A stretch of DNA of 64,000 bases from Salegentibacter sediminis (lineage in GTDB: Bacteria > Bacteroidota > Bacteroidia > Flavobacteriales > Flavobacteriaceae). The DNA lies in contig NZ_MSJR01000004.1 in the NCBI RefSeq assembly GCF_002078605.1, positions 1 through 64,000 on the forward strand, given 5' to 3'. The first letter of the stretch is position 1. Every line of letters begins with the position of its first letter. A program made the position numbers and the translations under genes. Below the pieces are notes generated by a model, which was given only the letters and a program-made list of their open reading frames with translations, was not told the DNA's origin and ran no database searches. Positions 1 through 64,000 of this stretch are shown in pieces.

Positions 1-19
1 AAAGAGCATCACTATATGA

Positions 20-49
20 TGAGATACCGGATCAAGTCCGGTATGACGG
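20..49 (-). repeat. Palindromic intergenic repeat, copy 1
   Basis: The arms TACCGGA and TCCGGTA flank a TCAAG centre and are followed by TGACGG. Read on the minus strand it has the same plan as the copy at 97-125: GTCA, a C-rich arm, CTTGA, the complementary arm, then TCTCA. It is probably a dispersed REP-like element; only this end of the window shows it. Confidence 0.6.
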
Positions 50-63
50 TTTTTAGGAGCATC

Positions 64-80
64 ATCTGAAGTTGATTCAG
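64..80. repeat. Degenerate palindromic repeat
   Basis: TCTGAA-GTTGA-TTCAGA is a perfect 6-bp inverted repeat whose core differs by a few bases from the core of the copy at 97-125. It lacks the outer GTCA and TCTC flanks, so it may be a decayed third copy. Confidence 0.4.
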
Positions 81-96
81 AATTTAATAAAAGAAT

Positions 97-125
97 CGTC
101 ACCCTGAACTTGATTCAGGGTCTCA
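97..125 (+). repeat. Palindromic intergenic repeat, copy 2
   Basis: The arms ACCCTGAA and TTCAGGGT flank CTTGA, with CGTC before and CTCA after. It is oriented opposite to the copy at 20-49, shares its outer flanks and centre, and has compensatory arm changes (CCGGA versus CCTGAA). This pattern fits a family conserved in structure rather than in exact sequence. Confidence 0.6.
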
Positions 126-181
126 TGTGAGTGAGAGAGAAGTTTTAAAGCATTCGGCATTAAATCTGATCCAGGAAATTA

Positions 182-505
182 TTACTCCATAGACCTTAAG
201 ATCTCTTCCATCGCCTGCTGATAACCTTCAATTCCGCCGTAAACAAAGAACATTACCACTGAAGCGATAAGATTAAGCCCGCTTAGGACCAAGCCTATAA
301 TAGCAAGAATTCTTCCGGTTTTTACATTTTCAAATCCTGTGTAGAGTTCAGGGTTGGCATTGTAGATCTCGGTGGCACGTTTTGCCATTACCAGGGCGAT
401 TATCCCGAAGATGACTCCTAAAACCCCATAACAGCAACAGCCAATTATAGACAGGATTCCAAAAATTAGAATGATCGTGGAATTGGGTAATTGTGTGCGT
501 TCCAT
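182..505 (-). CDS. CCC-motif small membrane protein
   Basis: This 107-residue protein has two hydrophobic segments, at about residues 11-40 and 65-90. Three consecutive cysteines (23-25) lie inside the first helix, next to glycine-rich stretches. Proteins of this kind in Flavobacteriaceae are annotated only as CCC motif or DUF4190-like membrane proteins, and their function is unknown. It lies 9 bp downstream of the DUF2752 gene and is probably the last gene of an operon with it and the T9SS cargo at 812-2554. The pairing of CCC-motif and DUF2752 proteins is, from memory, common in this group. Confidence 0.7.
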   Translation of the reverse strand: MERTQLPNSTIILIFGILSIIGCCCYGVLGVIFGIIALVMAKRATEIYNANPELYTGFENVKTGRILAIIGLVLSGLNLIASVVMFFVYGGIEGYQQAMEEILRSME

Positions 506-514
506 AAAAAAGTA

Positions 515-811
515 TTAATTGGTTAGTTGAATGAATTCATACATTTTATAGCCATAATTGACCGCCATAACTATCCCGGCAAAAATGATTAGGCCTATTT
601 TTACCTGAAAATCCTTCCTGAATTTAAAAAAGAGGTTGAATACTAAAAATGCCAGCAGCAGAAGAATTGGGTAGATGGCCGGGTACATATAAAAAGCTTC
701 GGTAAAATTACCCTGAAAAAAAAGAAGTACTGCCCGTTGCCCCCCGCAGCCAAAGCACTCCACCCCTAAAAGGCTTTTGTTCATGCACGGCAACATAAAT
801 TCTTCCATCAT
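515..811 (-). CDS. DUF2752 family membrane protein
   Basis: The 98-residue product carries the DUF2752 signature C-F-G-C-G-G-Q-R-A at residues 19-27. Two hydrophobic segments follow (about 43-60 and 71-88). DUF2752 proteins are small inner-membrane proteins with no established function; the CxxCGGQR motif looks like a metal or redox site, but that is inference. Two ATG codons in tandem (809-811 and 806-808) are possible starts. The first directly abuts the stop codon of the upstream cargo gene, so the pair is probably translationally coupled. Confidence 0.75.
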   Translation of the reverse strand: MMEEFMLPCMNKSLLGVECFGCGGQRAVLLFFQGNFTEAFYMYPAIYPILLLLAFLVFNLFFKFRKDFQVKIGLIIFAGIVMAVNYGYKMYEFIQLTN

Positions 812-2554
812 CTACTTTTTTAAAAGTAATTTCTTATTGGTAATTTGATTAACCCGGGTTTTAACCTTAACGATATACACCGCTTCCCGGAGGTTTCCAG
901 TATAAAAATAGTCATAATGTTTGTTTTCGTAAATCTTTTTGCTGAAAATCATAGCCCCCGTAAGATCAAATACCTGAATTTCTTCCAAGATATCCCCGGC
1001 TATTACTTCTACCTGCCTTAAGTCTTTATTGTATATAATTTCAGCCGCTTCGAAAACTGCAGGATCATCTTCATCTTCCAGGGAAAGTTCTGGGACCTCC
1101 GGAACTACTTCACTAAAACCCAAATAAAACCTGTCTTCATAATTTCCGGAAGGTAATTCCATCTCAAAATCAGATTTATAGAGGTTATGGTAAAGTTTTT
1201 CTTCAGCATCAAAAAGTACAATAGCTTCAGGAGAGAAATTTTCCAGGCTTTCAATGCTTATTTTTAAAACGGTATTTTCTTCTATTGTAATAAGTAACGG
1301 AATCCTTTCTTCTACTTCAAAAGGCAAAACATTTATCAGGTAAGGCTCAAAATTTATCATCCAGGCCGCATCGGTATGTAGGGCACCAAATGCCCTGGCA
1401 TCCATCGCGTGGTCTTCACCCGGGCTCGCGTCATCTCTGAAAGCCACGAGCAGTTGCCTTACAAAGAGCCTATCAAAATCAATATTTAATCTCAACCTGG
1501 GGATGCCCTCCTGTGGTGTCCTGAAACTAGAATCAGTATTGTTTTCCCTCTTAAAAACCCGGTGAGAATTCTTGAAACTTACCTGGCCGTTGGTTTTTCC
1601 CATCAGCATAAAACCCTGTGCGATAGGACTGAATTCCCGCCCATAGGTTTTCCCGGTCTCACCAGTATTTCCTGTGGGATCAGCCGATTCATCATAATAC
1701 TGAAAGGCCGCGGGTACATAGGCTCCTGCTCCCGGAGAATAAGCCCCGTAACCACCCTCGTAATCCTTTAAGTAATGAGAATAAGTACTATCTGAATGAT
1801 CCCAGAAATATGCGATTCCCGTGGTCGCAGTGTTCTGAATAAGAAATTCTTTGAGATTTAATGCTGAAGGATAAGGGTTTCCCAACAGCAACACCTGGTC
1901 TTTCTGAATGTTAATATTGATGTTTCCATCATTCGGTAGCCCCCTGAAATCATAACGCTGCCTATTTCCCGGGTTGTTAGGGACTCCTTCCACAGTAGAT
2001 GAAGAGGTGCCTTTTACTCCCTTCATCGTGAAACCCCAGCCTGGTTCCAGGGAAAAATCATCACCTATATATTCCCAGTCAGCATAGGTGCCACCACCAA
2101 ATTTATAAAGCCATCTTCGACTTATGCTTAAGGGATTTGCAATCCCGTCAAAAGCTGAGGTAAGTTGAACCGGTTTGCTTTCGGTCTTGCCTATAGGTTC
2201 ATAGATGATCCTGTCAACGGTTTTTGCAACTCCTGCATTATCCTTTACCGGTAGGCCCCAGTAATTGTAGTTATAGGCATTGGCCCAACCCTCCTGGAAA
2301 ACAGAGATCACCCCCGTTCCTGAATTCAGATTATTGGTTTTATCAGCCTGTATGAGCTGCGCTTCTTTTCTCAGGTAAATACTGGCTTCGGTGGCCTGAT
2401 CAGGATTTTTTTCCAGCTGAATATCCTTTTCTACATATAAGACCAGATTCTTTACATATAAAAAGCTGCTTCCCGTATTGGAAGGAGAAACACTTAATTG
2501 CGCTGAAATCGGGTGAAAACAGAAAAACAGGAACATGAAGTAAAAAAGCCTCAT
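812..2554 (-). CDS. Secreted T9SS cargo with C-terminal sorting domain
   Basis: The 580-residue protein starts with a Sec signal peptide (hydrophobic residues 3-18, cleavage probably after Ala18). Its last ~75 residues form a type A type IX sorting domain: a beta-rich stretch with 'VFDLTGAMIF' and 'AVYIVKV', ending in basic 'KKLLLKK'. T9SS cargos with this tail cross the outer membrane and are released or anchored on the surface. The central region (about 20-500) has no catalytic motif I recognise and looks like an adhesin-like or structural surface protein. It heads a likely three-gene operon with the two small membrane proteins downstream. Secretion route is fairly certain; function is unknown. 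Confidence 0.75.
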   Translation of the reverse strand: MRLFYFMFLFFCFHPISAQLSVSPSNTGSSFLYVKNLVLYVEKDIQLEKNPDQATEASIYLRKEAQLIQADKTNNLNSGTGVISVFQEGWANAYNYNYWGLPVKDNAGVAKTVDRIIYEPIGKTESKPVQLTSAFDGIANPLSISRRWLYKFGGGTYADWEYIGDDFSLEPGWGFTMKGVKGTSSSTVEGVPNNPGNRQRYDFRGLPNDGNININIQKDQVLLLGNPYPSALNLKEFLIQNTATTGIAYFWDHSDSTYSHYLKDYEGGYGAYSPGAGAYVPAAFQYYDESADPTGNTGETGKTYGREFSPIAQGFMLMGKTNGQVSFKNSHRVFKRENNTDSSFRTPQEGIPRLRLNIDFDRLFVRQLLVAFRDDASPGEDHAMDARAFGALHTDAAWMINFEPYLINVLPFEVEERIPLLITIEENTVLKISIESLENFSPEAIVLFDAEEKLYHNLYKSDFEMELPSGNYEDRFYLGFSEVVPEVPELSLEDEDDPAVFEAAEIIYNKDLRQVEVIAGDILEEIQVFDLTGAMIFSKKIYENKHYDYFYTGNLREAVYIVKVKTRVNQITNKKLLLKK

Positions 2555-2562
2555 AATTACTT

Positions 2563-2570
2563 TAACTTTG
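2563..2570 (+). promoter_or_regulatory. Candidate -7 box for the 2638 operon
   Basis: TAACTTTG fits the Bacteroidetes -7 consensus TAnnTTTG. It lies in the 83-bp divergent gap, 67 bp before the start at 2638. No good -33 TTTG is seen at 19-21 bp upstream, so support is moderate. Confidence 0.35.
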
Positions 2571-2637
2571 TCATCCTACAAGTTCCCCTGAAAAAATGGA
2601 AAATAGAATAAGGGGTTTCTGGTAAAATTGATCTGAA

Positions 2638-2841
2638 ATGAAGAACGCACAGTTAATAAATACGATACTTATCGTCCTTGGAGGCGGATTACTGCTTTAT
2701 GCAATTGCCGCCGAAGAAGCCAACCAATACATCAAGATAGCAGGCCTCATTATTATAATGCTGGGGCTCTTTAGAGCAACAAATTTTTGGGTGGTTACAA
2801 AAGATGACCATAAAAATGATAACGAAGAAGATAAGCAGTAA
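2638..2841 (+). CDS. Small two-helix membrane protein
   Basis: The 67-residue protein has two predicted transmembrane helices (about residues 6-24 and 31-52) and a hydrophilic, acidic C-terminal tail. I do not recognise a named family. Its stop codon overlaps the start of the Smr-domain gene by one base (TAATG), so the two are probably co-translated. Divergent from the T9SS cargo gene. Confidence 0.65.
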   Translation: MKNAQLINTILIVLGGGLLLYAIAAEEANQYIKIAGLIIIMLGLFRATNFWVVTKDDHKNDNEEDKQ

Positions 2842-3386
2842 TGAAATTCAATCCCGGAGATAAAGTAGCGGCCCTTGATGACGACCTGGAAGGAGTAGTG
2901 GTGAATGCCGATGCAGCATCGGTGACCATAGAAACCCCCGATGGCTTTGAAATGGACTTTTCTCCTGCTGAATTGGTGAAGATAGAAACTCCTATTGAAG
3001 ACTTGTCTGAAAACGTTGATTTTAACCGCGTGCTGGAAGAAAAACAACTTCCTAAAAAACCTAAATCAAAACGCATAAAACCCAAAGAACGGAATGCGCC
3101 GCCAATGGAGGTAGACCTGCATATCGAAAAACTGGTGAATAATTTCCGGGGGATGAACAATTTTGACATTCTCAACCTGCAGATGGAAACCGCCAAAAGG
3201 CAACTGGAGTTCGCGATGAGAAAACGCATTCAGAAGATTGTTTTTATTCACGGAGTAGGGGAAGGCGTTCTAAAGGCCGAACTGGATTACCTGCTGGGTC
3301 GCTACGACAACCTCAAATTTTATGATGCCGATTATCAAAAATACGGGCAGGGAGCCACAGAAGTTTATTTCTTTCAGAATAATTAG
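2841..3386 (+). CDS. Smr-domain protein (DUF2027-like)
   Basis: This 181-residue protein has an N-terminal small beta domain (about 1-50, 'FNPGDKVAALDD') like that of DUF2027 proteins, a lysine-rich linker (70-90), and a C-terminal Smr domain. The Smr hallmarks are 'VDLHIEKL' near residue 92 and 'FIHGVGEGVLK' near 135. Smr domains are found in MutS2 and in stand-alone nucleases acting on branched DNA or on RNA in stalled ribosomes; which applies here cannot be told from sequence. The start overlaps the preceding stop by one base. It converges on the lipoprotein gene with only 9 bp between them. Confidence 0.8.
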   Translation: MKFNPGDKVAALDDDLEGVVVNADAASVTIETPDGFEMDFSPAELVKIETPIEDLSENVDFNRVLEEKQLPKKPKSKRIKPKERNAPPMEVDLHIEKLVNNFRGMNNFDILNLQMETAKRQLEFAMRKRIQKIVFIHGVGEGVLKAELDYLLGRYDNLKFYDADYQKYGQGATEVYFFQNN

Positions 3387-3395
3387 TCGGGAAAA

Positions 3396-4376
3396 CTACT
3401 GTCCTCCGGTATTTTCTTCCTCTCCGGTTGTTTCACCGCTAACCCCGGAAACAGTATAATAACCAAGATTGTATTCGTCAAACCTTATCTCTTCGCCACT
3501 GCCGTCCTGCTTCACGAAATTGAAATTCCTTATCACAATATCCGAACGGTAATTTCGGTTTATGTTGTGGTCTATAACTTCGTTATGCTCGTTGTAAGGT
3601 TCGGTTAATTCGGGGTTGAGGTAATTAGGCCTGTCGGCAAGCTGCAGGCTCTGCGGGTTAAGCAAATCGTCGCTGCTTACCTCATATTTGCTGAGCGCTC
3701 CATCGCCGTCATCATCAGGATCCAGGTAATTGGGAATTCCATCTTCGTCGGTATCTCTGTAACCTTCGGCGGTGGGATCGCCATCGCCGGTTCTTATCTC
3801 GGTGCTGGTGCGCACGTTATCTCCATCGTCGTCTATATCCAGATAATTAGGGATTCCATCCCCGTCGGTATCAAGATGAGCATCGCTTTCGGGATTTTGC
3901 GCCTCCTCCGGATCCATCCCCTCATCTGTATTTTTGATCCCATCTTTGTCGGCATCATCCTGCACCCCAATATCATTAAAACTGGTGCTTATCACCACGG
4001 TACCTTCGGTAGTAATATATTCGTCTATCACTCCCGGGTCTTTCGAGGGCACTGCCTTGCAGAAGTAATCATCTGGGATCTCGCCGTCATAAAGCCTATA
4101 GATCATTTTGTTGTCGCCGGTTAACTCAATTTCTATTGGCTGGTTGGTGTTTCGGCTTAAAAGCAATTCCTCTTCATCCAATTGCCGGGAACTTAATTGC
4201 AACGACATAGACTCGTAAACCTCCTCGTTATTAATTACGTAAAGCACTTTCTGGTCTCCTAAGCCACATAGGCTGAGCTTGCTGTTTTCAAGATCGAAAG
4301 AAGTGACTATAATGTCCCCGTTATCACAGGAACTCAATCCCAGAAAAATGATGAAAATTGAAAAAAACTTTTTCAT
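3396..4376 (-). CDS. Lipoprotein with thrombospondin type 3-like calcium repeats
   Basis: The chosen ATG at 4376 gives a 326-residue lipoprotein with a clean signal and lipobox ending in L-S-S-C (residues 13-16); the longer reading adds six hydrophilic residues and an unlikely start. The middle (about 140-235) holds Asp-rich repeats of the type D-x-D-x-D-G-I-x-N-x-x-D ('DTDGDGIPNYLD', 'DTDEDGIPNYLD'), which bind calcium in TSP3/OmpA-associated proteins. It is likely exported and attached to a membrane; partner and role are unknown. A -7 box lies 15 bp before the start. Confidence 0.75.
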   Translation of the reverse strand: MKKFFSIFIIFLGLSSCDNGDIIVTSFDLENSKLSLCGLGDQKVLYVINNEEVYESMSLQLSSRQLDEEELLLSRNTNQPIEIELTGDNKMIYRLYDGEIPDDYFCKAVPSKDPGVIDEYITTEGTVVISTSFNDIGVQDDADKDGIKNTDEGMDPEEAQNPESDAHLDTDGDGIPNYLDIDDDGDNVRTSTEIRTGDGDPTAEGYRDTDEDGIPNYLDPDDDGDGALSKYEVSSDDLLNPQSLQLADRPNYLNPELTEPYNEHNEVIDHNINRNYRSDIVIRNFNFVKQDGSGEEIRFDEYNLGYYTVSGVSGETTGEEENTGGQ

Positions 4377-4391
4377 TCGTGCGCTTTTCAA

Positions 4392-4399
4392 CAAAAATA
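4392..4399 (-). promoter_or_regulatory. Candidate -7 box for the lipoprotein gene
   Basis: On the minus strand TATTTTTG matches TAnnTTTG exactly and ends 15 bp before the chosen ATG at 4376. This supports 4376 over the longer start. No clear -33 element is seen. Confidence 0.45.
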
Positions 4400-4452
4400 G
4401 CGGAAATAAGGATTTTTTACCCCTTCATCCTTAAAATTATTTTTATTTCGTT

Positions 4453-4460
4453 TAATTTTG
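4453..4460 (+). promoter_or_regulatory. Candidate -7 box, nearly leaderless cysteine desulfurase
   Basis: TAATTTTG matches TAnnTTTG and ends only 6 bp before the ATG at 4467. Transcription would start at or very near the start codon. No -33 TTTG is present at the expected distance. Confidence 0.45.
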
Positions 4461-4466
4461 TGTTTA

Positions 4467-5615
4467 ATGAAAAACGTATACTTAGACTCTGCCGCAACCA
4501 CGCAAATGCGTGAGGAAGTGATCGCCCGCATGACCGACGTAATGAACGAGGTTTATGGGAATCCTTCATCTACCCATAGCTTCGGAAGATCTGCCAAATC
4601 CCTTGTGGAACAGGCCAGGAAAACCGTAGCAAAAGCTCTGAATGTTAAACCAGCCGAAATCGTCTTTACCTCCGGGGGTACTGAAGCCGATAACCTCGCT
4701 TTGAATTCGGCCGTGCGCGATCTGGGCGTGGAACGCATCATCACCTCCAAAATAGAGCATCACGCGGTGCTTTATACTATTAACCAATTGCAGGAATGTT
4801 ATGACATTGAGGTAGATTACCTCGATTTGGATTCCTGCGGAAATGCTAACCTGGATCAACTCGAGGCACTTCTGAAAAATTCAGAAAAGAAAACGCTGGT
4901 GAGCCTGATGCATATTAACAATGAAGTGGGAAACCGCCTGGATATAAAAAAAGCCGGTGAGATCGCTCACGCCAATGATGCGCTTTTTCATTCTGATACC
5001 GTACAATCGGTAGGACATTATGAGCTCGATTTCAACGAGGTCCCGGTTGATTTTACGGCCGTAAGCGCCCATAAATTTCACGGACCCAAAGGAGTGGGTT
5101 TTGCATTTGTAAGAAAAAATACGGGGCTGAAACCGCTTATCTTTGGAGGCGAACAGGAACGCGGTCATCGTGCCGGGACTGAAAGCGTGCATAATATTGT
5201 AGGCCTGGAAGAAGCTTTGAAACTTTCTCTGGAAAACCTGGAAGAGGAGAAAGCTTATGTTACAGAACTCAAACAGTATTTCATAGAAAAGATCAAAAAA
5301 GAGATTCCCGAAGCTAAATTCAACGGGAACTGCGAAGATCCGGAAGGTAGTACCTATACCCTGGTGAACGTGTGTTTGCCGGTGCCTCCACAGAAAGCCC
5401 TGATGCTGCTTTTTCAACTTGACCTCAAAGGAATTGCCTGTTCTAAAGGCAGTGCCTGCCAAAGCGGTAGCGATAAAGGTTCGCACGTACTTAACGAATT
5501 CCTTTCTGAAGAGGATCTTAAAAAACCATCTATCAGGTTTTCTTTCTCGCACTATAATACCAAAGAAGAATTGGATTATGTTGTTGATACCCTCAGGGAA
5601 TTTATCGAATCCTGA
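4467..5615 (+). CDS. Cysteine desulfurase (NifS/IscS class)
   Basis: The 382-residue PLP enzyme takes sulfur from cysteine as a persulfide for iron-sulfur clusters and other thio-cofactors. Visible hallmarks are the N-terminal 'YLDSAATT', the PLP lysine in 'SAHKFHGPKG' (about residue 200), 'GGEQERGHRAGT', and the catalytic cysteine in 'GSACQSG' (about 330). The start at 4467 is preferred over the upstream TTG at 4458 because family members begin with 'YLDxAATT' and the TTG lies inside the promoter box. It stands alone, without scaffold genes beside it, and is followed by a strong terminator. Confidence 0.9.
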   Translation: MKNVYLDSAATTQMREEVIARMTDVMNEVYGNPSSTHSFGRSAKSLVEQARKTVAKALNVKPAEIVFTSGGTEADNLALNSAVRDLGVERIITSKIEHHAVLYTINQLQECYDIEVDYLDLDSCGNANLDQLEALLKNSEKKTLVSLMHINNEVGNRLDIKKAGEIAHANDALFHSDTVQSVGHYELDFNEVPVDFTAVSAHKFHGPKGVGFAFVRKNTGLKPLIFGGEQERGHRAGTESVHNIVGLEEALKLSLENLEEEKAYVTELKQYFIEKIKKEIPEAKFNGNCEDPEGSTYTLVNVCLPVPPQKALMLLFQLDLKGIACSKGSACQSGSDKGSHVLNEFLSEEDLKKPSIRFSFSHYNTKEELDYVVDTLREFIES

Positions 5616-5641
5616 TCAGGATTTAAGAAATAAACGATTAG

Positions 5642-5668
5642 AAAATCCCGCACTTGCGGGATTTTTTG
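5642..5668 (+). terminator. Rho-independent terminator after cysteine desulfurase
   Basis: AAAATCCCGCA-CTTG-CGGGATTTTTT forms a GC-rich stem with a 4-base loop and a T tract, 27 bp after the stop codon. Confidence 0.85.
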
Positions 5669-5773
5669 TTAAGATTCCCATATTAGACTGTTCCTGCTTT
5701 TTTTAAATAATATAATTTACATAATATTGATAGTCCAAAATGCAGCGGATACCCAATCCAATATTTGAAAAGT

Positions 5774-7315
5774 ATGAGCCAGAATATAGAAAAGCTTAAG
5801 GATAAAATAGAAAAAGCCCACCTGGGTGGGGGCAAAAAACGAATAGAAAGTCAGCATTCAAAAAAGAAACTCACCGCCCGCGAGCGTGTAGATTATCTGC
5901 TCGATGAGTCTTCCTTTGAAGAGATTGGAATCCTGGTAACTCACCGTACCACCGATTTCGGGATGGAAAAACAGAAATTTTACGGGGATGGTGTGGTTAC
6001 CGGCTATGGAACTATAAATGGCCGGCTTGTGTATGTCTTTGCCCAGGATTTCACTGTCTTTGGAGGTTCCCTTTCTGAAACTCACGCCGAAAAGATCTGC
6101 AAAGTGATGGACCTGGCGATGAAGGTAGGTGCACCCCTGATAGGCCTTAATGATTCTGGCGGGGCACGTATCCAGGAAGGCGTGAAGTCGCTTGGAGGCT
6201 ATGCCGATATTTTTCATCGTAACGTGAAAGCTTCCGGGGTTATTCCACAGATATCGGCCATAATGGGGCCCTGTGCCGGGGGCGCCGTGTATTCTCCGGC
6301 TATGACAGATTTTACTTTTATGGTACAGGATACGAGCTATATGTTCGTGACAGGACCTAACGTGGTGAAAACAGTCACCAATGAAGAAGTGACTTCCGAA
6401 GAACTTGGCGGCGCGAGCACCCACGCTACTAAATCGGGCGTAACACATCGCACCGCGGTGAACGACATTGGCTGTCTCGAAGATATCAAACAGCTTATAA
6501 GTTATATGCCGCAAAGCAATAAGCAAAGCCCGGAAAAACTTCCTTTTACTCCCGGAGACGAATTCAGGGATCAACTGGAAGGAATTGTGCCTGATAGTTC
6601 CAGTAAACCTTATGATATGCACGAGGTGATAAACGGAATAATTGATGAAAATAGCTTCTTTGAGATCCATAAGGATTATGCCGATAATATAATTGTAGGC
6701 TTCGGAAGACTTGGCGGACGCAGCATTGGGATTGTCGCCAATCAGCCTATGAGCCTGGCCGGGGTCCTGGATGTAGATTCTTCCAAGAAAGCGGCCCGTT
6801 TTACCCGTTTTTGCGATTGCTTTAATATTCCTTTATTAGTGCTGGTGGATGTGCCGGGATTCCTGCCGGGTACCGATCAGGAATGGAACGGGATTATCCT
6901 TAACGGTGCTAAATTACTCTATGCCCTTAGCGAGGCTACAGTGCCAAAAGTAACCCTGATTACCCGTAAGGCCTACGGTGGGGCCTATGATGTGATGAAT
7001 TCTAAGCATATTGGCGCCGATCTTAACTTTGCCTGGCCCACAGCCGAGATCGCAGTAATGGGAGCAAAAGGTGCCAGTGAGATTATCTTCAGGAAGGAAA
7101 TTAAAGAGGCAGATGATCCTGCTGCTAAACTTGCAGAGAAAGAGGCCGATTATGCCGAAAAATTTGCCAACCCCTTTGAGGCAGCTCAACGCGGATTTAT
7201 AGATGAGGTGATAATGCCCCGGGAAACCCGCAGAAAACTGCTTAAAGGTTTCAGTATGCTGGAAAATAAGGAAGTGCTTAGACCAGATAGGAAACACGGA
7301 AATATTCCGCTTTAA
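5774..7315 (+). CDS. Acyl-CoA carboxylase, carboxyltransferase (beta) subunit
   Basis: The 513-residue protein is a full-length carboxyltransferase of the propionyl-/methylmalonyl-CoA type, which moves carboxyl from carboxybiotin to an acyl-CoA. It shows the crotonase-fold halves: N-terminal domain with '[11 protein letters not shown]' (about 117) and '[12 protein letters not shown]' (about 163), and C-terminal domain with '[13 protein letters not shown]' and '[13 protein letters not shown]'. ATG 5774 is preferred to the TTG three codons upstream. The biotin carboxylase and biotin carrier subunits are not in the window. A 47-residue ORF follows 34 bp after the stop. Substrate (propionyl- versus another short acyl-CoA) is not decided by sequence alone. 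Confidence 0.9.
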
Positions 7316-7349
7316 AAATGAAATTATAATTACTAAACTAACTCAAATT

Positions 7350-7493
7350 ATGACTAACAATTACAAGGATGCTAAACTGAAATTTGAAAGGAAAGATCTG
7401 GAACTCGAATTTGCAAGCCAGAGAAAGCTTAGGGAAGACGAATTGCTTCTCAATCACGTTTTCGATGAGACCGAGCTTCCTGACTGGGAATAA
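7350..7493 (+). CDS. Small helical protein (47 aa) behind the carboxylase
   Basis: An ATG at 7350 opens a 47-residue frame ending in TAA at 7493. It fills the gap between the carboxylase (34 bp upstream) and the dehydrogenase homologue (11 bp downstream). The product is rich in Lys, Glu and Leu with a heptad-like pattern over residues 5-36 and an acidic end ('DETELPDWE'), so it is probably one amphipathic helix. I do not recognise it. A small accessory subunit of the carboxylase is one possibility by position; that is inference. Confidence 0.55.
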   Translation: MTNNYKDAKLKFERKDLELEFASQRKLREDELLLNHVFDETELPDWE

Positions 7494-7504
7494 GCTTTAG
7501 CCTG

Positions 7505-8404
7505 ATGAAATTCAATAAAATAGTTTGTGTAGATAACACCAAACTTACCGACCAGGCCATTGAAGAATTGCAGCAATTCAGTGAAGGGGGGGTAGAGAAC
7601 TATAATGACTATCCCGATTCTCAAGCTGAAATTATAAAGCGTATAGGAGATGCTGAAGCTGTATTGGTTTCCTGGAAAACACAAGTCCCTGAAGCCATCA
7701 TTGAGCAATGTCCTAAGCTGAAATATATTGGGATGGCCTGCAGCCTTTATGATGATGAGTCGGCGAATGTGGCGGTTAATTTTGCCAGGGAACGCGGCAT
7801 AAGCGTAAAAGGTATTTTTGATTATGGCGATCCCGGAGTGGTGGAGTTTATCGTATCAGAATTGATAAGGTTGCTGCACGGTTTTGGAGATAAGCAGTGG
7901 CGGGAAATGCCCGTGGAACTTACCAAACGCAAGATCGGGATCATTGGCCTGGGAACAACCGGCCAGATGCTCGCTGAATGTCTCCTGCCTTTTGGAGCCG
8001 AGCTTTATTACTTCAGCAGAACCAGGAAAAAGGAATGGGAGGAAAAAGGCCTTACATACCTTCCCCTGGAAAAACTTCTGGACAAAACAGAAATTATTTC
8101 CCTCCATCTTCCGAAGAATACCACATTGCTTGGAAGTAGAGAGTTTGAAATTTTCGGCCAGGGAAAAATATTAATCAGTACTTCGCTGGGGCTTCCTTTT
8201 GAAGAAAAAGCCTTTCAGAAATGGCTTAAGAATGAAGGGAATTTCGGTATCTTTGATGGAGATGCCGGGGAAGCACTTTCGGAAAAAAGCCTGGCGGAAA
8301 AGAACCTGATCTTTTCAGAAAAAAGTGCCGGTTGGAGTAAAGAAACCCGGCAACGACTTTCAGAAAAAGTTCTGAAGAATATCAGGGAGTTCACTGGCAT
8401 TTAA
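7505..8404 (+). CDS. D-2-hydroxyacid dehydrogenase homologue with altered active site
   Basis: The 299-residue protein has the layout of NAD-dependent D-2-hydroxyacid dehydrogenases: a substrate domain (1-95), then a Rossmann domain with 'IGIIGLGTTGQ' (about 142-152) and an aromatic/basic end of beta-2 ('YFSRTRK'). The catalytic residues are not conserved. Where the family has the active arginine in 'NxxRG', this protein has 'STSLG'. Where it has the histidine in 'TPHxA', this protein has 'SEKSAG'. NAD(P) binding is therefore likely, but classical hydride transfer on a 2-hydroxyacid is doubtful. It probably belongs to one transcription unit with the carboxylase and the 47-residue ORF. Confidence 0.75.
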   Translation: MKFNKIVCVDNTKLTDQAIEELQQFSEGGVENYNDYPDSQAEIIKRIGDAEAVLVSWKTQVPEAIIEQCPKLKYIGMACSLYDDESANVAVNFARERGISVKGIFDYGDPGVVEFIVSELIRLLHGFGDKQWREMPVELTKRKIGIIGLGTTGQMLAECLLPFGAELYYFSRTRKKEWEEKGLTYLPLEKLLDKTEIISLHLPKNTTLLGSREFEIFGQGKILISTSLGLPFEEKAFQKWLKNEGNFGIFDGDAGEALSEKSLAEKNLIFSEKSAGWSKETRQRLSEKVLKNIREFTGI

Positions 8405-8520
8405 AACTTTATGTTTTTTTAAAAAAATCGTGAGAGGGGAACTTGATAATTCCTGTAACCTTTGTTACTGATAACTTTCTTAAAATACACTTAATTTGCA
8501 AGCAATTTAAAATACACAGT

Positions 8521-9078
8521 ATGGAATGGATTTTTGAACCATGGCCCTGGTACGTTGCGGGTCCGCTTATCGCGCTAATTATGTTTATCCTGATTTTTGC
8601 AGGTAAAGATTTTGGGATGTCCTCTAACCTAAGAACGATGTGTTCTATGTGTGGAGCGGGCAAAAATATTGAGTTTTTCAAGTTCGATTGGAAATCTCAA
8701 CGCTGGAATCTTATGGTTGTACTTGGTGCAATTATCGGAGGTTTTATTGGCGCCAACGTACTTACTGAAGATCCTTCGGTAGCAATTAATCCTGATACCA
8801 TTGCCATTCTTGAAGATCTCGGATTTAACAGTGCCGGGGAGGCTTACCTGCCTACTGAGCTTTATAGCTGGGAAGCGATTGGGGGAATTAAGGCCCTGGT
8901 GATTTTACTTATTGGCGGAATTCTAATTGGTTTTGGTGCCCGTTACGGGGGAGGTTGTACCTCAGGCCACGCTATCTCGGGTCTAAGTAACCTGCAGTTG
9001 CCGTCGCTTATCGCCGTTATCGGTTTCTTTGTAGGTGGCCTGATTATGATTCACCTATTATTTCCATTAATCTTTTAA
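8521..9078 (+). CDS. YeeE/YedE-type sulfur-compound transporter, N-terminal half
   Basis: The 185-residue integral membrane protein belongs to the YeeE/YedE (TsuA) family, whose members import thiosulfate or related sulfur species through conserved cysteines. It shows 'MCSMCGAG' (about residues 40-47) and '[12 protein letters not shown]' (about 145-156), the family's cysteine motif. ATG 8521 is chosen over the frame opening at 8443 because the extra 26 residues are hydrophilic and the homologues start with a short tryptophan-rich segment like '[10 protein letters not shown]'. The other half is the next gene, 9 bp downstream; the split arrangement is usual in Bacteroidota. Confidence 0.85.
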
Positions 9079-9087
9079 ACATAGAAT

Positions 9088-9501
9088 ATGAGATCTCTTA
9101 TATATTTATTTGTAGGAATATTTTTCGGAATTGTAATGTTTAAGTCTGAAGCCGCTTCCTGGTTTAGGATCTACGAGATGTTCCAGTTCCAGTCTTTCCA
9201 TATGTATGGAATAATCGGTTCAGCTTTAATCCTGGGTATTATTGGCGTACAGGTTATTAAAAGAAAGAAATTAAAATCTATAGATGGTAAACCTATCGTG
9301 TTTAACGATAAAGATGTAAGCTTTAGCCGTTATGCTTTCGGTGGCCTTTCTTTCGGACTTGGTTGGGCGCTTGCTGGTGCCTGTCCCGGGCCGGTTTTCA
9401 CGCTTATTGGTGCAGGATACCTTCCTATTTTGGTAGTTTTTGTGGGAGCCCTTATCGGAACCTATATTTATGGCCTGTTGAGAAACAAATTGCCTCACTA
9501 A
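9088..9501 (+). CDS. YeeE/YedE-type sulfur-compound transporter, C-terminal half (DUF6691)
   Basis: The 137-residue membrane protein has about four helices and the second YeeE motif 'GACPGPVFTLIGAG' (about residues 98-111) with its conserved cysteine. Together with the preceding gene it makes up the two halves that are fused in larger YeeE proteins. In other genomes such pairs often sit with persulfide or sulfur-transferase genes; here the only sulfur gene nearby is the cysteine desulfurase 3.5 kb upstream. A strong terminator follows. Confidence 0.85.
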   Translation: MRSLIYLFVGIFFGIVMFKSEAASWFRIYEMFQFQSFHMYGIIGSALILGIIGVQVIKRKKLKSIDGKPIVFNDKDVSFSRYAFGGLSFGLGWALAGACPGPVFTLIGAGYLPILVVFVGALIGTYIYGLLRNKLPH

Positions 9502-9521
9502 AAATTATTGTTATAAAGAAC

Positions 9522-9552
9522 ATCCCGCCGGTTTCGGTGGGATTTTTTGTTT
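9522..9552 (+). terminator. Terminator after the YeeE pair
   Basis: ATCCCGCCG-GTTT-CGGTGGGAT is a 9-bp stem (one G-T pair) followed by TTTTTGTTTTT, 20 bp after the stop. It sits between convergent genes, but the T tract favours the plus strand. Confidence 0.8.
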
Positions 9553-9559
9553 TTGGCGC

Positions 9560-10183
9560 TTAAGATTTTTCAGAAATATAATAATAGGGAAGGGAAATGT
9601 GGAATTTTACCACTATAAGCCTGATTCCGATGACAATAATTGAGGTGCTGATGTAGATCACATCCAAATTTGCTCCCAGGGAATGCATGACTACAAATAC
9701 CAATCCGCCAACAATGCAGGCGGTGGCATAAATCTCTTTTCTGAAGATTACGGGGATCTCGTTACAAAGAATATCCCGAAGCACCCCACCAAAGGTACCC
9801 GTCATCGCACCAAGGGCAATAGAAATAATGGGATCGAGCCCGTTTCTGATTCCTATTTCTACCCCGGTAATGGTGAAAACCCCCAACCCGATGGTATCGA
9901 AAAGAAAAAGAGATTTTTTAAGGTAATTGATCTTGTTTCTAAAGACAATAGCCAGGACAGTTACTACGCCAATAACGTATATATAGACTGTGTTTTGCAT
10001 CCAGTTCACCGGGGTGTCACCAATTAAAATATCTCTTAAGGTTCCCCCGCCACTGGCGGTAACAAAGGCAACGATAAAAATTCCGAAGAGATCTAAACGG
10101 CGGTCCATCGCGGCTAATGCTCCTGAAATCGCGAAGGCGATGGTTCCCAGGATGTCCAGAATGTTAAAAATGCTTAGCTCCAT
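9560..10183 (-). CDS. Trimeric intracellular cation (TRIC) channel family protein
   Basis: The 207-residue protein has seven hydrophobic helices and the duplicated UPF0126/TRIC pattern. The glycine-rich kinked-helix motifs 'FAISGALAAMDR' (about 17-28), 'ASGGGTLRDILIG' (about 43-55) and 'TGTFGGVLRDIL' (about 127-138) are clear. Prokaryotic TRIC proteins form trimeric potassium-permeable channels. It is a single-gene unit. Its promoter box ends 5 bp before the ATG, which suggests a leaderless transcript. Confidence 0.85.
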   Translation of the reverse strand: MELSIFNILDILGTIAFAISGALAAMDRRLDLFGIFIVAFVTASGGGTLRDILIGDTPVNWMQNTVYIYVIGVVTVLAIVFRNKINYLKKSLFLFDTIGLGVFTITGVEIGIRNGLDPIISIALGAMTGTFGGVLRDILCNEIPVIFRKEIYATACIVGGLVFVVMHSLGANLDVIYISTSIIVIGIRLIVVKFHISLPYYYISEKS

Positions 10184-10188
10184 TTGAA

Positions 10189-10220
10189 CAAAGTTATGTT
10201 TTTAAAGGAAGCTAAGACAA
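10189..10220 (-). promoter_or_regulatory. Promoter of the TRIC gene
   Basis: On the minus strand a -33 TTG (10220-10218), a 21-bp spacer and a perfect -7 box TAACTTTG (10196-10189) fit the Bacteroidetes promoter. Only 5 bp separate the box from the ATG at 10183. Confidence 0.55.
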
Positions 10221-10355
10221 TTAATTTTGAGAAGCAGTTATTTTTTCAGATTTTTAATGTCCTGTAATTATAAGTCAATAGTTAAACTTAATCAATAATA
10301 AAGTAAGGTTTTAATTAAAGTTACTACCTTTATAATATCAATAAATAGTAATAAA

Positions 10356-11348
10356 ATGAGCGATAAAATAGAAAGAATAAAATGTCTTATCATAGGTTCG
10401 GGCCCTGCAGGATATACTGCAGCAATCTATGCCTCCCGTGCCGATTTAAAACCCGTAATGTACACCGGGATGGAACCCGGAGGGCAATTAACTACTACCA
10501 CTGAAGTGGATAACTTTCCCGGATATCCCGATGGGATTGATGGACCTCAAATGATGGTTGACCTTCAGAAACAAGCCGAACGTTTTGGAACGCAGGTGAG
10601 GGTAGGAATGGTTACCGAAGTGGAATTTAGTGATAAAGTTGGCGGGATTCATCGTGCCTGCGTAGATAATTCTACCTGGGTGGAAGCTGAAACTATTATT
10701 ATTTCTACCGGTGCCACAGCTAAATATCTTGGTCTACCCAGCGAGCAAAGATTGCGTGGAGGTGGGGTTTCTGCCTGTGCCGTTTGCGACGGATTCTTTT
10801 ATAAGGGTCAGGACGTGGCTATAGTGGGAGGTGGAGATACAGCAGCTGAAGAAGCAACCTACCTTGCCAATATCTGTAATAAGGTAACTATGCTGGTAAG
10901 AGGGGACCAGATGCGGGCTTCAAAAGCAATGCAACACCGTGTAACCAGTACTAATAATATAGATCTTCGTTATCACACTGAAGTTGATGAAGTCCTGGGA
11001 GAGCAGGTGGTAGAAGGACTTAGAATGGTGAATAACCAAACCGGTGAAAAGGAAGAGATCAAGATCACCGGAATGTTTATTGCTATTGGTCATAAACCAA
11101 ATACCGATATCTTTAAAGGAAAACTGGATATGGATGAAACCGGCTATTTAATAACCAAAGCCAAATCTACCAAAACCAATATCCCGGGAGTTTATGCTTC
11201 AGGAGATGTTCAGGATAAGATCTATCGTCAGGCGGTAACCGCAGCCGGTACCGGTTGTATGGCTGCCCTGGATGCTGAACGCTACCTGGCCGAAGTGGAA
11301 AGTGAAGAAGGAGAGGAAGTGAAAACCACGAAAAAGGTGGAAGCTTAA
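10356..11348 (+). CDS. trxB: Thioredoxin-disulfide reductase
   Basis: The 330-residue flavoenzyme passes electrons from NADPH to thioredoxin. The FAD-binding 'GSGPAG' is at residues 14-19, the redox-active C-A-V-C at 141-144, the NADPH motif 'GGGDTAAEEA' near 158, and the late FAD motif 'GVYASGDV' near 285. The last ~15 residues are a charged tail (Glu/Lys-rich) beyond the usual end of the family. A near-consensus box TACCTTTA (10325-10332) lies 23 bp before the start. It ends in a terminator shared with the convergent oxidoreductase gene. Confidence 0.93.
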   Translation: MSDKIERIKCLIIGSGPAGYTAAIYASRADLKPVMYTGMEPGGQLTTTTEVDNFPGYPDGIDGPQMMVDLQKQAERFGTQVRVGMVTEVEFSDKVGGIHRACVDNSTWVEAETIIISTGATAKYLGLPSEQRLRGGGVSACAVCDGFFYKGQDVAIVGGGDTAAEEATYLANICNKVTMLVRGDQMRASKAMQHRVTSTNNIDLRYHTEVDEVLGEQVVEGLRMVNNQTGEKEEIKITGMFIAIGHKPNTDIFKGKLDMDETGYLITKAKSTKTNIPGVYASGDVQDKIYRQAVTAAGTGCMAALDAERYLAEVESEEGEEVKTTKKVEA

Positions 11349-11369
11349 CAAGTAATAATTCAGAAAATA

Positions 11370-11406
11370 AAAAGCTTCGGAGATTCAAATCCGAAGCTTT
11401 TTGTTT
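11370..11406. terminator. Bidirectional terminator between trxB and the Gfo/Idh/MocA gene
   Basis: AAAAGCTTCGG and CCGAAGCTTTTT form an 11-bp stem around a 10-base loop with A/T tracts on both sides. It can serve both convergent genes. Confidence 0.85.
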
Positions 11407-11418
11407 GACAAACCGGAA

Positions 11419-12387
11419 CTAATACTCCAATTTGATTTCTGCTCTCACTTTATCAAGCAGGTCTATTAAAAGAAGACTTTTCTCGAAGCTCATTTCGTCA
11501 CTTTCAATGCGCCCTTGTTTCAGCATTTCCTGCACGTGGGCCGCTTCAAAATTGTAACCGTTGGTCACTACCTCGAATTCTTTGGTGATTTCCCTGTCGT
11601 TGGTGATTATCTTAAGACTGGAAGGTTCGTGGAAACGGGTATTCACAATAATCCTGGCTTTTTCTAACTCAATTTCAGCAATGGTGGGCGTATTATTTAT
11701 TACGCTGCTGTGTAAGCGGGCCTGTACGTTCTTAGGATATTCAAAGTTGATATCGCAGTCTTCGTCTATTCCGGTTTTGCCAATACTCGCTTTAGCCGAT
11801 ATTTTCTGGGGTGCTCCCAGGATACTTAGGGCCAGAAAAATAGGGTAAATTCCTATATCGAGCAGACTTCCGCCACCAAGAGCCTTATTGAACAACCTGC
11901 CACTTTCATTAAATTCTGCTGTAAACCCAAAATCAGCTTTAAGACCTTTTACCTGCCCGTATTTTTTAGATTTTACGATCTCCATTAAAGCTTCGAAGTG
12001 AGGGAGAAACTGTGTCCACATCGCTTCCATCAGGAAGATTTTCTCCTTTTTAGCAGCAGCGATCATCTCCTGCACCTGACTTTTGTTTATCGCGAATGGC
12101 TTTTCGCAGAGTACCGCTTTTTTATACCTAAGAGATAATAAAGTATGTTCGTGGTGAAAAACGTGTGGTGTGGCGATATAGACTACATCAACGTCTTTAT
12201 CCTTTAGCATTTCCTCATAAGAGCTGTAGGCCAGTTTGGCCCCGTGCTCTTTAGCAAATTCTTCAGCTTTACTGGCACTTCTGCTGGCTACAGCATAGAG
12301 TTCGGCATCTTTCACGGCTTTTAATCCGGTACAGAATTTTCCTGCGATCTTCCCGAGGCCAATTATTCCCCATTTTGTTTTATTCAT
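11419..12387 (-). CDS. Gfo/Idh/MocA family oxidoreductase
   Basis: The 322-residue protein has the N-terminal NAD(P)-binding motif 'GIIGLGKIAGKF' (residues 6-17) and the family's 'EKPFAINKSQ' (about 96), whose lysine is the usual catalytic residue, then the C-terminal alpha/beta substrate domain. Family members oxidise or epimerise sugars and cyclitols. ATG 12387 is chosen over 12429 because family members begin a few residues before the Rossmann motif. This start overlaps the symporter's stop by 8 bp, which implies translational coupling; the symporter may import its substrate. Confidence 0.85.
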   Translation of the reverse strand: MNKTKWGIIGLGKIAGKFCTGLKAVKDAELYAVASRSASKAEEFAKEHGAKLAYSSYEEMLKDKDVDVVYIATPHVFHHEHTLLSLRYKKAVLCEKPFAINKSQVQEMIAAAKKEKIFLMEAMWTQFLPHFEALMEIVKSKKYGQVKGLKADFGFTAEFNESGRLFNKALGGGSLLDIGIYPIFLALSILGAPQKISAKASIGKTGIDEDCDINFEYPKNVQARLHSSVINNTPTIAEIELEKARIIVNTRFHEPSSLKIITNDREITKEFEVVTNGYNFEAAHVQEMLKQGRIESDEMSFEKSLLLIDLLDKVRAEIKLEY

Positions 12388-14086
12388 TGCTGTCGTGTTT
12401 TTCAAAAGGTGTTTTGATAAATGTTTCAAGAATTAGCGCGATTCCCATAACCAGGAGACAGCCCACCAGGTTTAACCATAAATAGGGCATAACCTCCAGG
12501 AAATAAAGACCTATTATAACAATTTGTGTGATAATGGCGGCGATAAATACAGAATTGCTCCTCACGATCTTTACAAAAAAAGCGAGCAGGAAAATACCGA
12601 GCACATTTCCGTAGAAAATGGAGCCTATAATATTTACCAGTTGTATCAGGTTATCAAAAAGGCTGGCCAGGCTCGCGAAAGTTATGGCGATAAGCCCCCA
12701 GAGCAAAGTAAACCATTTAGAAGCATTGAGAAAATGCATTTCTGAACGGTCGGCCTTTATGCCCCTGCGGTAGAGGTCGATGGCTGTGGTTGAAGCCAGG
12801 GCATTAAGTTCAGAGGCGGTAGAAGACATCGCCGCCGAAAGAATCACCGCCAGCAATAACCCAATCAAGCCTCGCGGTAGATTGTTAAGGATAAAATGTA
12901 TGAATACGTAATCTTTATCATTGGTTTCTGCAGCCTCATCAGCCGAACTTATAAATTCTCTACCCAGATCCCGGGCGTTCTCTTCAGCGAGATTTAAATT
13001 GATTATTGCTTCTTTCAGCCTTGTTTTTTCTGCGGAAGAGAGCTCCTGGGATTCCCCGAATTGAAGACTGAGTTGTTGTTTCTCCTGCTGAATCGCGTTG
13101 TAATTGGCCTCCAGCTCTTTATACTCTTCAGAATATTCAGACTCTAAAACACTTTGCGTAGCTGCCGGATTAAAATTTAAAGGCGCTGTATTGAATTGGT
13201 AGAATACAAAAACCATAACGCCCACCAAAAGGATGAAGAACTGCATAGGCACCTTCAAAAAACCATTCATGATCATCCCCATCTGGCTTTCCCTTAGTGA
13301 TCTCCCGCTTAAATATCGCTGTACCTGGCTTTGATCTGTCCCAAAGTAGGAGAGAGCCAGGAAGGTCCCACCAATAACCCCTGTCCAAACCGTATACCGG
13401 TTCTCCAAATCGAAGGAGAAATCAAGAACATCCATTTTTCCGCTGGCCCCCGCGATCTCCAGCGCATTGCTGAAATTTATATCCTCCGGTAGGTAATATA
13501 GGATTAAAAGAAAAGTGACAACCATCCCAAAAAAGATTACCGCCATTTGTTGTTTTTGAGTAACGTTTACAGCCTTGGTACCTCCCGAAACCGTATAAAT
13601 AATCACCAGGACACCAATTAGAACCGTTAGTCCGTTTAGGTTCCAACCCAAAACCGCCGAAAGAATAATAGCCGGGGCAAAGATGGTAATCCCTGCAGCC
13701 AGTCCACGCTGGATTAAAAAGAGGAGGGCTGTAAGGGTCCTGGTTTTCCGGTCGAAACGAGTTTCCAGGTATTCATAGGCCGTAAATACTTTTAACCGGT
13801 GATAAATAGGGATAAATACCAGGCATATGATTACCATCGCTATAGGTAAACCAAAGTAAAATTGTACAAAACCCATCCCGTCATGGAAGGCTTGCCCGGG
13901 CGTAGAAAGAAAGGTGATGGCACTGGCCTGGGTCGCCATTACCGACAGCCCGACAGTCCACCATTGCGCCTCGTTCCCTCCACGAATATAATCATGAACA
14001 TTTTTACTGCCGCGCGATTTATAAACCCCATAAATAACTATAAAAGCAAGCGTGCCGGAAAGAACTATCCAATCTATAATTTCCAT
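12380..14086 (-). CDS. Sodium:solute symporter (SSS family)
   Basis: The 568-residue protein has about 13 transmembrane helices in the SSS pattern, with 'ASAITFLSTPGQAF' (about 54-67) and 'SYFGTDQSQVQRYLSGRS' (about 246-263) typical of the family. The cargo is probably a sugar, sugar acid or amino sugar, judging from the deacetylase and oxidoreductase around it. Unusual is a hydrophilic insert at about residues 312-388, Gln/Glu/Leu-rich with coiled-coil character, between two helices. It is preceded by a 35-residue membrane ORF ending 1 bp before its start, and overlaps the downstream oxidoreductase by 8 bp. Confidence 0.88.
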   Translation of the reverse strand: MEIIDWIVLSGTLAFIVIYGVYKSRGSKNVHDYIRGGNEAQWWTVGLSVMATQASAITFLSTPGQAFHDGMGFVQFYFGLPIAMVIICLVFIPIYHRLKVFTAYEYLETRFDRKTRTLTALLFLIQRGLAAGITIFAPAIILSAVLGWNLNGLTVLIGVLVIIYTVSGGTKAVNVTQKQQMAVIFFGMVVTFLLILYYLPEDINFSNALEIAGASGKMDVLDFSFDLENRYTVWTGVIGGTFLALSYFGTDQSQVQRYLSGRSLRESQMGMIMNGFLKVPMQFFILLVGVMVFVFYQFNTAPLNFNPAATQSVLESEYSEEYKELEANYNAIQQEKQQLSLQFGESQELSSAEKTRLKEAIINLNLAEENARDLGREFISSADEAAETNDKDYVFIHFILNNLPRGLIGLLLAVILSAAMSSTASELNALASTTAIDLYRRGIKADRSEMHFLNASKWFTLLWGLIAITFASLASLFDNLIQLVNIIGSIFYGNVLGIFLLAFFVKIVRSNSVFIAAIITQIVIIGLYFLEVMPYLWLNLVGCLLVMGIALILETFIKTPFEKHDSNE

Positions 14087-14087
14087 A

Positions 14088-14195
14088 TCAGGAGAAGGTC
14101 TTCATTATAAAATAAAACAGAATGATGTAAATAATATTGACCAGCAATACTAAGGTATAGGACTTTTTCCAGATGTATTTTTCCGGTTTATTCAT
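14088..14195 (-). CDS. Small single-helix membrane protein (35 aa) linked to the symporter
   Basis: ATG at 14195 and TGA at 14088 enclose a 35-residue product: a basic N-terminal segment with 'KYIWKKSY' (residues 6-13) followed by one hydrophobic helix (about 14-31). Its ATG overlaps the deacetylase stop (ATGA) and its stop lies 1 bp before the symporter ATG, so it is wedged between two coupled genes. The topology recalls small accessory subunits known for some sodium/solute symporters. I do not recognise a named family. The tight coupling is the main evidence that it is real. Confidence 0.65.
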   Translation of the reverse strand: MNKPEKYIWKKSYTLVLLVNIIYIILFYFIMKTFS

Positions 14196-16678
14196 TCTTT
14201 TCCTATTGAAACCATATTAGCAAACAGGCGATAAGCCCCGGGCACACCTTCTGGAAATTGCCTGAAAAAACTTAATCCCGTATAAATAAAATAACCCTTC
14301 CCATATTTTGCTACCAGTAAACTGCCCTGGGTTGCTTCCTCGCCTTCATCGTTCATGGAAAGAACAGGCGTGAATTCCTTACTCCACTGGTCAGGGAAAT
14401 ATAATCCTCGTTCCTGTACCCAGTTTTTAAAGTCCTTTTTGGTGATTCTATTGGGTTTATTTAAAACCGGATGGTCTCTGGTTACAAAATTAACCGCTGC
14501 TTTTTCATCGGTTACTCGATCGCGTGAAATCTGAAGCGGGTAGGGGGCGGGGTTATCTACTATCAACCCCCGGCTAGTATTATACTGTACGATTAGGTTT
14601 CCACCGTTCTTTACGTATTCCAGAAGGTCTTTCTGTTTGTACCTGAGCTCTTCTACAACATTATAAGCGCGTATTCCTGTAACCACGGCATCAAATTTTT
14701 TAAGGGATTGACTGGAAATTTCCCCCGGTTCCAGATGCTCCACCCGGTACCCGATCTGTTCCAGGCTTTGAGGTACTGCATCTCCAGCCCCATCAATATA
14801 TCCAATATATTCGCCTTTCTTCTCAATCTCAATGCGCACGGCTTTTACTTTAGCCGGAATAACGAGATTCTGAAGGGGAATATGTTTATAATCGATTTGT
14901 ATTAATTTATCTGAATATTCTCTATCCCCAACTTTTGCAATAGGTTTGATTAAGGTTTCATCCTGATTGTCGGGCGGAATTATCTCGAAGGTACGTATGG
15001 CTGTGCCTCCTTTTTGATTTATTTTAAAGGAAGCCTCTTCGGGAAGGATCTTCCAGTTCTTCCCGGCTTCCAATCTCAGAGAGCCCTTCAGGCTATCTTT
15101 CCCGGCTCTTAGTATTACCGAAATTGAACGTGGCTCAGCTTTCTCAAATATTTCCACATCTTTTTCAAAAGAAACAGATAGTTCAGGAATGATCAAAAAT
15201 GGACGATAGGTTTCCCCAAGTACCGGATCATTAAATTTATGAATTACCGGTCTCTTGATTTTTATTTCAGTTCCGTTAAAATTTAAAATGAAACTGGCCA
15301 GGCTTTGAACAGGTGTCTCCGGAAGTCCTATCAACCCGGGTTCTGCTACTTTGTACATACCGTTTGTAGATTCACTCTTTAGCCAATACGGACTGGTGTT
15401 TTCTACCGATTCAGGAAGACGGAACATAAGTTCCTCTGTCCAGCTTTGGTTGTTGGCCAGGCTTTGATTAACCGGGATTCTGGAATTATTCGGACTTAAC
15501 TCAACAGAGTTTAGACTGATGGGAAAACTACTGCGATTTATGGCTTCCAGTTCCAACGGAACCTGTTCTCCCCGTGTAGCCGAAGGTTTTGTGGCTACAG
15601 CTTCCAGGAAAAGTCCTGAACAGGCGACTATAATCTCCCTGATGTGTTCAGATTTCACCTCTTTCCAGTGATCATTTTTAAGCTCTTGTATGAGTTTATA
15701 GGCTTCGATGAGCTGCGGAAGGCTCTGGGAAGGATCTCTGAAATTAAATTGAGATTCAACCTGCCCGAGAATTTCCCCGATCTCCTTTCCTCCTTCAAGT
15801 CTGCTCCAGCTGGTGTTGATGCCTTCAAAAACATCTGCCTGGGGCATATCTCCTTTAATTAGCTCCAGGTATTCTTTGGCCTGGCCACGGGTTCCTGTGC
15901 TTCCAAAACCTTGAGATTGATGCTGGCTGCGGCTTAATGCAGCGATTTCAGAATTTGAAAGTCCGAGCTCTGGAAAGTAAACACCCACATCCAGTGAAAG
16001 CATTGCCGATTTATCGGCTTCCTCAAAGGCTTCCCTGCTTCCGTAGAACCAGTGGGAGGTATTAAAAAATACTCTTTTTGGTTGAAACACAGAGGTGTAT
16101 TTTAACTGATCTGGATAGGCTGTGGGCCTGGCGGCAAGCTCAAAAGCTTCCAGGCTTAACATCGCCGAAGCGGTGTGGTGACCGTGAGTGCTCCCGGGAG
16201 AACGGTGATCAAAACGGTTAATGATCACATCGGGTTTAAACTTTCTTATACTTAGCACCACATCGCTTAAAACCTTATCCTTATTCCATATTTGCAAGGT
16301 TTCTTCCGGATTTTTAGAATATCCAAAATCGTTGGCACGGGTGAAGAATTGTTCGCCGCCATCAATATTTCGCGCAGCCAGCAATTCCTGGGTGCGTATT
16401 AGGCCGAGTTGTTCACGTAGTTCAGGGCCTATAAGATTCTGCCCGCCATCTCCCCGTGTTAATGAGAGGTAGCCTACCCGTGCATTTTGCTTATTGGCAA
16501 AATAGGAGATGAGCCTGGTATTTTCATCATCGGGATGCGCACCAACATATAAGACCGACCCCAGAAAGTTTAATTTTTTTATTTCCTGATGAATTTCTGA
16601 TGCATTGAGTTTTTGGGGAGTTTGTGCCTGTGTATAACCCAGAACGAAAAAAAGAAGAAGGCTTAAGATTTTTGGCAT
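14192..16678 (-). CDS. PIG-L (LmbE-like) family deacetylase, exported
   Basis: The 828-residue protein starts with a signal peptide (residues 1-18, ending 'GYTQA'). The PIG-L zinc-hydrolase domain follows, with 'AHPDDE' at 47-52 and the later 'HGHHTAS' (third zinc ligand region). PIG-L enzymes deacetylate N-acetylglucosamine-type groups. The C-terminal ~550 residues form beta-sandwich-like segments and a final alpha/beta domain ('VVTGIRAYNV', 'GGNLIVQYN') like a class I glutamine amidotransferase/ThuA fold. The ATG at 16678 is preferred over TTG 16705 because it starts the signal peptide directly. It heads an operon with the 35-aa ORF, symporter and oxidoreductase, and probably processes an imported or surface amino sugar. 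Confidence 0.85.
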   Translation of the reverse strand: MPKILSLLLFFVLGYTQAQTPQKLNASEIHQEIKKLNFLGSVLYVGAHPDDENTRLISYFANKQNARVGYLSLTRGDGGQNLIGPELREQLGLIRTQELLAARNIDGGEQFFTRANDFGYSKNPEETLQIWNKDKVLSDVVLSIRKFKPDVIINRFDHRSPGSTHGHHTASAMLSLEAFELAARPTAYPDQLKYTSVFQPKRVFFNTSHWFYGSREAFEEADKSAMLSLDVGVYFPELGLSNSEIAALSRSQHQSQGFGSTGTRGQAKEYLELIKGDMPQADVFEGINTSWSRLEGGKEIGEILGQVESQFNFRDPSQSLPQLIEAYKLIQELKNDHWKEVKSEHIREIIVACSGLFLEAVATKPSATRGEQVPLELEAINRSSFPISLNSVELSPNNSRIPVNQSLANNQSWTEELMFRLPESVENTSPYWLKSESTNGMYKVAEPGLIGLPETPVQSLASFILNFNGTEIKIKRPVIHKFNDPVLGETYRPFLIIPELSVSFEKDVEIFEKAEPRSISVILRAGKDSLKGSLRLEAGKNWKILPEEASFKINQKGGTAIRTFEIIPPDNQDETLIKPIAKVGDREYSDKLIQIDYKHIPLQNLVIPAKVKAVRIEIEKKGEYIGYIDGAGDAVPQSLEQIGYRVEHLEPGEISSQSLKKFDAVVTGIRAYNVVEELRYKQKDLLEYVKNGGNLIVQYNTSRGLIVDNPAPYPLQISRDRVTDEKAAVNFVTRDHPVLNKPNRITKKDFKNWVQERGLYFPDQWSKEFTPVLSMNDEGEEATQGSLLVAKYGKGYFIYTGLSFFRQFPEGVPGAYRLFANMVSIGKE

Positions 16679-16702
16679 GGAATGTAAAATTATGGTCTTC
16701 TT

Positions 16703-16710
16703 CAAATATA
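16703..16710 (-). promoter_or_regulatory. Candidate -7 box for the PIG-L operon
   Basis: Minus-strand TATATTTG matches TAnnTTTG and ends 24 bp before the ATG at 16678. No clear -33 element is seen. Confidence 0.4.
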
Positions 16711-16753
16711 ATAACTTTAGTGACTATTACCCGGGAGGCATCTGGTTTAACTT

Positions 16754-17293
16754 TTAAAGTGTTTCTTTTCCCTCATCATTATGAACATCTTTTTCAACCA
16801 GGGAAACTGCTTTTTGAAGGATCAGGTTGTTGGGATAGGTGATTAACTCTCCTTCTAAGGTCCTTAAATGCAGATGAAAAGCCTTTATGTCTTCAATAAT
16901 AGCTTCAATAGGGAGGTCTTTGTCATGAATTTTTATTTTATCACCAATCTTATAGGGAAAGCTAAAAAACAAAATAATTCCCGAGGTGATATTACTAAGG
17001 ATAGACCATATAGCAAACAAGGCTACTCCTAATACAGCAAATACAGAAGAAAATACCAGAGAAAGCTCAGCTAAACCGACACCCCAGGCGAGTGAAAGCA
17101 GAAAAGCCGCGATAAGTAGAATAAGGATGTTTATGTACTGAAACATCAGGCGGGTACGGGTAATATGTATTTCTCCCTTCTGACCCACCCGGTGTGCCGC
17201 CTTTCGAAGTATAAACTGAATTATAAGCAATACGATCACGGTAATGATCGTGTAAGCGATTTCGTTGCGGTTTGAACTGAGAATCTCGTACAT
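16754..17293 (-). CDS. Short MscS-type mechanosensitive channel protein
   Basis: The 179-residue protein has three hydrophobic helices (about 10-30, 50-75 and 78-105), the third with Gly/Ala packing typical of the MscS pore, then a beta domain with 'FPYKIGDKIKIHDKD' (about 114-128). It ends soon after the beta domain; full MscS is about 286 residues, so the C-terminal alpha/beta cage is missing. It is the last gene of the operon starting at 20452 and lies 60 bp after Maf. Such short forms are frequent in Bacteroidota and this one shows no sign of truncation by mutation. Confidence 0.8.
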   Translation of the reverse strand: MYEILSSNRNEIAYTIITVIVLLIIQFILRKAAHRVGQKGEIHITRTRLMFQYINILILLIAAFLLSLAWGVGLAELSLVFSSVFAVLGVALFAIWSILSNITSGIILFFSFPYKIGDKIKIHDKDLPIEAIIEDIKAFHLHLRTLEGELITYPNNLILQKAVSLVEKDVHNDEGKETL

Positions 17294-17353
17294 TTACCTT
17301 AATTATTTAGATTAAATAGAGATCGATAAATCTCTTAAAATCAGATTTTTATA

Positions 17354-17947
17354 TTATAAAAGCCTTCCGATATCTAAAAGTGCGTCGTAAACAAGATGGG
17401 TGGGAAGACCAACAACATTGAAATAGCTTCCTTCAATATTTGTTATTCCAATAAGTCCTATCCATTCCTGGATGGCGTAACCTCCGGCTTTATCGAAGGG
17501 TTTGAAATTGTCTACATAATAATCAATCTCGTCTGGGCTAAGCTCTTTAAAGGTCACCCTGGTTTTGGCATTTAGGGTACGTTGCAGGCTGGAAGTAGTA
17601 AAACAAACCGAGGTGATTACATCGTGGGAATGACCTGAAAGGGCCCTAAGCATAGCTTTGGCCTCTTCTGGGGTTTCGGGTTTTCCCAGCGCTTTTCCTT
17701 TATGACAAACAATAGTATCACTGGTAATTAGTACCTGGTTTGGCTTTATTTCCTTCTGAAAGGCTTCTGCTTTTAGCTCGGCCAGAAAATCGGTAATCTC
17801 TTCATTTTCAAGAGAGGGAGGGTAAACTTCTTTTACCGGGCGAACATCGGAGGTGAACGGAATTTCCAGTTCCCTGAAAAACTGTTGTCTTCTCGGTGAT
17901 CCTGAAGCCAGGATGATTTCTTTATCTTTTAAAAAATCTTTCAGCAT
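17354..17947 (-). CDS. maf: Maf-like nucleotide pyrophosphatase
   Basis: The 197-residue protein shows the Maf/HAM1-fold motifs 'ASGSPRRQQFF' (residues 14-24), 'LITSDTIV' (about 69) and 'GKALGKP', followed by the 'DKAGGYAIQEWIG' signature. Maf proteins hydrolyse non-canonical or certain canonical nucleoside triphosphates to monophosphates and are linked to septum control. It starts 3 bp after the stop of the prenyltransferase gene. Confidence 0.9.
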   Translation of the reverse strand: MLKDFLKDKEIILASGSPRRQQFFRELEIPFTSDVRPVKEVYPPSLENEEITDFLAELKAEAFQKEIKPNQVLITSDTIVCHKGKALGKPETPEEAKAMLRALSGHSHDVITSVCFTTSSLQRTLNAKTRVTFKELSPDEIDYYVDNFKPFDKAGGYAIQEWIGLIGITNIEGSYFNVVGLPTHLVYDALLDIGRLL

Positions 17948-17950
17948 AAT

Positions 17951-18871
17951 TTATCTCAATAATATTTGGTGAAAACCAATAGATATCAACCCGAAAAATA
18001 AGATTATTTTGAGGATTAGGCTTAGCCTCGTGAAGTCTTTTTTTTCTGAAGCCGTCCAGATCTGCACCATAAAAAACAACATAGGACCAAGGATGAGGAA
18101 CAGAACATACAGCACAGCAGTGGTATTTTCGAATAGATAGGAGTAAACGTAATAAACTATAGCCCCTAAGGGAATAAGGCCTATCGCAAAGATCACTTTA
18201 TTGGTGCGTGCCGTTCCCAGTATTATGGGCAGGGTGTTTCCGCCAGAATTATAATCCCCTTTTAGATCTTCCTGATCCTTAACCATCTCTCTTAACAAGT
18301 TGATGAAAAACCCGAAAAAGGAATAATCCAGTAAAATGGAGAAATACATTGCCTGTTGTTCCCGGTTTACTTCATTAATCGCCGGAAGTAGATCAAAGAT
18401 CCCCGGTAGGGCTGCGACCCCGGCCACCAGAAAACTTACTGCGATATTACCCGCCAGGGGCACATTTTTTAAATAAGAGGAATAAATATAAAGTAGGGCA
18501 GAGCTAAAAATAAAAAGTGCCGAGAAGGCAGGTAAACCAATTACATTGGCCAGGTAAAACCCAATCCCCACCCCAATTATATTTAAGCTGATAAACCAGT
18601 TAAAACCGGTTTTTTCAGCTATGCCGTTGCCGATATAAAGCTTTTTGGGCTTGTTAATCCTATCTGAGCTTACATCATAAATGTCATTGATGATATACCC
18701 GGCTGCAGCCAGGGAAAGATTGGCGATAATTAATAGAGCATACCCAAAATCGCTAAGAGAAACTGCTGCCGAAGTGCTTTCGAAGAAAGCATACCTGATA
18801 AGCAACAAACAAACAGCCACAAATACCAGGTTTCCAAAACGAATGAGTTTTAAAAATTTAAGTAGTCTCAT
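17951..18871 (-). CDS. UbiA-family prenyltransferase (geranylgeranylglycerol-phosphate geranylgeranyltransferase-like)
   Basis: The 306-residue integral membrane enzyme has about eight helices and the two aspartate-rich motifs of UbiA enzymes: 'NDIYDVSSDRINKP' (about 62-75) and 'DQEDLKGDYN' in the second half. Bacteroidota homologues in this operon context are usually annotated as geranylgeranylglycerol-phosphate geranylgeranyltransferase. The acceptor cannot be settled from sequence, and a quinone pathway enzyme is less likely because no other such gene is near. Its start overlaps the SMR gene's stop by one base. Confidence 0.82.
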   Translation of the reverse strand: MRLLKFLKLIRFGNLVFVAVCLLLIRYAFFESTSAAVSLSDFGYALLIIANLSLAAAGYIINDIYDVSSDRINKPKKLYIGNGIAEKTGFNWFISLNIIGVGIGFYLANVIGLPAFSALFIFSSALLYIYSSYLKNVPLAGNIAVSFLVAGVAALPGIFDLLPAINEVNREQQAMYFSILLDYSFFGFFINLLREMVKDQEDLKGDYNSGGNTLPIILGTARTNKVIFAIGLIPLGAIVYYVYSYLFENTTAVLYVLFLILGPMLFFMVQIWTASEKKDFTRLSLILKIILFFGLISIGFHQILLR

Positions 18872-19197
18872 TACTTAGTCACGAGTTTTAGGCCTACCAA
18901 AGAAATGATTAGGGTACTTAAAAAGAAAATACGCCAGAAATGTATAGGTTCTTTAAAAACGAGAATCCCCAAAACTACGGTACCTACAGCTCCGATTCCC
19001 GTCCATACCGCGTAGGCGGTTCCAATGGGTAGGCTTAAGGTGGCTTTGTAAAGCAAGAACATGCTTAAAAATAAACATACCAGAAAGCCAATCATCCACC
19101 AGGTGGCGGTTGTGCCACTGCTAAATTTAGCCTTTCCCAGGCAAAAAGCGAATCCCACTTCAAATAAACCGGCGATGAATAGTATAAACCAATTCAT
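18871..19197 (-). CDS. SMR-family exporter, Gdx/SugE subtype
   Basis: The 108-residue protein has four helices, the essential Glu13 and the Gdx/SugE signature 'LPIGTAYAVWTGIGAVGT' (about 56-73). Gdx proteins export guanidinium; other SMR proteins export quaternary ammonium compounds. Position 16, usually Trp in Gdx, is Phe here, so the substrate assignment is cautious. It is set between KdsC-like and UbiA genes with 0 bp and -1 bp spacing, so it is translated with them although the function seems unrelated. Confidence 0.85.
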   Translation of the reverse strand: MNWFILFIAGLFEVGFAFCLGKAKFSSGTTATWWMIGFLVCLFLSMFLLYKATLSLPIGTAYAVWTGIGAVGTVVLGILVFKEPIHFWRIFFLSTLIISLVGLKLVTK

Positions 19198-19707
19198 TTA
19201 TTCTTCTATCCATTTTCCCTGAACCTTCATCACCTGTTCTATAACATCACGAACACAGCCTTTGCCGCCCTTTTTATGAGATACATATTTTGAAATATTC
19301 TTGATCTCAGCTACTGCATCCTGGGGACAGCAGGGAAGCCCTATCCTTTGCATCGCATAGTAATCGGGGAGATCGTCGCCCATATACAAGACCTCTTCAG
19401 ATTTAATGTTGTAGATATCAAAGAATTCGTCCATCTGTTCTACTTTGTCCTGAATTCCAAGGTAAATATCGGTTAGCCCGAGCCCCCGCAGCCTGCTTCT
19501 TACGCCTTCATTTTTTCCCCCGGAAATAATACAAACGGTATATCCGGCCTGGTGAGCTGCCTTAAGCGCATAGCCATCTTTCATATTCATGCTGCGAAGA
19601 AGTTCGCCTTGAGTACTTATTTGTATAGTTCCGTCGGTAAGGACGCCGTCTACATCAAAAACGAAGGTGGTGATGTCGTTAAGGTGTTCTTTATAGTTTT
19701 TTTCCAT
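19198..19707 (-). CDS. KdsC-like HAD phosphatase (Kdo-8-phosphate phosphatase)
   Basis: The 169-residue protein has the C0-type HAD motifs: 'FDVDGVLTDG' (about 17-26) with both catalytic aspartates, the serine of motif II in 'CIISGG', and 'MGDDLPD' (motif III/IV). Proteins of this size without a cap domain form the KdsC tetramer, which dephosphorylates 3-deoxy-D-manno-octulosonate 8-phosphate for LPS. Its start overlaps the DUF2520 gene by 17 bp. Confidence 0.85.
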   Translation of the reverse strand: MEKNYKEHLNDITTFVFDVDGVLTDGTIQISTQGELLRSMNMKDGYALKAAHQAGYTVCIISGGKNEGVRSRLRGLGLTDIYLGIQDKVEQMDEFFDIYNIKSEEVLYMGDDLPDYYAMQRIGLPCCPQDAVAEIKNISKYVSHKKGGKGCVRDVIEQVMKVQGKWIEE

Positions 19708-20452
19708 TGAGTTCCTGGATAGATTGAGTTAGTATTTTGTATAGTTCCTGGTGTTTGGGTTCCAGCATCGCCAGATGTCTTGAAATTGTTTGCTTGTCAT
19801 CCCTAAGAGCAGGGCCGGTCTGGGCCTCCCGGGGAGTTAAGCTCTCCAGTTTATCTACGGTTTCTCTTATGAGCGGTTTTAGTATCTCAAAAGGGATTTC
19901 ATTATTTTTACAAATTTCGGCGCCCAGCCTGTAGAGATGATTCGTGAAATTATTGACGAATACTGCTGCCAGGTGAAGGGCTTTTCGCTGTTCCGAATCT
20001 ATTTCGTAGGTTTTATTGGAGATCTTTTCGGCAAGACCTTTTAAAAATTCAAGGTTTTCTGCCGTATTGGCTTCCAAACAAATTGGAATTTCCCTGAAAT
20101 TGACTGGTTTCTTTTTAGAGAAAGTTTGTACCGGATAAAAAACGCCATGATTCTTAAACTTATTCAGCGCTTTTAAGGGCACACTCCCGGAGGTGTGTAA
20201 AATAAGAGCATCATTATTCTCAAGGAGACCGGCAACTTCAGAGATAACATCATCCTTGAGCACGATAAGGTAGACATCTGCTTTTTCCAATTGGTTTAAA
20301 TCTGTAGTGGTAGCAGTAATGTGCTTAAAGGGAATAAGGCTCTCGGGCTTGTGATTATAAACCTGTTTTAGCTTAATATCTTCAGCATGAGAAAAAGCTC
20401 TTGCCAGATGCGTAGCTACATTACCGGCCCCTAAAATTACCAGGTTTATCAT
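19691..20452 (-). CDS. Rossmann-like / DUF2520 domain protein
   Basis: The 253-residue protein has an N-terminal Rossmann domain with 'VILGAGNVATHLARAF' (residues 5-20) and a C-terminal all-helical DUF2520 domain ('ALHLAAVFVNNFTNHLY', about 162-178). The layout resembles NADP-dependent ProC/ketopantoate-type reductases, but no substrate is known. It is the first gene of the six-gene operon running down to MscS. Confidence 0.85.
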   Translation of the reverse strand: MINLVILGAGNVATHLARAFSHAEDIKLKQVYNHKPESLIPFKHITATTTDLNQLEKADVYLIVLKDDVISEVAGLLENNDALILHTSGSVPLKALNKFKNHGVFYPVQTFSKKKPVNFREIPICLEANTAENLEFLKGLAEKISNKTYEIDSEQRKALHLAAVFVNNFTNHLYRLGAEICKNNEIPFEILKPLIRETVDKLESLTPREAQTGPALRDDKQTISRHLAMLEPKHQELYKILTQSIQELNGKKL

Positions 20453-20534
20453 TTTGCTAAATTATTAAAAATTTCCCTGCTTTTAAACGGGGGAGATTGA
20501 TTTGATTTTAATCTGGAAACTGTTTAAATTTCCT

Positions 20535-20542
20535 TAAATTTG
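20535..20542 (+). promoter_or_regulatory. Candidate -7 box for the ccs gene
   Basis: TAAATTTG matches TAnnTTTG and ends 23 bp before ATG 20566. No -33 TTTG is seen at the usual spacing. Confidence 0.42.
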
Positions 20543-20565
20543 CGGCCGTTTAAACTCCTATATTG

Positions 20566-23500
20566 ATGCAGAATAAAATAGCCTCTGTCCTTTTTTCAAC
20601 CCGAATCTTAGCAGTTTTATTTATCGTTTTCGCTGTATCCCTTGCGCTGGGGACTTTTATAGAAAGCTGGTACACTATAGAAACCGCCCGTGTAATGATT
20701 TATAACACCTGGTGGTTTGAGGGTATCATGGTTCTTTTTGTTGTTAATTTTTTGGGGAATATAAAGAGATATCAGCTTTATAAACGCGAAAAATGGTCGT
20801 CATTGTTACTTCATTTATCTTTTATATTAATTCTGGTTGGAGCTTTTGTTACCAGATACATTAGCTACGAAGGGGTAATGCCTATTAGGGAAGGGGAAAC
20901 CACCAACGTATTCCTTTCAGAAAAAACATTTCTTACCACTTTTATCGATGGAGAGATAGATGGAGAACCCAGAAGACGGGTGCTACAGGAAGAAGTGCTT
21001 TTTGCTCCGGAGACCGAAAATAACTATGAACTTAATACCGATTTTAAAGGGCAACCGGTTAGGGTGGAAGTTTTGGAATTTATTCACGGTGCTGAAGAAG
21101 CCCTGGTGCCTGCAGAAGATGGAGAAAATTATCTAAAAATTGTGGAAGCCGGTGCCGGCGATCGTCATGATCATTATCTTAAGGAAGGGGAGGTGGAGAA
21201 TATTCATAATGTCCTGTTTTCCCTGAATGAACCTACAGAAGGCGCGATAAATATTGAATATGATGAGGCCAGTGGCGAATATCTTATTAACTCGCCTTTT
21301 GAAGGGGATTATATGCGGATGGCCGATCAACTAGAAGGGGTTTTGGTAAAAGATTCTACCCAAACTCTTATGCTGCGCTCTTTATATAATATTGGGAATA
21401 TGCAGTTTGTAATCCCTGATCCGGTAGTGAAAGGGAAATATGATGTGGTTCAAACCAAACAAAAAACCGAAGGCCAAACCGATGGAGTAATCCTGAAAGT
21501 GTCTTCCCAGGGTGAATCTCAAATCGTTAAAGTTCTTGGGGGTAAGGGAATTGTTAATGAACCGAAAAAAGTAGAGCTGGCAGGACTTGATATCTTTTTG
21601 AACTACGGAAGTAAAGAAATAGAACTGCCTTTTAGTATTAAGCTTAATGATTTCATTGCCGATAAATACCCCGGCACCGAAAAGAGTTATTCTGCCTTCA
21701 AAAGTAAGATTGAGGTTATAGATGAAAAAGATGGGAATTTCCCTTATGAGATTTATATGAACCACGTGCTTGATTATAAAGGTTATCGTTTTTTCCAGGC
21801 CAGCTTTCATCCCGATGAGAAAGGAACAGTACTCTCGGTGAATCATGATTACTGGGGAACCTGGATCACCTACATTGGATATACCTTGCTTTATATAGGG
21901 TTGATGTGGATTCTTTTTGCACCGGGATCGCGTTTTGGAAACCTGAAAGTGATGTTGGAAAAAGTGAAAAATAAAAAGAAAAATCTGGCTGGGATCTTCG
22001 CTTTCTTATTGCTCCCCTTGGGAGGTTTTGCACAGGCCCAGGAAGAACCCGATCACGCCCATATTGAAGCTCAGCAACAGCAAATAGATTCTATTTTACA
22101 GAAAAATGCTGTTAGTGAGGAACACGCGGCAGAATTTGGAAGACTCGTAATTCAGGATGCGGGAGGTAGGATGAAACCCGCCAATACCTATTCTTCAGAA
22201 TTATTAAGGAAACTCAGCAAGAAAGATTCTTATAAAGGCCTGAGTGCAGATCAGGTATTGGTCTCTATCACCGAGAATCCAACGATTTGGTATACGGTAC
22301 CCCTTATTTATGTTAAACCAAATAATGACAGTATTCGGCATATTGCCGGGGTGAAGGAAGATCAAAAATACCTGGCCTTAACCGATTTTTTTGATAACAA
22401 TGGTTCCTACAAGCTTTCACCTTACCTGGAAGAAGCCTACCAGGCTGCCGTGCCTAACCAGTTTCAGAAGGATTTTATCGAAACCGATAAAAAGGTAAAC
22501 TTGATGTACCAGGCGCTTCAGGGTAAAGTATTAAAGATTTTTCCCATCCCCGAACACGAAAATAATAAATGGGTTTCTTATCCTGAGGTAGAGGAAGCCG
22601 AATTTAAAGGAATGGATTCGGTCTATACCCAACAAATCCTGCCCCTTTATATGAATGCCTTGCAGGACGCTAGAAAAACCGGGGATTATACCCGGGCAGA
22701 GGAGTTTTTGAGCAGTATGAAAGGTTTTCAGAAGAAATTCGGATCAGAGGTGATGCCTTCAGAAAAAAGGATTAATGCCGAAATCACCTATAATAAATAT
22801 GATGTCTTCAGAAACCTGTTCTGGATGTATATGCTAGCCGGGCTTTTTATGTTGGTGGTGGTGATTGTACAGATCTTTTCAGATAATAAACCTATAAGGA
22901 TTCTCATAAAATCGAGTATTGTAATTATAAGTTTATTGTTTCTGGCCCATACCTTAGGGCTCGCTGCCCGGTGGTATATTTCTGGTCACGCCCCCTGGAG
23001 TGATGCTTATGAATCTATGATCTATGTGGCATGGGCCACGATGTTCTTCGGCCTTGCCTTCGGGCGGAATAGCGATCTAACTATTGCCTCTACCGCCTTT
23101 GTTACCTCTATGATCCTGATGATTGCACATTGGAATTGGATGGATCCTGCAATTGCTAACCTGGAGCCTGTTTTAGACTCTTACTGGCTAATGATTCACG
23201 TATCTGTTATTGTGGGAAGTTATGGACCTTTTACTCTTGGGATGATCCTGGGAATTGTAGCCTTACTTCTTATGATAATGACCACCTCCAAAAATAAAAA
23301 GAAGATGGACCTTACCATAAGGGAAATCACGATTATTACCGAAATGGCCTTAACGGTAGGTTTGGTGATGTTAACTATTGGGAACTTTTTGGGTGGCCAA
23401 TGGGCCAACGAGAGCTGGGGTCGTTACTGGGGCTGGGATCCCAAAGAAACCTGGGCGCTTATCAGTATTATGGTGTATGCTTTTGTTATCCATATGCGAT

Positions 23501-23733
23501 TGATTCCTGGGCTTAGAAGCCGATGGTTCTTTAACTTTATGGCGATAGTGGCCTTTGCCAGTATTTTGATGACTTACTTTGGGGTTAACTTTTATCTTGC
23601 AGGTTTACACTCATACGCCAGCGGAGATAAGGTGATCACGCCTTCCTTTGTATACTATTCTGTTGCAGTGGTAGCCCTCTTAGGTGCAGTTTCTTACTGG
23701 AGATTTAAGAAGTTTTATTCGAAGAAGAAATAG
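20566..23733 (+). CDS. Cytochrome c biogenesis protein, ResB-CcsA fusion
   Basis: The 1055-residue protein fuses the two halves of the system II haem-handling complex, which exports haem and attaches it to apocytochrome c. The N-terminal ResB-like part (about 1-460) has helices at the start, a long periplasmic domain and a helix near 430. After a linker and periplasmic segment, the CcsA part (about 750-1055) carries the haem-binding WWD-type motif 'WGRYWGWDPKETWALI' (about 947-962) and conserved histidines. ATG 20566 follows an in-frame TTG. Single-gene unit; its terminator is shared with fumC. Confidence 0.92.
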   Translation: MQNKIASVLFSTRILAVLFIVFAVSLALGTFIESWYTIETARVMIYNTWWFEGIMVLFVVNFLGNIKRYQLYKREKWSSLLLHLSFILILVGAFVTRYISYEGVMPIREGETTNVFLSEKTFLTTFIDGEIDGEPRRRVLQEEVLFAPETENNYELNTDFKGQPVRVEVLEFIHGAEEALVPAEDGENYLKIVEAGAGDRHDHYLKEGEVENIHNVLFSLNEPTEGAINIEYDEASGEYLINSPFEGDYMRMADQLEGVLVKDSTQTLMLRSLYNIGNMQFVIPDPVVKGKYDVVQTKQKTEGQTDGVILKVSSQGESQIVKVLGGKGIVNEPKKVELAGLDIFLNYGSKEIELPFSIKLNDFIADKYPGTEKSYSAFKSKIEVIDEKDGNFPYEIYMNHVLDYKGYRFFQASFHPDEKGTVLSVNHDYWGTWITYIGYTLLYIGLMWILFAPGSRFGNLKVMLEKVKNKKKNLAGIFAFLLLPLGGFAQAQEEPDHAHIEAQQQQIDSILQKNAVSEEHAAEFGRLVIQDAGGRMKPANTYSSELLRKLSKKDSYKGLSADQVLVSITENPTIWYTVPLIYVKPNNDSIRHIAGVKEDQKYLALTDFFDNNGSYKLSPYLEEAYQAAVPNQFQKDFIETDKKVNLMYQALQGKVLKIFPIPEHENNKWVSYPEVEEAEFKGMDSVYTQQILPLYMNALQDARKTGDYTRAEEFLSSMKGFQKKFGSEVMPSEKRINAEITYNKYDVFRNLFWMYMLAGLFMLVVVIVQIFSDNKPIRILIKSSIVIISLLFLAHTLGLAARWYISGHAPWSDAYESMIYVAWATMFFGLAFGRNSDLTIASTAFVTSMILMIAHWNWMDPAIANLEPVLDSYWLMIHVSVIVGSYGPFTLGMILGIVALLLMIMTTSKNKKKMDLTIREITIITEMALTVGLVMLTIGNFLGGQWANESWGRYWGWDPKETWALISIMVYAFVIHMRLIPGLRSRWFFNFMAIVAFASILMTYFGVNFYLAGLHSYASGDKVITPSFVYYSVAVVALLGAVSYWRFKKFYSKKK

Positions 23734-23750
23734 TTTATAAAACTGAAAAT

Positions 23751-23784
23751 AAAAAAATCCTGCCGGCCGGCAGGATTTTTTGTT
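23751..23784. terminator. Bidirectional terminator between ccs and fumC
   Basis: AAAAATCCTGCCGG/CCGGCAGGATTTTT is a perfect 28-bp palindrome with A/T tracts, 20 bp after the ccs stop, between convergent genes. Confidence 0.9.
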
Positions 23785-23799
23785 TTAGTGAGGAAGGTT

Positions 23800-25197
23800 T
23801 TATTTTAAACCTCCAACCATATCTTTTGGCTGTACCCACTCATCAAATTGCTCGGCGGTAACGTGACCTAATTTTACGGCTTCTTCTTTTAAGGTAGTGC
23901 CGTTTTTATGAGCCTCGTTAGCGATCTCTGCCGCTTTGTAATAACCTATTTTAGTATTTAGGGCTGTAACCAGCATCAGGGAGTTATTCAAGTGCTCATT
24001 GATACGGGGAGTATTCGCCTCAATACCAATCGCACAATTCTCATTAAAAGAAACACAGGCATCTCCCAGGAGTTGTGCGCTTTGAAGAAGATTGGCAGCC
24101 ATAACAGGCTTAAATACATTCAGCTCAAACTGGCCCTGCATTCCTCCCACGCTTAAGGTAACATCATTTCCCATCACCTGGGCACAAACCATAGTTAAGG
24201 CTTCCACCTGGGTAGGATTAACTTTTCCGGGCATAATGGATGAACCCGGTTCGTTAGCCGGAATGGTGATTTCACCAATGCCGCTTCGCGGGCCTGAGGC
24301 TAACATTCTAATATCGTTACCAATTTTGTTAAGGGATACCGCGAGTTGCTTTAAGGCTCCGTGCGTTTCTACAAAAGCATCGTGAGCTGCCAGGGCTTCA
24401 AACTTATTTGGAGCAGAAGTAAATGGAAGCTCGGTGAATTTAGCGATGAATTCTGCCACTCTTTTAGAATACCCCTTAGGGGTATTAAGTCCGGTTCCCA
24501 CCGCGGTACCTCCAAGTGCCAACTCAGAAAGGTGTGGTAAAGTGTTTTCAAGGGCTTTTATTCCATAATCCAGTTGAGCTGCATATCCACTAAATTCCTG
24601 CCCGAGAGTAAGGGGAGTGGCATCCATAAAATGGGTGCGTCCAATCTTAACTACCTCTTTAAATTCTTCAGATTTCTTTTTTAGGGTGTCTCTTAATTTC
24701 TTCACACCCGGAAGAGTGGTTTGAGTTATCTTTTTGTATGCAGCAATGTGCATTCCGGTAGGGAAGGTATCGTTAGAAGATTGTGATTTATTCACATCAT
24801 CATTTGGGGAAAGGGTTTTCTCTCCTTCTCCAATTGTTTTACCTGCTAACTGGTGGGCGCGGTGAGCAATCATCTCGTTAAGGTTCATGTTGCTTTGGGT
24901 ACCACTCCCGGTTTGCCATATTACCAGCGGGAATTGGTCGTCATGTTTCCCTGCAAGAATCTCATCGCATACCTGTGCGATATAATCCCGCTTTTCTACG
25001 GGGAGTGCCCCTAATTCGCAGTTGGTGTATGCCGCGGCTTTTTTAAGGTAGGCAAATCCATAAATAATTTCCAGGGGCATACTGGCCGCCGGACCTATTT
25101 TGAAATTGTTTCGGGAACGTTCGGTTTGAGCCCCCCACAATTTATCGGCAGGAACTTTGACTTCCCCTATGGTATCTTTTTCTATTCTGTATTCCAT
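23800..25197 (-). CDS. fumC: Fumarate hydratase, class II
   Basis: The 465-residue protein has the class II fumarase length and the superfamily signature '[13 protein letters not shown]' (about 317-329). Also visible are '[10 protein letters not shown]' and '[13 protein letters not shown]' (about 137-149). It interconverts fumarate and malate in the TCA cycle and is iron-independent. A single-gene unit with its own -7 box and a terminator shared with ccs. Confidence 0.95.
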
Positions 25198-25220
25198 AAT
25201 TTGTAAAATTAGTTCACTTA

Positions 25221-25228
25221 CAAATTTA
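25221..25228 (-). promoter_or_regulatory. Candidate -7 box for fumC
   Basis: Minus-strand TAAATTTG matches TAnnTTTG and ends 23 bp before the ATG at 25197. No -33 element is evident. Confidence 0.4.
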
Positions 25229-25345
25229 CAAGTTAAGCGCTTTCTTTAGCTTAATTTATTGGAAAATTTAAGCCGTAAAATCATTCAAAATGCCTGAGGT
25301 GCCCTAAAATTTGAATTTTATTTATGAATTAGTCCCAAGAGTTCA

Positions 25346-25353
25346 TATCTTTG
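25346..25353 (+). promoter_or_regulatory. Candidate -7 box for the 58-aa membrane protein
   Basis: TATCTTTG matches TAnnTTTG and ends 27 bp before ATG 25381. A TTTG at 25310 is too far upstream (32 bp) to be a normal -33 box. Confidence 0.38.
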
Positions 25354-25380
25354 AACCCGACGCAAAAATTTTTGAAAATT

Positions 25381-25557
25381 ATGTTCGAATTCGATCAGTA
25401 CCTCGGTTTCTTGGCTTTCCTTGTTATTTTAACGATTGGATTCTGGTTAATGATCTTTTTAACGGCTATTGTGCCCTACTGGATAGGTGGTTCGGTAATG
25501 GAATTACTTAAAGAGAAAAAAGAGGCCAGGAGAAAAGCTAAAGAAGAAAAAGCATAA
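25381..25557 (+). CDS. Small membrane protein with basic tail
   Basis: The 58-residue protein has one long hydrophobic stretch (about residues 8-38, possibly two close helices) and a Lys/Arg/Glu-rich helical tail. ATG 25381 is preferred over TTG 25351, which lies inside the promoter box. I do not recognise a family. It is isolated between fumC and the TonB receptor, with a strong terminator directly after the stop, which supports expression as its own unit. Confidence 0.55.
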   Translation: MFEFDQYLGFLAFLVILTIGFWLMIFLTAIVPYWIGGSVMELLKEKKEARRKAKEEKA

Positions 25558-25587
25558 AAAAAGGGACTAATTTTAGTCCCTTTTTTT
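25556..25587. terminator. Bidirectional terminator, 58-aa gene and TonB receptor
   Basis: AAAGGGACTAA-TT-TTAGTCCCTTT is a near-perfect palindrome flanked by A and T tracts. It begins at the stop codon of the small gene and serves the convergent receptor gene too. Confidence 0.9.
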
Positions 25588-25605
25588 GTACCTGCTCTTC
25601 AGGGA

Positions 25606-28104
25606 TTATCCTTCAAAATCTCCCTCATCCATTTCTCCGTTATTTTCATTTCTTCTTCTTTCCTGCTCCCTCTTTTGCTGATTAAATCTGTAAATAAGAG
25701 ATATGGTGAAATTCTGGCCCTGTCTCCATTGAAATTCACTGTACCTGTCATAAGTGTCGGTAGAAGTATAAGATTCACGTTTGCGTGAATTTAGAAGGTC
25801 CCGAACATTTAAGGAGAGGGTGGCGTTTTCATTAAAAATATCTTTACTCACCGCAAGGTCTATAGACAGGAGACCTTCTCTTCTTCCTTGTATACCTTCA
25901 GAAGCACCGCGATAAAACGCATTGGTTTGCCAATCAATTTTGGCCGGTAAAGTTACCTTAGAACTGAAGCGTGCAAACCAACTGGTATTTTCGGCACCGT
26001 AATCTCTACCATTAAATTCACCCTCTGTCTCAAACTTAAAAAAGTTAAAACTACCATTTAATCTTAACCAGCGGGCAGGATTATACAGCAATCCTAATTC
26101 GGCACCTGTTCTTTTATTACTGGCCAGGTTCACCGGAATTGTCCTGATCACGTTCGTGCCAGCGATATTTTCTTCTATCCTTTCAAAAGACTCGGTTTCA
26201 TGCTGGTAATAGACAGAAGATGTTAGCGTTAGTTTTTCCCATCTTTTCAGGTAACCGAGGTCGAAAGCATTGGAATAGGCTGGTTCTAAATTGGGGTTTC
26301 CCTGAAATACATTGTTATTACTGCTACGGGAGGGAAAAGGGTTGATAAACCAACCTCGTGGGCGGTTAATCCTCCTGTTATAGCCTAAGGTGATATTTTC
26401 TTCTTCGGCTAATTCATAAATGAAATTTACGGTAGGGAACAGGCCTAAGTAATTATTATCAAAATTCGTATCGATAGGGAAACCAAATACTTCTTCCAAC
26501 TCAGCATCGGTAAGTTCGCTATCAATTTTCCCTTTTAGCTGAGTGTTTTCTAATCTCAATCCAAGAAGGAAAGAAAACTGACCGAATTTTGATCCGTATT
26601 GGGTATATAGTGCATTTACATTCTCAGTATAGTCGAATACATTGGTAAGGTTTTCATTGAGTTCTAAATTTCCTGTTTCAGAGTTTTCCTGGAAAAGCCT
26701 GTAATCGGTGATCTCATTTTCAAAGTTTCCGCGGTATCCTGCTTCGAATTGTGAGTCCTCGCCAAATGGACGAACATAATCTGCCTGAATTAAGTATTCT
26801 TTCTGGTCTTCTGTGGTGTTGATATTTTCACCAATTAATTGGAGTTCCCGATTTTCAGTATTATAATCTTCCTTTTCGCCGATGGTGGTAAACTGAGTTT
26901 CTTTATCGGTTTCAAATTGAAAATCGGCAGTAAGTTTATGGCCCTTATCATCAAAATTATTGATATAATTAAGAGATAATTGCCAGCTGTCATCATTTTC
27001 GGTTTGTTTTTCCTCCCGGGTTGTCCCTAAAACCTGGTTACCGTTAATATAATTATCGGTTACATTGGTGGTAAGATCTTCATCCTCACCGTAACGATAA
27101 AAAACCGTACCTGTAAGAGAGGATTTTTCTGTAAGGAAATACTCGATTCCCACATTGGTGTTGAAGTTTCTGTTTAGACGATCTATGTCCCGATCTTCCA
27201 CAATTCTGTCAAATTCTACCCCGCTGTTCTCATTATATTTGGTGTCGAAAAAACCTCCTCCCGGAGCATCAAAATACCTGAAACCAGTGGTGGTAAAAAG
27301 GTTGAATTTTTCTGTACGATAGTTAACATTTGCTGATATACCAGCATTTGCTGGAGTTCCTGCATTTAAGCTTAGGGACCCGTTAAATCCTAAGGTCTCC
27401 TTTTGTCTTAGTATAATATTCAGGATACCTGCAGTTCCTTCTGCATCATACCGGGCCGAAGGGGAAGTAATCACTTCTACCCGCTCTATGGCATCGGCCG
27501 GTAACTGGTTCAGCACGTTTGTATCTCCAAAACCAGCCATGGCAGAAGGTTTACCATTAATGAGGATTCTTACGTTCTCATTACCTCTTAGACTTATGCC
27601 GCCGTCGATATCCACGGTTACCGAAGGCACATTGTTGAGGGCATCGCTTACAGTACCTCCGGCTGTGGTGAGGTCCTTACCAATATTATATATTTTCTTA
27701 TCCAGCCTAACATCTACCTGGGTAGTTTCAGCGCGAACTACAACTTCGTCCAGACTGGAAGAGGAGACTCCTAATTGTATTGTACCCAGGTTGAGATCTG
27801 AGTTTATTGTGCGATTATTGTAACGTTGAGGTTCATAGGAAATGAATTCCACGAGAATATTATAAGTGCCTTCTGCAACTTCGATAGAGAAATTACCATC
27901 GGCATCGGTCACCCCGCCATTGATGTCTGAAGGGTCACTTGTGTTAACAATGGAGATGGTTGCATATTCCAAAGGAACTTCAAGCTCGTCATCAATAACA
28001 GTCCCGGAAATAGTATGTTGAGAATTACGTTGAGAATAGCCCTGGATACCCAGGCTTAAAAATAATAAAAGCGCTGTTAGCGACATTAGATTTTTGGAGG
28101 TCAT
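25606..28104 (-). CDS. TonB-dependent outer-membrane receptor (OMP beta-barrel family)
   Basis: The 832-residue protein has a signal peptide (1-25), a CarboxypepD-regulatory-like beta-sandwich (about 30-115, 'ISGTVIDDELEVPLEYA'), a plug domain (about 120-230, 'GISLRGNENVRILINGKP') and a large beta-barrel of the OMP_b-brl_3 type. Receptors of this type import or bind unknown ligands; there is no SusD partner here, so it is not a SusC pair. The barrel's last strand ('FTISLIYRF') is followed by a ~22-residue charged tail, so the protein does not end in the usual terminal aromatic. Its leader holds direct repeats and a hairpin. Confidence 0.88.
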   Translation of the reverse strand: MTSKNLMSLTALLLFLSLGIQGYSQRNSQHTISGTVIDDELEVPLEYATISIVNTSDPSDINGGVTDADGNFSIEVAEGTYNILVEFISYEPQRYNNRTINSDLNLGTIQLGVSSSSLDEVVVRAETTQVDVRLDKKIYNIGKDLTTAGGTVSDALNNVPSVTVDIDGGISLRGNENVRILINGKPSAMAGFGDTNVLNQLPADAIERVEVITSPSARYDAEGTAGILNIILRQKETLGFNGSLSLNAGTPANAGISANVNYRTEKFNLFTTTGFRYFDAPGGGFFDTKYNENSGVEFDRIVEDRDIDRLNRNFNTNVGIEYFLTEKSSLTGTVFYRYGEDEDLTTNVTDNYINGNQVLGTTREEKQTENDDSWQLSLNYINNFDDKGHKLTADFQFETDKETQFTTIGEKEDYNTENRELQLIGENINTTEDQKEYLIQADYVRPFGEDSQFEAGYRGNFENEITDYRLFQENSETGNLELNENLTNVFDYTENVNALYTQYGSKFGQFSFLLGLRLENTQLKGKIDSELTDAELEEVFGFPIDTNFDNNYLGLFPTVNFIYELAEEENITLGYNRRINRPRGWFINPFPSRSSNNNVFQGNPNLEPAYSNAFDLGYLKRWEKLTLTSSVYYQHETESFERIEENIAGTNVIRTIPVNLASNKRTGAELGLLYNPARWLRLNGSFNFFKFETEGEFNGRDYGAENTSWFARFSSKVTLPAKIDWQTNAFYRGASEGIQGRREGLLSIDLAVSKDIFNENATLSLNVRDLLNSRKRESYTSTDTYDRYSEFQWRQGQNFTISLIYRFNQQKREQERRRNENNGEMDEGDFEG

Positions 28105-28120
28105 ATAATTTTTTTTTCTA

Positions 28121-28198
28121 TGACCTTTAATTTTCCAAAAGGTTTAATGAAACACTGGTTAAACTTGCGTTAAACCAGTTTTTTTGACCTTTAATCTT
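28121..28198 (-). promoter_or_regulatory. Repeat-containing leader of the TonB receptor gene
   Basis: Two near-identical copies of TGACCTTTAATTTT (28121-28134; 28185-28198 with one change) lie 64 bp apart. Between them is an inverted repeat, ACTGGTTAAAC-TTGC-GTTAAACCAGT (28154-28179, one mismatch). The region is the 5' flank of the receptor gene, so operator sites or a leader hairpin are plausible; neither can be proven from sequence. Confidence 0.35.
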
Positions 28199-28215
28199 AA
28201 TGAACTATAAAGTTA

Positions 28216-28250
28216 AAACCTGGAAATCAGTTTTTAAGCTTTCCGGGTTA
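28216..28250 (-). terminator. Possible terminator overlapping the end of the 122-aa gene
   Basis: On the minus strand AACCCGGAAA and TTTCCAGGTT form a 10-bp stem with one mismatch around a 13-base loop containing the stop codon, followed by TTTAACTTT. The T tract is weak. Confidence 0.4.
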
Positions 28251-28602
28251 AATTTTTATTTACCTTGATATATTTTTCGAACTGGGCCTCTGTTAAAAAC
28301 TTCTTTAACTTCTTGTGTTCGTTGCGCTGAATTGCCTGGAGTCTTCTAATTAAAGAATCTTCGTTTACCCCCGAGTTAAGCACCTCATTTTTCCTGATGG
28401 TATAAGCGATGATTACATCCTCCATTAGCAAGGTTTGCTCGTGGTCCAGGTCTAGTTCCTGTTTCCAGGTATAGGCCAGTTCCCGGGCTATCTCCTCTAA
28501 TTCCTCCCGGTTTCTTTTATGAATATAGATTTGGGAATATACAAAACCGGCTACCAGTAATCCGGCAACACCAATAATTGCAATTCTTTCTTGTGGTTTC
28601 AT
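28234..28602 (-). CDS. Membrane-anchored helical protein of unknown function
   Basis: The 122-residue protein has an N-terminal membrane anchor (about residues 7-25) followed by charged helices, with repeated Leu/Glu/Lys spacing. The pattern 'LTEAQFEKYIKV' near the end resembles the LTxxQ motif of Spy/CpxP-like periplasmic proteins, so a periplasmic helical chaperone-like or sensor role is possible, but this is weak. It lies 30 bp after the ArsC-like gene on the same strand. Confidence 0.6.
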   Translation of the reverse strand: MKPQERIAIIGVAGLLVAGFVYSQIYIHKRNREELEEIARELAYTWKQELDLDHEQTLLMEDVIIAYTIRKNEVLNSGVNEDSLIRRLQAIQRNEHKKLKKFLTEAQFEKYIKVNKNLTRKA

Positions 28603-28632
28603 TTCAGGTCAATTTATACTTAATATTAGGAG

Positions 28633-28974
28633 CTAAAGCAACTTGTCGATCTCCTCGGCAGGCCGGCCAATGACCGCCTCTTTTTCAGTCTCTACAATAG
28701 GTCTTTCAATAAGTTTGGGGTTTTTCGCCATTACGGTGATTAACTCCTTGTCACTTAGGTCTTTATTTTTATAGTTTTCTTTCCAAACTTTTTCGTTTTT
28801 CCGCACCAGCTGTATGGGAGCGATGTTCATCTTTGCCAGAAGAGCCTTAAGCTCCTCTTCTGAAAGTTCATCTTTTAAATATTCTCTTATTTTATATTCT
28901 TTTCCCGAAGCTTCCACTTTTTGCAGGCCTTCACGGGACTTTTTACACCTTGTGTTGTGATAAATGGTAATCAT
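28633..28974 (-). CDS. ArsC/Spx-family reductase-like protein
   Basis: The 113-residue thioredoxin-fold protein has the N-terminal 'YHNTRCKKSREGL' with a cysteine at residue 10 in the arsenate reductase position, 'PIQLVRKNEKVWKE', and the late 'LIERPIVETEKEAVIGRP' (about 88-105) typical of glutaredoxin-coupled ArsC and YffB/Spx proteins. There is no arsenic operon around it, so a general redox role is as likely as arsenate reduction. It sits just upstream of the 122-aa membrane protein. Confidence 0.82.
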   Translation of the reverse strand: MITIYHNTRCKKSREGLQKVEASGKEYKIREYLKDELSEEELKALLAKMNIAPIQLVRKNEKVWKENYKNKDLSDKELITVMAKNPKLIERPIVETEKEAVIGRPAEEIDKLL

Positions 28975-29042
28975 TATTACTTATTTTTATGATCTTAAAA
29001 TAAACAATTAAATTTAAAATTAAAATAGCTGGCACATTTCCA

Positions 29043-30141
29043 TCAATCTTCGTTCCGTTGTCCCATCATCATTAGGTAAGCTTTTAGAAAAGCGTTTATT
29101 CCTCCATTCATAACATCGTCTACATTGCCGGTTTCTTCCCCGGTTCTAACATCCTTTACCAATTTATAGGGGTGCATTACATAATTCCTTATTTGGGAGC
29201 CCCATTCGATCTTCATCTTGGAGTCTTCAATTTCCCGTCTTTGTTCTTGTTGCTTCTGAAGTTCAATTTCATATAACTGACTCTTTAAAAGCTGCATAGC
29301 TTTGGTTTTATTTTCCAGCTGTGAACGGGTTTCAGAGTTTTCTACCACAATTCCGGTGGGAGCATGACGCAGTCTTACTGCCGTCTCGACTTTGTTTACA
29401 TTTTGTCCTCCGGCCCCTGATGATCGCATTGTTTCCCAGGATATGTCGGCCGGGTTGATTTCTATTTCAATACTTTCATCAGCAAGCGGGTAAACATAGA
29501 CTGAGGCAAAAGAAGTGTGACGTTTTGCATTACTATCAAATGGGGATATCCGCACCAACCTGTGGACACCATTCTCTCCTTTTAACCAACCAAAGGCGAA
29601 TTCGCCTTCAATCTCTAAAGTGACTGTTTTTATTCCTGCTACGTCTCCTGCCTGGTAATTTAGTTCCTTTATCTTATAGCCGCGTTTTTCGGCCCACATA
29701 AGGTACATACGCATAAGCATCTCTGCCCAGTCACAGCTCTCAGTACCTCCTGCTCCGGCTGTGATTTGGAGTACCGCGCTCATTTTGTCCCCCTCTTCAG
29801 AGAGCATATTTTTAAACTCCAGATCCTCAATAAGCTCGAGTGCCTGGGAATTCTTTTCCTCTACATCTTCAGCAGATGCTTCGTCTTCCTGATAGAACTC
29901 ATAGAGTACCTCAAGATCATCAACAAGAGTTTCAGCTTTCTTATAGTCCTTTACCCAATTTTTTTCGGCGTTAAGTTCCTGCATGAGAAGTTCTGCCTTC
30001 TTTGGATCATTCCAAAAATCGGGGGCAAAAGTTTTTTCTTCAAGATTAGTGATTTCTATTTGCTTGGCATCAATGTCAAAGATACCTCCTTAACGCACCA
30101 AGGCGCTCTCTAAGATCTTTAACCTGTTCTGTTGAGATCAT
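29043..30141 (-). CDS. prfB: Peptide chain release factor 2, with programmed +1 frameshift
   Basis: The gene is two frames: 30141-30079 (21 codons) and 30077-29043, joined by skipping the T at 30078. The site reads AGG AGG TAT CTT TGA C: a Shine-Dalgarno-like AGGAGG, the slippery CTT and an in-frame TGA, the classic RF2 autoregulation site. The joined product is 365 residues, the same as the usual RF2 length. It shows the UGA-recognising tripeptide S-P-F (199-201) and the catalytic G-G-Q (244-246). RF2 ends translation at UGA and UAA; low RF2 lets ribosomes shift and make more. Confidence 0.95.
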
Positions 30142-30239
30142 GTAGTAATAATTTTAGTGTAAAAATAGAATTAAAGGCAGCTACAGGAAAGTATTTAACG
30201 ATAATTTTATAGTTTTAGATTTCCAAAAAAATCAGGCCT

Positions 30240-32630
30240 ATGCATCGACTTCTCATTACTTTGTTGTTTCTCAGTATTTCACAATTTAGCATCGCTCAGT
30301 TTTTATCGGGGAAAGAAAATTTAAAATCTTATGATGGCTATTTTGACTTTCATTATAATGAGCAAGAAGATGAGATTTATCTTGAAGTTGATAAGCTCGA
30401 TACCGAATTTTTATACACCCATTTTCTTACCAGTGGGATAGGTTCTAATGATGTTGGCCTGGACCGCGGAAAACTGGGGGAAGGAGTGGTGGTTAAATTT
30501 GTGAAGGCGGGGAATAAACTACTGCTTATTCAACCCAATCAAAAATACCGTGCGGAAACAGAAAATTCTGCTGAAAGAAACAGTGTAGAGCAGGCCTTTG
30601 CCCAATCGGTGATCTTCGGCTTTGAGATCAAAGAGGAAAAAGATGAGGTTTATATTATCGATTTCACCCCATTTTTAATGCGTGATGCTCACGGTGTGAC
30701 AGAGCGGTTAAAAAAGGGGGAATATGGTACCTATAAACTGGAAAAAAGCAAAAGCGCGCTTTCTATGGAACACACCAAAGCTTTTCCTGAAAATGTGGAA
30801 TTTGAAGCCCTGCTAACTTTTGAAGGGGAACCCAAAGGAAGAACCTTGCAAACGGTGGTTCCTGATACAAAAAACATAAGTGTGGTGCAGCATCACTCTT
30901 TTGTAAAACTGCCCGATGAAGCTTACCAAAAAAGGATTTTTGACCCCAGAAGCGGTGCTATACACATTTCCTATCTGGATTATGCCAGCCCGGTTTATGA
31001 GCGCATTGAAAAGCGTTTTGCAATAAGACATCGCCTAAAAAAGAAAAACCCTCAGGCAGAAATCAGTGAGGCTGAAGAACCCATTGTCTATTACCTCGAT
31101 CCCGGAACTCCAGAGCCGGTAAGATCGGCTTTGCTGGATGGTGCCCAATGGTGGAATGAGGCTTTTGAAAAAATAGGCTATAAAAATGCTTTTCAAGTAA
31201 AAATGCTACCCAAAGATGCCGATCCCCTGGATGTGCGATATAATGTAATTCAATGGGTACATCGTTCAACCCGCGGCTGGAGCTATGGTGCCAGTGTGGT
31301 AGACCCCAGGACGGGAGAGGTTATTAAAGGCCACGTTAGCCTGGGGAGCCTCAGAATTCGTCAGGATTTTATGATCGCCCAGGCTCTTATGAACAAACCT
31401 TATGCCGAAAACGATAAGAACCACCAGGAGATGATGGAAATGGCGCTGGCCAGGATTCGACAGCTTTCTGCCCATGAAATAGGACATACCCTGGGTTTTG
31501 CTCATAATTTTGCCGCCAGCCCATCGGGAAGAAGTTCGGTGATGGACTACCCGCATCCGCAATTCGGTTTAAAAAACGGGGAAATTGACTTTAGCAATGC
31601 TTATGCAAGCGGAATGGGGGAGTGGGATTTGATTACGGTAAAATATTCCTATGCCGATATTCCTGAAGGTACTTCGGAAAGAGAGTTTCTGAATTCGGTT
31701 ATTGCGGAAGCCCATTCTAAAGGCATTCAGTTTATTTCTGATGCCGATGCCCGACCTCAGGGTGGTGCGCATGAAAAAGCACATTTATGGGATAACGGGG
31801 AAGATGCCGTCGAAGAGCTTGAGAAAGTTTTAGCTATTCGGAAAAAAGCGATTGAAAATTTTTCTGAAGATAATATCCGTACCGATGAGCCTTACTCTGT
31901 CCTGGAAGATGTTTTCGTGCCACTTTATTTCTTTCATAGGTATCAAACAGAAGCTGCCGTGAAGTTGATTGGCGGGATGGATTATAATTATGCTGTTAAA
32001 GGCGGAAAAGAGAAGGTTTGGGAAAGCCTGGATCCTAAAACCCAGAAACGGGCGCTTGATGGAATTCTAAAAACCCTGGATGCCGAAACTATAAGCATCC
32101 CTAAATCAAAAGCAGAACTTTTCCCGCCACGTGCTTTTGGTTTTAATCGAAGCAGGGAATCTTTTAAAAGTAATACCGGGGTGGCTTTCGATGTCTTGGG
32201 GGCACCGGTTACGGCCGCAGAAATGAGCCTTGATCTTTTGTTACACCCCGAAAGAGCAGCCAGGCTTGTTCAGCAAAAAGCATTGGATAAGGACCAACTG
32301 GGATTACCAGATGTTTTGGAAGAACTTATTGACGCAACCATAAAATCATCATATCGGGATGGTTACCTGGAAACCGTACAGGAAGCTGTAAATTTCACTG
32401 TCTTTCAGCATTTGCTCTCATTAGCGGTGAATAATAAGGCTACACCCCAGGTTAAGGCGATCACAAATTCAGCAATAGATAATCTGGAAAATTGGCTTTC
32501 CGGACGCGATTCAGCTTTGCACAAACAAATGCTCCGGGAGATTAAACAATTCAGAGAAAATCCTGAAGATTTTAAAATTAAAACAACAAGCCCTAAAATT
32601 CCGGATGGAAGTCCCATTGGAGGATTTTAG
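30240..32630 (+). CDS. Exported zinc metalloprotease (DUF5117/DUF4953 type)
   Basis: The 796-residue protein has a signal peptide (1-19), a DUF5117-like N-terminal region, and a metzincin-type zinc site 'HEIGHTLGFAH' (about residue 410) with a Met-turn 'SSVMDYP' some 20 residues later. This is the HExxHxxGxxH pattern with three histidine ligands. Homologues are common in Bacteroidota and are presumed periplasmic or surface proteases with unknown substrates. Single-gene unit, divergent from prfB. Confidence 0.88.
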   Translation: MHRLLITLLFLSISQFSIAQFLSGKENLKSYDGYFDFHYNEQEDEIYLEVDKLDTEFLYTHFLTSGIGSNDVGLDRGKLGEGVVVKFVKAGNKLLLIQPNQKYRAETENSAERNSVEQAFAQSVIFGFEIKEEKDEVYIIDFTPFLMRDAHGVTERLKKGEYGTYKLEKSKSALSMEHTKAFPENVEFEALLTFEGEPKGRTLQTVVPDTKNISVVQHHSFVKLPDEAYQKRIFDPRSGAIHISYLDYASPVYERIEKRFAIRHRLKKKNPQAEISEAEEPIVYYLDPGTPEPVRSALLDGAQWWNEAFEKIGYKNAFQVKMLPKDADPLDVRYNVIQWVHRSTRGWSYGASVVDPRTGEVIKGHVSLGSLRIRQDFMIAQALMNKPYAENDKNHQEMMEMALARIRQLSAHEIGHTLGFAHNFAASPSGRSSVMDYPHPQFGLKNGEIDFSNAYASGMGEWDLITVKYSYADIPEGTSEREFLNSVIAEAHSKGIQFISDADARPQGGAHEKAHLWDNGEDAVEELEKVLAIRKKAIENFSEDNIRTDEPYSVLEDVFVPLYFFHRYQTEAAVKLIGGMDYNYAVKGGKEKVWESLDPKTQKRALDGILKTLDAETISIPKSKAELFPPRAFGFNRSRESFKSNTGVAFDVLGAPVTAAEMSLDLLLHPERAARLVQQKALDKDQLGLPDVLEELIDATIKSSYRDGYLETVQEAVNFTVFQHLLSLAVNNKATPQVKAITNSAIDNLENWLSGRDSALHKQMLREIKQFRENPEDFKIKTTSPKIPDGSPIGGF

Positions 32631-32704
32631 TGAAGGGTATAAATGATAAGATAATTGATTAATAAGTAGGTTTCCGTCTTCACGGAATTGACAAAGAGAA
32701 ATTT

Positions 32705-33733
32705 ATGAAAGAAATTGATTTAAGAAGCGATACAGTTACAAGACCAACCAGCGGGATGCTGAAGGCAATCATGAGTGCCGAAGTTGGGGATGATGTTTAT
32801 AAGGAAGATCCAACGGTGAATGCCCTGGAGGAGAAGCTGGCAAAAATGTTCGGAATGGATGAGGCCTTGTTTTTTCCTACCGGAAGTATGGCTAATCAGG
32901 CCGCGATAAAATTACATACCCAGCCGGCAGAGCAGCTAATTTGCGATAAATGGGCACATGTTTTTAACTATGAAGGCGGGGGCGCGTCTTTTAACAGTGG
33001 TGTCTCCTGTAAACTTGTTGATGGGGACCGCGGAATGATTACCGCGGCACAGGTAGAAGAAAATATAAACCCGCCCGATTTTTACCATAGTCCGCTTACC
33101 AGCCTTGTTTGTTTGGAAAATACTACGAATAAAGGGGGTGGAGCCTGTTATGACCTGGATGAGATCAAAGAAATTCGTAAGCTTTGCAATAAGCATGGCT
33201 TAGGACTACATTTGGATGGTGCCCGGCTTTTTAATGCATTGGTAGCAAAAAATGAAGATCCTAAAGATTACGGGAAGTTATTTGATACCATTTCGGTTTG
33301 TTTGTCAAAGGGGTTGGGAACTCCAATGGGGTCGGTACTTATTGGCAATAAAAAATTAATGAAAGGCGCTATGCGGGTGAGAAAAGTGCTTGGGGGAGGA
33401 ATGCGGCAGGTAGGCTTTATGGCTGCAGCAGGAATTTATGCTTTAGATCATCATATAGACCGGCTGGCCATTGACCATAAAAGAGCTTCTGAAATTGGAG
33501 AGACTCTGGATAGACAAAATTATGTGAAGTTGGTGGAAGAGGTAGAAACCAATATCGTGATTTTTTATCTTCGGGATGCTTCCAGGGAGGAAGATTTCAT
33601 GAAGGAACTTCAAAAGGAGAATATCCGGATTAGCAATATGGGACAGGGAAAACTTAGAATTGTCACCCACCTTGACTATTCAGAAGAAATGCACAGGAAG
33701 TTTCTTGGAGTACTCGAGCAGATTGATCTTTAA
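32705..33733 (+). CDS. PLP-dependent aldolase, threonine aldolase family
   Basis: The 342-residue enzyme starts with the family hallmark 'IDLRSDTVTRPT' (residues 3-14) and has 'HLDGARLFNA' (about 169-178) and the PLP lysine in 'VCLSKGLGTPMG' (about 198-209). Low-specificity threonine aldolases split L-threonine or allo-threonine to glycine and acetaldehyde; related GntG-type enzymes act on other beta-hydroxy amino acids. It is a monocistronic gene, 74 bp after the metalloprotease. Confidence 0.88.
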   Translation: MKEIDLRSDTVTRPTSGMLKAIMSAEVGDDVYKEDPTVNALEEKLAKMFGMDEALFFPTGSMANQAAIKLHTQPAEQLICDKWAHVFNYEGGGASFNSGVSCKLVDGDRGMITAAQVEENINPPDFYHSPLTSLVCLENTTNKGGGACYDLDEIKEIRKLCNKHGLGLHLDGARLFNALVAKNEDPKDYGKLFDTISVCLSKGLGTPMGSVLIGNKKLMKGAMRVRKVLGGGMRQVGFMAAAGIYALDHHIDRLAIDHKRASEIGETLDRQNYVKLVEEVETNIVIFYLRDASREEDFMKELQKENIRISNMGQGKLRIVTHLDYSEEMHRKFLGVLEQIDL

Positions 33734-33739
33734 TAAAGA

Positions 33740-33762
33740 AGCCCCCGCAAAGAGCGGGGGCT
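33740..33762 (+). terminator. Terminator-like hairpin after the aldolase gene
   Basis: AGCCCCCGC-AAAGA-GCGGGGGCT is a very strong 9-bp stem, 6 bp after the stop. The T tract is poor (ACTATTTTAT). It lies between convergent genes. Confidence 0.6.
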
Positions 33763-33787
33763 ACTATTTTATAATCTTAAATCCTTT

Positions 33788-34111
33788 CTATTTAAACATA
33801 TCCAACCCGGGAATGTCGGGCATACCATCTTTCGCGACGGCAGCAAGTTCGGCTTCATTCATTTCAGAAGCACGCTCAATAGCCTTGTTTAAGGTGAGCA
33901 CAAGGTAATCTTCCAGTTGCTCTTTATCTTCCAATAATTCATCGGCAATGCTGATGTTTTTAATTTCCCTTGCCGCAGTAATGGTAACCTGTAATAAACC
34001 ATCGCTGGATTTCTCCTCAAAGCTTACGGTTTTAAGTCGCTCTTTGGTGGCTTCAACTTTCTCCTGGGTTTCCTTAATCTTATTCATCATACCCATCATA
34101 TCTCCAAACAT
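33788..34111 (-). CDS. YbaB/EbfC nucleoid-associated protein
   Basis: The 107-residue protein matches the family in length and in its N-terminal '[14 protein letters not shown]', helix-rich start and C-terminal '[13 protein letters not shown]'. YbaB/EbfC proteins bind DNA as tweezer-shaped dimers and compact the nucleoid. ATG 34111 is chosen over the TTG at 34141, which falls inside the -7 box. Divergent from the S9 peptidase gene. Confidence 0.88.
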
Positions 34112-34138
34112 AGTTTCTGTTTTTAATTTTTTTATTGA

Positions 34139-34146
34139 CAAATTTA
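34139..34146 (-). promoter_or_regulatory. Candidate -7 box for ybaB
   Basis: Minus-strand TAAATTTG matches TAnnTTTG, ending 27 bp before ATG 34111. No -33 element is clear. Confidence 0.4.
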
Positions 34147-34172
34147 CTAAATTACCTTCTTAACATCTTAAT

Positions 34173-36299
34173 ATGAAAACATTATTATTTATTTTACTTG
34201 GAAGCCTTACATTTGCCACCGCCCAAAACAATAATGAATTGAAACAGGAAATTTTACCTCCCAAAGCTCAGAAAATAGCCGAGAAACTGGAATTTCATGG
34301 AGATGTACGGATAGATGATTATTATTGGATGAACGATAGAGAAAATCCTGATGTGATTGAATATCTCAAACGTGAAAATGAATATAACGAGAAGATGACG
34401 GCACATACCAAAGAGTTTCAGGAGGAACTCTTTGAGGAGATGAAATCCAGAATAAAGGAAGATGATAAATCGGTGCCATATAAATTAAACGGCTATTGGT
34501 ATTTAACCCGTTTTGAAAAAGGTTATGATTACCCTATTTATTCGCGCAAGAAAGATAGCCTGGATGCTTCTGAAGAGGTTATGTTTAATGTAAACGATAT
34601 GGCCGAAGCTCATGATTACTACAGCCTTGGTGGCCTGAACGTGAGCGAGGACAATAAACTTGTTGCCTTTGGCGTAGACACGGTTAGCCGAAGAAAATAT
34701 ACCATTCAGGTTAAAAATTTGGAAACCGGTGAGATCTTATCAGATAAAATAGACAATACCACCGGGGGTTCTACCTGGGCCAGCGATAACAAAACACTTT
34801 TTTACACCAAAAAAGACGTGCAGACGCTTAGGTCATTCAGAATCTATAAACACGTTTTAGGAACCGATGCTTCTGAAGATGAACTGGTATACGAAGAAGA
34901 AGACGAAACCTTTAATACTTACGTCTATAAATCGAAATCAAGGGAATATATAATTATTGGTTCTGGGAGTACCTTAACTACCGAATATCGGGTACTGAAA
35001 GCCGATAATCCTAATGGCGAATTTAAAGTAATCCAGGACCGGGAACGTGGGTTGGAGTACAGTATCTCTCATTTTGGAGATCATTTTTATATCCTTACCA
35101 ATAAAGATGATGCCACCAATTTCAAATTGATGAAAACTCCGGTAGATGCTACCTCGCAGGAAAATTGGACCGATGTCATCCCGCACCGGGAAGATTTTCT
35201 TCTGGAAGATATCGATATTTTCAAGGAATATCTGGTTGTGAGTGAACGCAATAACGGGCTTAATAAAATAAGGATCATCAGATGGGATGGAGACAAAGAA
35301 TATTATATTCCTTTTGATAATGAAACCTATACGGCATATACTTCTATAAATCCATCATTTGATACCGATATTTTAAGGTATACTTATAATTCGCTTACTA
35401 CTCCTACCTCGGTAATAGACTTTAATATGAAGACCGGGGAAAAAACCGTTCTGAAAGAGCAGGAGGTTTTAGGCGGAAAATTTGATAAAGACAACTATAC
35501 TTCAGAAAGGATATGGGCTACCGCTGAAGACGGAACAAAAGTGCCTGTTTCTTTGGTATACCGGAAAGGTCTGGAAAAAAACTCTAAGAATCCCGTGCTT
35601 CAATATGCCTATGGCTCTTATGGTTCTACTATAGATCCTTACTTTTCTTCTGTGCGTTTAAGCCTGCTTGATAGAGGTTTTATTTATGCTATCGCTCACA
35701 TAAGAGGAGGAGAGTACCTGGGCCGAAATTGGTATGAAGAAGGGAAACTCTTTAGAAAAAAGAACACTTTCACCGATTTTATTGATGTGTCTAAACATTT
35801 AATTGAAGAGAAATATACCTCTGAGGAGCATTTATATGCTATGGGTGGTTCTGCCGGGGGACTATTGATGGGTGCAGTTGTGAATATGGCTCCTGAGCTC
35901 TATAACGGAGTGATTGCTGCAGTACCCTTTGTAGATGTGGTGACCACAATGCTGGATGACAGTATTCCGCTTACTACCGGAGAATATGATGAATGGGGAA
36001 ATCCTAACGACTTAGAATATTACGAGTATATGAAGTCTTATTCTCCATACGACAATGTGACGGCACAGGACTATCCTAATATGCTGGTTACAACCGGGCT
36101 TCACGATTCTCAGGTACAATATTGGGAGCCGGCAAAATGGGTAGCTAAATTACGGGATATGAAGACCGATAATAATAAGTTGTTATTCCATACCAATATG
36201 GAAGCAGGTCATGGGGGTGCTTCCGGAAGGTTTGAAGCATTAAAAGAAGTCGCCGAAGAGTATGCTTTTCTGTTGGATTTAGAAGGAATAACCGAATAA
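34173..36299 (+). CDS. S9 family peptidase (oligopeptidase B-like)
   Basis: The 708-residue protein has a signal peptide (1-17), a seven-bladed beta-propeller (about 80-420) and a C-terminal alpha/beta-hydrolase. The catalytic serine is in 'MGGSAGG' (about 560), the aspartate in 'TTGLHDSQVQYWEP' (about 645) and the histidine in 'EAGHGGASGR' (about 680). Such enzymes cut short peptides after basic residues or proline; the 'GGSAGG' and 'DYYWMNDREN' motifs favour the oligopeptidase B branch. Export to the periplasm is expected from the signal. Confidence 0.9.
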   Translation: MKTLLFILLGSLTFATAQNNNELKQEILPPKAQKIAEKLEFHGDVRIDDYYWMNDRENPDVIEYLKRENEYNEKMTAHTKEFQEELFEEMKSRIKEDDKSVPYKLNGYWYLTRFEKGYDYPIYSRKKDSLDASEEVMFNVNDMAEAHDYYSLGGLNVSEDNKLVAFGVDTVSRRKYTIQVKNLETGEILSDKIDNTTGGSTWASDNKTLFYTKKDVQTLRSFRIYKHVLGTDASEDELVYEEEDETFNTYVYKSKSREYIIIGSGSTLTTEYRVLKADNPNGEFKVIQDRERGLEYSISHFGDHFYILTNKDDATNFKLMKTPVDATSQENWTDVIPHREDFLLEDIDIFKEYLVVSERNNGLNKIRIIRWDGDKEYYIPFDNETYTAYTSINPSFDTDILRYTYNSLTTPTSVIDFNMKTGEKTVLKEQEVLGGKFDKDNYTSERIWATAEDGTKVPVSLVYRKGLEKNSKNPVLQYAYGSYGSTIDPYFSSVRLSLLDRGFIYAIAHIRGGEYLGRNWYEEGKLFRKKNTFTDFIDVSKHLIEEKYTSEEHLYAMGGSAGGLLMGAVVNMAPELYNGVIAAVPFVDVVTTMLDDSIPLTTGEYDEWGNPNDLEYYEYMKSYSPYDNVTAQDYPNMLVTTGLHDSQVQYWEPAKWVAKLRDMKTDNNKLLFHTNMEAGHGGASGRFEALKEVAEEYAFLLDLEGITE

Positions 36300-36368
36300 T
36301 TAAAAAATTTGCCTTAACTTTGGCCGGTTTGCAATCTGAACTTTTTCAATTTAGAAAAATCAGTAAAT

Positions 36369-36376
36369 TAATTTTG
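36369..36376 (+). promoter_or_regulatory. Candidate -7 box for the cysteine synthase-like gene
   Basis: TAATTTTG matches TAnnTTTG and ends 15 bp before ATG 36392. A second match, TAACTTTG at 36315-36322, lies further upstream. Neither has a good -33 partner. Confidence 0.4.
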
Positions 36377-36391
36377 TAAAGAACTTCATTT

Positions 36392-37432
36392 ATGAAAGAA
36401 GAATTGCAAGTTTATGATAACGTATTGCAATTAATAGGTAATACGCCCCTCATTCAACTTAAAAAAATTACTAAAGGAATTAAAGGCGATTTTTTCGCAA
36501 AAGTAGAAGCCTTTAATCCGGGACATTCCACCAAAGACCGTATCGCGTTATACATTATCGAGGAAGCCGAAAGAAAAGGTATTTTAAAACCGGGTGATAC
36601 TATTATTGAAACCACCTCTGGAAATACCGGTTTCAGCATTGCAATGGTGAGTATTATTAAAGGATATGAATGTATTTTGGCAGTTAGCTCAAAATCTTCT
36701 AACGATAAAATTGATATGCTCAAAACTATGGGAGCCAAGGTATATGTTTGCCCGGCTCACGTAGCAGCAGATGATCCCAGATCTTATTATGAGGTGGCCA
36801 AGAGGCTGCATCAGGAAATAAAAGGATCGGTTTATATCAATCAGTATTTCAATGAGCTTAATATGGATGCTCACTTTAATAGTACCGGTCCGGAAATCTG
36901 GAAACAGACAGAAGGGAAGATCACACATCTCATAGCTTGTAGCGGTACAGGAGGAACAATCTCAGGAACCGCCCGTTACCTTAAGGAGCAAAACCCCGGG
37001 ATAAAAGTGATAGGAATTGATGCCTATGGTTCTGTTCTTAAAAAATATCACGAAACCAGGGAATTTGATGCTAAGGAGATTTACCCCTACCGTATTGAAG
37101 GTCTTGGTAAAAACCTTATTCCAACCGCTACAGATTTTGATGCTATCGATAAATTTGTGAAGGTTTCTGATGAGGAGAGTGCACACACAGCGCGTGAACT
37201 TGCGAAAACCGAAGGTTTGTTCGTAGGCTATACCAGTGGTGCTGCAATGCAGGGGCTAAAGCAACTTGCCCGGGAAGGGGAGTTTGATGAGAATAGCAAT
37301 GTAGTGCTTATTTTTCCTGACCACGGTTCAAGGTATATGAGTAAGATTTACAGCGATAAGTGGATGGATGAGCAAGGCTTTTTTGATACTCAAAATAAAG
37401 CCGCTGCCCAGGAGATCGAATTCATAAAGTAA
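36392..37432 (+). CDS. PLP-dependent cysteine synthase / cystathionine beta-synthase-like enzyme
   Basis: The 346-residue fold-type II PLP enzyme shows '[10 protein letters not shown]' (about 14-23), the PLP lysine in '[10 protein letters not shown]' (about 45-54), 'TTSGNTGFS' (about 75) and the phosphate-binding '[10 protein letters not shown]'. The segment '[12 protein letters not shown]' resembles the catalytic core of cystathionine beta-synthase more than O-acetylserine sulfhydrylase, but there are no CBS domains at the C-terminus. It therefore makes cysteine or cystathionine from an activated serine. Monocistronic, with a terminator downstream. Confidence 0.85.
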
Positions 37433-37460
37433 AACTTTGATTACATATAGTATAAATAAT

Positions 37461-37496
37461 AAAGGCATTCCCAGGCACGGGATGCCTTTGTTTTTA
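37461..37496 (+). terminator. Terminator after the cysteine synthase-like gene
   Basis: AAAGGCATTCCC and GGGATGCCTTT form a stem with a one-base bulge and a six-base loop, followed by GTTTTTAT, 28 bp after the stop. Confidence 0.75.
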
Positions 37497-37521
37497 TGTG
37501 AAATAAAGGCTAAAAAATAAC

Positions 37522-37554
37522 TTTGTACAGTTGATTCTATTTTAAGTATTTTTG
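37522..37554 (+). promoter_or_regulatory. Promoter of the serine palmitoyltransferase-like gene
   Basis: TTTG (37522-37525), a 21-bp spacer and TATTTTTG (37547-37554) match both Bacteroidetes promoter elements. The box ends 21 bp before ATG 37576. Confidence 0.65.
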
Positions 37555-37575
37555 CGGCTAGTTAAAAAAACATCG

Positions 37576-38838
37576 ATGAAAGACTTATTTGATAAAATTT
37601 ATAAAGATAAAGGACCATTAGGAAAGTGGGCAGAGCAGGCCGAAGGCTATTTTGTATTCCCTAAGCTGGAGGGCCCAATTTCCAATAGAATGAAGTTTAG
37701 AGGAAAAGATGTTATTACCTGGAGTATAAACGATTATTTAGGGCTATCTAATCACCCGGAAGTTAGAAAGGTTGATGCTGAAGCTGCCGCCGAATACGGT
37801 TCTGCATATCCAATGGGTGCCAGAATGATGAGTGGGCACACCAGCATGCATGAGCGCCTGCAGGATGAGCTGGCCTCCTTTGTGCATAAACAATCGGCTT
37901 ACCTTCTTAATTTTGGTTATCAGGGGATGGTTTCTACCATTGATGCCCTTGTTTCTAAAGCCGATGTTATTGTGTATGATGTAGATGCACACGCCTGTAT
38001 CATAGATGGGGTAAGGCTCCATTTGGGACAGCGTTTCACCTACAAACATAACGATATGGAAAGTATCGAAAAAAACCTGCAACGTGCTACAAAAATAGCG
38101 GAACAAACCGGAGGCGGAATTTTGCTTATTTCTGAAGGTGTTTTCGGAATGCGTGGGGAACAGGGGAAACTTAAGGAAATTGTAGAGCTGAAGAAAAAAT
38201 ATAATTTCCGCTTGTTCGTTGATGACGCCCACGGTTTTGGAACCCTGGGAAAAACAGGGGCAGGAGCCGGAGAAGAACAAGGTGTACAGGATGAAATTGA
38301 TGTATACTTCGCTACTTTCGCCAAAGCAATGGCCAGTACCGGTGCCTTTATTGCTGCCGATAAAGAAATTATAGATTATTTAAAATATAACCTGCGTTCG
38401 CAAATGTTCGCCAAATCTTTACAAATGCAACTCGTGGTAGGTGCCTTGAAACGTTTGGAAATGCTACGTACCATGCCCGAACTTAAAGAAAAGCTTTGGG
38501 AAAACGTTAATGCCTTGCAAAACGGCTTAAAAGACCGCGGATTTGACATAGGAACAACACAAAGTTGTGTTACTCCTGTTTATCTCGAAGGAAGTATTCC
38601 TGAGGCTATGGCCCTGGTAAAAGATCTTAGGGAAAATCACGGCGTATTTTGTTCCATTGTGGTATACCCGGTAATTCCTAAAGGAATGATTCTTCTTAGA
38701 ATGATCCCAACAGCAAGTCATACCCTACAGGATGTGGAAGAGACCTTAGAGGCTTTTACCGCGATAAGGGAACGGCTGGAAAACGGAACTTACAAAAGAT
38801 TATCAGCTTCAGTTGAAGCAGCTATGGCCAGAAAATAA
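37576..38838 (+). CDS. spt: Serine palmitoyltransferase-like alpha-oxoamine synthase
   Basis: The 420-residue PLP enzyme belongs to the alpha-oxoamine synthase group (SPT, KBL, BioF, HemA). Visible are 'NDYLGLSNHP' (about 57-66), 'GSAYPMGARMMSGH', the 'DDAHGFGTLG' motif binding the PLP ring nitrogen (about 214-223) and the PLP lysine in 'FAKAMAS' (about 250). Bacteroidota use a soluble SPT of this type to join serine to an acyl-CoA/ACP as the first step of sphingolipid synthesis; KBL is the main alternative. ATG 37576 is preferred over TTG 37552, which is part of the promoter box. Monocistronic. Confidence 0.82.
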   Translation: MKDLFDKIYKDKGPLGKWAEQAEGYFVFPKLEGPISNRMKFRGKDVITWSINDYLGLSNHPEVRKVDAEAAAEYGSAYPMGARMMSGHTSMHERLQDELASFVHKQSAYLLNFGYQGMVSTIDALVSKADVIVYDVDAHACIIDGVRLHLGQRFTYKHNDMESIEKNLQRATKIAEQTGGGILLISEGVFGMRGEQGKLKEIVELKKKYNFRLFVDDAHGFGTLGKTGAGAGEEQGVQDEIDVYFATFAKAMASTGAFIAADKEIIDYLKYNLRSQMFAKSLQMQLVVGALKRLEMLRTMPELKEKLWENVNALQNGLKDRGFDIGTTQSCVTPVYLEGSIPEAMALVKDLRENHGVFCSIVVYPVIPKGMILLRMIPTASHTLQDVEETLEAFTAIRERLENGTYKRLSASVEAAMARK

Positions 38839-38860
38839 GGAGCCTTTAAATATTCTAATA

Positions 38861-38893
38861 AAAAAGGTGGCTGATCTCAGCCACCCTTTTTAT
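38861..38893. terminator. Bidirectional terminator after the SPT-like gene
   Basis: AAAAAGGTGGCTGA-TC-TCAGCCACCCTTTTT has a perfect 9-bp GC-rich core stem with A and T tracts on both sides. It serves the convergent gene at 38912 as well. Confidence 0.88.
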
Positions 38894-38911
38894 TTCCGTT
38901 AATTTTCTCAG

Positions 38912-39865
38912 CTAATTAACTTCATCACTTTTCTCTTTTTCGATGAATTCACCTTCTTCATATCTCCACCTGCTTTCTTCTTCCTCTTCGACATATTCCT
39001 CATCTTTATGCATATCAATCCTATAGGATACTCCGGCGGCAACCTGCCATCGGGAAGGAGTGTCTTTAACATTAATTAATCCCGAAATATCTAACTGGAA
39101 ATCTTTTCCGAAGAGAAAGGCGGCGCCACCTCTAAACAGATCATCGGCGTAGAGGTCGCTAATTATCCCCTGGTATTCCCCAAAGACGGCAAATTTTGGA
39201 GTGATAGCGTGAGTTAGGGTAGCTATACCCGCGTAAGTAGGATATTCTTCTGTAAATTTATCTCCTATAAAATTAAGCACCAAAACCCAGCGCCCCCAGT
39301 TATTTTGCGTGATGATAGCTGCCTTTGGGCTAATAACCGATTCTCCCTCGAACATATAAGGGTTGTCCCACCAGGAAAAATTTGCCCCGGCATAGACCGA
39401 AACGGCGGGAATTAGGGTTTTCCATTTAAATCCCTGATTTGCTTTCCAGCTGTATAAATTGGGCTTATCTTCTTCTAAGCTTCGGTGTGGATCAAAAAGC
39501 AGGAACTTGGCACCGATGGTGTTTTCTTTGAAATTAGCTCTCTCATATTCTTCTTCCACTGCTCCCCTGGAAAGTAAAGTTTTTTCCTGCTGAAAGGATC
39601 CGAAAAAATTAAGTTCGAGGATCTCGGTCAGGAAACCGAATCTCAGGCCGTAGCTTGCTCCCAGGATGTCTGTATCGGTATAGTAAAGCGAATGATTATC
39701 GTTTCCCATAAAAGCCCCGGCCTCCAGTTGAAGGACATTTTTACCCACGGCAAAGGCACCCTGGGATTCCCCCGGTCTGTTGGAATTTATGGTCTCGGTA
39801 TACTGAGCCCTGGTTTGAAAAATTATAGTAAAAATAAAAAGAAAAGAGACCGTTGTTTTTAGCAT
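38912..39865 (-). CDS. Outer-membrane transporter-like protein (MetA-pathway/PF13557 type)
   Basis: The 317-residue protein has a signal peptide (about 1-20), then alternating amphipathic beta-strands throughout, with the early 'NRPGESQGAFAVGKN' typical of proteins annotated as transporter or phenol MetA-pathway-like outer-membrane proteins. The function of this family is not established. After the last strand there is a ~30-residue, highly Glu-rich charged tail. Monocistronic; its promoter region is shared with the divergent DUF4834 gene. Confidence 0.72.
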   Translation of the reverse strand: MLKTTVSFLFIFTIIFQTRAQYTETINSNRPGESQGAFAVGKNVLQLEAGAFMGNDNHSLYYTDTDILGASYGLRFGFLTEILELNFFGSFQQEKTLLSRGAVEEEYERANFKENTIGAKFLLFDPHRSLEEDKPNLYSWKANQGFKWKTLIPAVSVYAGANFSWWDNPYMFEGESVISPKAAIITQNNWGRWVLVLNFIGDKFTEEYPTYAGIATLTHAITPKFAVFGEYQGIISDLYADDLFRGGAAFLFGKDFQLDISGLINVKDTPSRWQVAAGVSYRIDMHKDEEYVEEEEESRWRYEEGEFIEKEKSDEVN

Positions 39866-39927
39866 AGCAAATGTCTTTGTTAAACCAAATATAGGAGAAT
39901 TTATTATTAATTTAGGATTGAAAAGCT

Positions 39928-39957
39928 CGCGTTTGTGAAGCCTAATTTTTATTTTTG
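39928..39957 (+). promoter_or_regulatory. Promoter of the DUF4834-YfhO-glycan genes
   Basis: TTG (39928-39930), a 19-bp spacer and TATTTTTG (39950-39957) match the promoter consensus. The box ends 14 bp before the ATG at 39972. Confidence 0.6.
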
Positions 39958-39971
39958 CAAAAAGCCATTAA

Positions 39972-40247
39972 ATGTTTGAAGCTTCTTTTACAGCTGTTCT
40001 GAAAACGATTTTAATAATCCTGTTAGTATACTTCGGGTTTAAATTATTAATTCGTTGGTTTGGTCCATTGATCCTTAAATACTTTATGAGAAAAGTGGGC
40101 AAACAATTTCAGCAACAATTTAACCAGCAACAACCTTATAATTCTCAAAAAAAAGAACCTAAGGTTAGTGTAGATAAAAAATCTAAAGGCAATCGCAGAT
40201 CTAACAAAAAAGTAGGAGAATACATCGATTACGAAGAAATTGATTAA
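39972..40247 (+). CDS. DUF4834 family protein
   Basis: The 91-residue protein has one N-terminal helix (about 8-32), an amphipathic segment, a Gln/Asn-rich stretch ('KQFQQQFNQQQ') and a basic tail ending 'GEYIDYEEID'. This layout is that of DUF4834, small proteins found only in Bacteroidota next to YfhO-type genes. Function unknown; membrane attachment is likely. It is first in an apparent operon with YfhO, the glycosyltransferase and the flippase. Confidence 0.75.
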   Translation: MFEASFTAVLKTILIILLVYFGFKLLIRWFGPLILKYFMRKVGKQFQQQFNQQQPYNSQKKEPKVSVDKKSKGNRRSNKKVGEYIDYEEID

Positions 40248-40273
40248 TTTCGAGCCTACTAAATTATTTTTTG

Positions 40274-42691
40274 ATGGCTCAGTACAAGCGGTATCTTCCT
40301 CATATTCTTGTTTTATTTGGTTTCATAGTAATTTCGCTCTTATATTTTAGCCCTGTTCTTCAGGGTAAAATGATCTTTCAGAGCGATATCGTTCAATATA
40401 CGGGAATGGCTAAAGAGCAGAATGATTTCAGAGCTCAAACAGGCCAGGAACCCTACTGGACCAATGCCGCTTTCGGCGGAATGCCTACCTATCAACTCGG
40501 AGCTAATTATCCGCATAATTATGTGAAAAAACTGGATTCTGTCCTTCGGTTTCTTCCCAGACCGGCAGATTACCTTTTCCTTTATTTTCTCGGTTTTTAT
40601 ATCCTTTTACTTTGCTTGAAAATTGATTATAAACTTGCTTTTTTAGGAGCTCTGGCATTCGGATTTTCAACTTACCTGATAATTATACTTGGAGTAGGGC
40701 ATAATGCCAAAGCTCACGCTATTGCCTATATGCCAATGGTTCTGGGTGGAATAATTTTAACTTTCAGACAGAAATTCTGGCTTGGAGGAATTTTACTGGC
40801 TATCGCGATGGCCCTGGAGATAGGTGCAAACCATTTTCAGATGACTTTTTATCTGCTGCTACTGGTTATCGTACTCGGGATTGCATACCTGGTGGATGCT
40901 TTCAGAAAGGGATTGATTCCCCAGTATTTTAAGGCACTTGGGGTGATGGTGATCGCGGTGATTGTCGCCATAGGTGCAAATGCCACTAATCTTCTTGCTA
41001 CACAGGAATACACCCAATTTAGTACAAGAGGGGATACCGGGCTAAGCATTGAACCTGATGGTTCTGAAAAAACCGCGAGTGGCCTGGATTATTCTTATAT
41101 AACCGAATACAGTTACGGGATAGTTGAATCTTTCAACTTGTTTATTCCCCGGTTTATGGGAGGTTCTAATGCTGAAAAACTCGATAAAGATTCCAATATT
41201 TATCAAGCCATTCTGGAACTTGGGGCCTCACCGGCCCAGGCTGCCGATTTTGCTAAAAATGCGCCTACTTACTGGGGAGATCAACCCTTTGTGGGAGCAC
41301 CGGCCTATATTGGCGCTACAGTCTTATTCTTCTTTGTCTTTGCCCTTTTTCTGATAAGAGGTCGCCTTAAATGGTGGATAGTAGGGGGAAGTATTCTGGC
41401 ATTGTTATTATCCTGGGGAAAAAATTTCGGATTTTTAACCGAATTCTTTATCGATTATGTCCCTCTCTATAATAAATTCAGGGCGGTATCCTCCATTCAG
41501 GTGATCATAGAATTATGCGCGCCTGCTCTTGCTATAGTCGGACTTTCCAGGTTATTTTCTAAAGAGATCTCCATCGATAAAAAGGAATATGCACTTAAAT
41601 GGGCAGGTATTATAACAGGAGGTTTGGCTCTTGTTTTTCTTCTGTTTAAATCGGTGCTTTTTGATTTTAGCGGAGGTTCTGATGCTGCATTAAGGCAACA
41701 ACTCGGGATGGATTTTGTGCGGGCACTTAAAGAAGACCGAAAAGCTATATTTACTACCGATGCCCTTAGAAGCCTTATCCTTGTTCTTTTATGTGTTTCT
41801 CTTATTTGGTTTTACCTTAAAGGAAAACTAAGGAAGAATCTGCTTATTGGTGGTTTTGCAATCTTAATCTTATTCGATCTGGTTGGTGTAGATCGTCGCT
41901 ATGTAAATAATGATGATTTTGTTAATGCCAGGCAGATGGAACAGCCATTTCAGCCAACCCAGGCCGATGAACAAATCCTGCAGGACCAATCGCATTACCG
42001 GGTGTTTGATGTTAGTGGGAGCCCGTTTAACACTGGAAGAACTTCATATTTCCATAAAAGTATAGGTGGGTACCATGCAGCAAAACCAGGGCGTATGCAG
42101 GAACTTTTTGATTTCTATATTTCTCAAAATAATATGGATATTTTGAATATGCTCAATGTGAAATACTTCATCGTTCCTGCTGAAGATGGAGCCCCCCAGG
42201 CTCAGCAAAACCCCCGAGCTTATGGAAATGCGTGGTTGGTTAATGAACTGGAATATGTTGCTGATACAAATGAAGAAATCCTGGAACTAGAGAATACAGA
42301 CCTTCAAAATTCGGCCATTGCAGATAAAAAGTTTAGCGATATAGTTTCCGGTAAAACCCAATGGAATGCTAAGGGAGAATTAAGTTTGCTAAATGCGGCA
42401 CCTAATGAAATGATCTATGAATTTGAATCGGATAGCGAACAACTGGCCGTTTTTTCAGAGATGTATTATGCTCCTGGTTGGCAAGCCTATATAGATGGAC
42501 AGCCGGTAGAACACTTCAGGGTAAATTATGTGTTGCGGGCTTTGGAAATTCCTGCCGGAAAGCACGAAATTACCTTCAGGTTTGAACCGGAAGTTGTAAA
42601 TACAGGTAGTCGTATCGCCCTTGCGAGTTCTATAATTCTTGTTTTGGCAATTCTTGGAGGTTTATTTTACGGGTTTCGCCGTAAGGAATAA
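40274..42691 (+). CDS. YfhO family multi-pass membrane protein
   Basis: The 805-residue protein has about 13 hydrophobic helices through residue ~545, the early YfhO motif 'MIFQSDIVQYTGMAKEQ' near residue 33, a soluble domain (about 560-770) and a last helix before the end. YfhO proteins are GT-C-like membrane proteins that help transfer sugars to cell-wall or surface polymers in other phyla. ATG 40274 follows an in-frame TTG. It is spaced 26 bp from DUF4834 and 4 bp from the glycosyltransferase, so a role in surface glycan building is likely. Confidence 0.82.
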   Translation: MAQYKRYLPHILVLFGFIVISLLYFSPVLQGKMIFQSDIVQYTGMAKEQNDFRAQTGQEPYWTNAAFGGMPTYQLGANYPHNYVKKLDSVLRFLPRPADYLFLYFLGFYILLLCLKIDYKLAFLGALAFGFSTYLIIILGVGHNAKAHAIAYMPMVLGGIILTFRQKFWLGGILLAIAMALEIGANHFQMTFYLLLLVIVLGIAYLVDAFRKGLIPQYFKALGVMVIAVIVAIGANATNLLATQEYTQFSTRGDTGLSIEPDGSEKTASGLDYSYITEYSYGIVESFNLFIPRFMGGSNAEKLDKDSNIYQAILELGASPAQAADFAKNAPTYWGDQPFVGAPAYIGATVLFFFVFALFLIRGRLKWWIVGGSILALLLSWGKNFGFLTEFFIDYVPLYNKFRAVSSIQVIIELCAPALAIVGLSRLFSKEISIDKKEYALKWAGIITGGLALVFLLFKSVLFDFSGGSDAALRQQLGMDFVRALKEDRKAIFTTDALRSLILVLLCVSLIWFYLKGKLRKNLLIGGFAILILFDLVGVDRRYVNNDDFVNARQMEQPFQPTQADEQILQDQSHYRVFDVSGSPFNTGRTSYFHKSIGGYHAAKPGRMQELFDFYISQNNMDILNMLNVKYFIVPAEDGAPQAQQNPRAYGNAWLVNELEYVADTNEEILELENTDLQNSAIADKKFSDIVSGKTQWNAKGELSLLNAAPNEMIYEFESDSEQLAVFSEMYYAPGWQAYIDGQPVEHFRVNYVLRALEIPAGKHEITFRFEPEVVNTGSRIALASSIILVLAILGGLFYGFRRKE

Positions 42692-42695
42692 GCGT

Positions 42696-43976
42696 ATGAA
42701 AAAGGTCCTTATCATAGCATATTACTGGCCTCCGGCTGGTGGGCCCGGGGTACAACGCTGGTTGAAATTCGTGAAATATCTCAGGGAGTTCGAGATTGAG
42801 CCTGTACTTTTTATTCCGGAAAATCCCTCTTATCCTATAACCGATAAAAAACTGGAAAGCGAGGTTCCCGATAACCTTCAAATTATAAAAAGAAAAATAT
42901 TTGAGCCTTATAGTCTCGCAGGTTTGTTTTCAAAAGAGGAAACAGAGACTATAAGTTCCGGCATAATTGCCGATGAACAAAACCAGACCTGGTTACAAAG
43001 CCTGATGCTCTACATTAGAGGGAATTTCTTTATTCCCGATGCAAGAAAATTCTGGATAAAACCTTCAGTTAAATTCCTGAAGGATTTTCTACAAAAAGAA
43101 GATATCGATACCGTGATAACCACCGGTCCACCACATAGCATTCATCTTATCGGGATGAATTTAAAAGAGGAACTACCAATACAATGGATCGCCGATTTTA
43201 GAGATCCCTGGACCCAAATTGGTTATCATTCAAAATTAAAGCTGACTAAAAAGGCGCAGAAAAAGCATGAATTATTAGAGGGAGAAGTATTAAATACAGC
43301 CGATAAAATTATTGTAACAAGTCATACCACCAAAGCCGAATTTGAAAGCAAGACCAAAAAACCGGTCTTCCTAATCACCAACGGATATGATGAAGTGAAA
43401 TTTTCAGAACCTATTCTCTCCGATAAAAAATTCAGTTTTTCTCATATTGGTTCACTGCTTTCGGGAAGAAACCCGAAATTCCTCTGGGAAAGTTTTCGGG
43501 AATTGATCGAGGAAGATGCCGATTTTAAAGAATCCTTTCGGCTTCGTCTTGTAGGCAGAGTGAGCCCTGAAGTGATTAAAAGTATAAAAGAAAATCGGCT
43601 GGAGGAACACCTGGAACTGATACCCTATGTGAGCCACCGGGAGGCTTTGATATATCAGCGTAAGAGCCAGGTTTTACTGCTTTTGGAGATAGATAGTATA
43701 GAAACCCGGGGCATCATTCCTGGAAAATTATTCGAATACCTGAACGCTAAACGCCCTATCCTGGCTATTGGGCCTGAAAAGTGGGATGTTCAAAAAATTT
43801 TAGAAGAAACAGGAGCAGGGGAATGCTTCGAATATTCAGATAAGGAAGCGATGAAAATTAAGCTTAAAAAACTTTTTTCAGCTTTTAAGACGGCGAACTT
43901 AAATTCAGAACCGCAGCATATAGCCCAATATAGCCGAAAAATGCTTACCGGTAAATTGGCTAACTTGTTAAGGTAA
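42696..43976 (+). CDS. Glycosyltransferase, GT-B fold (family 4-like)
   Basis: The 426-residue protein opens with 'VLIIAYYWPPAGGPGVQR' (residues 3-20), typical of group 1/GT4-like transferases, and has a C-terminal Rossmann half with 'SHIGSLLSGRNPKF' (about 248) and the donor-binding region 'RGIIPGKLFEYLNAKRPILAIG' (about 338-359, with the E of the EX7E region). It should transfer a nucleotide-activated sugar to a lipid-linked or surface glycan. ATG 42696 lies 4 bp after the YfhO stop; the longer frame overlaps YfhO and is rejected. Confidence 0.85.
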   Translation: MKKVLIIAYYWPPAGGPGVQRWLKFVKYLREFEIEPVLFIPENPSYPITDKKLESEVPDNLQIIKRKIFEPYSLAGLFSKEETETISSGIIADEQNQTWLQSLMLYIRGNFFIPDARKFWIKPSVKFLKDFLQKEDIDTVITTGPPHSIHLIGMNLKEELPIQWIADFRDPWTQIGYHSKLKLTKKAQKKHELLEGEVLNTADKIIVTSHTTKAEFESKTKKPVFLITNGYDEVKFSEPILSDKKFSFSHIGSLLSGRNPKFLWESFRELIEEDADFKESFRLRLVGRVSPEVIKSIKENRLEEHLELIPYVSHREALIYQRKSQVLLLLEIDSIETRGIIPGKLFEYLNAKRPILAIGPEKWDVQKILEETGAGECFEYSDKEAMKIKLKKLFSAFKTANLNSEPQHIAQYSRKMLTGKLANLLR

Positions 43977-43985
43977 AATCACGCT

Positions 43986-45448
43986 ATGGGTGTAATCTTA
44001 AATCAGTCTTTTAAAAATCTGGTTACCACGTATGTTGGTTTTGGAATTGGAGCCATCAATACTCTTTTTCTTTTTACTTATTTTATAGAACAGGAATATT
44101 ATGGCCTGGTAAGTTTTCTGCTTTCGGCTGCTAATTTGATCTGGCCATTTATGGCTTTTGGGGTTCATAGTACCTTAGTGAAATTCTTTAGTTTTTATAG
44201 AACAAGGGAGGAGAAAGACCGGCTGCTAAACCTGGTCTTATTTCTCCCTTTGCTGGTCTCGGTTTTTATAGGAGTTCTTGGGGTAATGGGCTACGATCTT
44301 TTGCTGAATTATTTTTCTGATGATAATACCCTGGTAAAACCCTATATCTGGCTTATATTTCTCATTGCCGTGGCGACAGCCTATTTTGAGGTTTTCTTTG
44401 CCTGGTCTAAGGTGCATTTTCGGAGTGTTTTTGGAAATGTGATGAAGGAAGTTTTCACAGAACCTGTATTAGCCTGCTTCTTTTCGCAGTATATTTTAAA
44501 ATTCTAAGCATAGAATGGTTTATTTATGGGCTTGCCTTTGTTTTTGTGATTAGAAGCCTGGTAATGGCCATATATTCCTTTAGGCTGTACCGGCCAAAGA
44601 TAAATTTCCTGTTCCCTGAAAATCTTTCCAGTGTATTAAAGTATACTTCGCTTATTCTTATTGCAGCCTCTGTGGCTATGGTAATGCTGGATCTGGATAA
44701 GGTGATGATTGAATATTATCTGCCCATAGAAAATGTAGCCATTTACGGAATCATGGTCTATATCGCCACGGTGATTTCGGTGCCACAAAAGGCAATGCAC
44801 CAGATCACTCACCCAATGACTGCAAAAATGCTGAATTTAAAGGATAAAGAAGGCCTGGGGAATTTGTATAAGAGAAGTTCGATAAATCTTCTAATAATAA
44901 GTGGTTTGATCTTTATTCTGATAATTAGCAATGTGCGACAACTCTATGAACTAATTCCTGAAGAATATGAACTCAGTATCCTGGTAGTGCTGCTTATTTC
45001 TCTGGTTAAGCTTTATGATAATTTTCTAGGGAATAATAACAGTATTTTATTCAACTCAGATTATTACCGCATTGTGCTTGCAATTGGGGTTTTCCTTGCA
45101 GTTTTGGCCTTTATCTTTAATATTGTATTTATTCCACTATATGGTATTGAAGGCGCAGCCATTGCAAGTTTCCTGGCCTTTGGAATTTATAATACCTCAA
45201 AAATTTACCTGGTTTATACCAAATTTAAGCTTCTTCCTTTTGTTTCAAAAACATGGCTGGTACTGGGCCTCACCCTTACATTTAGTTTGAGTTTCTATTT
45301 TTGGGAGTTTCCTTTTCACCCTTTATTAAGCATAGCCCTAAAGTCTATTCTTATTACAGGATTGTTTGTGTTAATTGCCTATAAGTTGAATTTTTCTTCT
45401 GAAATACGAAATTTAATTGAAAGGGGTATCCGTAGGAAAAGTCTATAA
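43986..45448 (+). pseudogene. Polysaccharide flippase (Wzx/MATE-like), frameshifted
   Basis: Two frames together make one flippase of about 487 residues. The first (43986-44507) covers residues 1-173 and ends at a TAA; the second is open from before 44462 and runs to 45448. The second frame upstream of its GTG encodes a good membrane helix ('SLLLFAVYFKIL'), while the first frame's end is hydrophilic, so a one-base deletion near 44470-44480 best explains it. Flippases of this type carry lipid-linked sugar units across the inner membrane, fitting the glycosyltransferase upstream. A TTTAAAA heptamer at 44494-44500 could allow -1 slippage, so loss of function is not certain; sequencing error is also possible. 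Confidence 0.7.
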
Positions 45449-45492
45449 AAAGAGAAACCCCCAGAACATTTGTGATGTCCAAAGGGGTTTCC
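45441..45492 (-). terminator. Terminator of the secreted basic protein gene
   Basis: On the minus strand GAAACCCC and GGGGTTTC form an 8-bp stem around a loop of about 22 bases, followed by TCTTTTTAT. It also lies just behind the flippase stop on the other strand. Confidence 0.55.
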
Positions 45493-45526
45493 AACTAACC
45501 AACCAAAAAAATTAAATTATGAACTT

Positions 45527-46777
45527 TTATCCTCTACCTCTCACTTTTCGTGCCGAAGTGTTATTTCGGGTAGAACTTTTTCCTATCACAGCACCTGATC
45601 GTGTATTCCTTTGAGCCTTAACCGCTGCTGGCTTTCTTGAAGCAGGAGTCCTGCTCTGGACCTTTGTGTTAGATCTTCTTGAAGATGATCTCGCTGTGGT
45701 GTTTCTGTTAGTCGGGGTAGATCTGGTTACATTACTTCTTCTTTGTTGAGTTGCCTGTTTTTTAACAGCAGAACTTCTTTGGCTATTATTCTGAATCCTT
45801 GAATTCCTGGATTCTCTAACCTGTGCTTTTCTGGCCTGGGTTCTGTTACCTGTAGTTTGGGTATTCACCCTTGTTCTTGTTCGTTCATTAGTAACTCTCG
45901 CATCAGAATTTCTGGTATTGCCTGAACGGATTGCCTTGCCTGCAGAATTACTGCTTGATTGTCTCCTGGAAATTATCGCTTTTTGATTATCAGAAGCACT
46001 GGATCTGGAAGAGCTTTGCGCACTCCTTCGGGTATTATTTTTAGAAACAACCTGGCTGGACCTACGGGTATTTATTTTTTGTAAATCCCTTTTTTCAGCA
46101 GTTCTTCTTCCGTTATTATAAGAAACTACTTTCTGATCAGGACGATAGAAATTCTTATTTACGTAGGTATTATAATTGTTTGTATAATAGGTGTTGTGCT
46201 GCACATAGCTTAGGCGGTTTGGCTGATAATAAGCCCTGTAAGGCCTGTTGAATACGATACTTACATGGCTGTGTGGCCTGGTGTAATACCTGTGCCATGG
46301 TCTGTAAACATAATGTCTGTTATAGGAATTAATGTAGCCGGAAAAATGTGCAAACTGGTTAAACCGGTTGTATCTAACATATAGATTTCCAACGCGGGCT
46401 ACCCGGCCGTTGCGGTTATAATCGATTAATACATTTCCTGCCTGAATTATTCTTCCGTAATAATCATAATAGATCGGGACATTTTCCACCTGGATAACCG
46501 CCCCATAATCATCATACTGAACATAGGGATCATAATTATAACCAGAATTATAACTGATATTTACATGGGGGGTGGAGATATTAACCACATTCGTTCTTCT
46601 GAAATTAGGGTTAAAGTAGAAATCGAATTCTCCATTAGGATATATAGCAAATTCAACGCCGTCTTCGATGAAGATAAACGAATCTGTATAAGCATTTCTG
46701 GGAAGTTCTATAGCTTCCGAGGCGGAAGCTGAAATTCCGAAGAAAAGCAGACTGAAGATAAGGACAATATTTTTCAT
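45527..46777 (-). CDS. Secreted basic protein with 16-residue repeats
   Basis: The 416-residue protein has a signal peptide (about 1-20). Residues 93-140 hold three consecutive 16-residue units of the form (R)-V/I-x-x-x-x-N-V/L-x-I/V-x-Y-x-x-x-G/N. A Tyr/Asn/His-rich section follows to about 210. The last ~190 residues are strongly basic and low complexity, mainly Arg, Ser, Asn, Thr and Gln, with many 'RRS' and 'NTR' units. It is probably disordered and exported. I do not recognise a defined function; binding to a polyanion such as LPS or extracellular DNA is speculation from charge. Confidence 0.65.
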   Translation of the reverse strand: MKNIVLIFSLLFFGISASASEAIELPRNAYTDSFIFIEDGVEFAIYPNGEFDFYFNPNFRRTNVVNISTPHVNISYNSGYNYDPYVQYDDYGAVIQVENVPIYYDYYGRIIQAGNVLIDYNRNGRVARVGNLYVRYNRFNQFAHFSGYINSYNRHYVYRPWHRYYTRPHSHVSIVFNRPYRAYYQPNRLSYVQHNTYYTNNYNTYVNKNFYRPDQKVVSYNNGRRTAEKRDLQKINTRRSSQVVSKNNTRRSAQSSSRSSASDNQKAIISRRQSSSNSAGKAIRSGNTRNSDARVTNERTRTRVNTQTTGNRTQARKAQVRESRNSRIQNNSQRSSAVKKQATQQRRSNVTRSTPTNRNTTARSSSRRSNTKVQSRTPASRKPAAVKAQRNTRSGAVIGKSSTRNNTSARKVRGRG

Positions 46778-46941
46778 TTGTAAGGTTTTAAGTTCTGAAG
46801 CCCATTTGAAAGAAGTGGGTTACAACCTAAAACTTACAAACTACGTGCCAAAATCAGGAATTTAAGCCGGGGAGCCCTTTATGAACCTATTATAGCCGGT
46901 TTTAAAAATGTAAGATATTGATATACATTTATTTAGTAGGC

Positions 46942-49728
46942 CTATAATTTTTCTTTTAGGTATTTTGCTGTATAGGATTTCTTATTTTCAGCAACCTCTT
47001 CGGGGGTGCCGAAGGCTACAAGATAACCTCCGTTTTCTCCTCCTTCAGGGCCAAGATCGATCACGTGATCGGCACATTTAACCAGGTCCATATTGTGTTC
47101 AATTACTATAACAGAATGCCCCTTTTTAATCAGGGCATTAAATGACTTTAGCAACTTTTTTATATCGTGAAAATGTAAGCCGGTGGTAGGTTCATCAAAA
47201 ATAAACAGGGCTTTTTCTTTGGTGCTTCCTTTTACCAGAAAAGAAGCCAGTTTGATGCGCTGTGCTTCCCCTCCCGAGAGAGTAGAAGAGCTCTGGCCCA
47301 ATTGAACATAGCCTAGTCCCACATCCTGTAAGGGTTTTAATTTCCTGACTATTTTTTCCTGCTTATGCTCGTGGAAGAATTCGGTGGCATCATCGATGGT
47401 CATCTTTAAAACATCATCTATATTCTTACCGGCAAATGTCACTTCCAGAACTTCTTTTTTAAAGCGTTTCCCGTTGCAGGCTTCACATTCCAGGTGTACA
47501 TCAGCCATAAACTGCATTTCGATGGTAACTTCACCTTCTCCTTTACAAACTTCACAGCGCCCGCCATCTACATTAAATGAAAAATATTTTGGAGTATAAT
47601 CCCTTATCTTAGACAGTTTCTGACTCGAAAATAAATTTCTAATGTCGTCGTAAGCTTTTATATAAGTAACGGGGTTAGAACGTGAGCTTCTTCCAATTGG
47701 ATTTTGGTCTACAAATTCAATGCTGCCCAGGTTATCAAAATTTCCTTCTATCGCCGTAAATTGACCTGCCTTCTCTCCATAACCTCCAATTTCTTTTTGG
47801 GAAGCAGGATAAAGAATTTTCTTAACAAGAGTACTTTTTCCGCTTCCGGAAACCCCGGTTATTGCAGTAAAAACACCCAGGGGGAAGCTAACATCTATAT
47901 TTTTTAGATTATTTTCCCTGGCCCCGGTGATCTTTATGTTTCTTTTGGTTTTACGTCTTTCTTTCGGTAATTCAATCTTTTCGGTGCCGTTAAGATATTG
48001 TGCGGTAAGAGAATTGGACTTCAAGATATCCTTCATTTTACCTACTGCGACTACTTTCCCGCCATTGGTACCAGCTTCGGGCCCAATATCTATAATTTCA
48101 TCGGCGGCGTTCATGATATCCTCATCGTGTTCTACCACAATTACGGTATTGCCTAAATCCCGAAGGTGTTTTAGAACTCCAATTAGTCTTTCAGTGTCTT
48201 TAGGATGCAAACCTATTGAAGGTTCATCCAATATATACATAGATCCCACCAAGCTACTCCCAAGGGATGTGGCCAGGTTTATCCGCTGGGACTCACCTCC
48301 CGATAAGGTATTGGATTTTCGATTCAGGGTAAGATAATCTAAACCAACCTGGGAGAGAAAATCCAGACGATTTCTTATTTCGGTTAATAATCTTTTAGCG
48401 ATTTGGGCATCATATTCATTTAATTCCAGATCGTTGAAAAAAGCTCTTACCTTATGTAATGGTTTTTCTACAAGATCGGTGATGCTATGTCCCCCAATTT
48501 TCACATTTTGAGCTTCAGGTCTTAGTCGTTTACCTTTACAGGCGCTGCACTTGGTCTTGCCCCGGTAACGGCTAAGCATTACCCTGTTCTGGATTTTATA
48601 AGCCTTGCTTTCCAGGAATTCGAAAAACTCATTAATACCTTCAAAATATTCGTTTCCCGTCCAAACCAGTTCTTTTTGTTCTTCTGAAAGTTCAAACCAG
48701 GGTTTATGTATAGGAAAATCAAATTTATGTGAGTTGTTTACGAGTTGATCGCGATACCAGCTCATACTATCGCCCCGCCAGGGAAAAATTGCATTCTCAT
48801 ATACAGATAGTCCTGTGTTTGGAATAACCAGGTCGGCATCTATCCCGATTACATCTCCATAACCTTCACATTTGGAACAAGCCCCATAGGGATTATTAAA
48901 GCTGAAAAGATGAACATTGGGTTCCGGGAAGCTTATTCCATCCAGTTCAAACTTATTGCTGAAATGTCGCAATTCATTGTCACTTAATTTCTGAATGTAA
49001 AGTTCGCCTTTTCCTTCAAAGAAGGCCGCATCAGTAGCATCTGCCAGACGGTTGTAAAAATCTTCTTCGTCTTTGGTTATAATTCGGTCTACTACCAGAA
49101 AAGTTTCAGATGCATCGGCATGCGTTAAATCAGCTTCATCAATGCGCTTCACCTGGTCTTTAATTTTTATTCTGCTATATCCCTGCTGGGCGAGAACCTT
49201 AATTTTTTCCTCCAGGCTTCTTCCATTTTCCAGATGAATAGGGGAGAGTAGGAGTAGCTTTTCACCCTGGGCAAAAGACTTTACATAGTTTACCACATCG
49301 GTAACCGTATCTTTTTTAACTTCATTTCCTGAAACAGGAGAATAGGTCTTCCCGATGCGGGCATAAAGAAGTTTTAGATAATCATAAATCTCGGTGGAAG
49401 TACCTACGGTAGACCTTGGGTTGGTAGAATTCACCTTTTGCTCTATCGCAATGGCCGGGGCTATTCCTTTTATATAATCTACTTTGGGTTTATTAAGCCT
49501 CCCCAGGAATTGCCGGGCATATGACGAAAGGCTCTCCACGTATCGCCGCTGACCTTCGGCATACAAGGTGTCGAAGGCAAGACTGGATTTCCCTGAACCG
49601 GAAAGACCGGTTACTACAACCAGTTTATTTCGGGGAATTACTACATTTATATTTTTGAGATTGTGCAGTTTTGCACCTTTAATGATGATATTTTTTTTGG
49701 GATCAACCTTCTCTACGTCAATATTCAT
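46942..49728 (-). CDS. uvrA: Excinuclease ABC subunit A
   Basis: The 928-residue protein has two ABC ATPase halves: Walker A 'GLSGSGKSS' at 41-49 and a second '[10 protein letters not shown]' in the C-terminal half, with signatures '[10 protein letters not shown]' and '[10 protein letters not shown]'. Zinc-binding CxxC pairs are at 'CSKCEG', 'CSACKG', 'CEVCKGEG' and 'CEACNG'. UvrA finds bulky DNA lesions and loads UvrB in nucleotide excision repair. A -7 box lies 24 bp upstream. Divergent from the sigma factor gene. Confidence 0.97.
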
Positions 49729-49752
49729 GCTATGTTATATGGTCTTGAAATG

Positions 49753-49760
49753 CAAATGTA
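49753..49760 (-). promoter_or_regulatory. Candidate -7 box for uvrA
   Basis: Minus-strand TACATTTG matches TAnnTTTG and ends 24 bp before ATG 49728. No -33 element is clear at normal spacing. Confidence 0.4.
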
Positions 49761-49825
49761 CTCAATAAGCAGCAAGGGAAAAAGCCCCTTATTTCTTATA
49801 GTAATGTTAAAATATTAAGCTTTTA

Positions 49826-49858
49826 TTTGTTATTGTCAAATTTATCTTGCTATATTTG
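49826..49858 (+). promoter_or_regulatory. Promoter of the sigma factor gene
   Basis: TTTG (49826-49829), a 21-bp spacer and TATATTTG (49851-49858) match both promoter elements. It leaves a leader of about 100 nt, long for this window. Confidence 0.65.
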
Positions 49859-49900
49859 AAGCCAGGATTTAACCAAAAAATCAACTTGCCTATTGCATAA

Positions 49901-49965
49901 AGTTACTTTTAAAACTAAATAACCTAAACCTCAGGTTGCCCCTACCATCCTGAACAAAAGTAACT
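49901..49965 (+). promoter_or_regulatory. Inverted-repeat leader of the sigma factor gene
   Basis: AGTTACTTTT (49901-49910) is a perfect 10-bp complement of AAAAGTAACT (49956-49965). The second arm ends 3 bp before the ATG at 49969. Between the arms a small hairpin AACCT...AGGTT (49921-49937) can form. Pairing of the arms would cover the ribosome landing site, so translational control is a reasonable inference. Confidence 0.45.
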
Positions 49966-49968
49966 GAT

Positions 49969-50553
49969 ATGGAAAACCTTAAAGTAAGCGATGCTTCTCT
50001 CGTGCGCGAATATCTGGACGGAAGTGAAAACGCACTCTCTCAATTAATCTCAAGGCATCAACACCGCATTTACAGTTTTATCTATTCTAAAGTATTTGAT
50101 AAAGATGTTGCTGAAGACGTTTTTCAGGACACCTTTATTAAAGTGATCAATACTCTTAAAAGAGGAAAGTATAACGAAGAAGGTAAATTTTTACCCTGGG
50201 TTATGCGAATTGCCCATAATCTGGTGATCGATCATTTCAGGAAAAATAAGCGTATGCCAAAATTTGAAAATAAAGGCGATTTTAATATTTTTTCTGTTCT
50301 TTCTGACTCCAACCTAAATGCAGAAACGCAGTTGATCAAAGAACAAATAGAATTTGATGTGCAGGAGCTCATCAAAGAACTTCCCGAAGATCAGCTGGAG
50401 GTTTTAACTATGCGCATCTATAAGGATATGAGTTTCAAAGAAATATCGGAACGTACCGGGGTTAGTATAAACACTGCTCTGGGAAGAATGCGCTATGCTT
50501 TAATAAATCTTAGAAAAATAATCGATAAGCATAACTTAATTTTAACAAACTAA
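49969..50553 (+). CDS. RNA polymerase sigma factor, sigma-70 family (ECF type)
   Basis: The 194-residue protein has sigma region 2 (about 25-95, with 'DVAEDVFQDTFIKVI' and 'FLPWVMRIAHNLVIDHFRK') and region 4 (about 130-185, with 'LPEDQLEVLTMRIYKDMSFKEIS' and 'SINTALGRMRYAL'), and no regions 1 or 3: the ECF layout. No anti-sigma factor gene is adjacent, which is unusual for ECF factors; instead a 50-residue ORF follows. The long leader with an inverted repeat suggests control at translation. Confidence 0.9.
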   Translation: MENLKVSDASLVREYLDGSENALSQLISRHQHRIYSFIYSKVFDKDVAEDVFQDTFIKVINTLKRGKYNEEGKFLPWVMRIAHNLVIDHFRKNKRMPKFENKGDFNIFSVLSDSNLNAETQLIKEQIEFDVQELIKELPEDQLEVLTMRIYKDMSFKEISERTGVSINTALGRMRYALINLRKIIDKHNLILTN

Positions 50554-50611
50554 TCTATACTATCCCCCCATTCATTGCGTTATCTATTTAAACCAATGCA
50601 AAAATTATAAA

Positions 50612-50764
50612 ATGGGGAACTTTTACACAAAAAACACCTCTAAAGAGGAAAAATTGAATGAATTAAAACCTAAAAGAGAAACGATAAATTTTCTTTTAAA
50701 CTATTCACGAGCTTTGAATGTCACTACATATCAAAGTATGAAGTTCGAGACTTTTCTTAATTAA
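50612..50764 (+). CDS. Small protein (50 aa) behind the sigma factor
   Basis: ATG 50612 opens a 50-codon frame ending TAA at 50764, 58 bp after the sigma factor stop and before a shared terminator. The product is hydrophilic and basic at first ('KEEKLNELKPKRETI', residues 11-25) and then likely one helix ('INFLLNYSRAL'). No cysteine or membrane segment. I do not recognise a defined family, although similar short ORFs behind this sigma factor are, from memory, seen in related genomes. A regulator of the sigma factor is a speculative possibility. Confidence 0.55.
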   Translation: MGNFYTKNTSKEEKLNELKPKRETINFLLNYSRALNVTTYQSMKFETFLN

Positions 50765-50793
50765 GTAGTATGTTGTATTAAGAAGTGATTACT

Positions 50794-50830
50794 AAAGACC
50801 TGCTTTTTTAGCCTGCAGGTCTTTTTTTTA
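50794..50830. terminator. Bidirectional terminator after the sigma factor unit
   Basis: AAAGACCTGC and GCAGGTCTTT form a perfect 10-bp stem with an 11-base loop and a long T tract. It reaches the stop of the convergent nth gene. Confidence 0.85.
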
Positions 50831-51484
50831 TCCTTTATTTTTTAAATACTCCTTTATCAGGCTTTTTCTACCTATAGTCCTGGTGATTATATCTTTTTCT
50901 AAATTCCAGCCCCGGGCCGGGGAATATTGCCGCCCATACCATATGATTTGAAGATGAAGTTTATTCCAAAGATCTTTTGGGAATAGCCTTTTGGCATCTT
51001 TTTCAGTTTGGGTCACATTTTTACCATTGCTTAAATTCCATCGGTACATAAGCCTTTGAATATGCGTGTCTACCGGGAAGGCCGGGATATTAAAGGCTTG
51101 AGATATTACCACACTGGCCGTTTTATGGCCCACGGCAGGCAGTTCTTCCAGGGCGTCAAAATCGGCAGGAACCTGCCCTTTATGTTTCTCGATAAGTATT
51201 TCTGAAAGACCGTGAATTCCTTTGGATTTCATTGGAGAAAGCCCCACGGGTTTAATGATCTCCCTGATTTCTTCTACGCTAAGTTTTATCATATCGTAAG
51301 GGTTGTCGGCAATTTTAAAAAGTTCGGGAGTGATTTGATTTACCTTGACATCGGTGCTTTGGGCTGATAGCAAAACTGCAATCAATAAAGTGTAAGGATC
51401 TTTATGATCTAAGGGAATTGGGACTTCAGGATAAATATCATTTAAGGTATCTATAACAAACTGTACCTTTTCTTGTTTGTTCAT
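50828..51484 (-). CDS. nth: Endonuclease III homologue without iron-sulfur cysteines
   Basis: The 218-residue HhH-GPD protein has the hairpin motif 'LPAVGHKTASVV' with the catalytic lysine (about residue 121) and the catalytic aspartate in 'FPVDTHIQR' (about 140). Nth is a DNA glycosylase/AP lyase for oxidised pyrimidines. The four cysteines that bind the 4Fe-4S cluster at the C-terminus of E. coli Nth are all absent; the region reads 'YGRQYSPARGWNLEKDI'. ATG 51484 is chosen because the longer frame adds 34 unrelated residues. A -7 box lies 16 bp upstream. Confidence 0.88.
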   Translation of the reverse strand: MNKQEKVQFVIDTLNDIYPEVPIPLDHKDPYTLLIAVLLSAQSTDVKVNQITPELFKIADNPYDMIKLSVEEIREIIKPVGLSPMKSKGIHGLSEILIEKHKGQVPADFDALEELPAVGHKTASVVISQAFNIPAFPVDTHIQRLMYRWNLSNGKNVTQTEKDAKRLFPKDLWNKLHLQIIWYGRQYSPARGWNLEKDIITRTIGRKSLIKEYLKNKG

Positions 51485-51500
51485 ATTGCTTAATTTTACA

Positions 51501-51508
51501 CAAAAGTA
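51501..51508 (-). promoter_or_regulatory. Candidate -7 box for nth
   Basis: Minus-strand TACTTTTG matches TAnnTTTG and ends 16 bp before ATG 51484, inside the 30-bp divergent gap to the peroxidase gene. Confidence 0.4.
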
Positions 51509-51514
51509 ATAATT

Positions 51515-51964
51515 ATGACAACATTGGAAGCGGGCGATAAAGCCCCCGATTTTAAAGCTGAAGATCAGGATGGGAATACGGTGCAACTTTCAGATTTTAA
51601 AGGAAGGAAACTCGTGCTTTTTTTCTATCCAAAGGCCAGCACTCCCGGCTGTACTGCCGAAGCCTGTAACCTTAGAGACAACTGGGAACAGTTTCAGGAA
51701 AAGGGCTATGCGGTGCTTGGAGTGAGTGCCGATTCAAAAAAGAGGCAATCAAATTTTAAAAATAAATATGACTTCCCTTTTCCGCTGCTTGCCGATGAGG
51801 ATAAAGAGGTTATTAACGCCTATGGTGTTTGGGGCCCTAAAAAATTTATGGGAAAAGAATATGATGGCATTCACCGAACCACCTTCATTATTGACGAGGA
51901 GGGTAAGATTGAAGATGTGATCAAAAAAGTGAAAACCAAAGAGCACACCGCCCAGATCCTATAA
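51515..51964 (+). CDS. bcp: Thioredoxin-dependent thiol peroxidase (Bcp/PrxQ)
   Basis: The 149-residue peroxiredoxin has the peroxidatic cysteine in 'STPGCTAEAC' (about residues 42-51) and the resolving cysteine five residues later, the usual Bcp/PrxQ pair. It reduces hydroperoxides with electrons from thioredoxin. Divergent from nth with a 30-bp gap. Confidence 0.92.
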   Translation: MTTLEAGDKAPDFKAEDQDGNTVQLSDFKGRKLVLFFYPKASTPGCTAEACNLRDNWEQFQEKGYAVLGVSADSKKRQSNFKNKYDFPFPLLADEDKEVINAYGVWGPKKFMGKEYDGIHRTTFIIDEEGKIEDVIKKVKTKEHTAQIL

Positions 51965-51969
51965 ATTAA

Positions 51970-52026
51970 AAAAGGCTGTTTGAAGGGTTATGAATTATTC
52001 TGAATTCCTTTCAGGCAGCTTTTCTT
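51970..52026. terminator. Imperfect hairpin after the peroxidase gene
   Basis: AAAAGGCTG...TGAAGG and CCTTTCAGGCAGCTTTT can pair with bulges around a loop of about 20 bases, followed by TTTTCTTATTTTTT. It lies between convergent genes and is less regular than the other terminators. Confidence 0.5.
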
Positions 52027-52402
52027 ATTTTTTGATAAGTTTAGCGGTTTTAAGGGTTGCCAGGCTGTCGCAATTTTCAATTTGAAGCTCGAGAATTTCG
52101 GAGTCAATTTCTTCAAAAACGAGGTATACATTGCAGGGATCTCCTTTGGTATTACTTCTATTAAAATCTACATCTCCTGTTTCCAGCATTTGTGAAACCC
52201 TTGCGGTATCAAGTTTATTAGCTTCAAAATAGTTTAAAACTTCAGGAGAAAACGCCCTGGATTTTGTGCGGATATTTTTCAGGACTCTGTCGGTGGGGGT
52301 GTAATCACAGGAGGCTCTTTTTCCGCCAAGGAAAAATATCAAAAGCACAATTCCGAAAAACAATCCTACCGAGAAGTAAGCTATACGATGAATTAATTTC
52401 AT
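52025..52402 (-). CDS. Membrane-anchored DUF4258-like protein
   Basis: The 125-residue protein has an N-terminal helix (about 7-26) then a soluble domain with 'CDYTPTDRVLKNIR' (about 32-45) and a late cysteine pair region ('GDPCNVYLV', 'IENCDSL'). Three cysteines fall outside the helix, which is compatible with a periplasmic disulfide. It resembles proteins annotated as DUF4258 next to alanine dehydrogenase in Flavobacteriaceae; this is from memory. It lies 58 bp after alanine dehydrogenase on the same strand. Confidence 0.6.
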   Translation of the reverse strand: MKLIHRIAYFSVGLFFGIVLLIFFLGGKRASCDYTPTDRVLKNIRTKSRAFSPEVLNYFEANKLDTARVSQMLETGDVDFNRSNTKGDPCNVYLVFEEIDSEILELQIENCDSLATLKTAKLIKK

Positions 52403-52460
52403 TTAAGATGTCTGCTTGAAAATCTTATAATAAGATGATTTATATTTTTGGAACTTCAGC

Positions 52461-53660
52461 TTAAAAAATGAGCAAATTGATGTCTCTGTAAGAAAGATCA
52501 AACCAATCTGCTATAGATTTATTGGTCAAAATTCCGTGGTAAAAGTACAAACCATTTCTTAAACCTTTGTCAAATCTCAGGGTGTTTTCCAGTCCGCCTT
52601 CTTCTGCTATATGTAACAGGTACGGGGTGAAGATATTGCTTATGGAAAGTGACGAAGTTCTGGCGTAACGAGAAGGAATATTGGGCACGCAATAATGTAT
52701 AATGTTGTGTTTGGTGAAAATAGGTTGATCATGGGAGGTAATTTCGCTGGTTTCTACACAACCGCCCATATCTATGCTCACATCTATAATTACGGCTCCA
52801 CGTTTCATCGTTTGCACCATATCGTCGGTAATAAGTACGGGGGAGCGGTTTTTTCCTCTCACCGCCCCAATTAAAACATCACAGCGTTTTATGGCCTTGC
52901 TTAAATTTTTGGGCTGTATGGTGGAGGTGTAAAAGGTGTTTCCAAGATTAGACTGAATATTTCTAAGTTTTGTAAGCGAGCTGTCAAAAACCTTTACCCT
53001 GGCTCCCAGGCCTAAAGAAGAACGGGTGGCAAATTCGCCTACGGTGCCTGCACCCAGGACCACAACCTCGATAGGGGGCACCCCGCTAATATTACCAAAC
53101 ATCAAGCCATTACCTTTTACGTGATTGCTCATTATTTCTGAAGCGATCAGGACCGAGGCTGTTCCGGCAATTTCACTCATGGCTCTTACTATTGGATAAC
53201 TCCCATCGTCATCCCGTATGAATTCAAAAGCGAGCGCAGTGATACGCTTTTCTGCCAGTTTCTGAAAGTATTGCTTGGATTGGGTCTTTAGCTGAAGTGC
53301 TGAAATTAATATCGTTTGAGGGTTGATGAGTTCCAATTCGTCCATGGAAGGTGGTTCCACTTTTAATATAGTGGGACAGGAAAAGACCTTCCTGGTGTCT
53401 TTGGTGATCTCGGCCCCGGCCTCTGAATAATCTTTGTCACTAAAACGAGCCCATTGTCCTGCACCCGATTCGATCATCACCCGGTGGCCGTGGGCTGTAA
53501 TAGCTGCTACCGCATCGGGGCTTAAACATATTCGTTTTTCCTGGTAGGAAGTTTCTTTGGGTAGCCCAATAAAGAGTTTGCCCTTGTTCTTGAAAATTTC
53601 CAGGGTTTCTTCCTGAGGAATGAGTTGTTCTTTGGTAAAAGGGGAGACCTGTTTTCCCAT
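52461..53660 (-). CDS. ald: Alanine dehydrogenase
   Basis: The 399-residue protein belongs to the alanine dehydrogenase/PNT N-terminal plus NAD-binding superfamily. The N-terminal 'GLPKETSYQEKRICLSPDA' (about 33-51) and the Rossmann motif 'VVLGAGTVGEFA' (about 200-211) are clear. It deaminates L-alanine to pyruvate with NAD. It is somewhat longer than the ~370-residue Bacillus enzyme at the N-terminus, as usual for Bacteroidota; transhydrogenase alpha is excluded by the lack of a membrane part. Confidence 0.85.
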   Translation of the reverse strand: MGKQVSPFTKEQLIPQEETLEIFKNKGKLFIGLPKETSYQEKRICLSPDAVAAITAHGHRVMIESGAGQWARFSDKDYSEAGAEITKDTRKVFSCPTILKVEPPSMDELELINPQTILISALQLKTQSKQYFQKLAEKRITALAFEFIRDDDGSYPIVRAMSEIAGTASVLIASEIMSNHVKGNGLMFGNISGVPPIEVVVLGAGTVGEFATRSSLGLGARVKVFDSSLTKLRNIQSNLGNTFYTSTIQPKNLSKAIKRCDVLIGAVRGKNRSPVLITDDMVQTMKRGAVIIDVSIDMGGCVETSEITSHDQPIFTKHNIIHYCVPNIPSRYARTSSLSISNIFTPYLLHIAEEGGLENTLRFDKGLRNGLYFYHGILTNKSIADWFDLSYRDINLLIF

Positions 53661-53719
53661 ATTAAGACTTGTGAAACTTTAAAGAATTAAAATACAACTA
53701 TTTTGGAGAATAGCTACAA

Positions 53720-54310
53720 TTAAAGTTTCTGGTAGTAATCTTCCTGGAGTTCTTCTTCGTAGCCGTCACTCCGAAATTCATACAGATCCCTGCGATCCCG
53801 TTCTGAAAGTGGAGACATCACAGATACGTCGGTTTCCTCAATTTCGCTTAGATCAATACCGTATACCCTATCGAAAATTTTTATTCTGATAAGGTAAACT
53901 ATAGAAAGAATAGCAATAAAAAAGGGGGCAAGGTATATTAAACCATCTGTATCCATTATATAGGCAGTTTCTAAATAGACATCCTGATAAAATGTAACAA
54001 CGATTTGATAGGTGTACATGGCCATTGGTATCAATATTATATGATACCACCAATGTTTACAGGTGAAAAACCAAATAAGTAGAAGAAATAAAGGAGTAAG
54101 CTTACCTAAATAAGTCCAGGCTGCGGTCATTACATTTTCGTAATATAAACTCTCGTAGGTAAATAAAGAAGTTTCCCAAGTACGACCACTTGGGAAAATT
54201 TCATAGAGATAAAATAAATAGGGTGAAAATGCTATAGAAATAGCTATGAAACTACCCAGCAGCAGGAATTTTGATTGTTCTTTTGTCGACAGCTTGTTTT
54301 TGAATTTCAT
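53720..54310 (-). CDS. Four-helix membrane protein overlapped by a small peptide gene
   Basis: The 196-residue protein has a basic N-terminus, four hydrophobic helices (about 15-38, 58-84, 86-108 and 124-146) and an acidic cytoplasmic-type tail with many Glu/Asp/Tyr. I do not recognise a family. Its first 59 bp are shared, in another frame, with the 3' end of a 48-residue secreted-peptide ORF (54252-54398), which suggests coupled expression. It lies 59 bp before alanine dehydrogenase. Confidence 0.7.
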   Translation of the reverse strand: MKFKNKLSTKEQSKFLLLGSFIAISIAFSPYLFYLYEIFPSGRTWETSLFTYESLYYENVMTAAWTYLGKLTPLFLLLIWFFTCKHWWYHIILIPMAMYTYQIVVTFYQDVYLETAYIMDTDGLIYLAPFFIAILSIVYLIRIKIFDRVYGIDLSEIEETDVSVMSPLSERDRRDLYEFRSDGYEEELQEDYYQKL

Positions 54311-54398
54311 TACCTGTGTTATCGTTATCAGTTGTGGAAGTTACAAAAAAACTGGCTCCAAAGATAGCTGCTCCGAATAATAATGCTTTAAGTTTCAT
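54252..54398 (-). CDS. Small exported peptide (48 aa)
   Basis: ATG 54398 to TAG 54252 gives 48 residues: a typical Sec signal ('LKALLFGAAIFGASFFVTS', residues 3-21) and a short mature part of about 27 residues, acidic and polar first ('TDNDNTGNE'), then basic ('KQAVDKRTIKIPAAG'). It overlaps the membrane protein gene by 59 bp in another frame. A -7 box stands 44 bp upstream. I do not recognise it. A peptide exported or processed with the help of the overlapping membrane protein is an inference from the overlap only. Confidence 0.6.
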   Translation of the reverse strand: MKLKALLFGAAIFGASFFVTSTTDNDNTGNEIQKQAVDKRTIKIPAAG

Positions 54399-54680
54399 AA
54401 TGTATAGATTTAGTATTTGTTATTTCGTTTTGATTTCTGAAACAAACCTATAACATTATAAAACACTAAAAATTAATACATTAATTGTACTTTTGCCGCC
54501 TTTTTCGGAAGAAAAATCTAGTATTTTTGAATAAAAATTATTTTTTAGAAGTAAGTCGAAAGCCCTTGTTTTATCGGTTTAGGATAATAAAAAAGTATTT
54601 CAGCTTTTAATTCCCCTTGGATTTGTAATAATAATCTTACAACGTCTTTCGGGCATAAAATTCGAAGCTTTAAGAATTCA
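54399..54680. other. AT-rich intergenic region
   Basis: This 282-bp stretch is the largest gap inside the window. It holds no ORF that I can support. It contains one minus-strand -7 box (54443-54450) for the small peptide gene and two plus-strand TAnnTTTG matches (54488-54495, 54522-54529) with no plus-strand gene behind them. No clear hairpin terminator is seen. Confidence 0.5.
54443..54450 (-). promoter_or_regulatory. Candidate -7 box for the small exported peptide gene
   Basis: Minus-strand TAGGTTTG matches TAnnTTTG and ends 44 bp before ATG 54398. No -33 TTTG is seen at 19-21 bp. Confidence 0.4.
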
Positions 54681-55085
54681 TTAACAAATATTTAACATTC
54701 TTAAATTTTCATCTTTTATTTCCATCTTGATTTTTTGCCATTCAGGCTCCAGTAAATTTTCAATTTTTTGAGGCCATTCTATCAATTTCCAACCTGGACT
54801 TTCAAAATATTCCTCAATTCCCATATCCAGAGCTTCATTTTCATCTTCTATCCGATAAAAATCGAAATGATAAATAGGGCCTTCGGTACTGCTATACTCA
54901 TTTACCAATGAAAAAGTAGGGCTCGCCGCCAGATCTTCACTTCCCAGGGCTTTTACCAAAGCCCTGATCAGGGTAGTTTTGCCCGCTCCCATTTCTCCAT
55001 AAAATAAAAGAGTTTTGTTTTTAGCATTCTTCAGAATATAATCAACCGCCTGGTCAATTTCATTTAAATTATAGCTTAGGGGCAT
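54681..55085 (-). CDS. tsaE: tRNA threonylcarbamoyladenosine biosynthesis ATPase TsaE
   Basis: The 134-residue P-loop protein has 'GEMGAGKTTLIRAL' (about 30-43), 'ASPTFSLVNEY' (about 74-84) and 'HFDFYRIEDENE', the TsaE signature. It works with TsaB and TsaD to make t6A37 on ANN-decoding tRNAs. It lies 83 bp downstream of porX and has its own promoter box, so it need not be co-transcribed. Confidence 0.93.
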   Translation of the reverse strand: MPLSYNLNEIDQAVDYILKNAKNKTLLFYGEMGAGKTTLIRALVKALGSEDLAASPTFSLVNEYSSTEGPIYHFDFYRIEDENEALDMGIEEYFESPGWKLIEWPQKIENLLEPEWQKIKMEIKDENLRMLNIC

Positions 55086-55107
55086 AAAACCTGCACATTT
55101 ATGTTTA

Positions 55108-55140
55108 CAAAGATAAGTAAAAACTTATAAAGCCATACAA
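55108..55140 (-). promoter_or_regulatory. Promoter of tsaE
   Basis: On the minus strand TTG (55140-55138), a 22-bp spacer and TATCTTTG (55115-55108) fit the promoter pattern; the box ends 22 bp before the ATG at 55085. Confidence 0.5.
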
Positions 55141-55168
55141 GCAGCTGATAAACAAGGGTTTTGATGAT

Positions 55169-56719
55169 TTATTTTGGGGTCATGACCACAAAAGGGATCA
55201 CCATTTCTTCCAGGGATACTCCCCCGTGCTGGTAGGTGTTGCGGTAATAACTTACATAATGATTGAAATTGTTTGGGTAAGCAAAGAACAGGTCCCCTTT
55301 AGCGAAAATAAAGGAACTACTCATATTTAAGGTAGGTAAATGAATGCTCTTGGGGTTTGGCGCCGCCAGCACGTCCTTTTCTTCATAGGTAAGACTTTTA
55401 CCGGTTTTATACCTTAAATTAAGGCTGGTGTTTTTGTCTCCTATTACCTTAGAAGGATGTTTTACATTTATAGTACCATGATCAGTGGTAAGGATAAGTT
55501 TAAATCCTAATTGTTGTGCCTGTTGGATAATTTCCAGTAATGGGGAGTTCTTAAACCAACTGTGAGTAAGAGAGCGATAGGATTTATCGTTTGAGGCCAA
55601 CTCCTTTATCACTTCCATTTCGGTTTTGGAATGGGATAGCATATCTACAAAATTGTAAACCACCACGGTGAGATCGTTATCCTTTTGAGTTTTGAAATTT
55701 TCAACAAGTTTCTTCCCGGCCTTTAGGCTGGTGATCTTGTGATATTCGTGCTTAATGTTTAAGCCAAGACGTTTTAACTGTTCGCTTAGGAATTCGGCTT
55801 CATGATTGTTTTTACCGCCTTCATCGGTATCGTTTTTCCAATACTGCGGAAACAGTTTCTCCATTTCACTGGGCATGAGCCCCGAAAACATCGCATTTCT
55901 GGCATATTGTGTAGCCGTGGGCAGTATACTATAGAAAGGAGACTCTTCTGTCTTTTTATAATAGGTGCTTACTACAGGTTCAAAAGCTTTCCATTGGTCA
56001 TACCTCAGGTTGTCTACTACTACTAAAAGTGTAGGTTGGTCTTTGGAGATTTCAGGAACTATCTTTTCCTTGAAAATGGTGTGGGACATTACCGGAGCAT
56101 CCGCGTTTTTCTCGAACCAGCCCGGGTAATTCTTATCTATAAATTTACAGAACTGCGTGTTGGCTTCCTGCTTTTGAGATTCCAGGATCTCGAACATCCC
56201 ACTGTCTTCAATAGTTTCCAGCTGAAGCTCCCAGTAGATCAGGCGTTGGTATAATTCGGCCCATTCCTCGTAAGAATTTACCTGGGCCATATCCATCGCG
56301 ATCTTCCTGAACTCCTGCTGGTAATTTGAAGTGGTCTTTTCTGAAATAAGCCTGGAGTGATCCAGATTCTTCTTTATGCTAAGCAGGATCTGGTTCGGAT
56401 TTACGGGTTTTATTAGATAATCGGCGATCTTGGAACCTATGGCTTCTTCCATAATATATTCCTCTTCACTCTTAGTGATCATCACGATGGGTAGGTTCTC
56501 CCTTTTCTCCTTGATTTCGGCCAAGGTTTCCAGGCCGGTGAGCCCGGGCATATTTTCGTCAAGAAAAACAATATCAAAATTCTTCTGTTCAATTTGCTCT
56601 AAAGCTTCTGTACCACTCTTGCTGGTAGTAACCTCATAATTTTTATTTTCCAAAAAAAGGATGTGCGGCTTTAGTAAATCGATCTCATCATCTACCCACA
56701 ATATCTTGATATTATTCAT
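55169..56719 (-). CDS. porX: T9SS response regulator PorX (REC + PglZ domains)
   Basis: The 516-residue protein has an N-terminal receiver domain with the acidic pair Asp10-Asp11, phospho-acceptor Asp54 in 'FLDENMPG' and Lys83 in 'ITKSEEE', then a helical linker and a large PglZ/alkaline phosphatase-superfamily domain ('LLVVVDNLRYDQWK', 'LILTTDHGTINV'). This pairing defines PorX, which controls type IX secretion genes in Bacteroidota together with PorY and an ECF sigma factor; its PglZ domain has phosphodiesterase activity. Its T9SS client class is represented at 812-2554. Confidence 0.93.
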   Translation of the reverse strand: MNNIKILWVDDEIDLLKPHILFLENKNYEVTTSKSGTEALEQIEQKNFDIVFLDENMPGLTGLETLAEIKEKRENLPIVMITKSEEEYIMEEAIGSKIADYLIKPVNPNQILLSIKKNLDHSRLISEKTTSNYQQEFRKIAMDMAQVNSYEEWAELYQRLIYWELQLETIEDSGMFEILESQKQEANTQFCKFIDKNYPGWFEKNADAPVMSHTIFKEKIVPEISKDQPTLLVVVDNLRYDQWKAFEPVVSTYYKKTEESPFYSILPTATQYARNAMFSGLMPSEMEKLFPQYWKNDTDEGGKNNHEAEFLSEQLKRLGLNIKHEYHKITSLKAGKKLVENFKTQKDNDLTVVVYNFVDMLSHSKTEMEVIKELASNDKSYRSLTHSWFKNSPLLEIIQQAQQLGFKLILTTDHGTINVKHPSKVIGDKNTSLNLRYKTGKSLTYEEKDVLAAPNPKSIHLPTLNMSSSFIFAKGDLFFAYPNNFNHYVSYYRNTYQHGGVSLEEMVIPFVVMTPK

Positions 56720-56724
56720 ATATG

Positions 56725-56732
56725 TATATTTG
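56725..56732 (+). promoter_or_regulatory. Candidate -7 box for the HD-domain gene
   Basis: TATATTTG matches TAnnTTTG in the 36-bp divergent gap, 23 bp before TTG 56756. A TTG at 56706-56708 (16 bp upstream) is a poor -33. The position supports the TTG start. Confidence 0.42.
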
Positions 56733-56755
56733 TTTTAAATTAAAGAAAATAAGGC

Positions 56756-57985
56756 TTGGCATCTCAACACAAACTTAAAATATTAAACGACCCAATTTAC
56801 GGATTTATTACCATCCCCAGTCAGCAGATCTTTAACCTTATCGAGCATCCATATTTTCAAAGATTGCGCCGTATTTCTCAAATGGGGCTTTCTTATCTGG
56901 TCTATCCCGGGGCGCATCATACCAGGTTTCATCATGCCCTTGGTTGTGTACACCTCATGCAGAAAGCAGTGAGAATTCTTCGGTATAAGGGAGTTGTGAT
57001 TTCCGAAGCCGAAGAGGAAGCCTTGCAAATTGCTATTCTTTTGCATGATATTGGCCACGGTCCATTTTCTCATGCTATGGAGCATAGTATCGTAGAGGGC
57101 ATTGATCACGAAAGTATATCATTGCTTTTTATGGAGGAAATCAACCGGGAATTTAACCAAAGTTTAACGCTGGCTATTCAGATTTTTAAGGGCGACTATG
57201 AAAGGAAATTTTTGAACCAGTTGGTATCGAGTCAGCTGGATATGGATCGCCTGGACTACCTTAAAAGAGATAGTTTCTATACAGGTGCCGCCGAGGGGAA
57301 TATAAACAGTGAGCGTCTTATTACCATGCTGAATGTTGTGGACGGGGAGCTGGTAGTGGAAGAGAAAGGGATATATTCAGTAGAAAAATTTCTGGTAGCC
57401 CGCCGGCTGATGTACTGGCAGGTTTATTTGCATAAAACCAGCCTGGTTGCCGAGCAATTGCTTATTAGGGTTTTAAAGAGAGCTAAGGAGCTCATTGAAG
57501 AAGGAGCCGAGTTACATGCCAGTAAGGCCCTGATGTTTTTTCTTAATAATAAAGTAACCCGGGATAATTTTGATAAAGCTACCCTGGATATTTTCTCCCG
57601 CCTTGATGATTATGATATTGTAATGGCCATGAAAGCATGGATAGAATGTGATGACTTTGTTTTAAGTAACCTGTGTGGGATGATTATTAACCGTGATTTG
57701 CTAAAGGTAAAGATCAAAAAGAAAAAACCTTCTTCCGAAAAACTGGCCCGGCATCGCGAAAAACTTATGAATAGGTATAATATTTCAGAAAAAGAGGCTA
57801 ATTACTTTGTGTTTAGCGGCGAGATCGCAAACCTCGCTTATAAGACTGAAAAGAACAATATTAATATTCTCCATAAAAACGGGAAAACCAGCGATGTAGC
57901 TAAGGTTTCTGACCAGTTAAACCTGGAAGCCCTTTCTAAAACGGTGGTGAAATATTATATCTGTTACCCCAAGCCCAAACATTAA
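56756..57985 (+). CDS. HD-domain hydrolase (dGTPase-like)
   Basis: The 409-residue protein has the HD metal-binding motifs 'HHTRFHHALG' (about 54-63) and 'LLHDIGHGPFSHAMEHS' (about 93-109), in a layout like dNTP triphosphohydrolases and YwfO/SAMHD1-like proteins. Substrate not determined by sequence. It starts at TTG 56756: an in-frame TAA lies just upstream, the next ATG is far inside the conserved part, and the N-terminal length then fits homologues. Divergent from porX by 36 bp. Confidence 0.85.
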   Translation: MASQHKLKILNDPIYGFITIPSQQIFNLIEHPYFQRLRRISQMGLSYLVYPGAHHTRFHHALGCVHLMQKAVRILRYKGVVISEAEEEALQIAILLHDIGHGPFSHAMEHSIVEGIDHESISLLFMEEINREFNQSLTLAIQIFKGDYERKFLNQLVSSQLDMDRLDYLKRDSFYTGAAEGNINSERLITMLNVVDGELVVEEKGIYSVEKFLVARRLMYWQVYLHKTSLVAEQLLIRVLKRAKELIEEGAELHASKALMFFLNNKVTRDNFDKATLDIFSRLDDYDIVMAMKAWIECDDFVLSNLCGMIINRDLLKVKIKKKKPSSEKLARHREKLMNRYNISEKEANYFVFSGEIANLAYKTEKNNINILHKNGKTSDVAKVSDQLNLEALSKTVVKYYICYPKPKH

Positions 57986-57996
57986 ACCATTTTTTT

Positions 57997-58004
57997 TACT
58001 TTTG
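57997..58004 (+). promoter_or_regulatory. Candidate -7 box, nearly leaderless lpxD
   Basis: TACTTTTG matches TAnnTTTG and ends only 5 bp before ATG 58010. It lies in the 24-bp gap after the HD gene. No good -33 element. Confidence 0.45.
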
Positions 58005-58009
58005 CCAGA

Positions 58010-59038
58010 ATGAAATTTACCGCATCACAAATAGCAGAGATACTGGAGGGAAAGATCGTAGGTGATCCCGAGGCCGAAGTATCTGAACTTGCCAAGATCG
58101 AAGAAGGTACCAAAGGGGCACTCACATTTTTAAGCAATCCTAAATATAATTCTTATATATATACTACTAAAGCTTCTATTACCATCGTAAATGAAGACTT
58201 TAAACCTGAACAACCCATAGATACAACGCTTATTAAAGTTAAGGATGCCTATAAGGCTTTCTCGAAGTTGCTGGAGTATTACAATCAGGTGAAATTAAAT
58301 AAATCAGGGATTGAACAACCCAGTTTTATTTCTGAAGAAGTGGAATACGGTGATGATATTTACCTGGGAGCCTTTTCTTATGTTGGGAAAAAGGTGAAAA
58401 TTGGTAATAACGTAAAGATTTATCCCAACGTTTATTTAGGTGACAATGTGAAAATTGGAGATAATGTTATTCTTTTTTCAGGAGTAAAGATTTATTCAGA
58501 TTGTATTGTAGGAAGCAATTGTGTGATCCATAGTGGGGTGATTGTTGGAGCCGACGGTTTTGGGTTTAGCCCTGAAGAAGACGGGAAATACGCCAAAGTT
58601 CCACAGATTGGAAATGTTATTATTGAAGATGATGTAGAGATTGGAGCCGGTACTACTATAGATAGGGCTACCCTGGGATCTACAATAATCAGGAAAGGCG
58701 TGAAACTGGATAATCAAATTCAGATTGCGCATAATGTGGAGATAGGAGAACATACGGCCATTGCTGCACAAACAGGCATTGCCGGTTCTACAAAAATTGG
58801 TAAAAATTGTCTTATTGGCGGGCAGGTAGGTATAGCCGGTCATTTATATATAGGAGACCGGGTTAGGATCCAGGCCCAGTCTGGGATTGGCCGCAATGTG
58901 AAAGATGGTGAAGCCCTACAGGGAAGTCCGGCAATTGGTTATAGCGATTACAATAAATCTTATATTCATTTTAAAAATTTGCCCAAAACAGTTGACACCA
59001 TAGAGCAACTAAGGAAAAAAATTGAAAATAATGGCTGA
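58010..59038 (+). CDS. lpxD: UDP-3-O-(3-hydroxyacyl)glucosamine N-acyltransferase
   Basis: The 342-residue protein has the LpxD N-terminal uridine-binding domain (about 1-100, '[11 protein letters not shown]') and a left-handed beta-helix of hexapeptide repeats (about 110-310), with the catalytic histidine in '[10 protein letters not shown]' (about 240). It adds the N-linked hydroxyacyl chain in lipid A synthesis. It overlaps lpxC-fabZ by 8 bp. A second, diverged LpxD-like protein is encoded at 61865. Confidence 0.93.
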
Positions 59039-60431
59039 AATAGTTTCTAAGCAAACAACCATAAAGGAAAAAGTTTCCCTTAAAGGCGTAGGCCTGCATA
59101 CCGGCCAGTCGGTAACTATTACTTTTAAACCTGCTCCGGAGGATACGGGTTATGTCTTCAAAAGAATTGACCTTGACGGAGGACCGGAAGTTGAAGCAGA
59201 TGTTGCTTATGTAGTGAATACGCAACGTGGGACCAATCTCGAAAAGAACGGGGTCTCTATACAAACTTCAGAACACGTTCTGGCTGCCTGTGTTGGACTT
59301 GAGATAGACAACCTGATAATGGAGCTAGACGCTTCTGAACCTCCAATAATGGATGGGTCGTCTAAATTTTTTATCGAAGCTCTTGAGAAAGCCGGTATCG
59401 AAGAACTTGATGCCGATCGTGAGGAATTTGAAGTAGATGAGGTAATTTGTTATCACGACGACGAATCTGGAAGCGAGATTATTGTCATGCCGGCAGATGA
59501 ATACCAGGTTACTACTATGGTAGATTTTGGCACCAAGGTTTTGGGAACTCAAAATGCTTCCCTTAATCATCTTTCTGATTTTAAAGCTGAAATCGCCAAT
59601 GCAAGGACCTTTAGCTTTCTTCATGAGCTGGAAGCCCTGCTCGATCACGGTCTGATAAAAGGAGGAGATCTTAACAATGCCATTGTTTATGTAGATAAGG
59701 AAATTGGGGAGGAAACGATGAAAAAACTTCGGGTGGCCTTTAACCGTAAAGAAATGTCGGTTAAGCCAAACGGAATTCTTGATAACCTTAATTTACATTA
59801 TCCCAATGAGGCAGCAAGGCATAAGCTCCTTGATGTAGTGGGGGACCTGGCGCTTATAGGGACCCGCATAAAAGGAAAAGTGATTGCCAATAAACCCGGC
59901 CATTATGTAAACACTCAGTTTGCCAAAAAAATGGCAAAAATCATCAAAGCGGCAAAAAGGAATAATGTTCCAAAGATCAATCCTGATATTAAGCCTTTGA
60001 TGGATGTTAATGATATTATGAATACTCTGCCTCACAGGCCCCCGTTCCTCTTGGTAGATAAAATTTATTCCTGCACCGATAGCTGTGTAATAGGAATGAA
60101 GAATGTAACTATGAATGAACCTTTCTTTGTAGGACATTTTCCCGGGAAACCGGTTATGCCTGGCGTACTTCAGGTAGAGGCTATGGCACAAACCGGGGGT
60201 ATTCTTGCACTTAGATCGGTTCCCGATCCTGAAAATTACCTTACTTATTTTATGAAAATAGATAATGTAAGGTTCAAACAACAGGTCGTGCCCGGGGATA
60301 CTTTAATTTTTAAACTAGAATTATTAGCGCCAATCCGTAGGGGGATTTGCCAGATGCAGGGCTATGCCTACGTAAACGGAAAATTAGCAACCGAAGCGGT
60401 TCTTATGGCGCAAATCGTAAAATCAAAATAA
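59031..60431 (+). CDS. lpxC-fabZ: Bifunctional LpxC deacetylase / FabZ dehydratase
   Basis: The 466-residue protein fuses UDP-3-O-acyl-GlcNAc deacetylase (about 1-310), the committed step of lipid A synthesis, with 3-hydroxyacyl-ACP dehydratase (about 320-466). LpxC zinc ligands are seen at His82, His264 and Asp268, with His291 in 'NKPGHYVNT'. FabZ catalytic His369 ('[11 protein letters not shown]') and Glu383 are present. The fusion is normal in Bacteroidota and links lipid A to fatty acid supply, as both use hydroxyacyl-ACP. ATG 59031 lies 9 bp after an in-frame TTG. Confidence 0.95.
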
Positions 60432-60436
60432 ATATT

Positions 60437-61222
60437 ATGAACCAACCTTTAGCATATGTGCATCCAGGAGCTAAGATTGCCAAGAATGTGGTAATCGAAC
60501 CCTTTACAACAATTCATAATAATGTTGTAATTGGAGAAGGCACCTGGATTGGTTCTAACGTAACTATAATGGAAGGTGCCCGCATTGGAAAGAACTGCAG
60601 TATTTTTCCGGGCGCTGTGATTTCTGCTATTCCGCAGGATAAGAAATTTGATGATGAGGATACCTTAACCGTTATTGGTGATAACACAACTATAAGGGAG
60701 TGTGTTACCATTAACCGTGGTACTAATGACCGTATGAAAACAGTAATTGGTAAAAATTGCTGGATTATGGCCTATTGCCATATTGCTCACGATTGTATTG
60801 TAGGCGATAATTGTATTTTTTCTAATAATAGCACTCTTGCAGGACATATTAATGTGGGAGATTATGTTATCCTGGCCGGGATGGCGGCAATCCAACAGTT
60901 TTGCAGCATTGGTAACCACGCATTTGTAACCGGAGGTTCCCTGGTTAGAAAAGATGTTCCACCTTTCGTAAAAGCAGGAAGGGAACCTTTATCTTATGTT
61001 GGAATTAACTCAATAGGACTTAGACGAAGAGGTTTCAGTACTGAAAAGATCAGGGAGATCCAGGATATCTATCGTATTCTCTACCAGAAAAACTATAATA
61101 ATTCCCAGGCTGTGGCGATTATCGAAGCCGAAATGCAGGCAACTGCCGAGCGGGATGAGATACTTGAATTTATTAAAAACTCACAACGGGGTATCATGAA
61201 AGGATACGTCGGGTCAAACTAA
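60437..61222 (+). CDS. lpxA: Acyl-ACP-UDP-GlcNAc O-acyltransferase
   Basis: The 261-residue hexapeptide-repeat protein has the LpxA start 'AYVHPGAKIAKNVVIEPF', the catalytic histidine in 'MAYCHIAHDC' (about 115-124) and the helical C-terminal domain with 'SYVGINSIGLRRRGFS'. It makes the first acylation of UDP-GlcNAc in lipid A synthesis. ATG 60437 is 5 bp after the lpxC-fabZ stop; the longer frame would overlap fabZ and is rejected. Confidence 0.94.
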   Translation: MNQPLAYVHPGAKIAKNVVIEPFTTIHNNVVIGEGTWIGSNVTIMEGARIGKNCSIFPGAVISAIPQDKKFDDEDTLTVIGDNTTIRECVTINRGTNDRMKTVIGKNCWIMAYCHIAHDCIVGDNCIFSNNSTLAGHINVGDYVILAGMAAIQQFCSIGNHAFVTGGSLVRKDVPPFVKAGREPLSYVGINSIGLRRRGFSTEKIREIQDIYRILYQKNYNNSQAVAIIEAEMQATAERDEILEFIKNSQRGIMKGYVGSN

Positions 61223-61234
61223 TAAACTAGAAAT

Positions 61235-61801
61235 ATGGCAACTACCAGCGACATCAGAAACGGATTGTGTATTAGATATAATCACGATATCTTTAAAATT
61301 GTTGAATTCCTCCACGTAAAACCCGGTAAAGGGCCGGCCTTTGTTCGTACCAAATTAAAAAGCGTGACTACCGGAAAGGTGATCGAAAATACTTTTTCCG
61401 CCGGACACAAAATTGACGATGTGAGAGTGGAAACTCATAAGTTCCAGTTCCTTTACAATGACGGAGAATTCTATCATTTTATGAATGTGGAAGATTATAC
61501 TCAAATTCGGCTGCTTGAATCGGCACTGGACCAGCCTAAACTTTTAAAGGAAGGTGAAGTGGTTACAGTGATCATTAATACTGAAGATAATATGCCTCTT
61601 TCAGTAGAAATGCCGGCGAGTGTTGTGCTGGAAGTAACTCATACCGAACCTGGTGTTAAGGGTAATACCGCAACCAACGCAACCAAACCTGCAACCGTAG
61701 AAACCGGGGCCGAGGTAAATGTTCCTCTTTTTATAAACGAAGGTGATAAAATTAGGATAGAAACAGAAAAAGGCACTTACAAGGAAAGAATTAAAGAGTA
61801 A
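61235..61801 (+). CDS. efp: Translation elongation factor P
   Basis: The 188-residue protein has the three-domain length of EF-P and the modified-loop motif 'VKPGKGPAF' with Lys32 at the tip. EF-P relieves stalls at polyproline stretches. The C-terminal part has a short Thr/Ala/Asn-rich insert ('GNTATNATKPATVE', about 143-156). It sits 12 bp after lpxA and before a terminator, so it is probably read with the lipid A genes. Confidence 0.95.
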   Translation: MATTSDIRNGLCIRYNHDIFKIVEFLHVKPGKGPAFVRTKLKSVTTGKVIENTFSAGHKIDDVRVETHKFQFLYNDGEFYHFMNVEDYTQIRLLESALDQPKLLKEGEVVTVIINTEDNMPLSVEMPASVVLEVTHTEPGVKGNTATNATKPATVETGAEVNVPLFINEGDKIRIETEKGTYKERIKE

Positions 61802-61814
61802 ACTTACTTTATAG

Positions 61815-61850
61815 ATAAAAAACCAGGACACTTTGCCTGGTTTTTTCCTT
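61815..61850 (+). terminator. Terminator after efp
   Basis: AAAAAACCAGG-ACACTTTG-CCTGGTTTTTT with a long T tract, 16 bp after the efp stop. It separates efp from the second LpxD-like gene. Confidence 0.82.
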
Positions 61851-61864
61851 TTAAATAATCTAAG

Positions 61865-62794
61865 ATGAAATTCCCTCAAGCACACAGCTTACAACAAATT
61901 GCCACAATTATTGATTGTGAATTTGTAGGGCCTGCAGATTTTCCTGTTACCGGAATGAACGAGATTCACGTGGTAACTCCCGGGGATATAGTATTTGTAG
62001 ACCATCCAAAATATTACGATAAGGCGCTAAATTCTGCCGCAACCGTGGTATTGATAAATAAAAAAGTAGAAGCGCCGGAAGCTAAGGCTTTGCTGATTTC
62101 AGATGATCCCTTTAGGGATTTCAACAAACTTACCCGGTATTTTAAACCTTTTGAAAAAGCTCCTAAATCAATTGCCGATTCAGCAGAAATTGGAGAAGGA
62201 ACTGTCATTCAGCCTAACGCATTTGTGGGGAATAATGTTCGGATAGGGAAAAACTGCTTGATTCACGCTAACGTAAGCATCTATGATAATACGGTTATTG
62301 GGGATAATGTGACTATTCACTCGGGAACTGTGCTGGGTGGTGATGCTTTTTATTATAAGAACAGGCCGGAAGGCTTTGATAAGCTTCTTTCCGGAGGTCG
62401 TGTAGTGATTGAGAATAATGTGGATATTGGTGCTAATTGTACTATTGATAAGGGGGTAACTGGTGATACCACTATTAAAGAAGGTACTAAGCTCGATAAC
62501 CTTATCCAGGTAGGTCACGATACCGTAATAGGAAAAAAATGCCTTATCGCTTCTCAGGTGGGGATCGCAGGAGCCGTGGTAATTGAAGATGAAGTAACCA
62601 TTTGGGGGCAGGTAGGTTTCCGAAGCGGAATTGTAGTGAAGAAAGGCGGGGTTATGATGGGCCAGGCAGGCATTACCAAATCTACCAAAGAAAATACTGT
62701 TTACACCGGAAATCCGGCCATGGAAGCCAGAGCTAAATTAAAAGAGTTGGCGCTTTTAAGACAATTGCCTAAATTACTCCAGAAATTAAAATAA
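61865..62794 (+). CDS. Second LpxD-like hexapeptide acyltransferase
   Basis: The 309-residue protein has an LpxD-type N-terminal domain ('GDIVFVDHPKYYDKA', about 40-54) and a beta-helix (about 100-290) with a histidine in 'LIQVGHDTVIG' at the LpxD catalytic position. It differs from LpxD (58010) in the substrate region: 'GDAFYYKNRPEGFDKL' replaces the standard 'ADGFGF' loop. Homologues at this position near sucD are annotated as LpxD in relatives, but a different acyl or nucleotide-sugar substrate is likely given that a full LpxD is present. Confidence 0.82.
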   Translation: MKFPQAHSLQQIATIIDCEFVGPADFPVTGMNEIHVVTPGDIVFVDHPKYYDKALNSAATVVLINKKVEAPEAKALLISDDPFRDFNKLTRYFKPFEKAPKSIADSAEIGEGTVIQPNAFVGNNVRIGKNCLIHANVSIYDNTVIGDNVTIHSGTVLGGDAFYYKNRPEGFDKLLSGGRVVIENNVDIGANCTIDKGVTGDTTIKEGTKLDNLIQVGHDTVIGKKCLIASQVGIAGAVVIEDEVTIWGQVGFRSGIVVKKGGVMMGQAGITKSTKENTVYTGNPAMEARAKLKELALLRQLPKLLQKLK

Positions 62795-62800
62795 ACTATT

Positions 62801-63196
62801 ATGGCTTTAAGCGGAAAAGAAATTGTTGAAAATTTTTATACTTCCGATTTTTACCAGGATAAGGAAGTCCTGAGAGAATTCCTTCATCCCCAGGTGGAAC
62901 TGTCCTGGTACGGTACCACCGGGCTTAAAACGCTGAATCTTGATGAGATTTCGGATATAAGCCATCATTTAGCTCATTCTTTTGAATCGCTAAGAGCTGA
63001 AGTTGAAAATGTAATTTCAGAAAATGGAAAAACAGCCATTCAATTTACTTACCACGTAAGAACTATAGAAAACCCCGAAGAAGAAATGCCTCTGGCACAT
63101 TTTATGGCTATCTGGGAATTGAAAGACGATAAACTCTACCGGGGAGTACAGATAAGTCAGCTGGGGGAAGAGGTGAGCGAACAAGCCTGGTTATAA
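62801..63196 (+). CDS. NTF2-like (SnoaL-type) protein
   Basis: The 131-residue protein has the cone-shaped NTF2 fold pattern: N-terminal helices with 'FLHPQVELSWYGTTGL' (about 27-42) and later strands 'TAIQFTYHVRTI' and 'MAIWELKDDKLYRGVQI'. Members range from enzymes to binding proteins, and no catalytic residue set is diagnostic here. It lies 6 bp after the LpxD-like gene. Confidence 0.7.
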   Translation: MALSGKEIVENFYTSDFYQDKEVLREFLHPQVELSWYGTTGLKTLNLDEISDISHHLAHSFESLRAEVENVISENGKTAIQFTYHVRTIENPEEEMPLAHFMAIWELKDDKLYRGVQISQLGEEVSEQAWL

Positions 63197-63262
63197 AATT
63201 TCCTAAATAAGATCGATTTACCTGAATCCATTGGTAAACCCGACAATTAACTTCCAAAAAAC

Positions 63263-63293
63263 TTTAGGTTTTATTATTAAAAACCTACTTTTG
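63263..63293 (+). promoter_or_regulatory. Promoter of sucD
   Basis: TACTTTTG (63286-63293) matches TAnnTTTG and has a near -33 TTTA (63263-63266) 19 bp upstream. It ends 23 bp before ATG 63317. Confidence 0.5.
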
Positions 63294-63316
63294 TTATCGC
63301 AAAAAATATAAAATTT

Positions 63317-64000
63317 ATGAGCGTTTTAGTCAATAAAAATTCAAAGATAATCGTGCAGGGATTTACCGGAAGTGAAGGTACTTTCCACGCCGAACAGATG
63401 ATAGAATACGGTACTAATGTGGTAGGAGGAGTCACTCCCGGGAAAGGTGGCCAAAAACACCTTGATCGTCCCGTTTTTAATACAGTAGCTGATGCTGTTA
63501 AGGAAACCGGAGCAGATGTTTCTCTTATTTTCGTGCCACCGGCCTTCGCAGCCGATGCAATTATGGAAGCTGCAGATGCAGGCATAAAAGTGATTATTAC
63601 TATTACCGAAGGAATTCCTGTTGCCGATATGGTAAAGGCTTCTAACTATATTAAAAATAAAGATACCAGACTTGTTGGTCCTAACTGCCCGGGTGTGATC
63701 ACTCCGGGAGAAGCTAAGGTGGGTATTATGCCAGGTTTCGTTTTCAAAAAAGGAAATGTTGGTATCGTATCTAAATCGGGTACGCTTACCTACGAAGCTG
63801 CCGATCAGGTGGTGAAACAAGGTCTTGGTATTACTACTGCTATCGGAATTGGAGGAGATCCAATTATCGGAACTACCACTAAAGAGGCTGTAGAATTATT
63901 GATGAATGACGATGACACCGAAATTATCGTAATGATTGGGGAGATTGGTGGACAACTGGAAGCCGATGCCGCTCAGTGGGTTAAAGAAAACGGCAACCGT
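63317..64000 (+). CDS. sucD: Succinate-CoA ligase, alpha subunit (partial, runs off the window)
   Basis: 228 codons are in the window with no stop, so the gene continues past base 64000. The N-terminal CoA-binding domain is clear: '[14 protein letters not shown]' (residues 11-24), '[13 protein letters not shown]' (about 121-133), '[15 protein letters not shown]' and '[10 protein letters not shown]'. The active-site phosphohistidine lies beyond the end. With the beta subunit it makes succinate and ATP or GTP in the TCA cycle. Full length should be about 290 residues. Confidence 0.93.

Follow-up and report, generated by a model that had tools for sequence, protein, structure and literature searches.

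A conserved, co-evolving pair of a small precursor with a signal-like start and a four-helix membrane protein in Salegentibacter sediminis and its relatives

Results

Genes and features of the locus

The window analysed here is a 64,000-nt stretch of a Salegentibacter sediminis contig (NZ_MSJR01000004.1, positions 1 to 64,000). It contains a 48-codon frame that overlaps the start of a membrane protein gene out of frame (Table 1), and the 59-bp overlap given in the original prediction was confirmed. The translation of the small frame, MKLKALLFGAAIFGASFFVTSTTDNDNTGNEIQKQAVDKRTIKIPAAG, has a charged N-terminus followed by a hydrophobic core; judged by eye and by composition, about 27 residues would remain past a plausible cleavage site. 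The neighbouring genes, all on the same strand, were also as originally described, with porX (55169-56719) and tsaE (54681-55085) upstream and the alanine dehydrogenase gene ald (52461-53660) downstream of the membrane gene. Past ald lies a 125-aa gene (52025-52402, minus strand) with a weak DUF4258 match (E 0.0042), and frames resembling it come after ald in many of the compared loci. Elsewhere in the window, a 50-codon frame (50612-50764, plus strand) lies immediately past a sigma-factor-like gene (49969-50553).

Table 1. Features of the peptide-membrane protein locus, in window positions
Feature	Position	Strand	Basis
Peptide precursor gene, 48 codons plus stop	54252..54398	-	ORF list and relatives
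Signal-peptide-like part, residues 1-21	54336..54398	-	Cleavage site inferred by eye
C-terminal 12-residue unit VDKRTIKIPAAG, covarying and repeated elsewhere	54255..54290	-	Comparison
Gene of the four-helix membrane protein (196 codons and a stop)	53720..54310	-	ORF, family profile, AlphaFold2
59-bp out-of-frame overlap of peptide and membrane genes	54252..54310	-	Sequence
Outer start of helix 2 (membrane residues 58-62), which covaries with peptide residues 5-8	54125..54139	-	Covariation
Outer end of helix 3 (membrane residues 105-109), which covaries with peptide residues 10-11	53984..53998	-	Covariation
Outer end of helix 1 (membrane Tyr34), which covaries with peptide residue 12	54209..54211	-	Covariation
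TAGGTTTG, TAnnTTTG match upstream of the peptide gene	54443..54450	-	Sequence

Of 205 peptide genes, 176 carry the motif TAnnTTTG, which we take to be a Bacteroidota -7 promoter element, in the 95 nt ahead of them, compared with a shuffle mean of 15.7 and with 75/205 on the reverse strand. The peptide gene probably heads a transcript of its own.

Distribution and pairing of the two genes

A profile built from 30 membrane proteins detected the membrane family in 281 of 397 sampled genomes and in 172 of 231 genera of the host's bacterial family (Flavobacteriaceae). In a sample of the phylum the profile matched 8 of 296, all 8 from this bacterial family, and in a sample of the order it matched 37 of 393 at E 1e-20, 36 of them from this bacterial family. 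The listed members of one large genus (g145, perhaps Flavobacterium) were without the membrane family, except for G988.

A signal-like peptide frame lay directly upstream of 206 of the 212 distinct membrane genes, and in genomes added later a peptide frame lay beside 41 of 42. In a random-position control, a signal-like small ORF occupied the same relative place at 412 of 4000 window positions (about 10%), with frames of 38-120 aa allowed in the control and of 38-250 aa in the search at membrane genes. The six membrane genes scored as peptide-less were those of L223, L258, L158, L193 (a paralog) and L132 and the L186 paralog; L132, with its broken peptide frame, and the L186 paralog were dropped as wrong assignments, which reduced 208 pairs to 206. 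A repeat-rich frame lies further upstream of the membrane gene at L158, and the real exceptions were L223 and L258, where the membrane gene is intact and no peptide frame lies between it and tsaE. At these frequencies, the membrane gene was not found to be widespread without its peptide.

Absence was joint as well. Twelve genomes that lack the membrane gene were compared. In 11 of them ald comes after tsaE and nothing peptide-like lies in between (the two adjoin directly in 10 and are separated by a different 155-aa frame in 1); the twelfth has no ald after tsaE. One of these genomes, G010 (locus L333), belongs to the window's own genus; both genes are cleanly missing there between tsaE and ald, and its ald is 92% identical to that of the window. 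A same-strand tsaE was found at 133 of the 136 analysed pairs and ald at 88, the remaining loci mostly ending before ald. These comparisons showed that the two genes occur as a unit and suggest that they were mostly gained or lost as one.

This distribution bears on a toxin/immunity reading, in which the peptide would inhibit kin or competitors and the membrane protein would bind it and shield the producer. Bacteriocin-immunity pairs, like the present pair, combine a small secreted peptide and a small multi-helix membrane partner with matched diversification and tandem copies. Here, however, most sampled genera of the bacterial family retain the genes in a single conserved position, with tsaE on one side and ald on the other, which is more like a vertically kept function, and neither PADLOC nor Pfam gave a toxin family match. 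We consider a toxin/immunity pair unlikely.

The overlap and selection on the two frames

Of the 206 pairs, 181 overlapped and 25 were separated by gaps of 71-196 nt; the commonest offset was -59 (73 pairs), followed by -62 (29 pairs). The overlap had originally been read as a sign that the two proteins work together. Joint function was supported by the pairing described above and by the covariation described below, but the overlap is not needed for it, as the non-overlapping pairs demonstrate; the peptides of these pairs retained the same kind of ending.

For each of 174 pairs, the overlapping membrane codons, and these alone, were redrawn synonymously 300 times. The peptide frame was still open in 6.4% of draws, and the share that retained the peptide end motif was 0.0000 to four decimals. 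At the membrane residue aligned with Phe15 of the window, whose codon shares its last base with the start of the peptide's Pro codon, Phe was encoded by TTC in 40/40 and Tyr by TAC in 16/16 cases, compared with 522/2440 Phe and 582/2172 Tyr in downstream membrane codons, the counts at this site coming from related sequences and hence being non-independent. The site was chosen from the membrane protein alone and covers about a third of the overlapping pairs, because the N-terminal alignment of other clades puts it outside the overlap. Counts at the codon before the peptide's Pro (TTC 71/71, TAC 19/19) were set aside as circular, because that site is picked by the peptide Pro, whose codon starts with C.

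Synonymous divergence in the membrane frame was 0.265 in the overlap, 0.284 in the next 40 codons and 0.470 in the rest, and the comparison of the overlap with the next 40 codons gave no support for the peptide frame. These two values, together with the overlap in most pairs, would fit a leader frame that serves translation of the membrane gene and not peptide production. Such a role is largely contradicted, because the ending is kept without overlap, the unit is repeated in some precursors and it covaries with distant membrane residues, and we regard it as very improbable. On the sequence comparisons made here, the overlap is a common yet dispensable arrangement of two separately selected frames.

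The 12-residue unit and its multiplication

In much of the bacterial family the peptide ends in [VI][DE][KR]xxI[KR][VI]PxxG. The window precursor carries a single copy of this unit. Six copies were found in a Sinomicrobium precursor (L144), three in another Sinomicrobium (L173) and two in Maribacter arenosus (L153); further precursors carried four (L059), three (L092, L246, L265 and, with one degenerate copy, L262) or two (L271). Exact internal repeats of at least 6 residues occurred in 9 of 204 distinct peptides versus 0 of 4080 shuffles, and the same measure identified them at the later loci L291, L292, L353 and L364. The copies inside one precursor mostly agree with each other, even when they are far from the form of the bacterial family. 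Whole genes were multiplied too: L189 has six near-identical tandem peptide genes ahead of one membrane gene, and L187 and L188 (Kordia genus) have three consecutive peptide-membrane pairs each. One distant precursor reaches 110 aa. Comparison thus showed a C-terminal unit that is conserved in the non-overlapping pairs too and that is multiplied in some precursors and arrays.

A loose pattern detected a lipobox-like signal in 50 of 208 precursors. This signal and the constant one-to-one pairing would suit a bound periplasmic subunit, lipid-anchored in some species, that holds or tunes the membrane protein and does not travel from cell to cell. Tandem units and arrays of identical peptide genes, however, are hard to explain for a one-to-one subunit, and we find this role improbable.

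Model and conservation of the membrane protein

The AlphaFold2 model (mean pLDDT 79.9, pTM 0.63) contained four long helices (residues 9-38, 60-83, 89-111 and 124-149), in line with the four-helix protein originally predicted, and a small hairpin (44-53). By the positive-inside rule, both termini and the loop at 84-88 would be cytoplasmic. The most conserved stretch was this cytoplasmic loop (mean entropy 0.44 bits) with the inner halves of helices 2 and 3 (0.92-0.94). Loop 2 and the outer end of helix 3 had entropies of 2.12-2.25, and variability was also high in both tails (3.02 at the N-terminus, 2.05 at the C-terminus) and in the inner half of helix 1 (2.19). Lys70 was invariant in the family, and Cys84, His90 and Asp120 were nearly so.

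Neither protein had been assigned to a family in the original prediction, and searches of Pfam, NCBIfam, PHROGs and PADLOC likewise yielded no credible family for either. An alignment of 30 members of the membrane family gave no TPR, AgrB or peptidase family in Pfam, and a PDB sequence search with the membrane profile found no relative. Fold searches with the membrane model gave no convincing match, with a best E of 3.6 in Foldseek and, in VIA-align, a best Z of 6.9 to unrelated proteins. The listings of a literature search of mainly open-access journals showed no description of the pair.

Covariation of peptide and membrane residues

The set used for MI comprised 136 of the 206 pairs (effective number 88), namely those with peptides of <70 aa and a 12-residue PxxG-like ending. 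Outside the overlap, the top coupling linked membrane residue 105 with peptide residue 11 (z 9.5, the best within the membrane protein being 6.2), and the next couplings (membrane-peptide) were 109-10, 62-6, 105-10, 61-8, 59-5, 58-7, 62-7, 34-12, 118-3 and 112-4. Against a tree null of 300 simulations per peptide position, 13 pairs exceeded Z 6, all at membrane residues 24-71 or 100-136, which form the extracytoplasmic half as set by helix midpoints; this half-split and the contact classes were drawn up after the first covariation table had been seen.

The neighbouring proteins served as controls. Over the same 133 taxa, TsaE gave 0/1243 tests above Z 6 versus 11/1540 for the membrane protein, one of the 11 (89-11) lying in the cytoplasmic half. 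Over 82 taxa, Ald gave 7/2959 tests above Z 6 versus 14/1485, with two of the 14 in the cytoplasmic half. Because the Ald control also has pairs above Z 6, single middling pairs are no proof; the 105-11 pair ranked first or second in every tree-simulation run. Plain MI z-scores were rejected as a test in favour of the tree simulation, since Ald exceeded the membrane protein (7.29 vs 6.62, 82 taxa; for TsaE, 3.84 vs 6.31). In a state-blind co-change test, 34-12 came first at 4.60, the remainder stayed under 2.7 and the top TsaE value was 1.76; 105-11 was absent from the top 30 of this test.

The states at membrane residue 105 and peptide residue 11 matched as Ser-Asn (37/45), Val/Ile-Ala (30/35), Thr-His (17/26), Ala-His (6/7) and Gly-Asn (7/11). 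For Ala11 and Val/Ile105, the tree held 21 peptide and 24 membrane switches; 18 times the two fell on one branch with matching direction, and never with opposite directions, compared with a null mean of 1.6 and a maximum of 7 in 5000 draws. A similar but weaker association was obtained for Asn/Ser (17 same-branch switches; null mean 5.1, maximum 12), for His/Thr-Ala (9; 1.9, 8) and at 62-6 (9; 1.4, 7), 34-12 (4; 0.5, 4) and 109-10 (9; 4.0, 11).

Within the window's genus, Ala11 occurred with Val/Ile105, Asn11 with Ser/Thr105 and His11 with Ala/Thr105. In the later genomes, the rule that Ala11 is present if and only if residue 105 is Val/Ile was true for 14 of 17 PxxG-ending peptides, Ala11 being found in only 2 of 4 Val/Ile105 proteins, and Ser105 was paired with Asn11 in 5 of 5 PxxG peptides. 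Among seven of the non-overlapping pairs, four combined Ser105 with Asn11; at L153, which is non-overlapping and has Ser105, the last unit ends in PSAG and the first in PTNG. The unit therefore covaries with the extracytoplasmic half of the membrane protein, and recognition in that half is the best, and a well-supported, reading of the covariation. Taken with the pairing, these results establish, as far as sequence comparison reaches, a conserved and co-evolving peptide-membrane protein pair.

On a maturation or export reading, the membrane protein would be the enzyme that cleaves its own peptide or the carrier that transports it. Cys84, His90, Asp120 and Lys70 could be catalytic, and recognition of a substrate would covary too. 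Cys84 and His90, however, lie at the cytoplasmic end, apart from the covarying outer residues, and no peptidase family was matched; we think such a function unlikely. The original suggestion, that the peptide is partnered by its exporter, its receptor or an immunity protein, was borne out in outline, and among these three a receptor is favoured because the covariation sits on the extracytoplasmic half. A receptor would be expected to combine a conserved inner core with an outer end that follows the ligand, although an enzyme or immunity protein could follow its partner too.

Paralogs and their DNA-binding neighbour

Many genomes carry membrane paralogs with one or, often, two four-helix domains that adjoin a protein of about 120 aa (L182-L186, L189, L191, L193, L195-L198 and L200). 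A Foldseek search with the AlphaFold2 model of this protein (mean pLDDT 88) showed a resemblance to the DNA-binding domains of phage repressors (top probability 0.99, E 0.09 and higher), and in PHROGs a transcription regulator matched it at 1e-5. In 30 genomes picked for several membrane-family matches, the DNA-binding protein was found at E <1e-40 in 28, always no more than about 1 kb from a paralog. Among the other 33 genomes, G067 reached the 1e-40 level, two of the Kordia genus reached about 1e-34, six had weaker matches and 24 had none at 1e-10; the window's genome had a weak match alone (33 bits). At L191 (571-4371), three similar 318-aa paralog genes lie in tandem and adjoin the DNA-binding protein. 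No known output domain was found in the membrane protein. The paralogs and their repressor-like neighbour hint that the membrane family works with transcription control, and they say nothing direct about the window's pair.

Discussion

We consider it fairly probable that the pair is a signalling system, made up of a secreted peptide ligand and a dedicated receptor whose specificities diversify together. The 48-aa gene would encode a Sec-exported precursor whose last 12 or so residues are the ligand, and the overlapping gene would encode a dedicated inner-membrane receptor for it. After cleavage of the signal, proteases would free the 12-residue unit, which may be bound by the membrane protein between the outer ends of its helices 1-3. 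The receptor would then relay the binding to the cell interior, the peptide acting as a signal to the producer itself or its kin. The release, the signalling and the output of the peptide are all inferred steps. Species would change specificity by matched substitutions, for example from Ala11/Val105 to Asn11/Ser105, and the overlap would couple production of ligand and receptor. More tentatively, and with chances that we put slightly short of even, the pair could represent a Bacteroidota-native pheromone system, with Sec-exported and in some cases multi-copy precursors, a 12-residue peptide, a new four-helix receptor family and a pherotype-like specificity set by peptide residues 11, 10 and 12 against membrane residues 105, 109 and 34.

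Small multi-helix membrane proteins also accompany peptides in Agr systems, in which the AgrD peptide gene lies beside the gene of AgrB, a membrane peptidase with conserved Cys and His. The present pair is similar in that its peptide gene is small and the adjacent gene encodes a small multi-helix protein in which a Cys and a His are conserved. It differs in that the window's membrane protein had no AgrB family match in Pfam or NCBIfam, as was also true of the 30 members in Pfam, and in that the window's peptide has no Cys for a thiolactone and carries a Sec-type signal. LytS-type sensor kinases of Bacteroidota were also compared, and kinship with them was not established. A kinase-like protein at L098 matched helices 2-3 of the profile at E 4.4e-5; it was the only one of seven proteins to match, a usable protein having been obtained from 7 of 31 loci, and hhalign with these seven gave probabilities of 35% (A3) and 18% (A1).

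The RRNPP/RRNPPA systems of Bacillota, including Phr-Rap and arbitrium, resemble the pair in having a small Sec-exported precursor beside the receptor gene and specificity between receptor and peptide; RRNPP propeptides are described as small (10-100 aa), Sec-exported and encoded directly beside the receptor gene (PMC10075063). The window's peptide agrees with this description, having 48 aa, a signal-like start by eye and composition, and adjacency to the membrane gene as in nearly all pairs. The receptors differ. RRNPP receptors are cytosolic TPR proteins of about 250-500 aa, whereas the proteins here are four-helix membrane proteins of about 160-230 aa (196 aa in the window, where Pfam gave no TPR match), unrelated in sequence and found in Bacteroidota. 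Multi-copy pheromone precursors are likewise described for Bacillota (PMC11343458), and tandem units of this kind were found in some relatives, the window's peptide having a single unit. By the way in which the pair may work, RRNPP and Agr systems are the nearest kinds; by membership the pair belongs to neither.

The locus offers a clear natural case of two overlapping frames each under separate selection, and for both of the protein families involved the searched libraries gave no match. To our knowledge, communication by a peptide and a dedicated receptor is known mainly from Gram-positive bacteria. If the receptor reading is true, a synthetic 12-mer could be used as the ligand, and one could predict from the specificity code which species answers which peptide. 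The pair is widely kept in a family of abundant marine polysaccharide degraders, and it would open their social behaviour to direct test.
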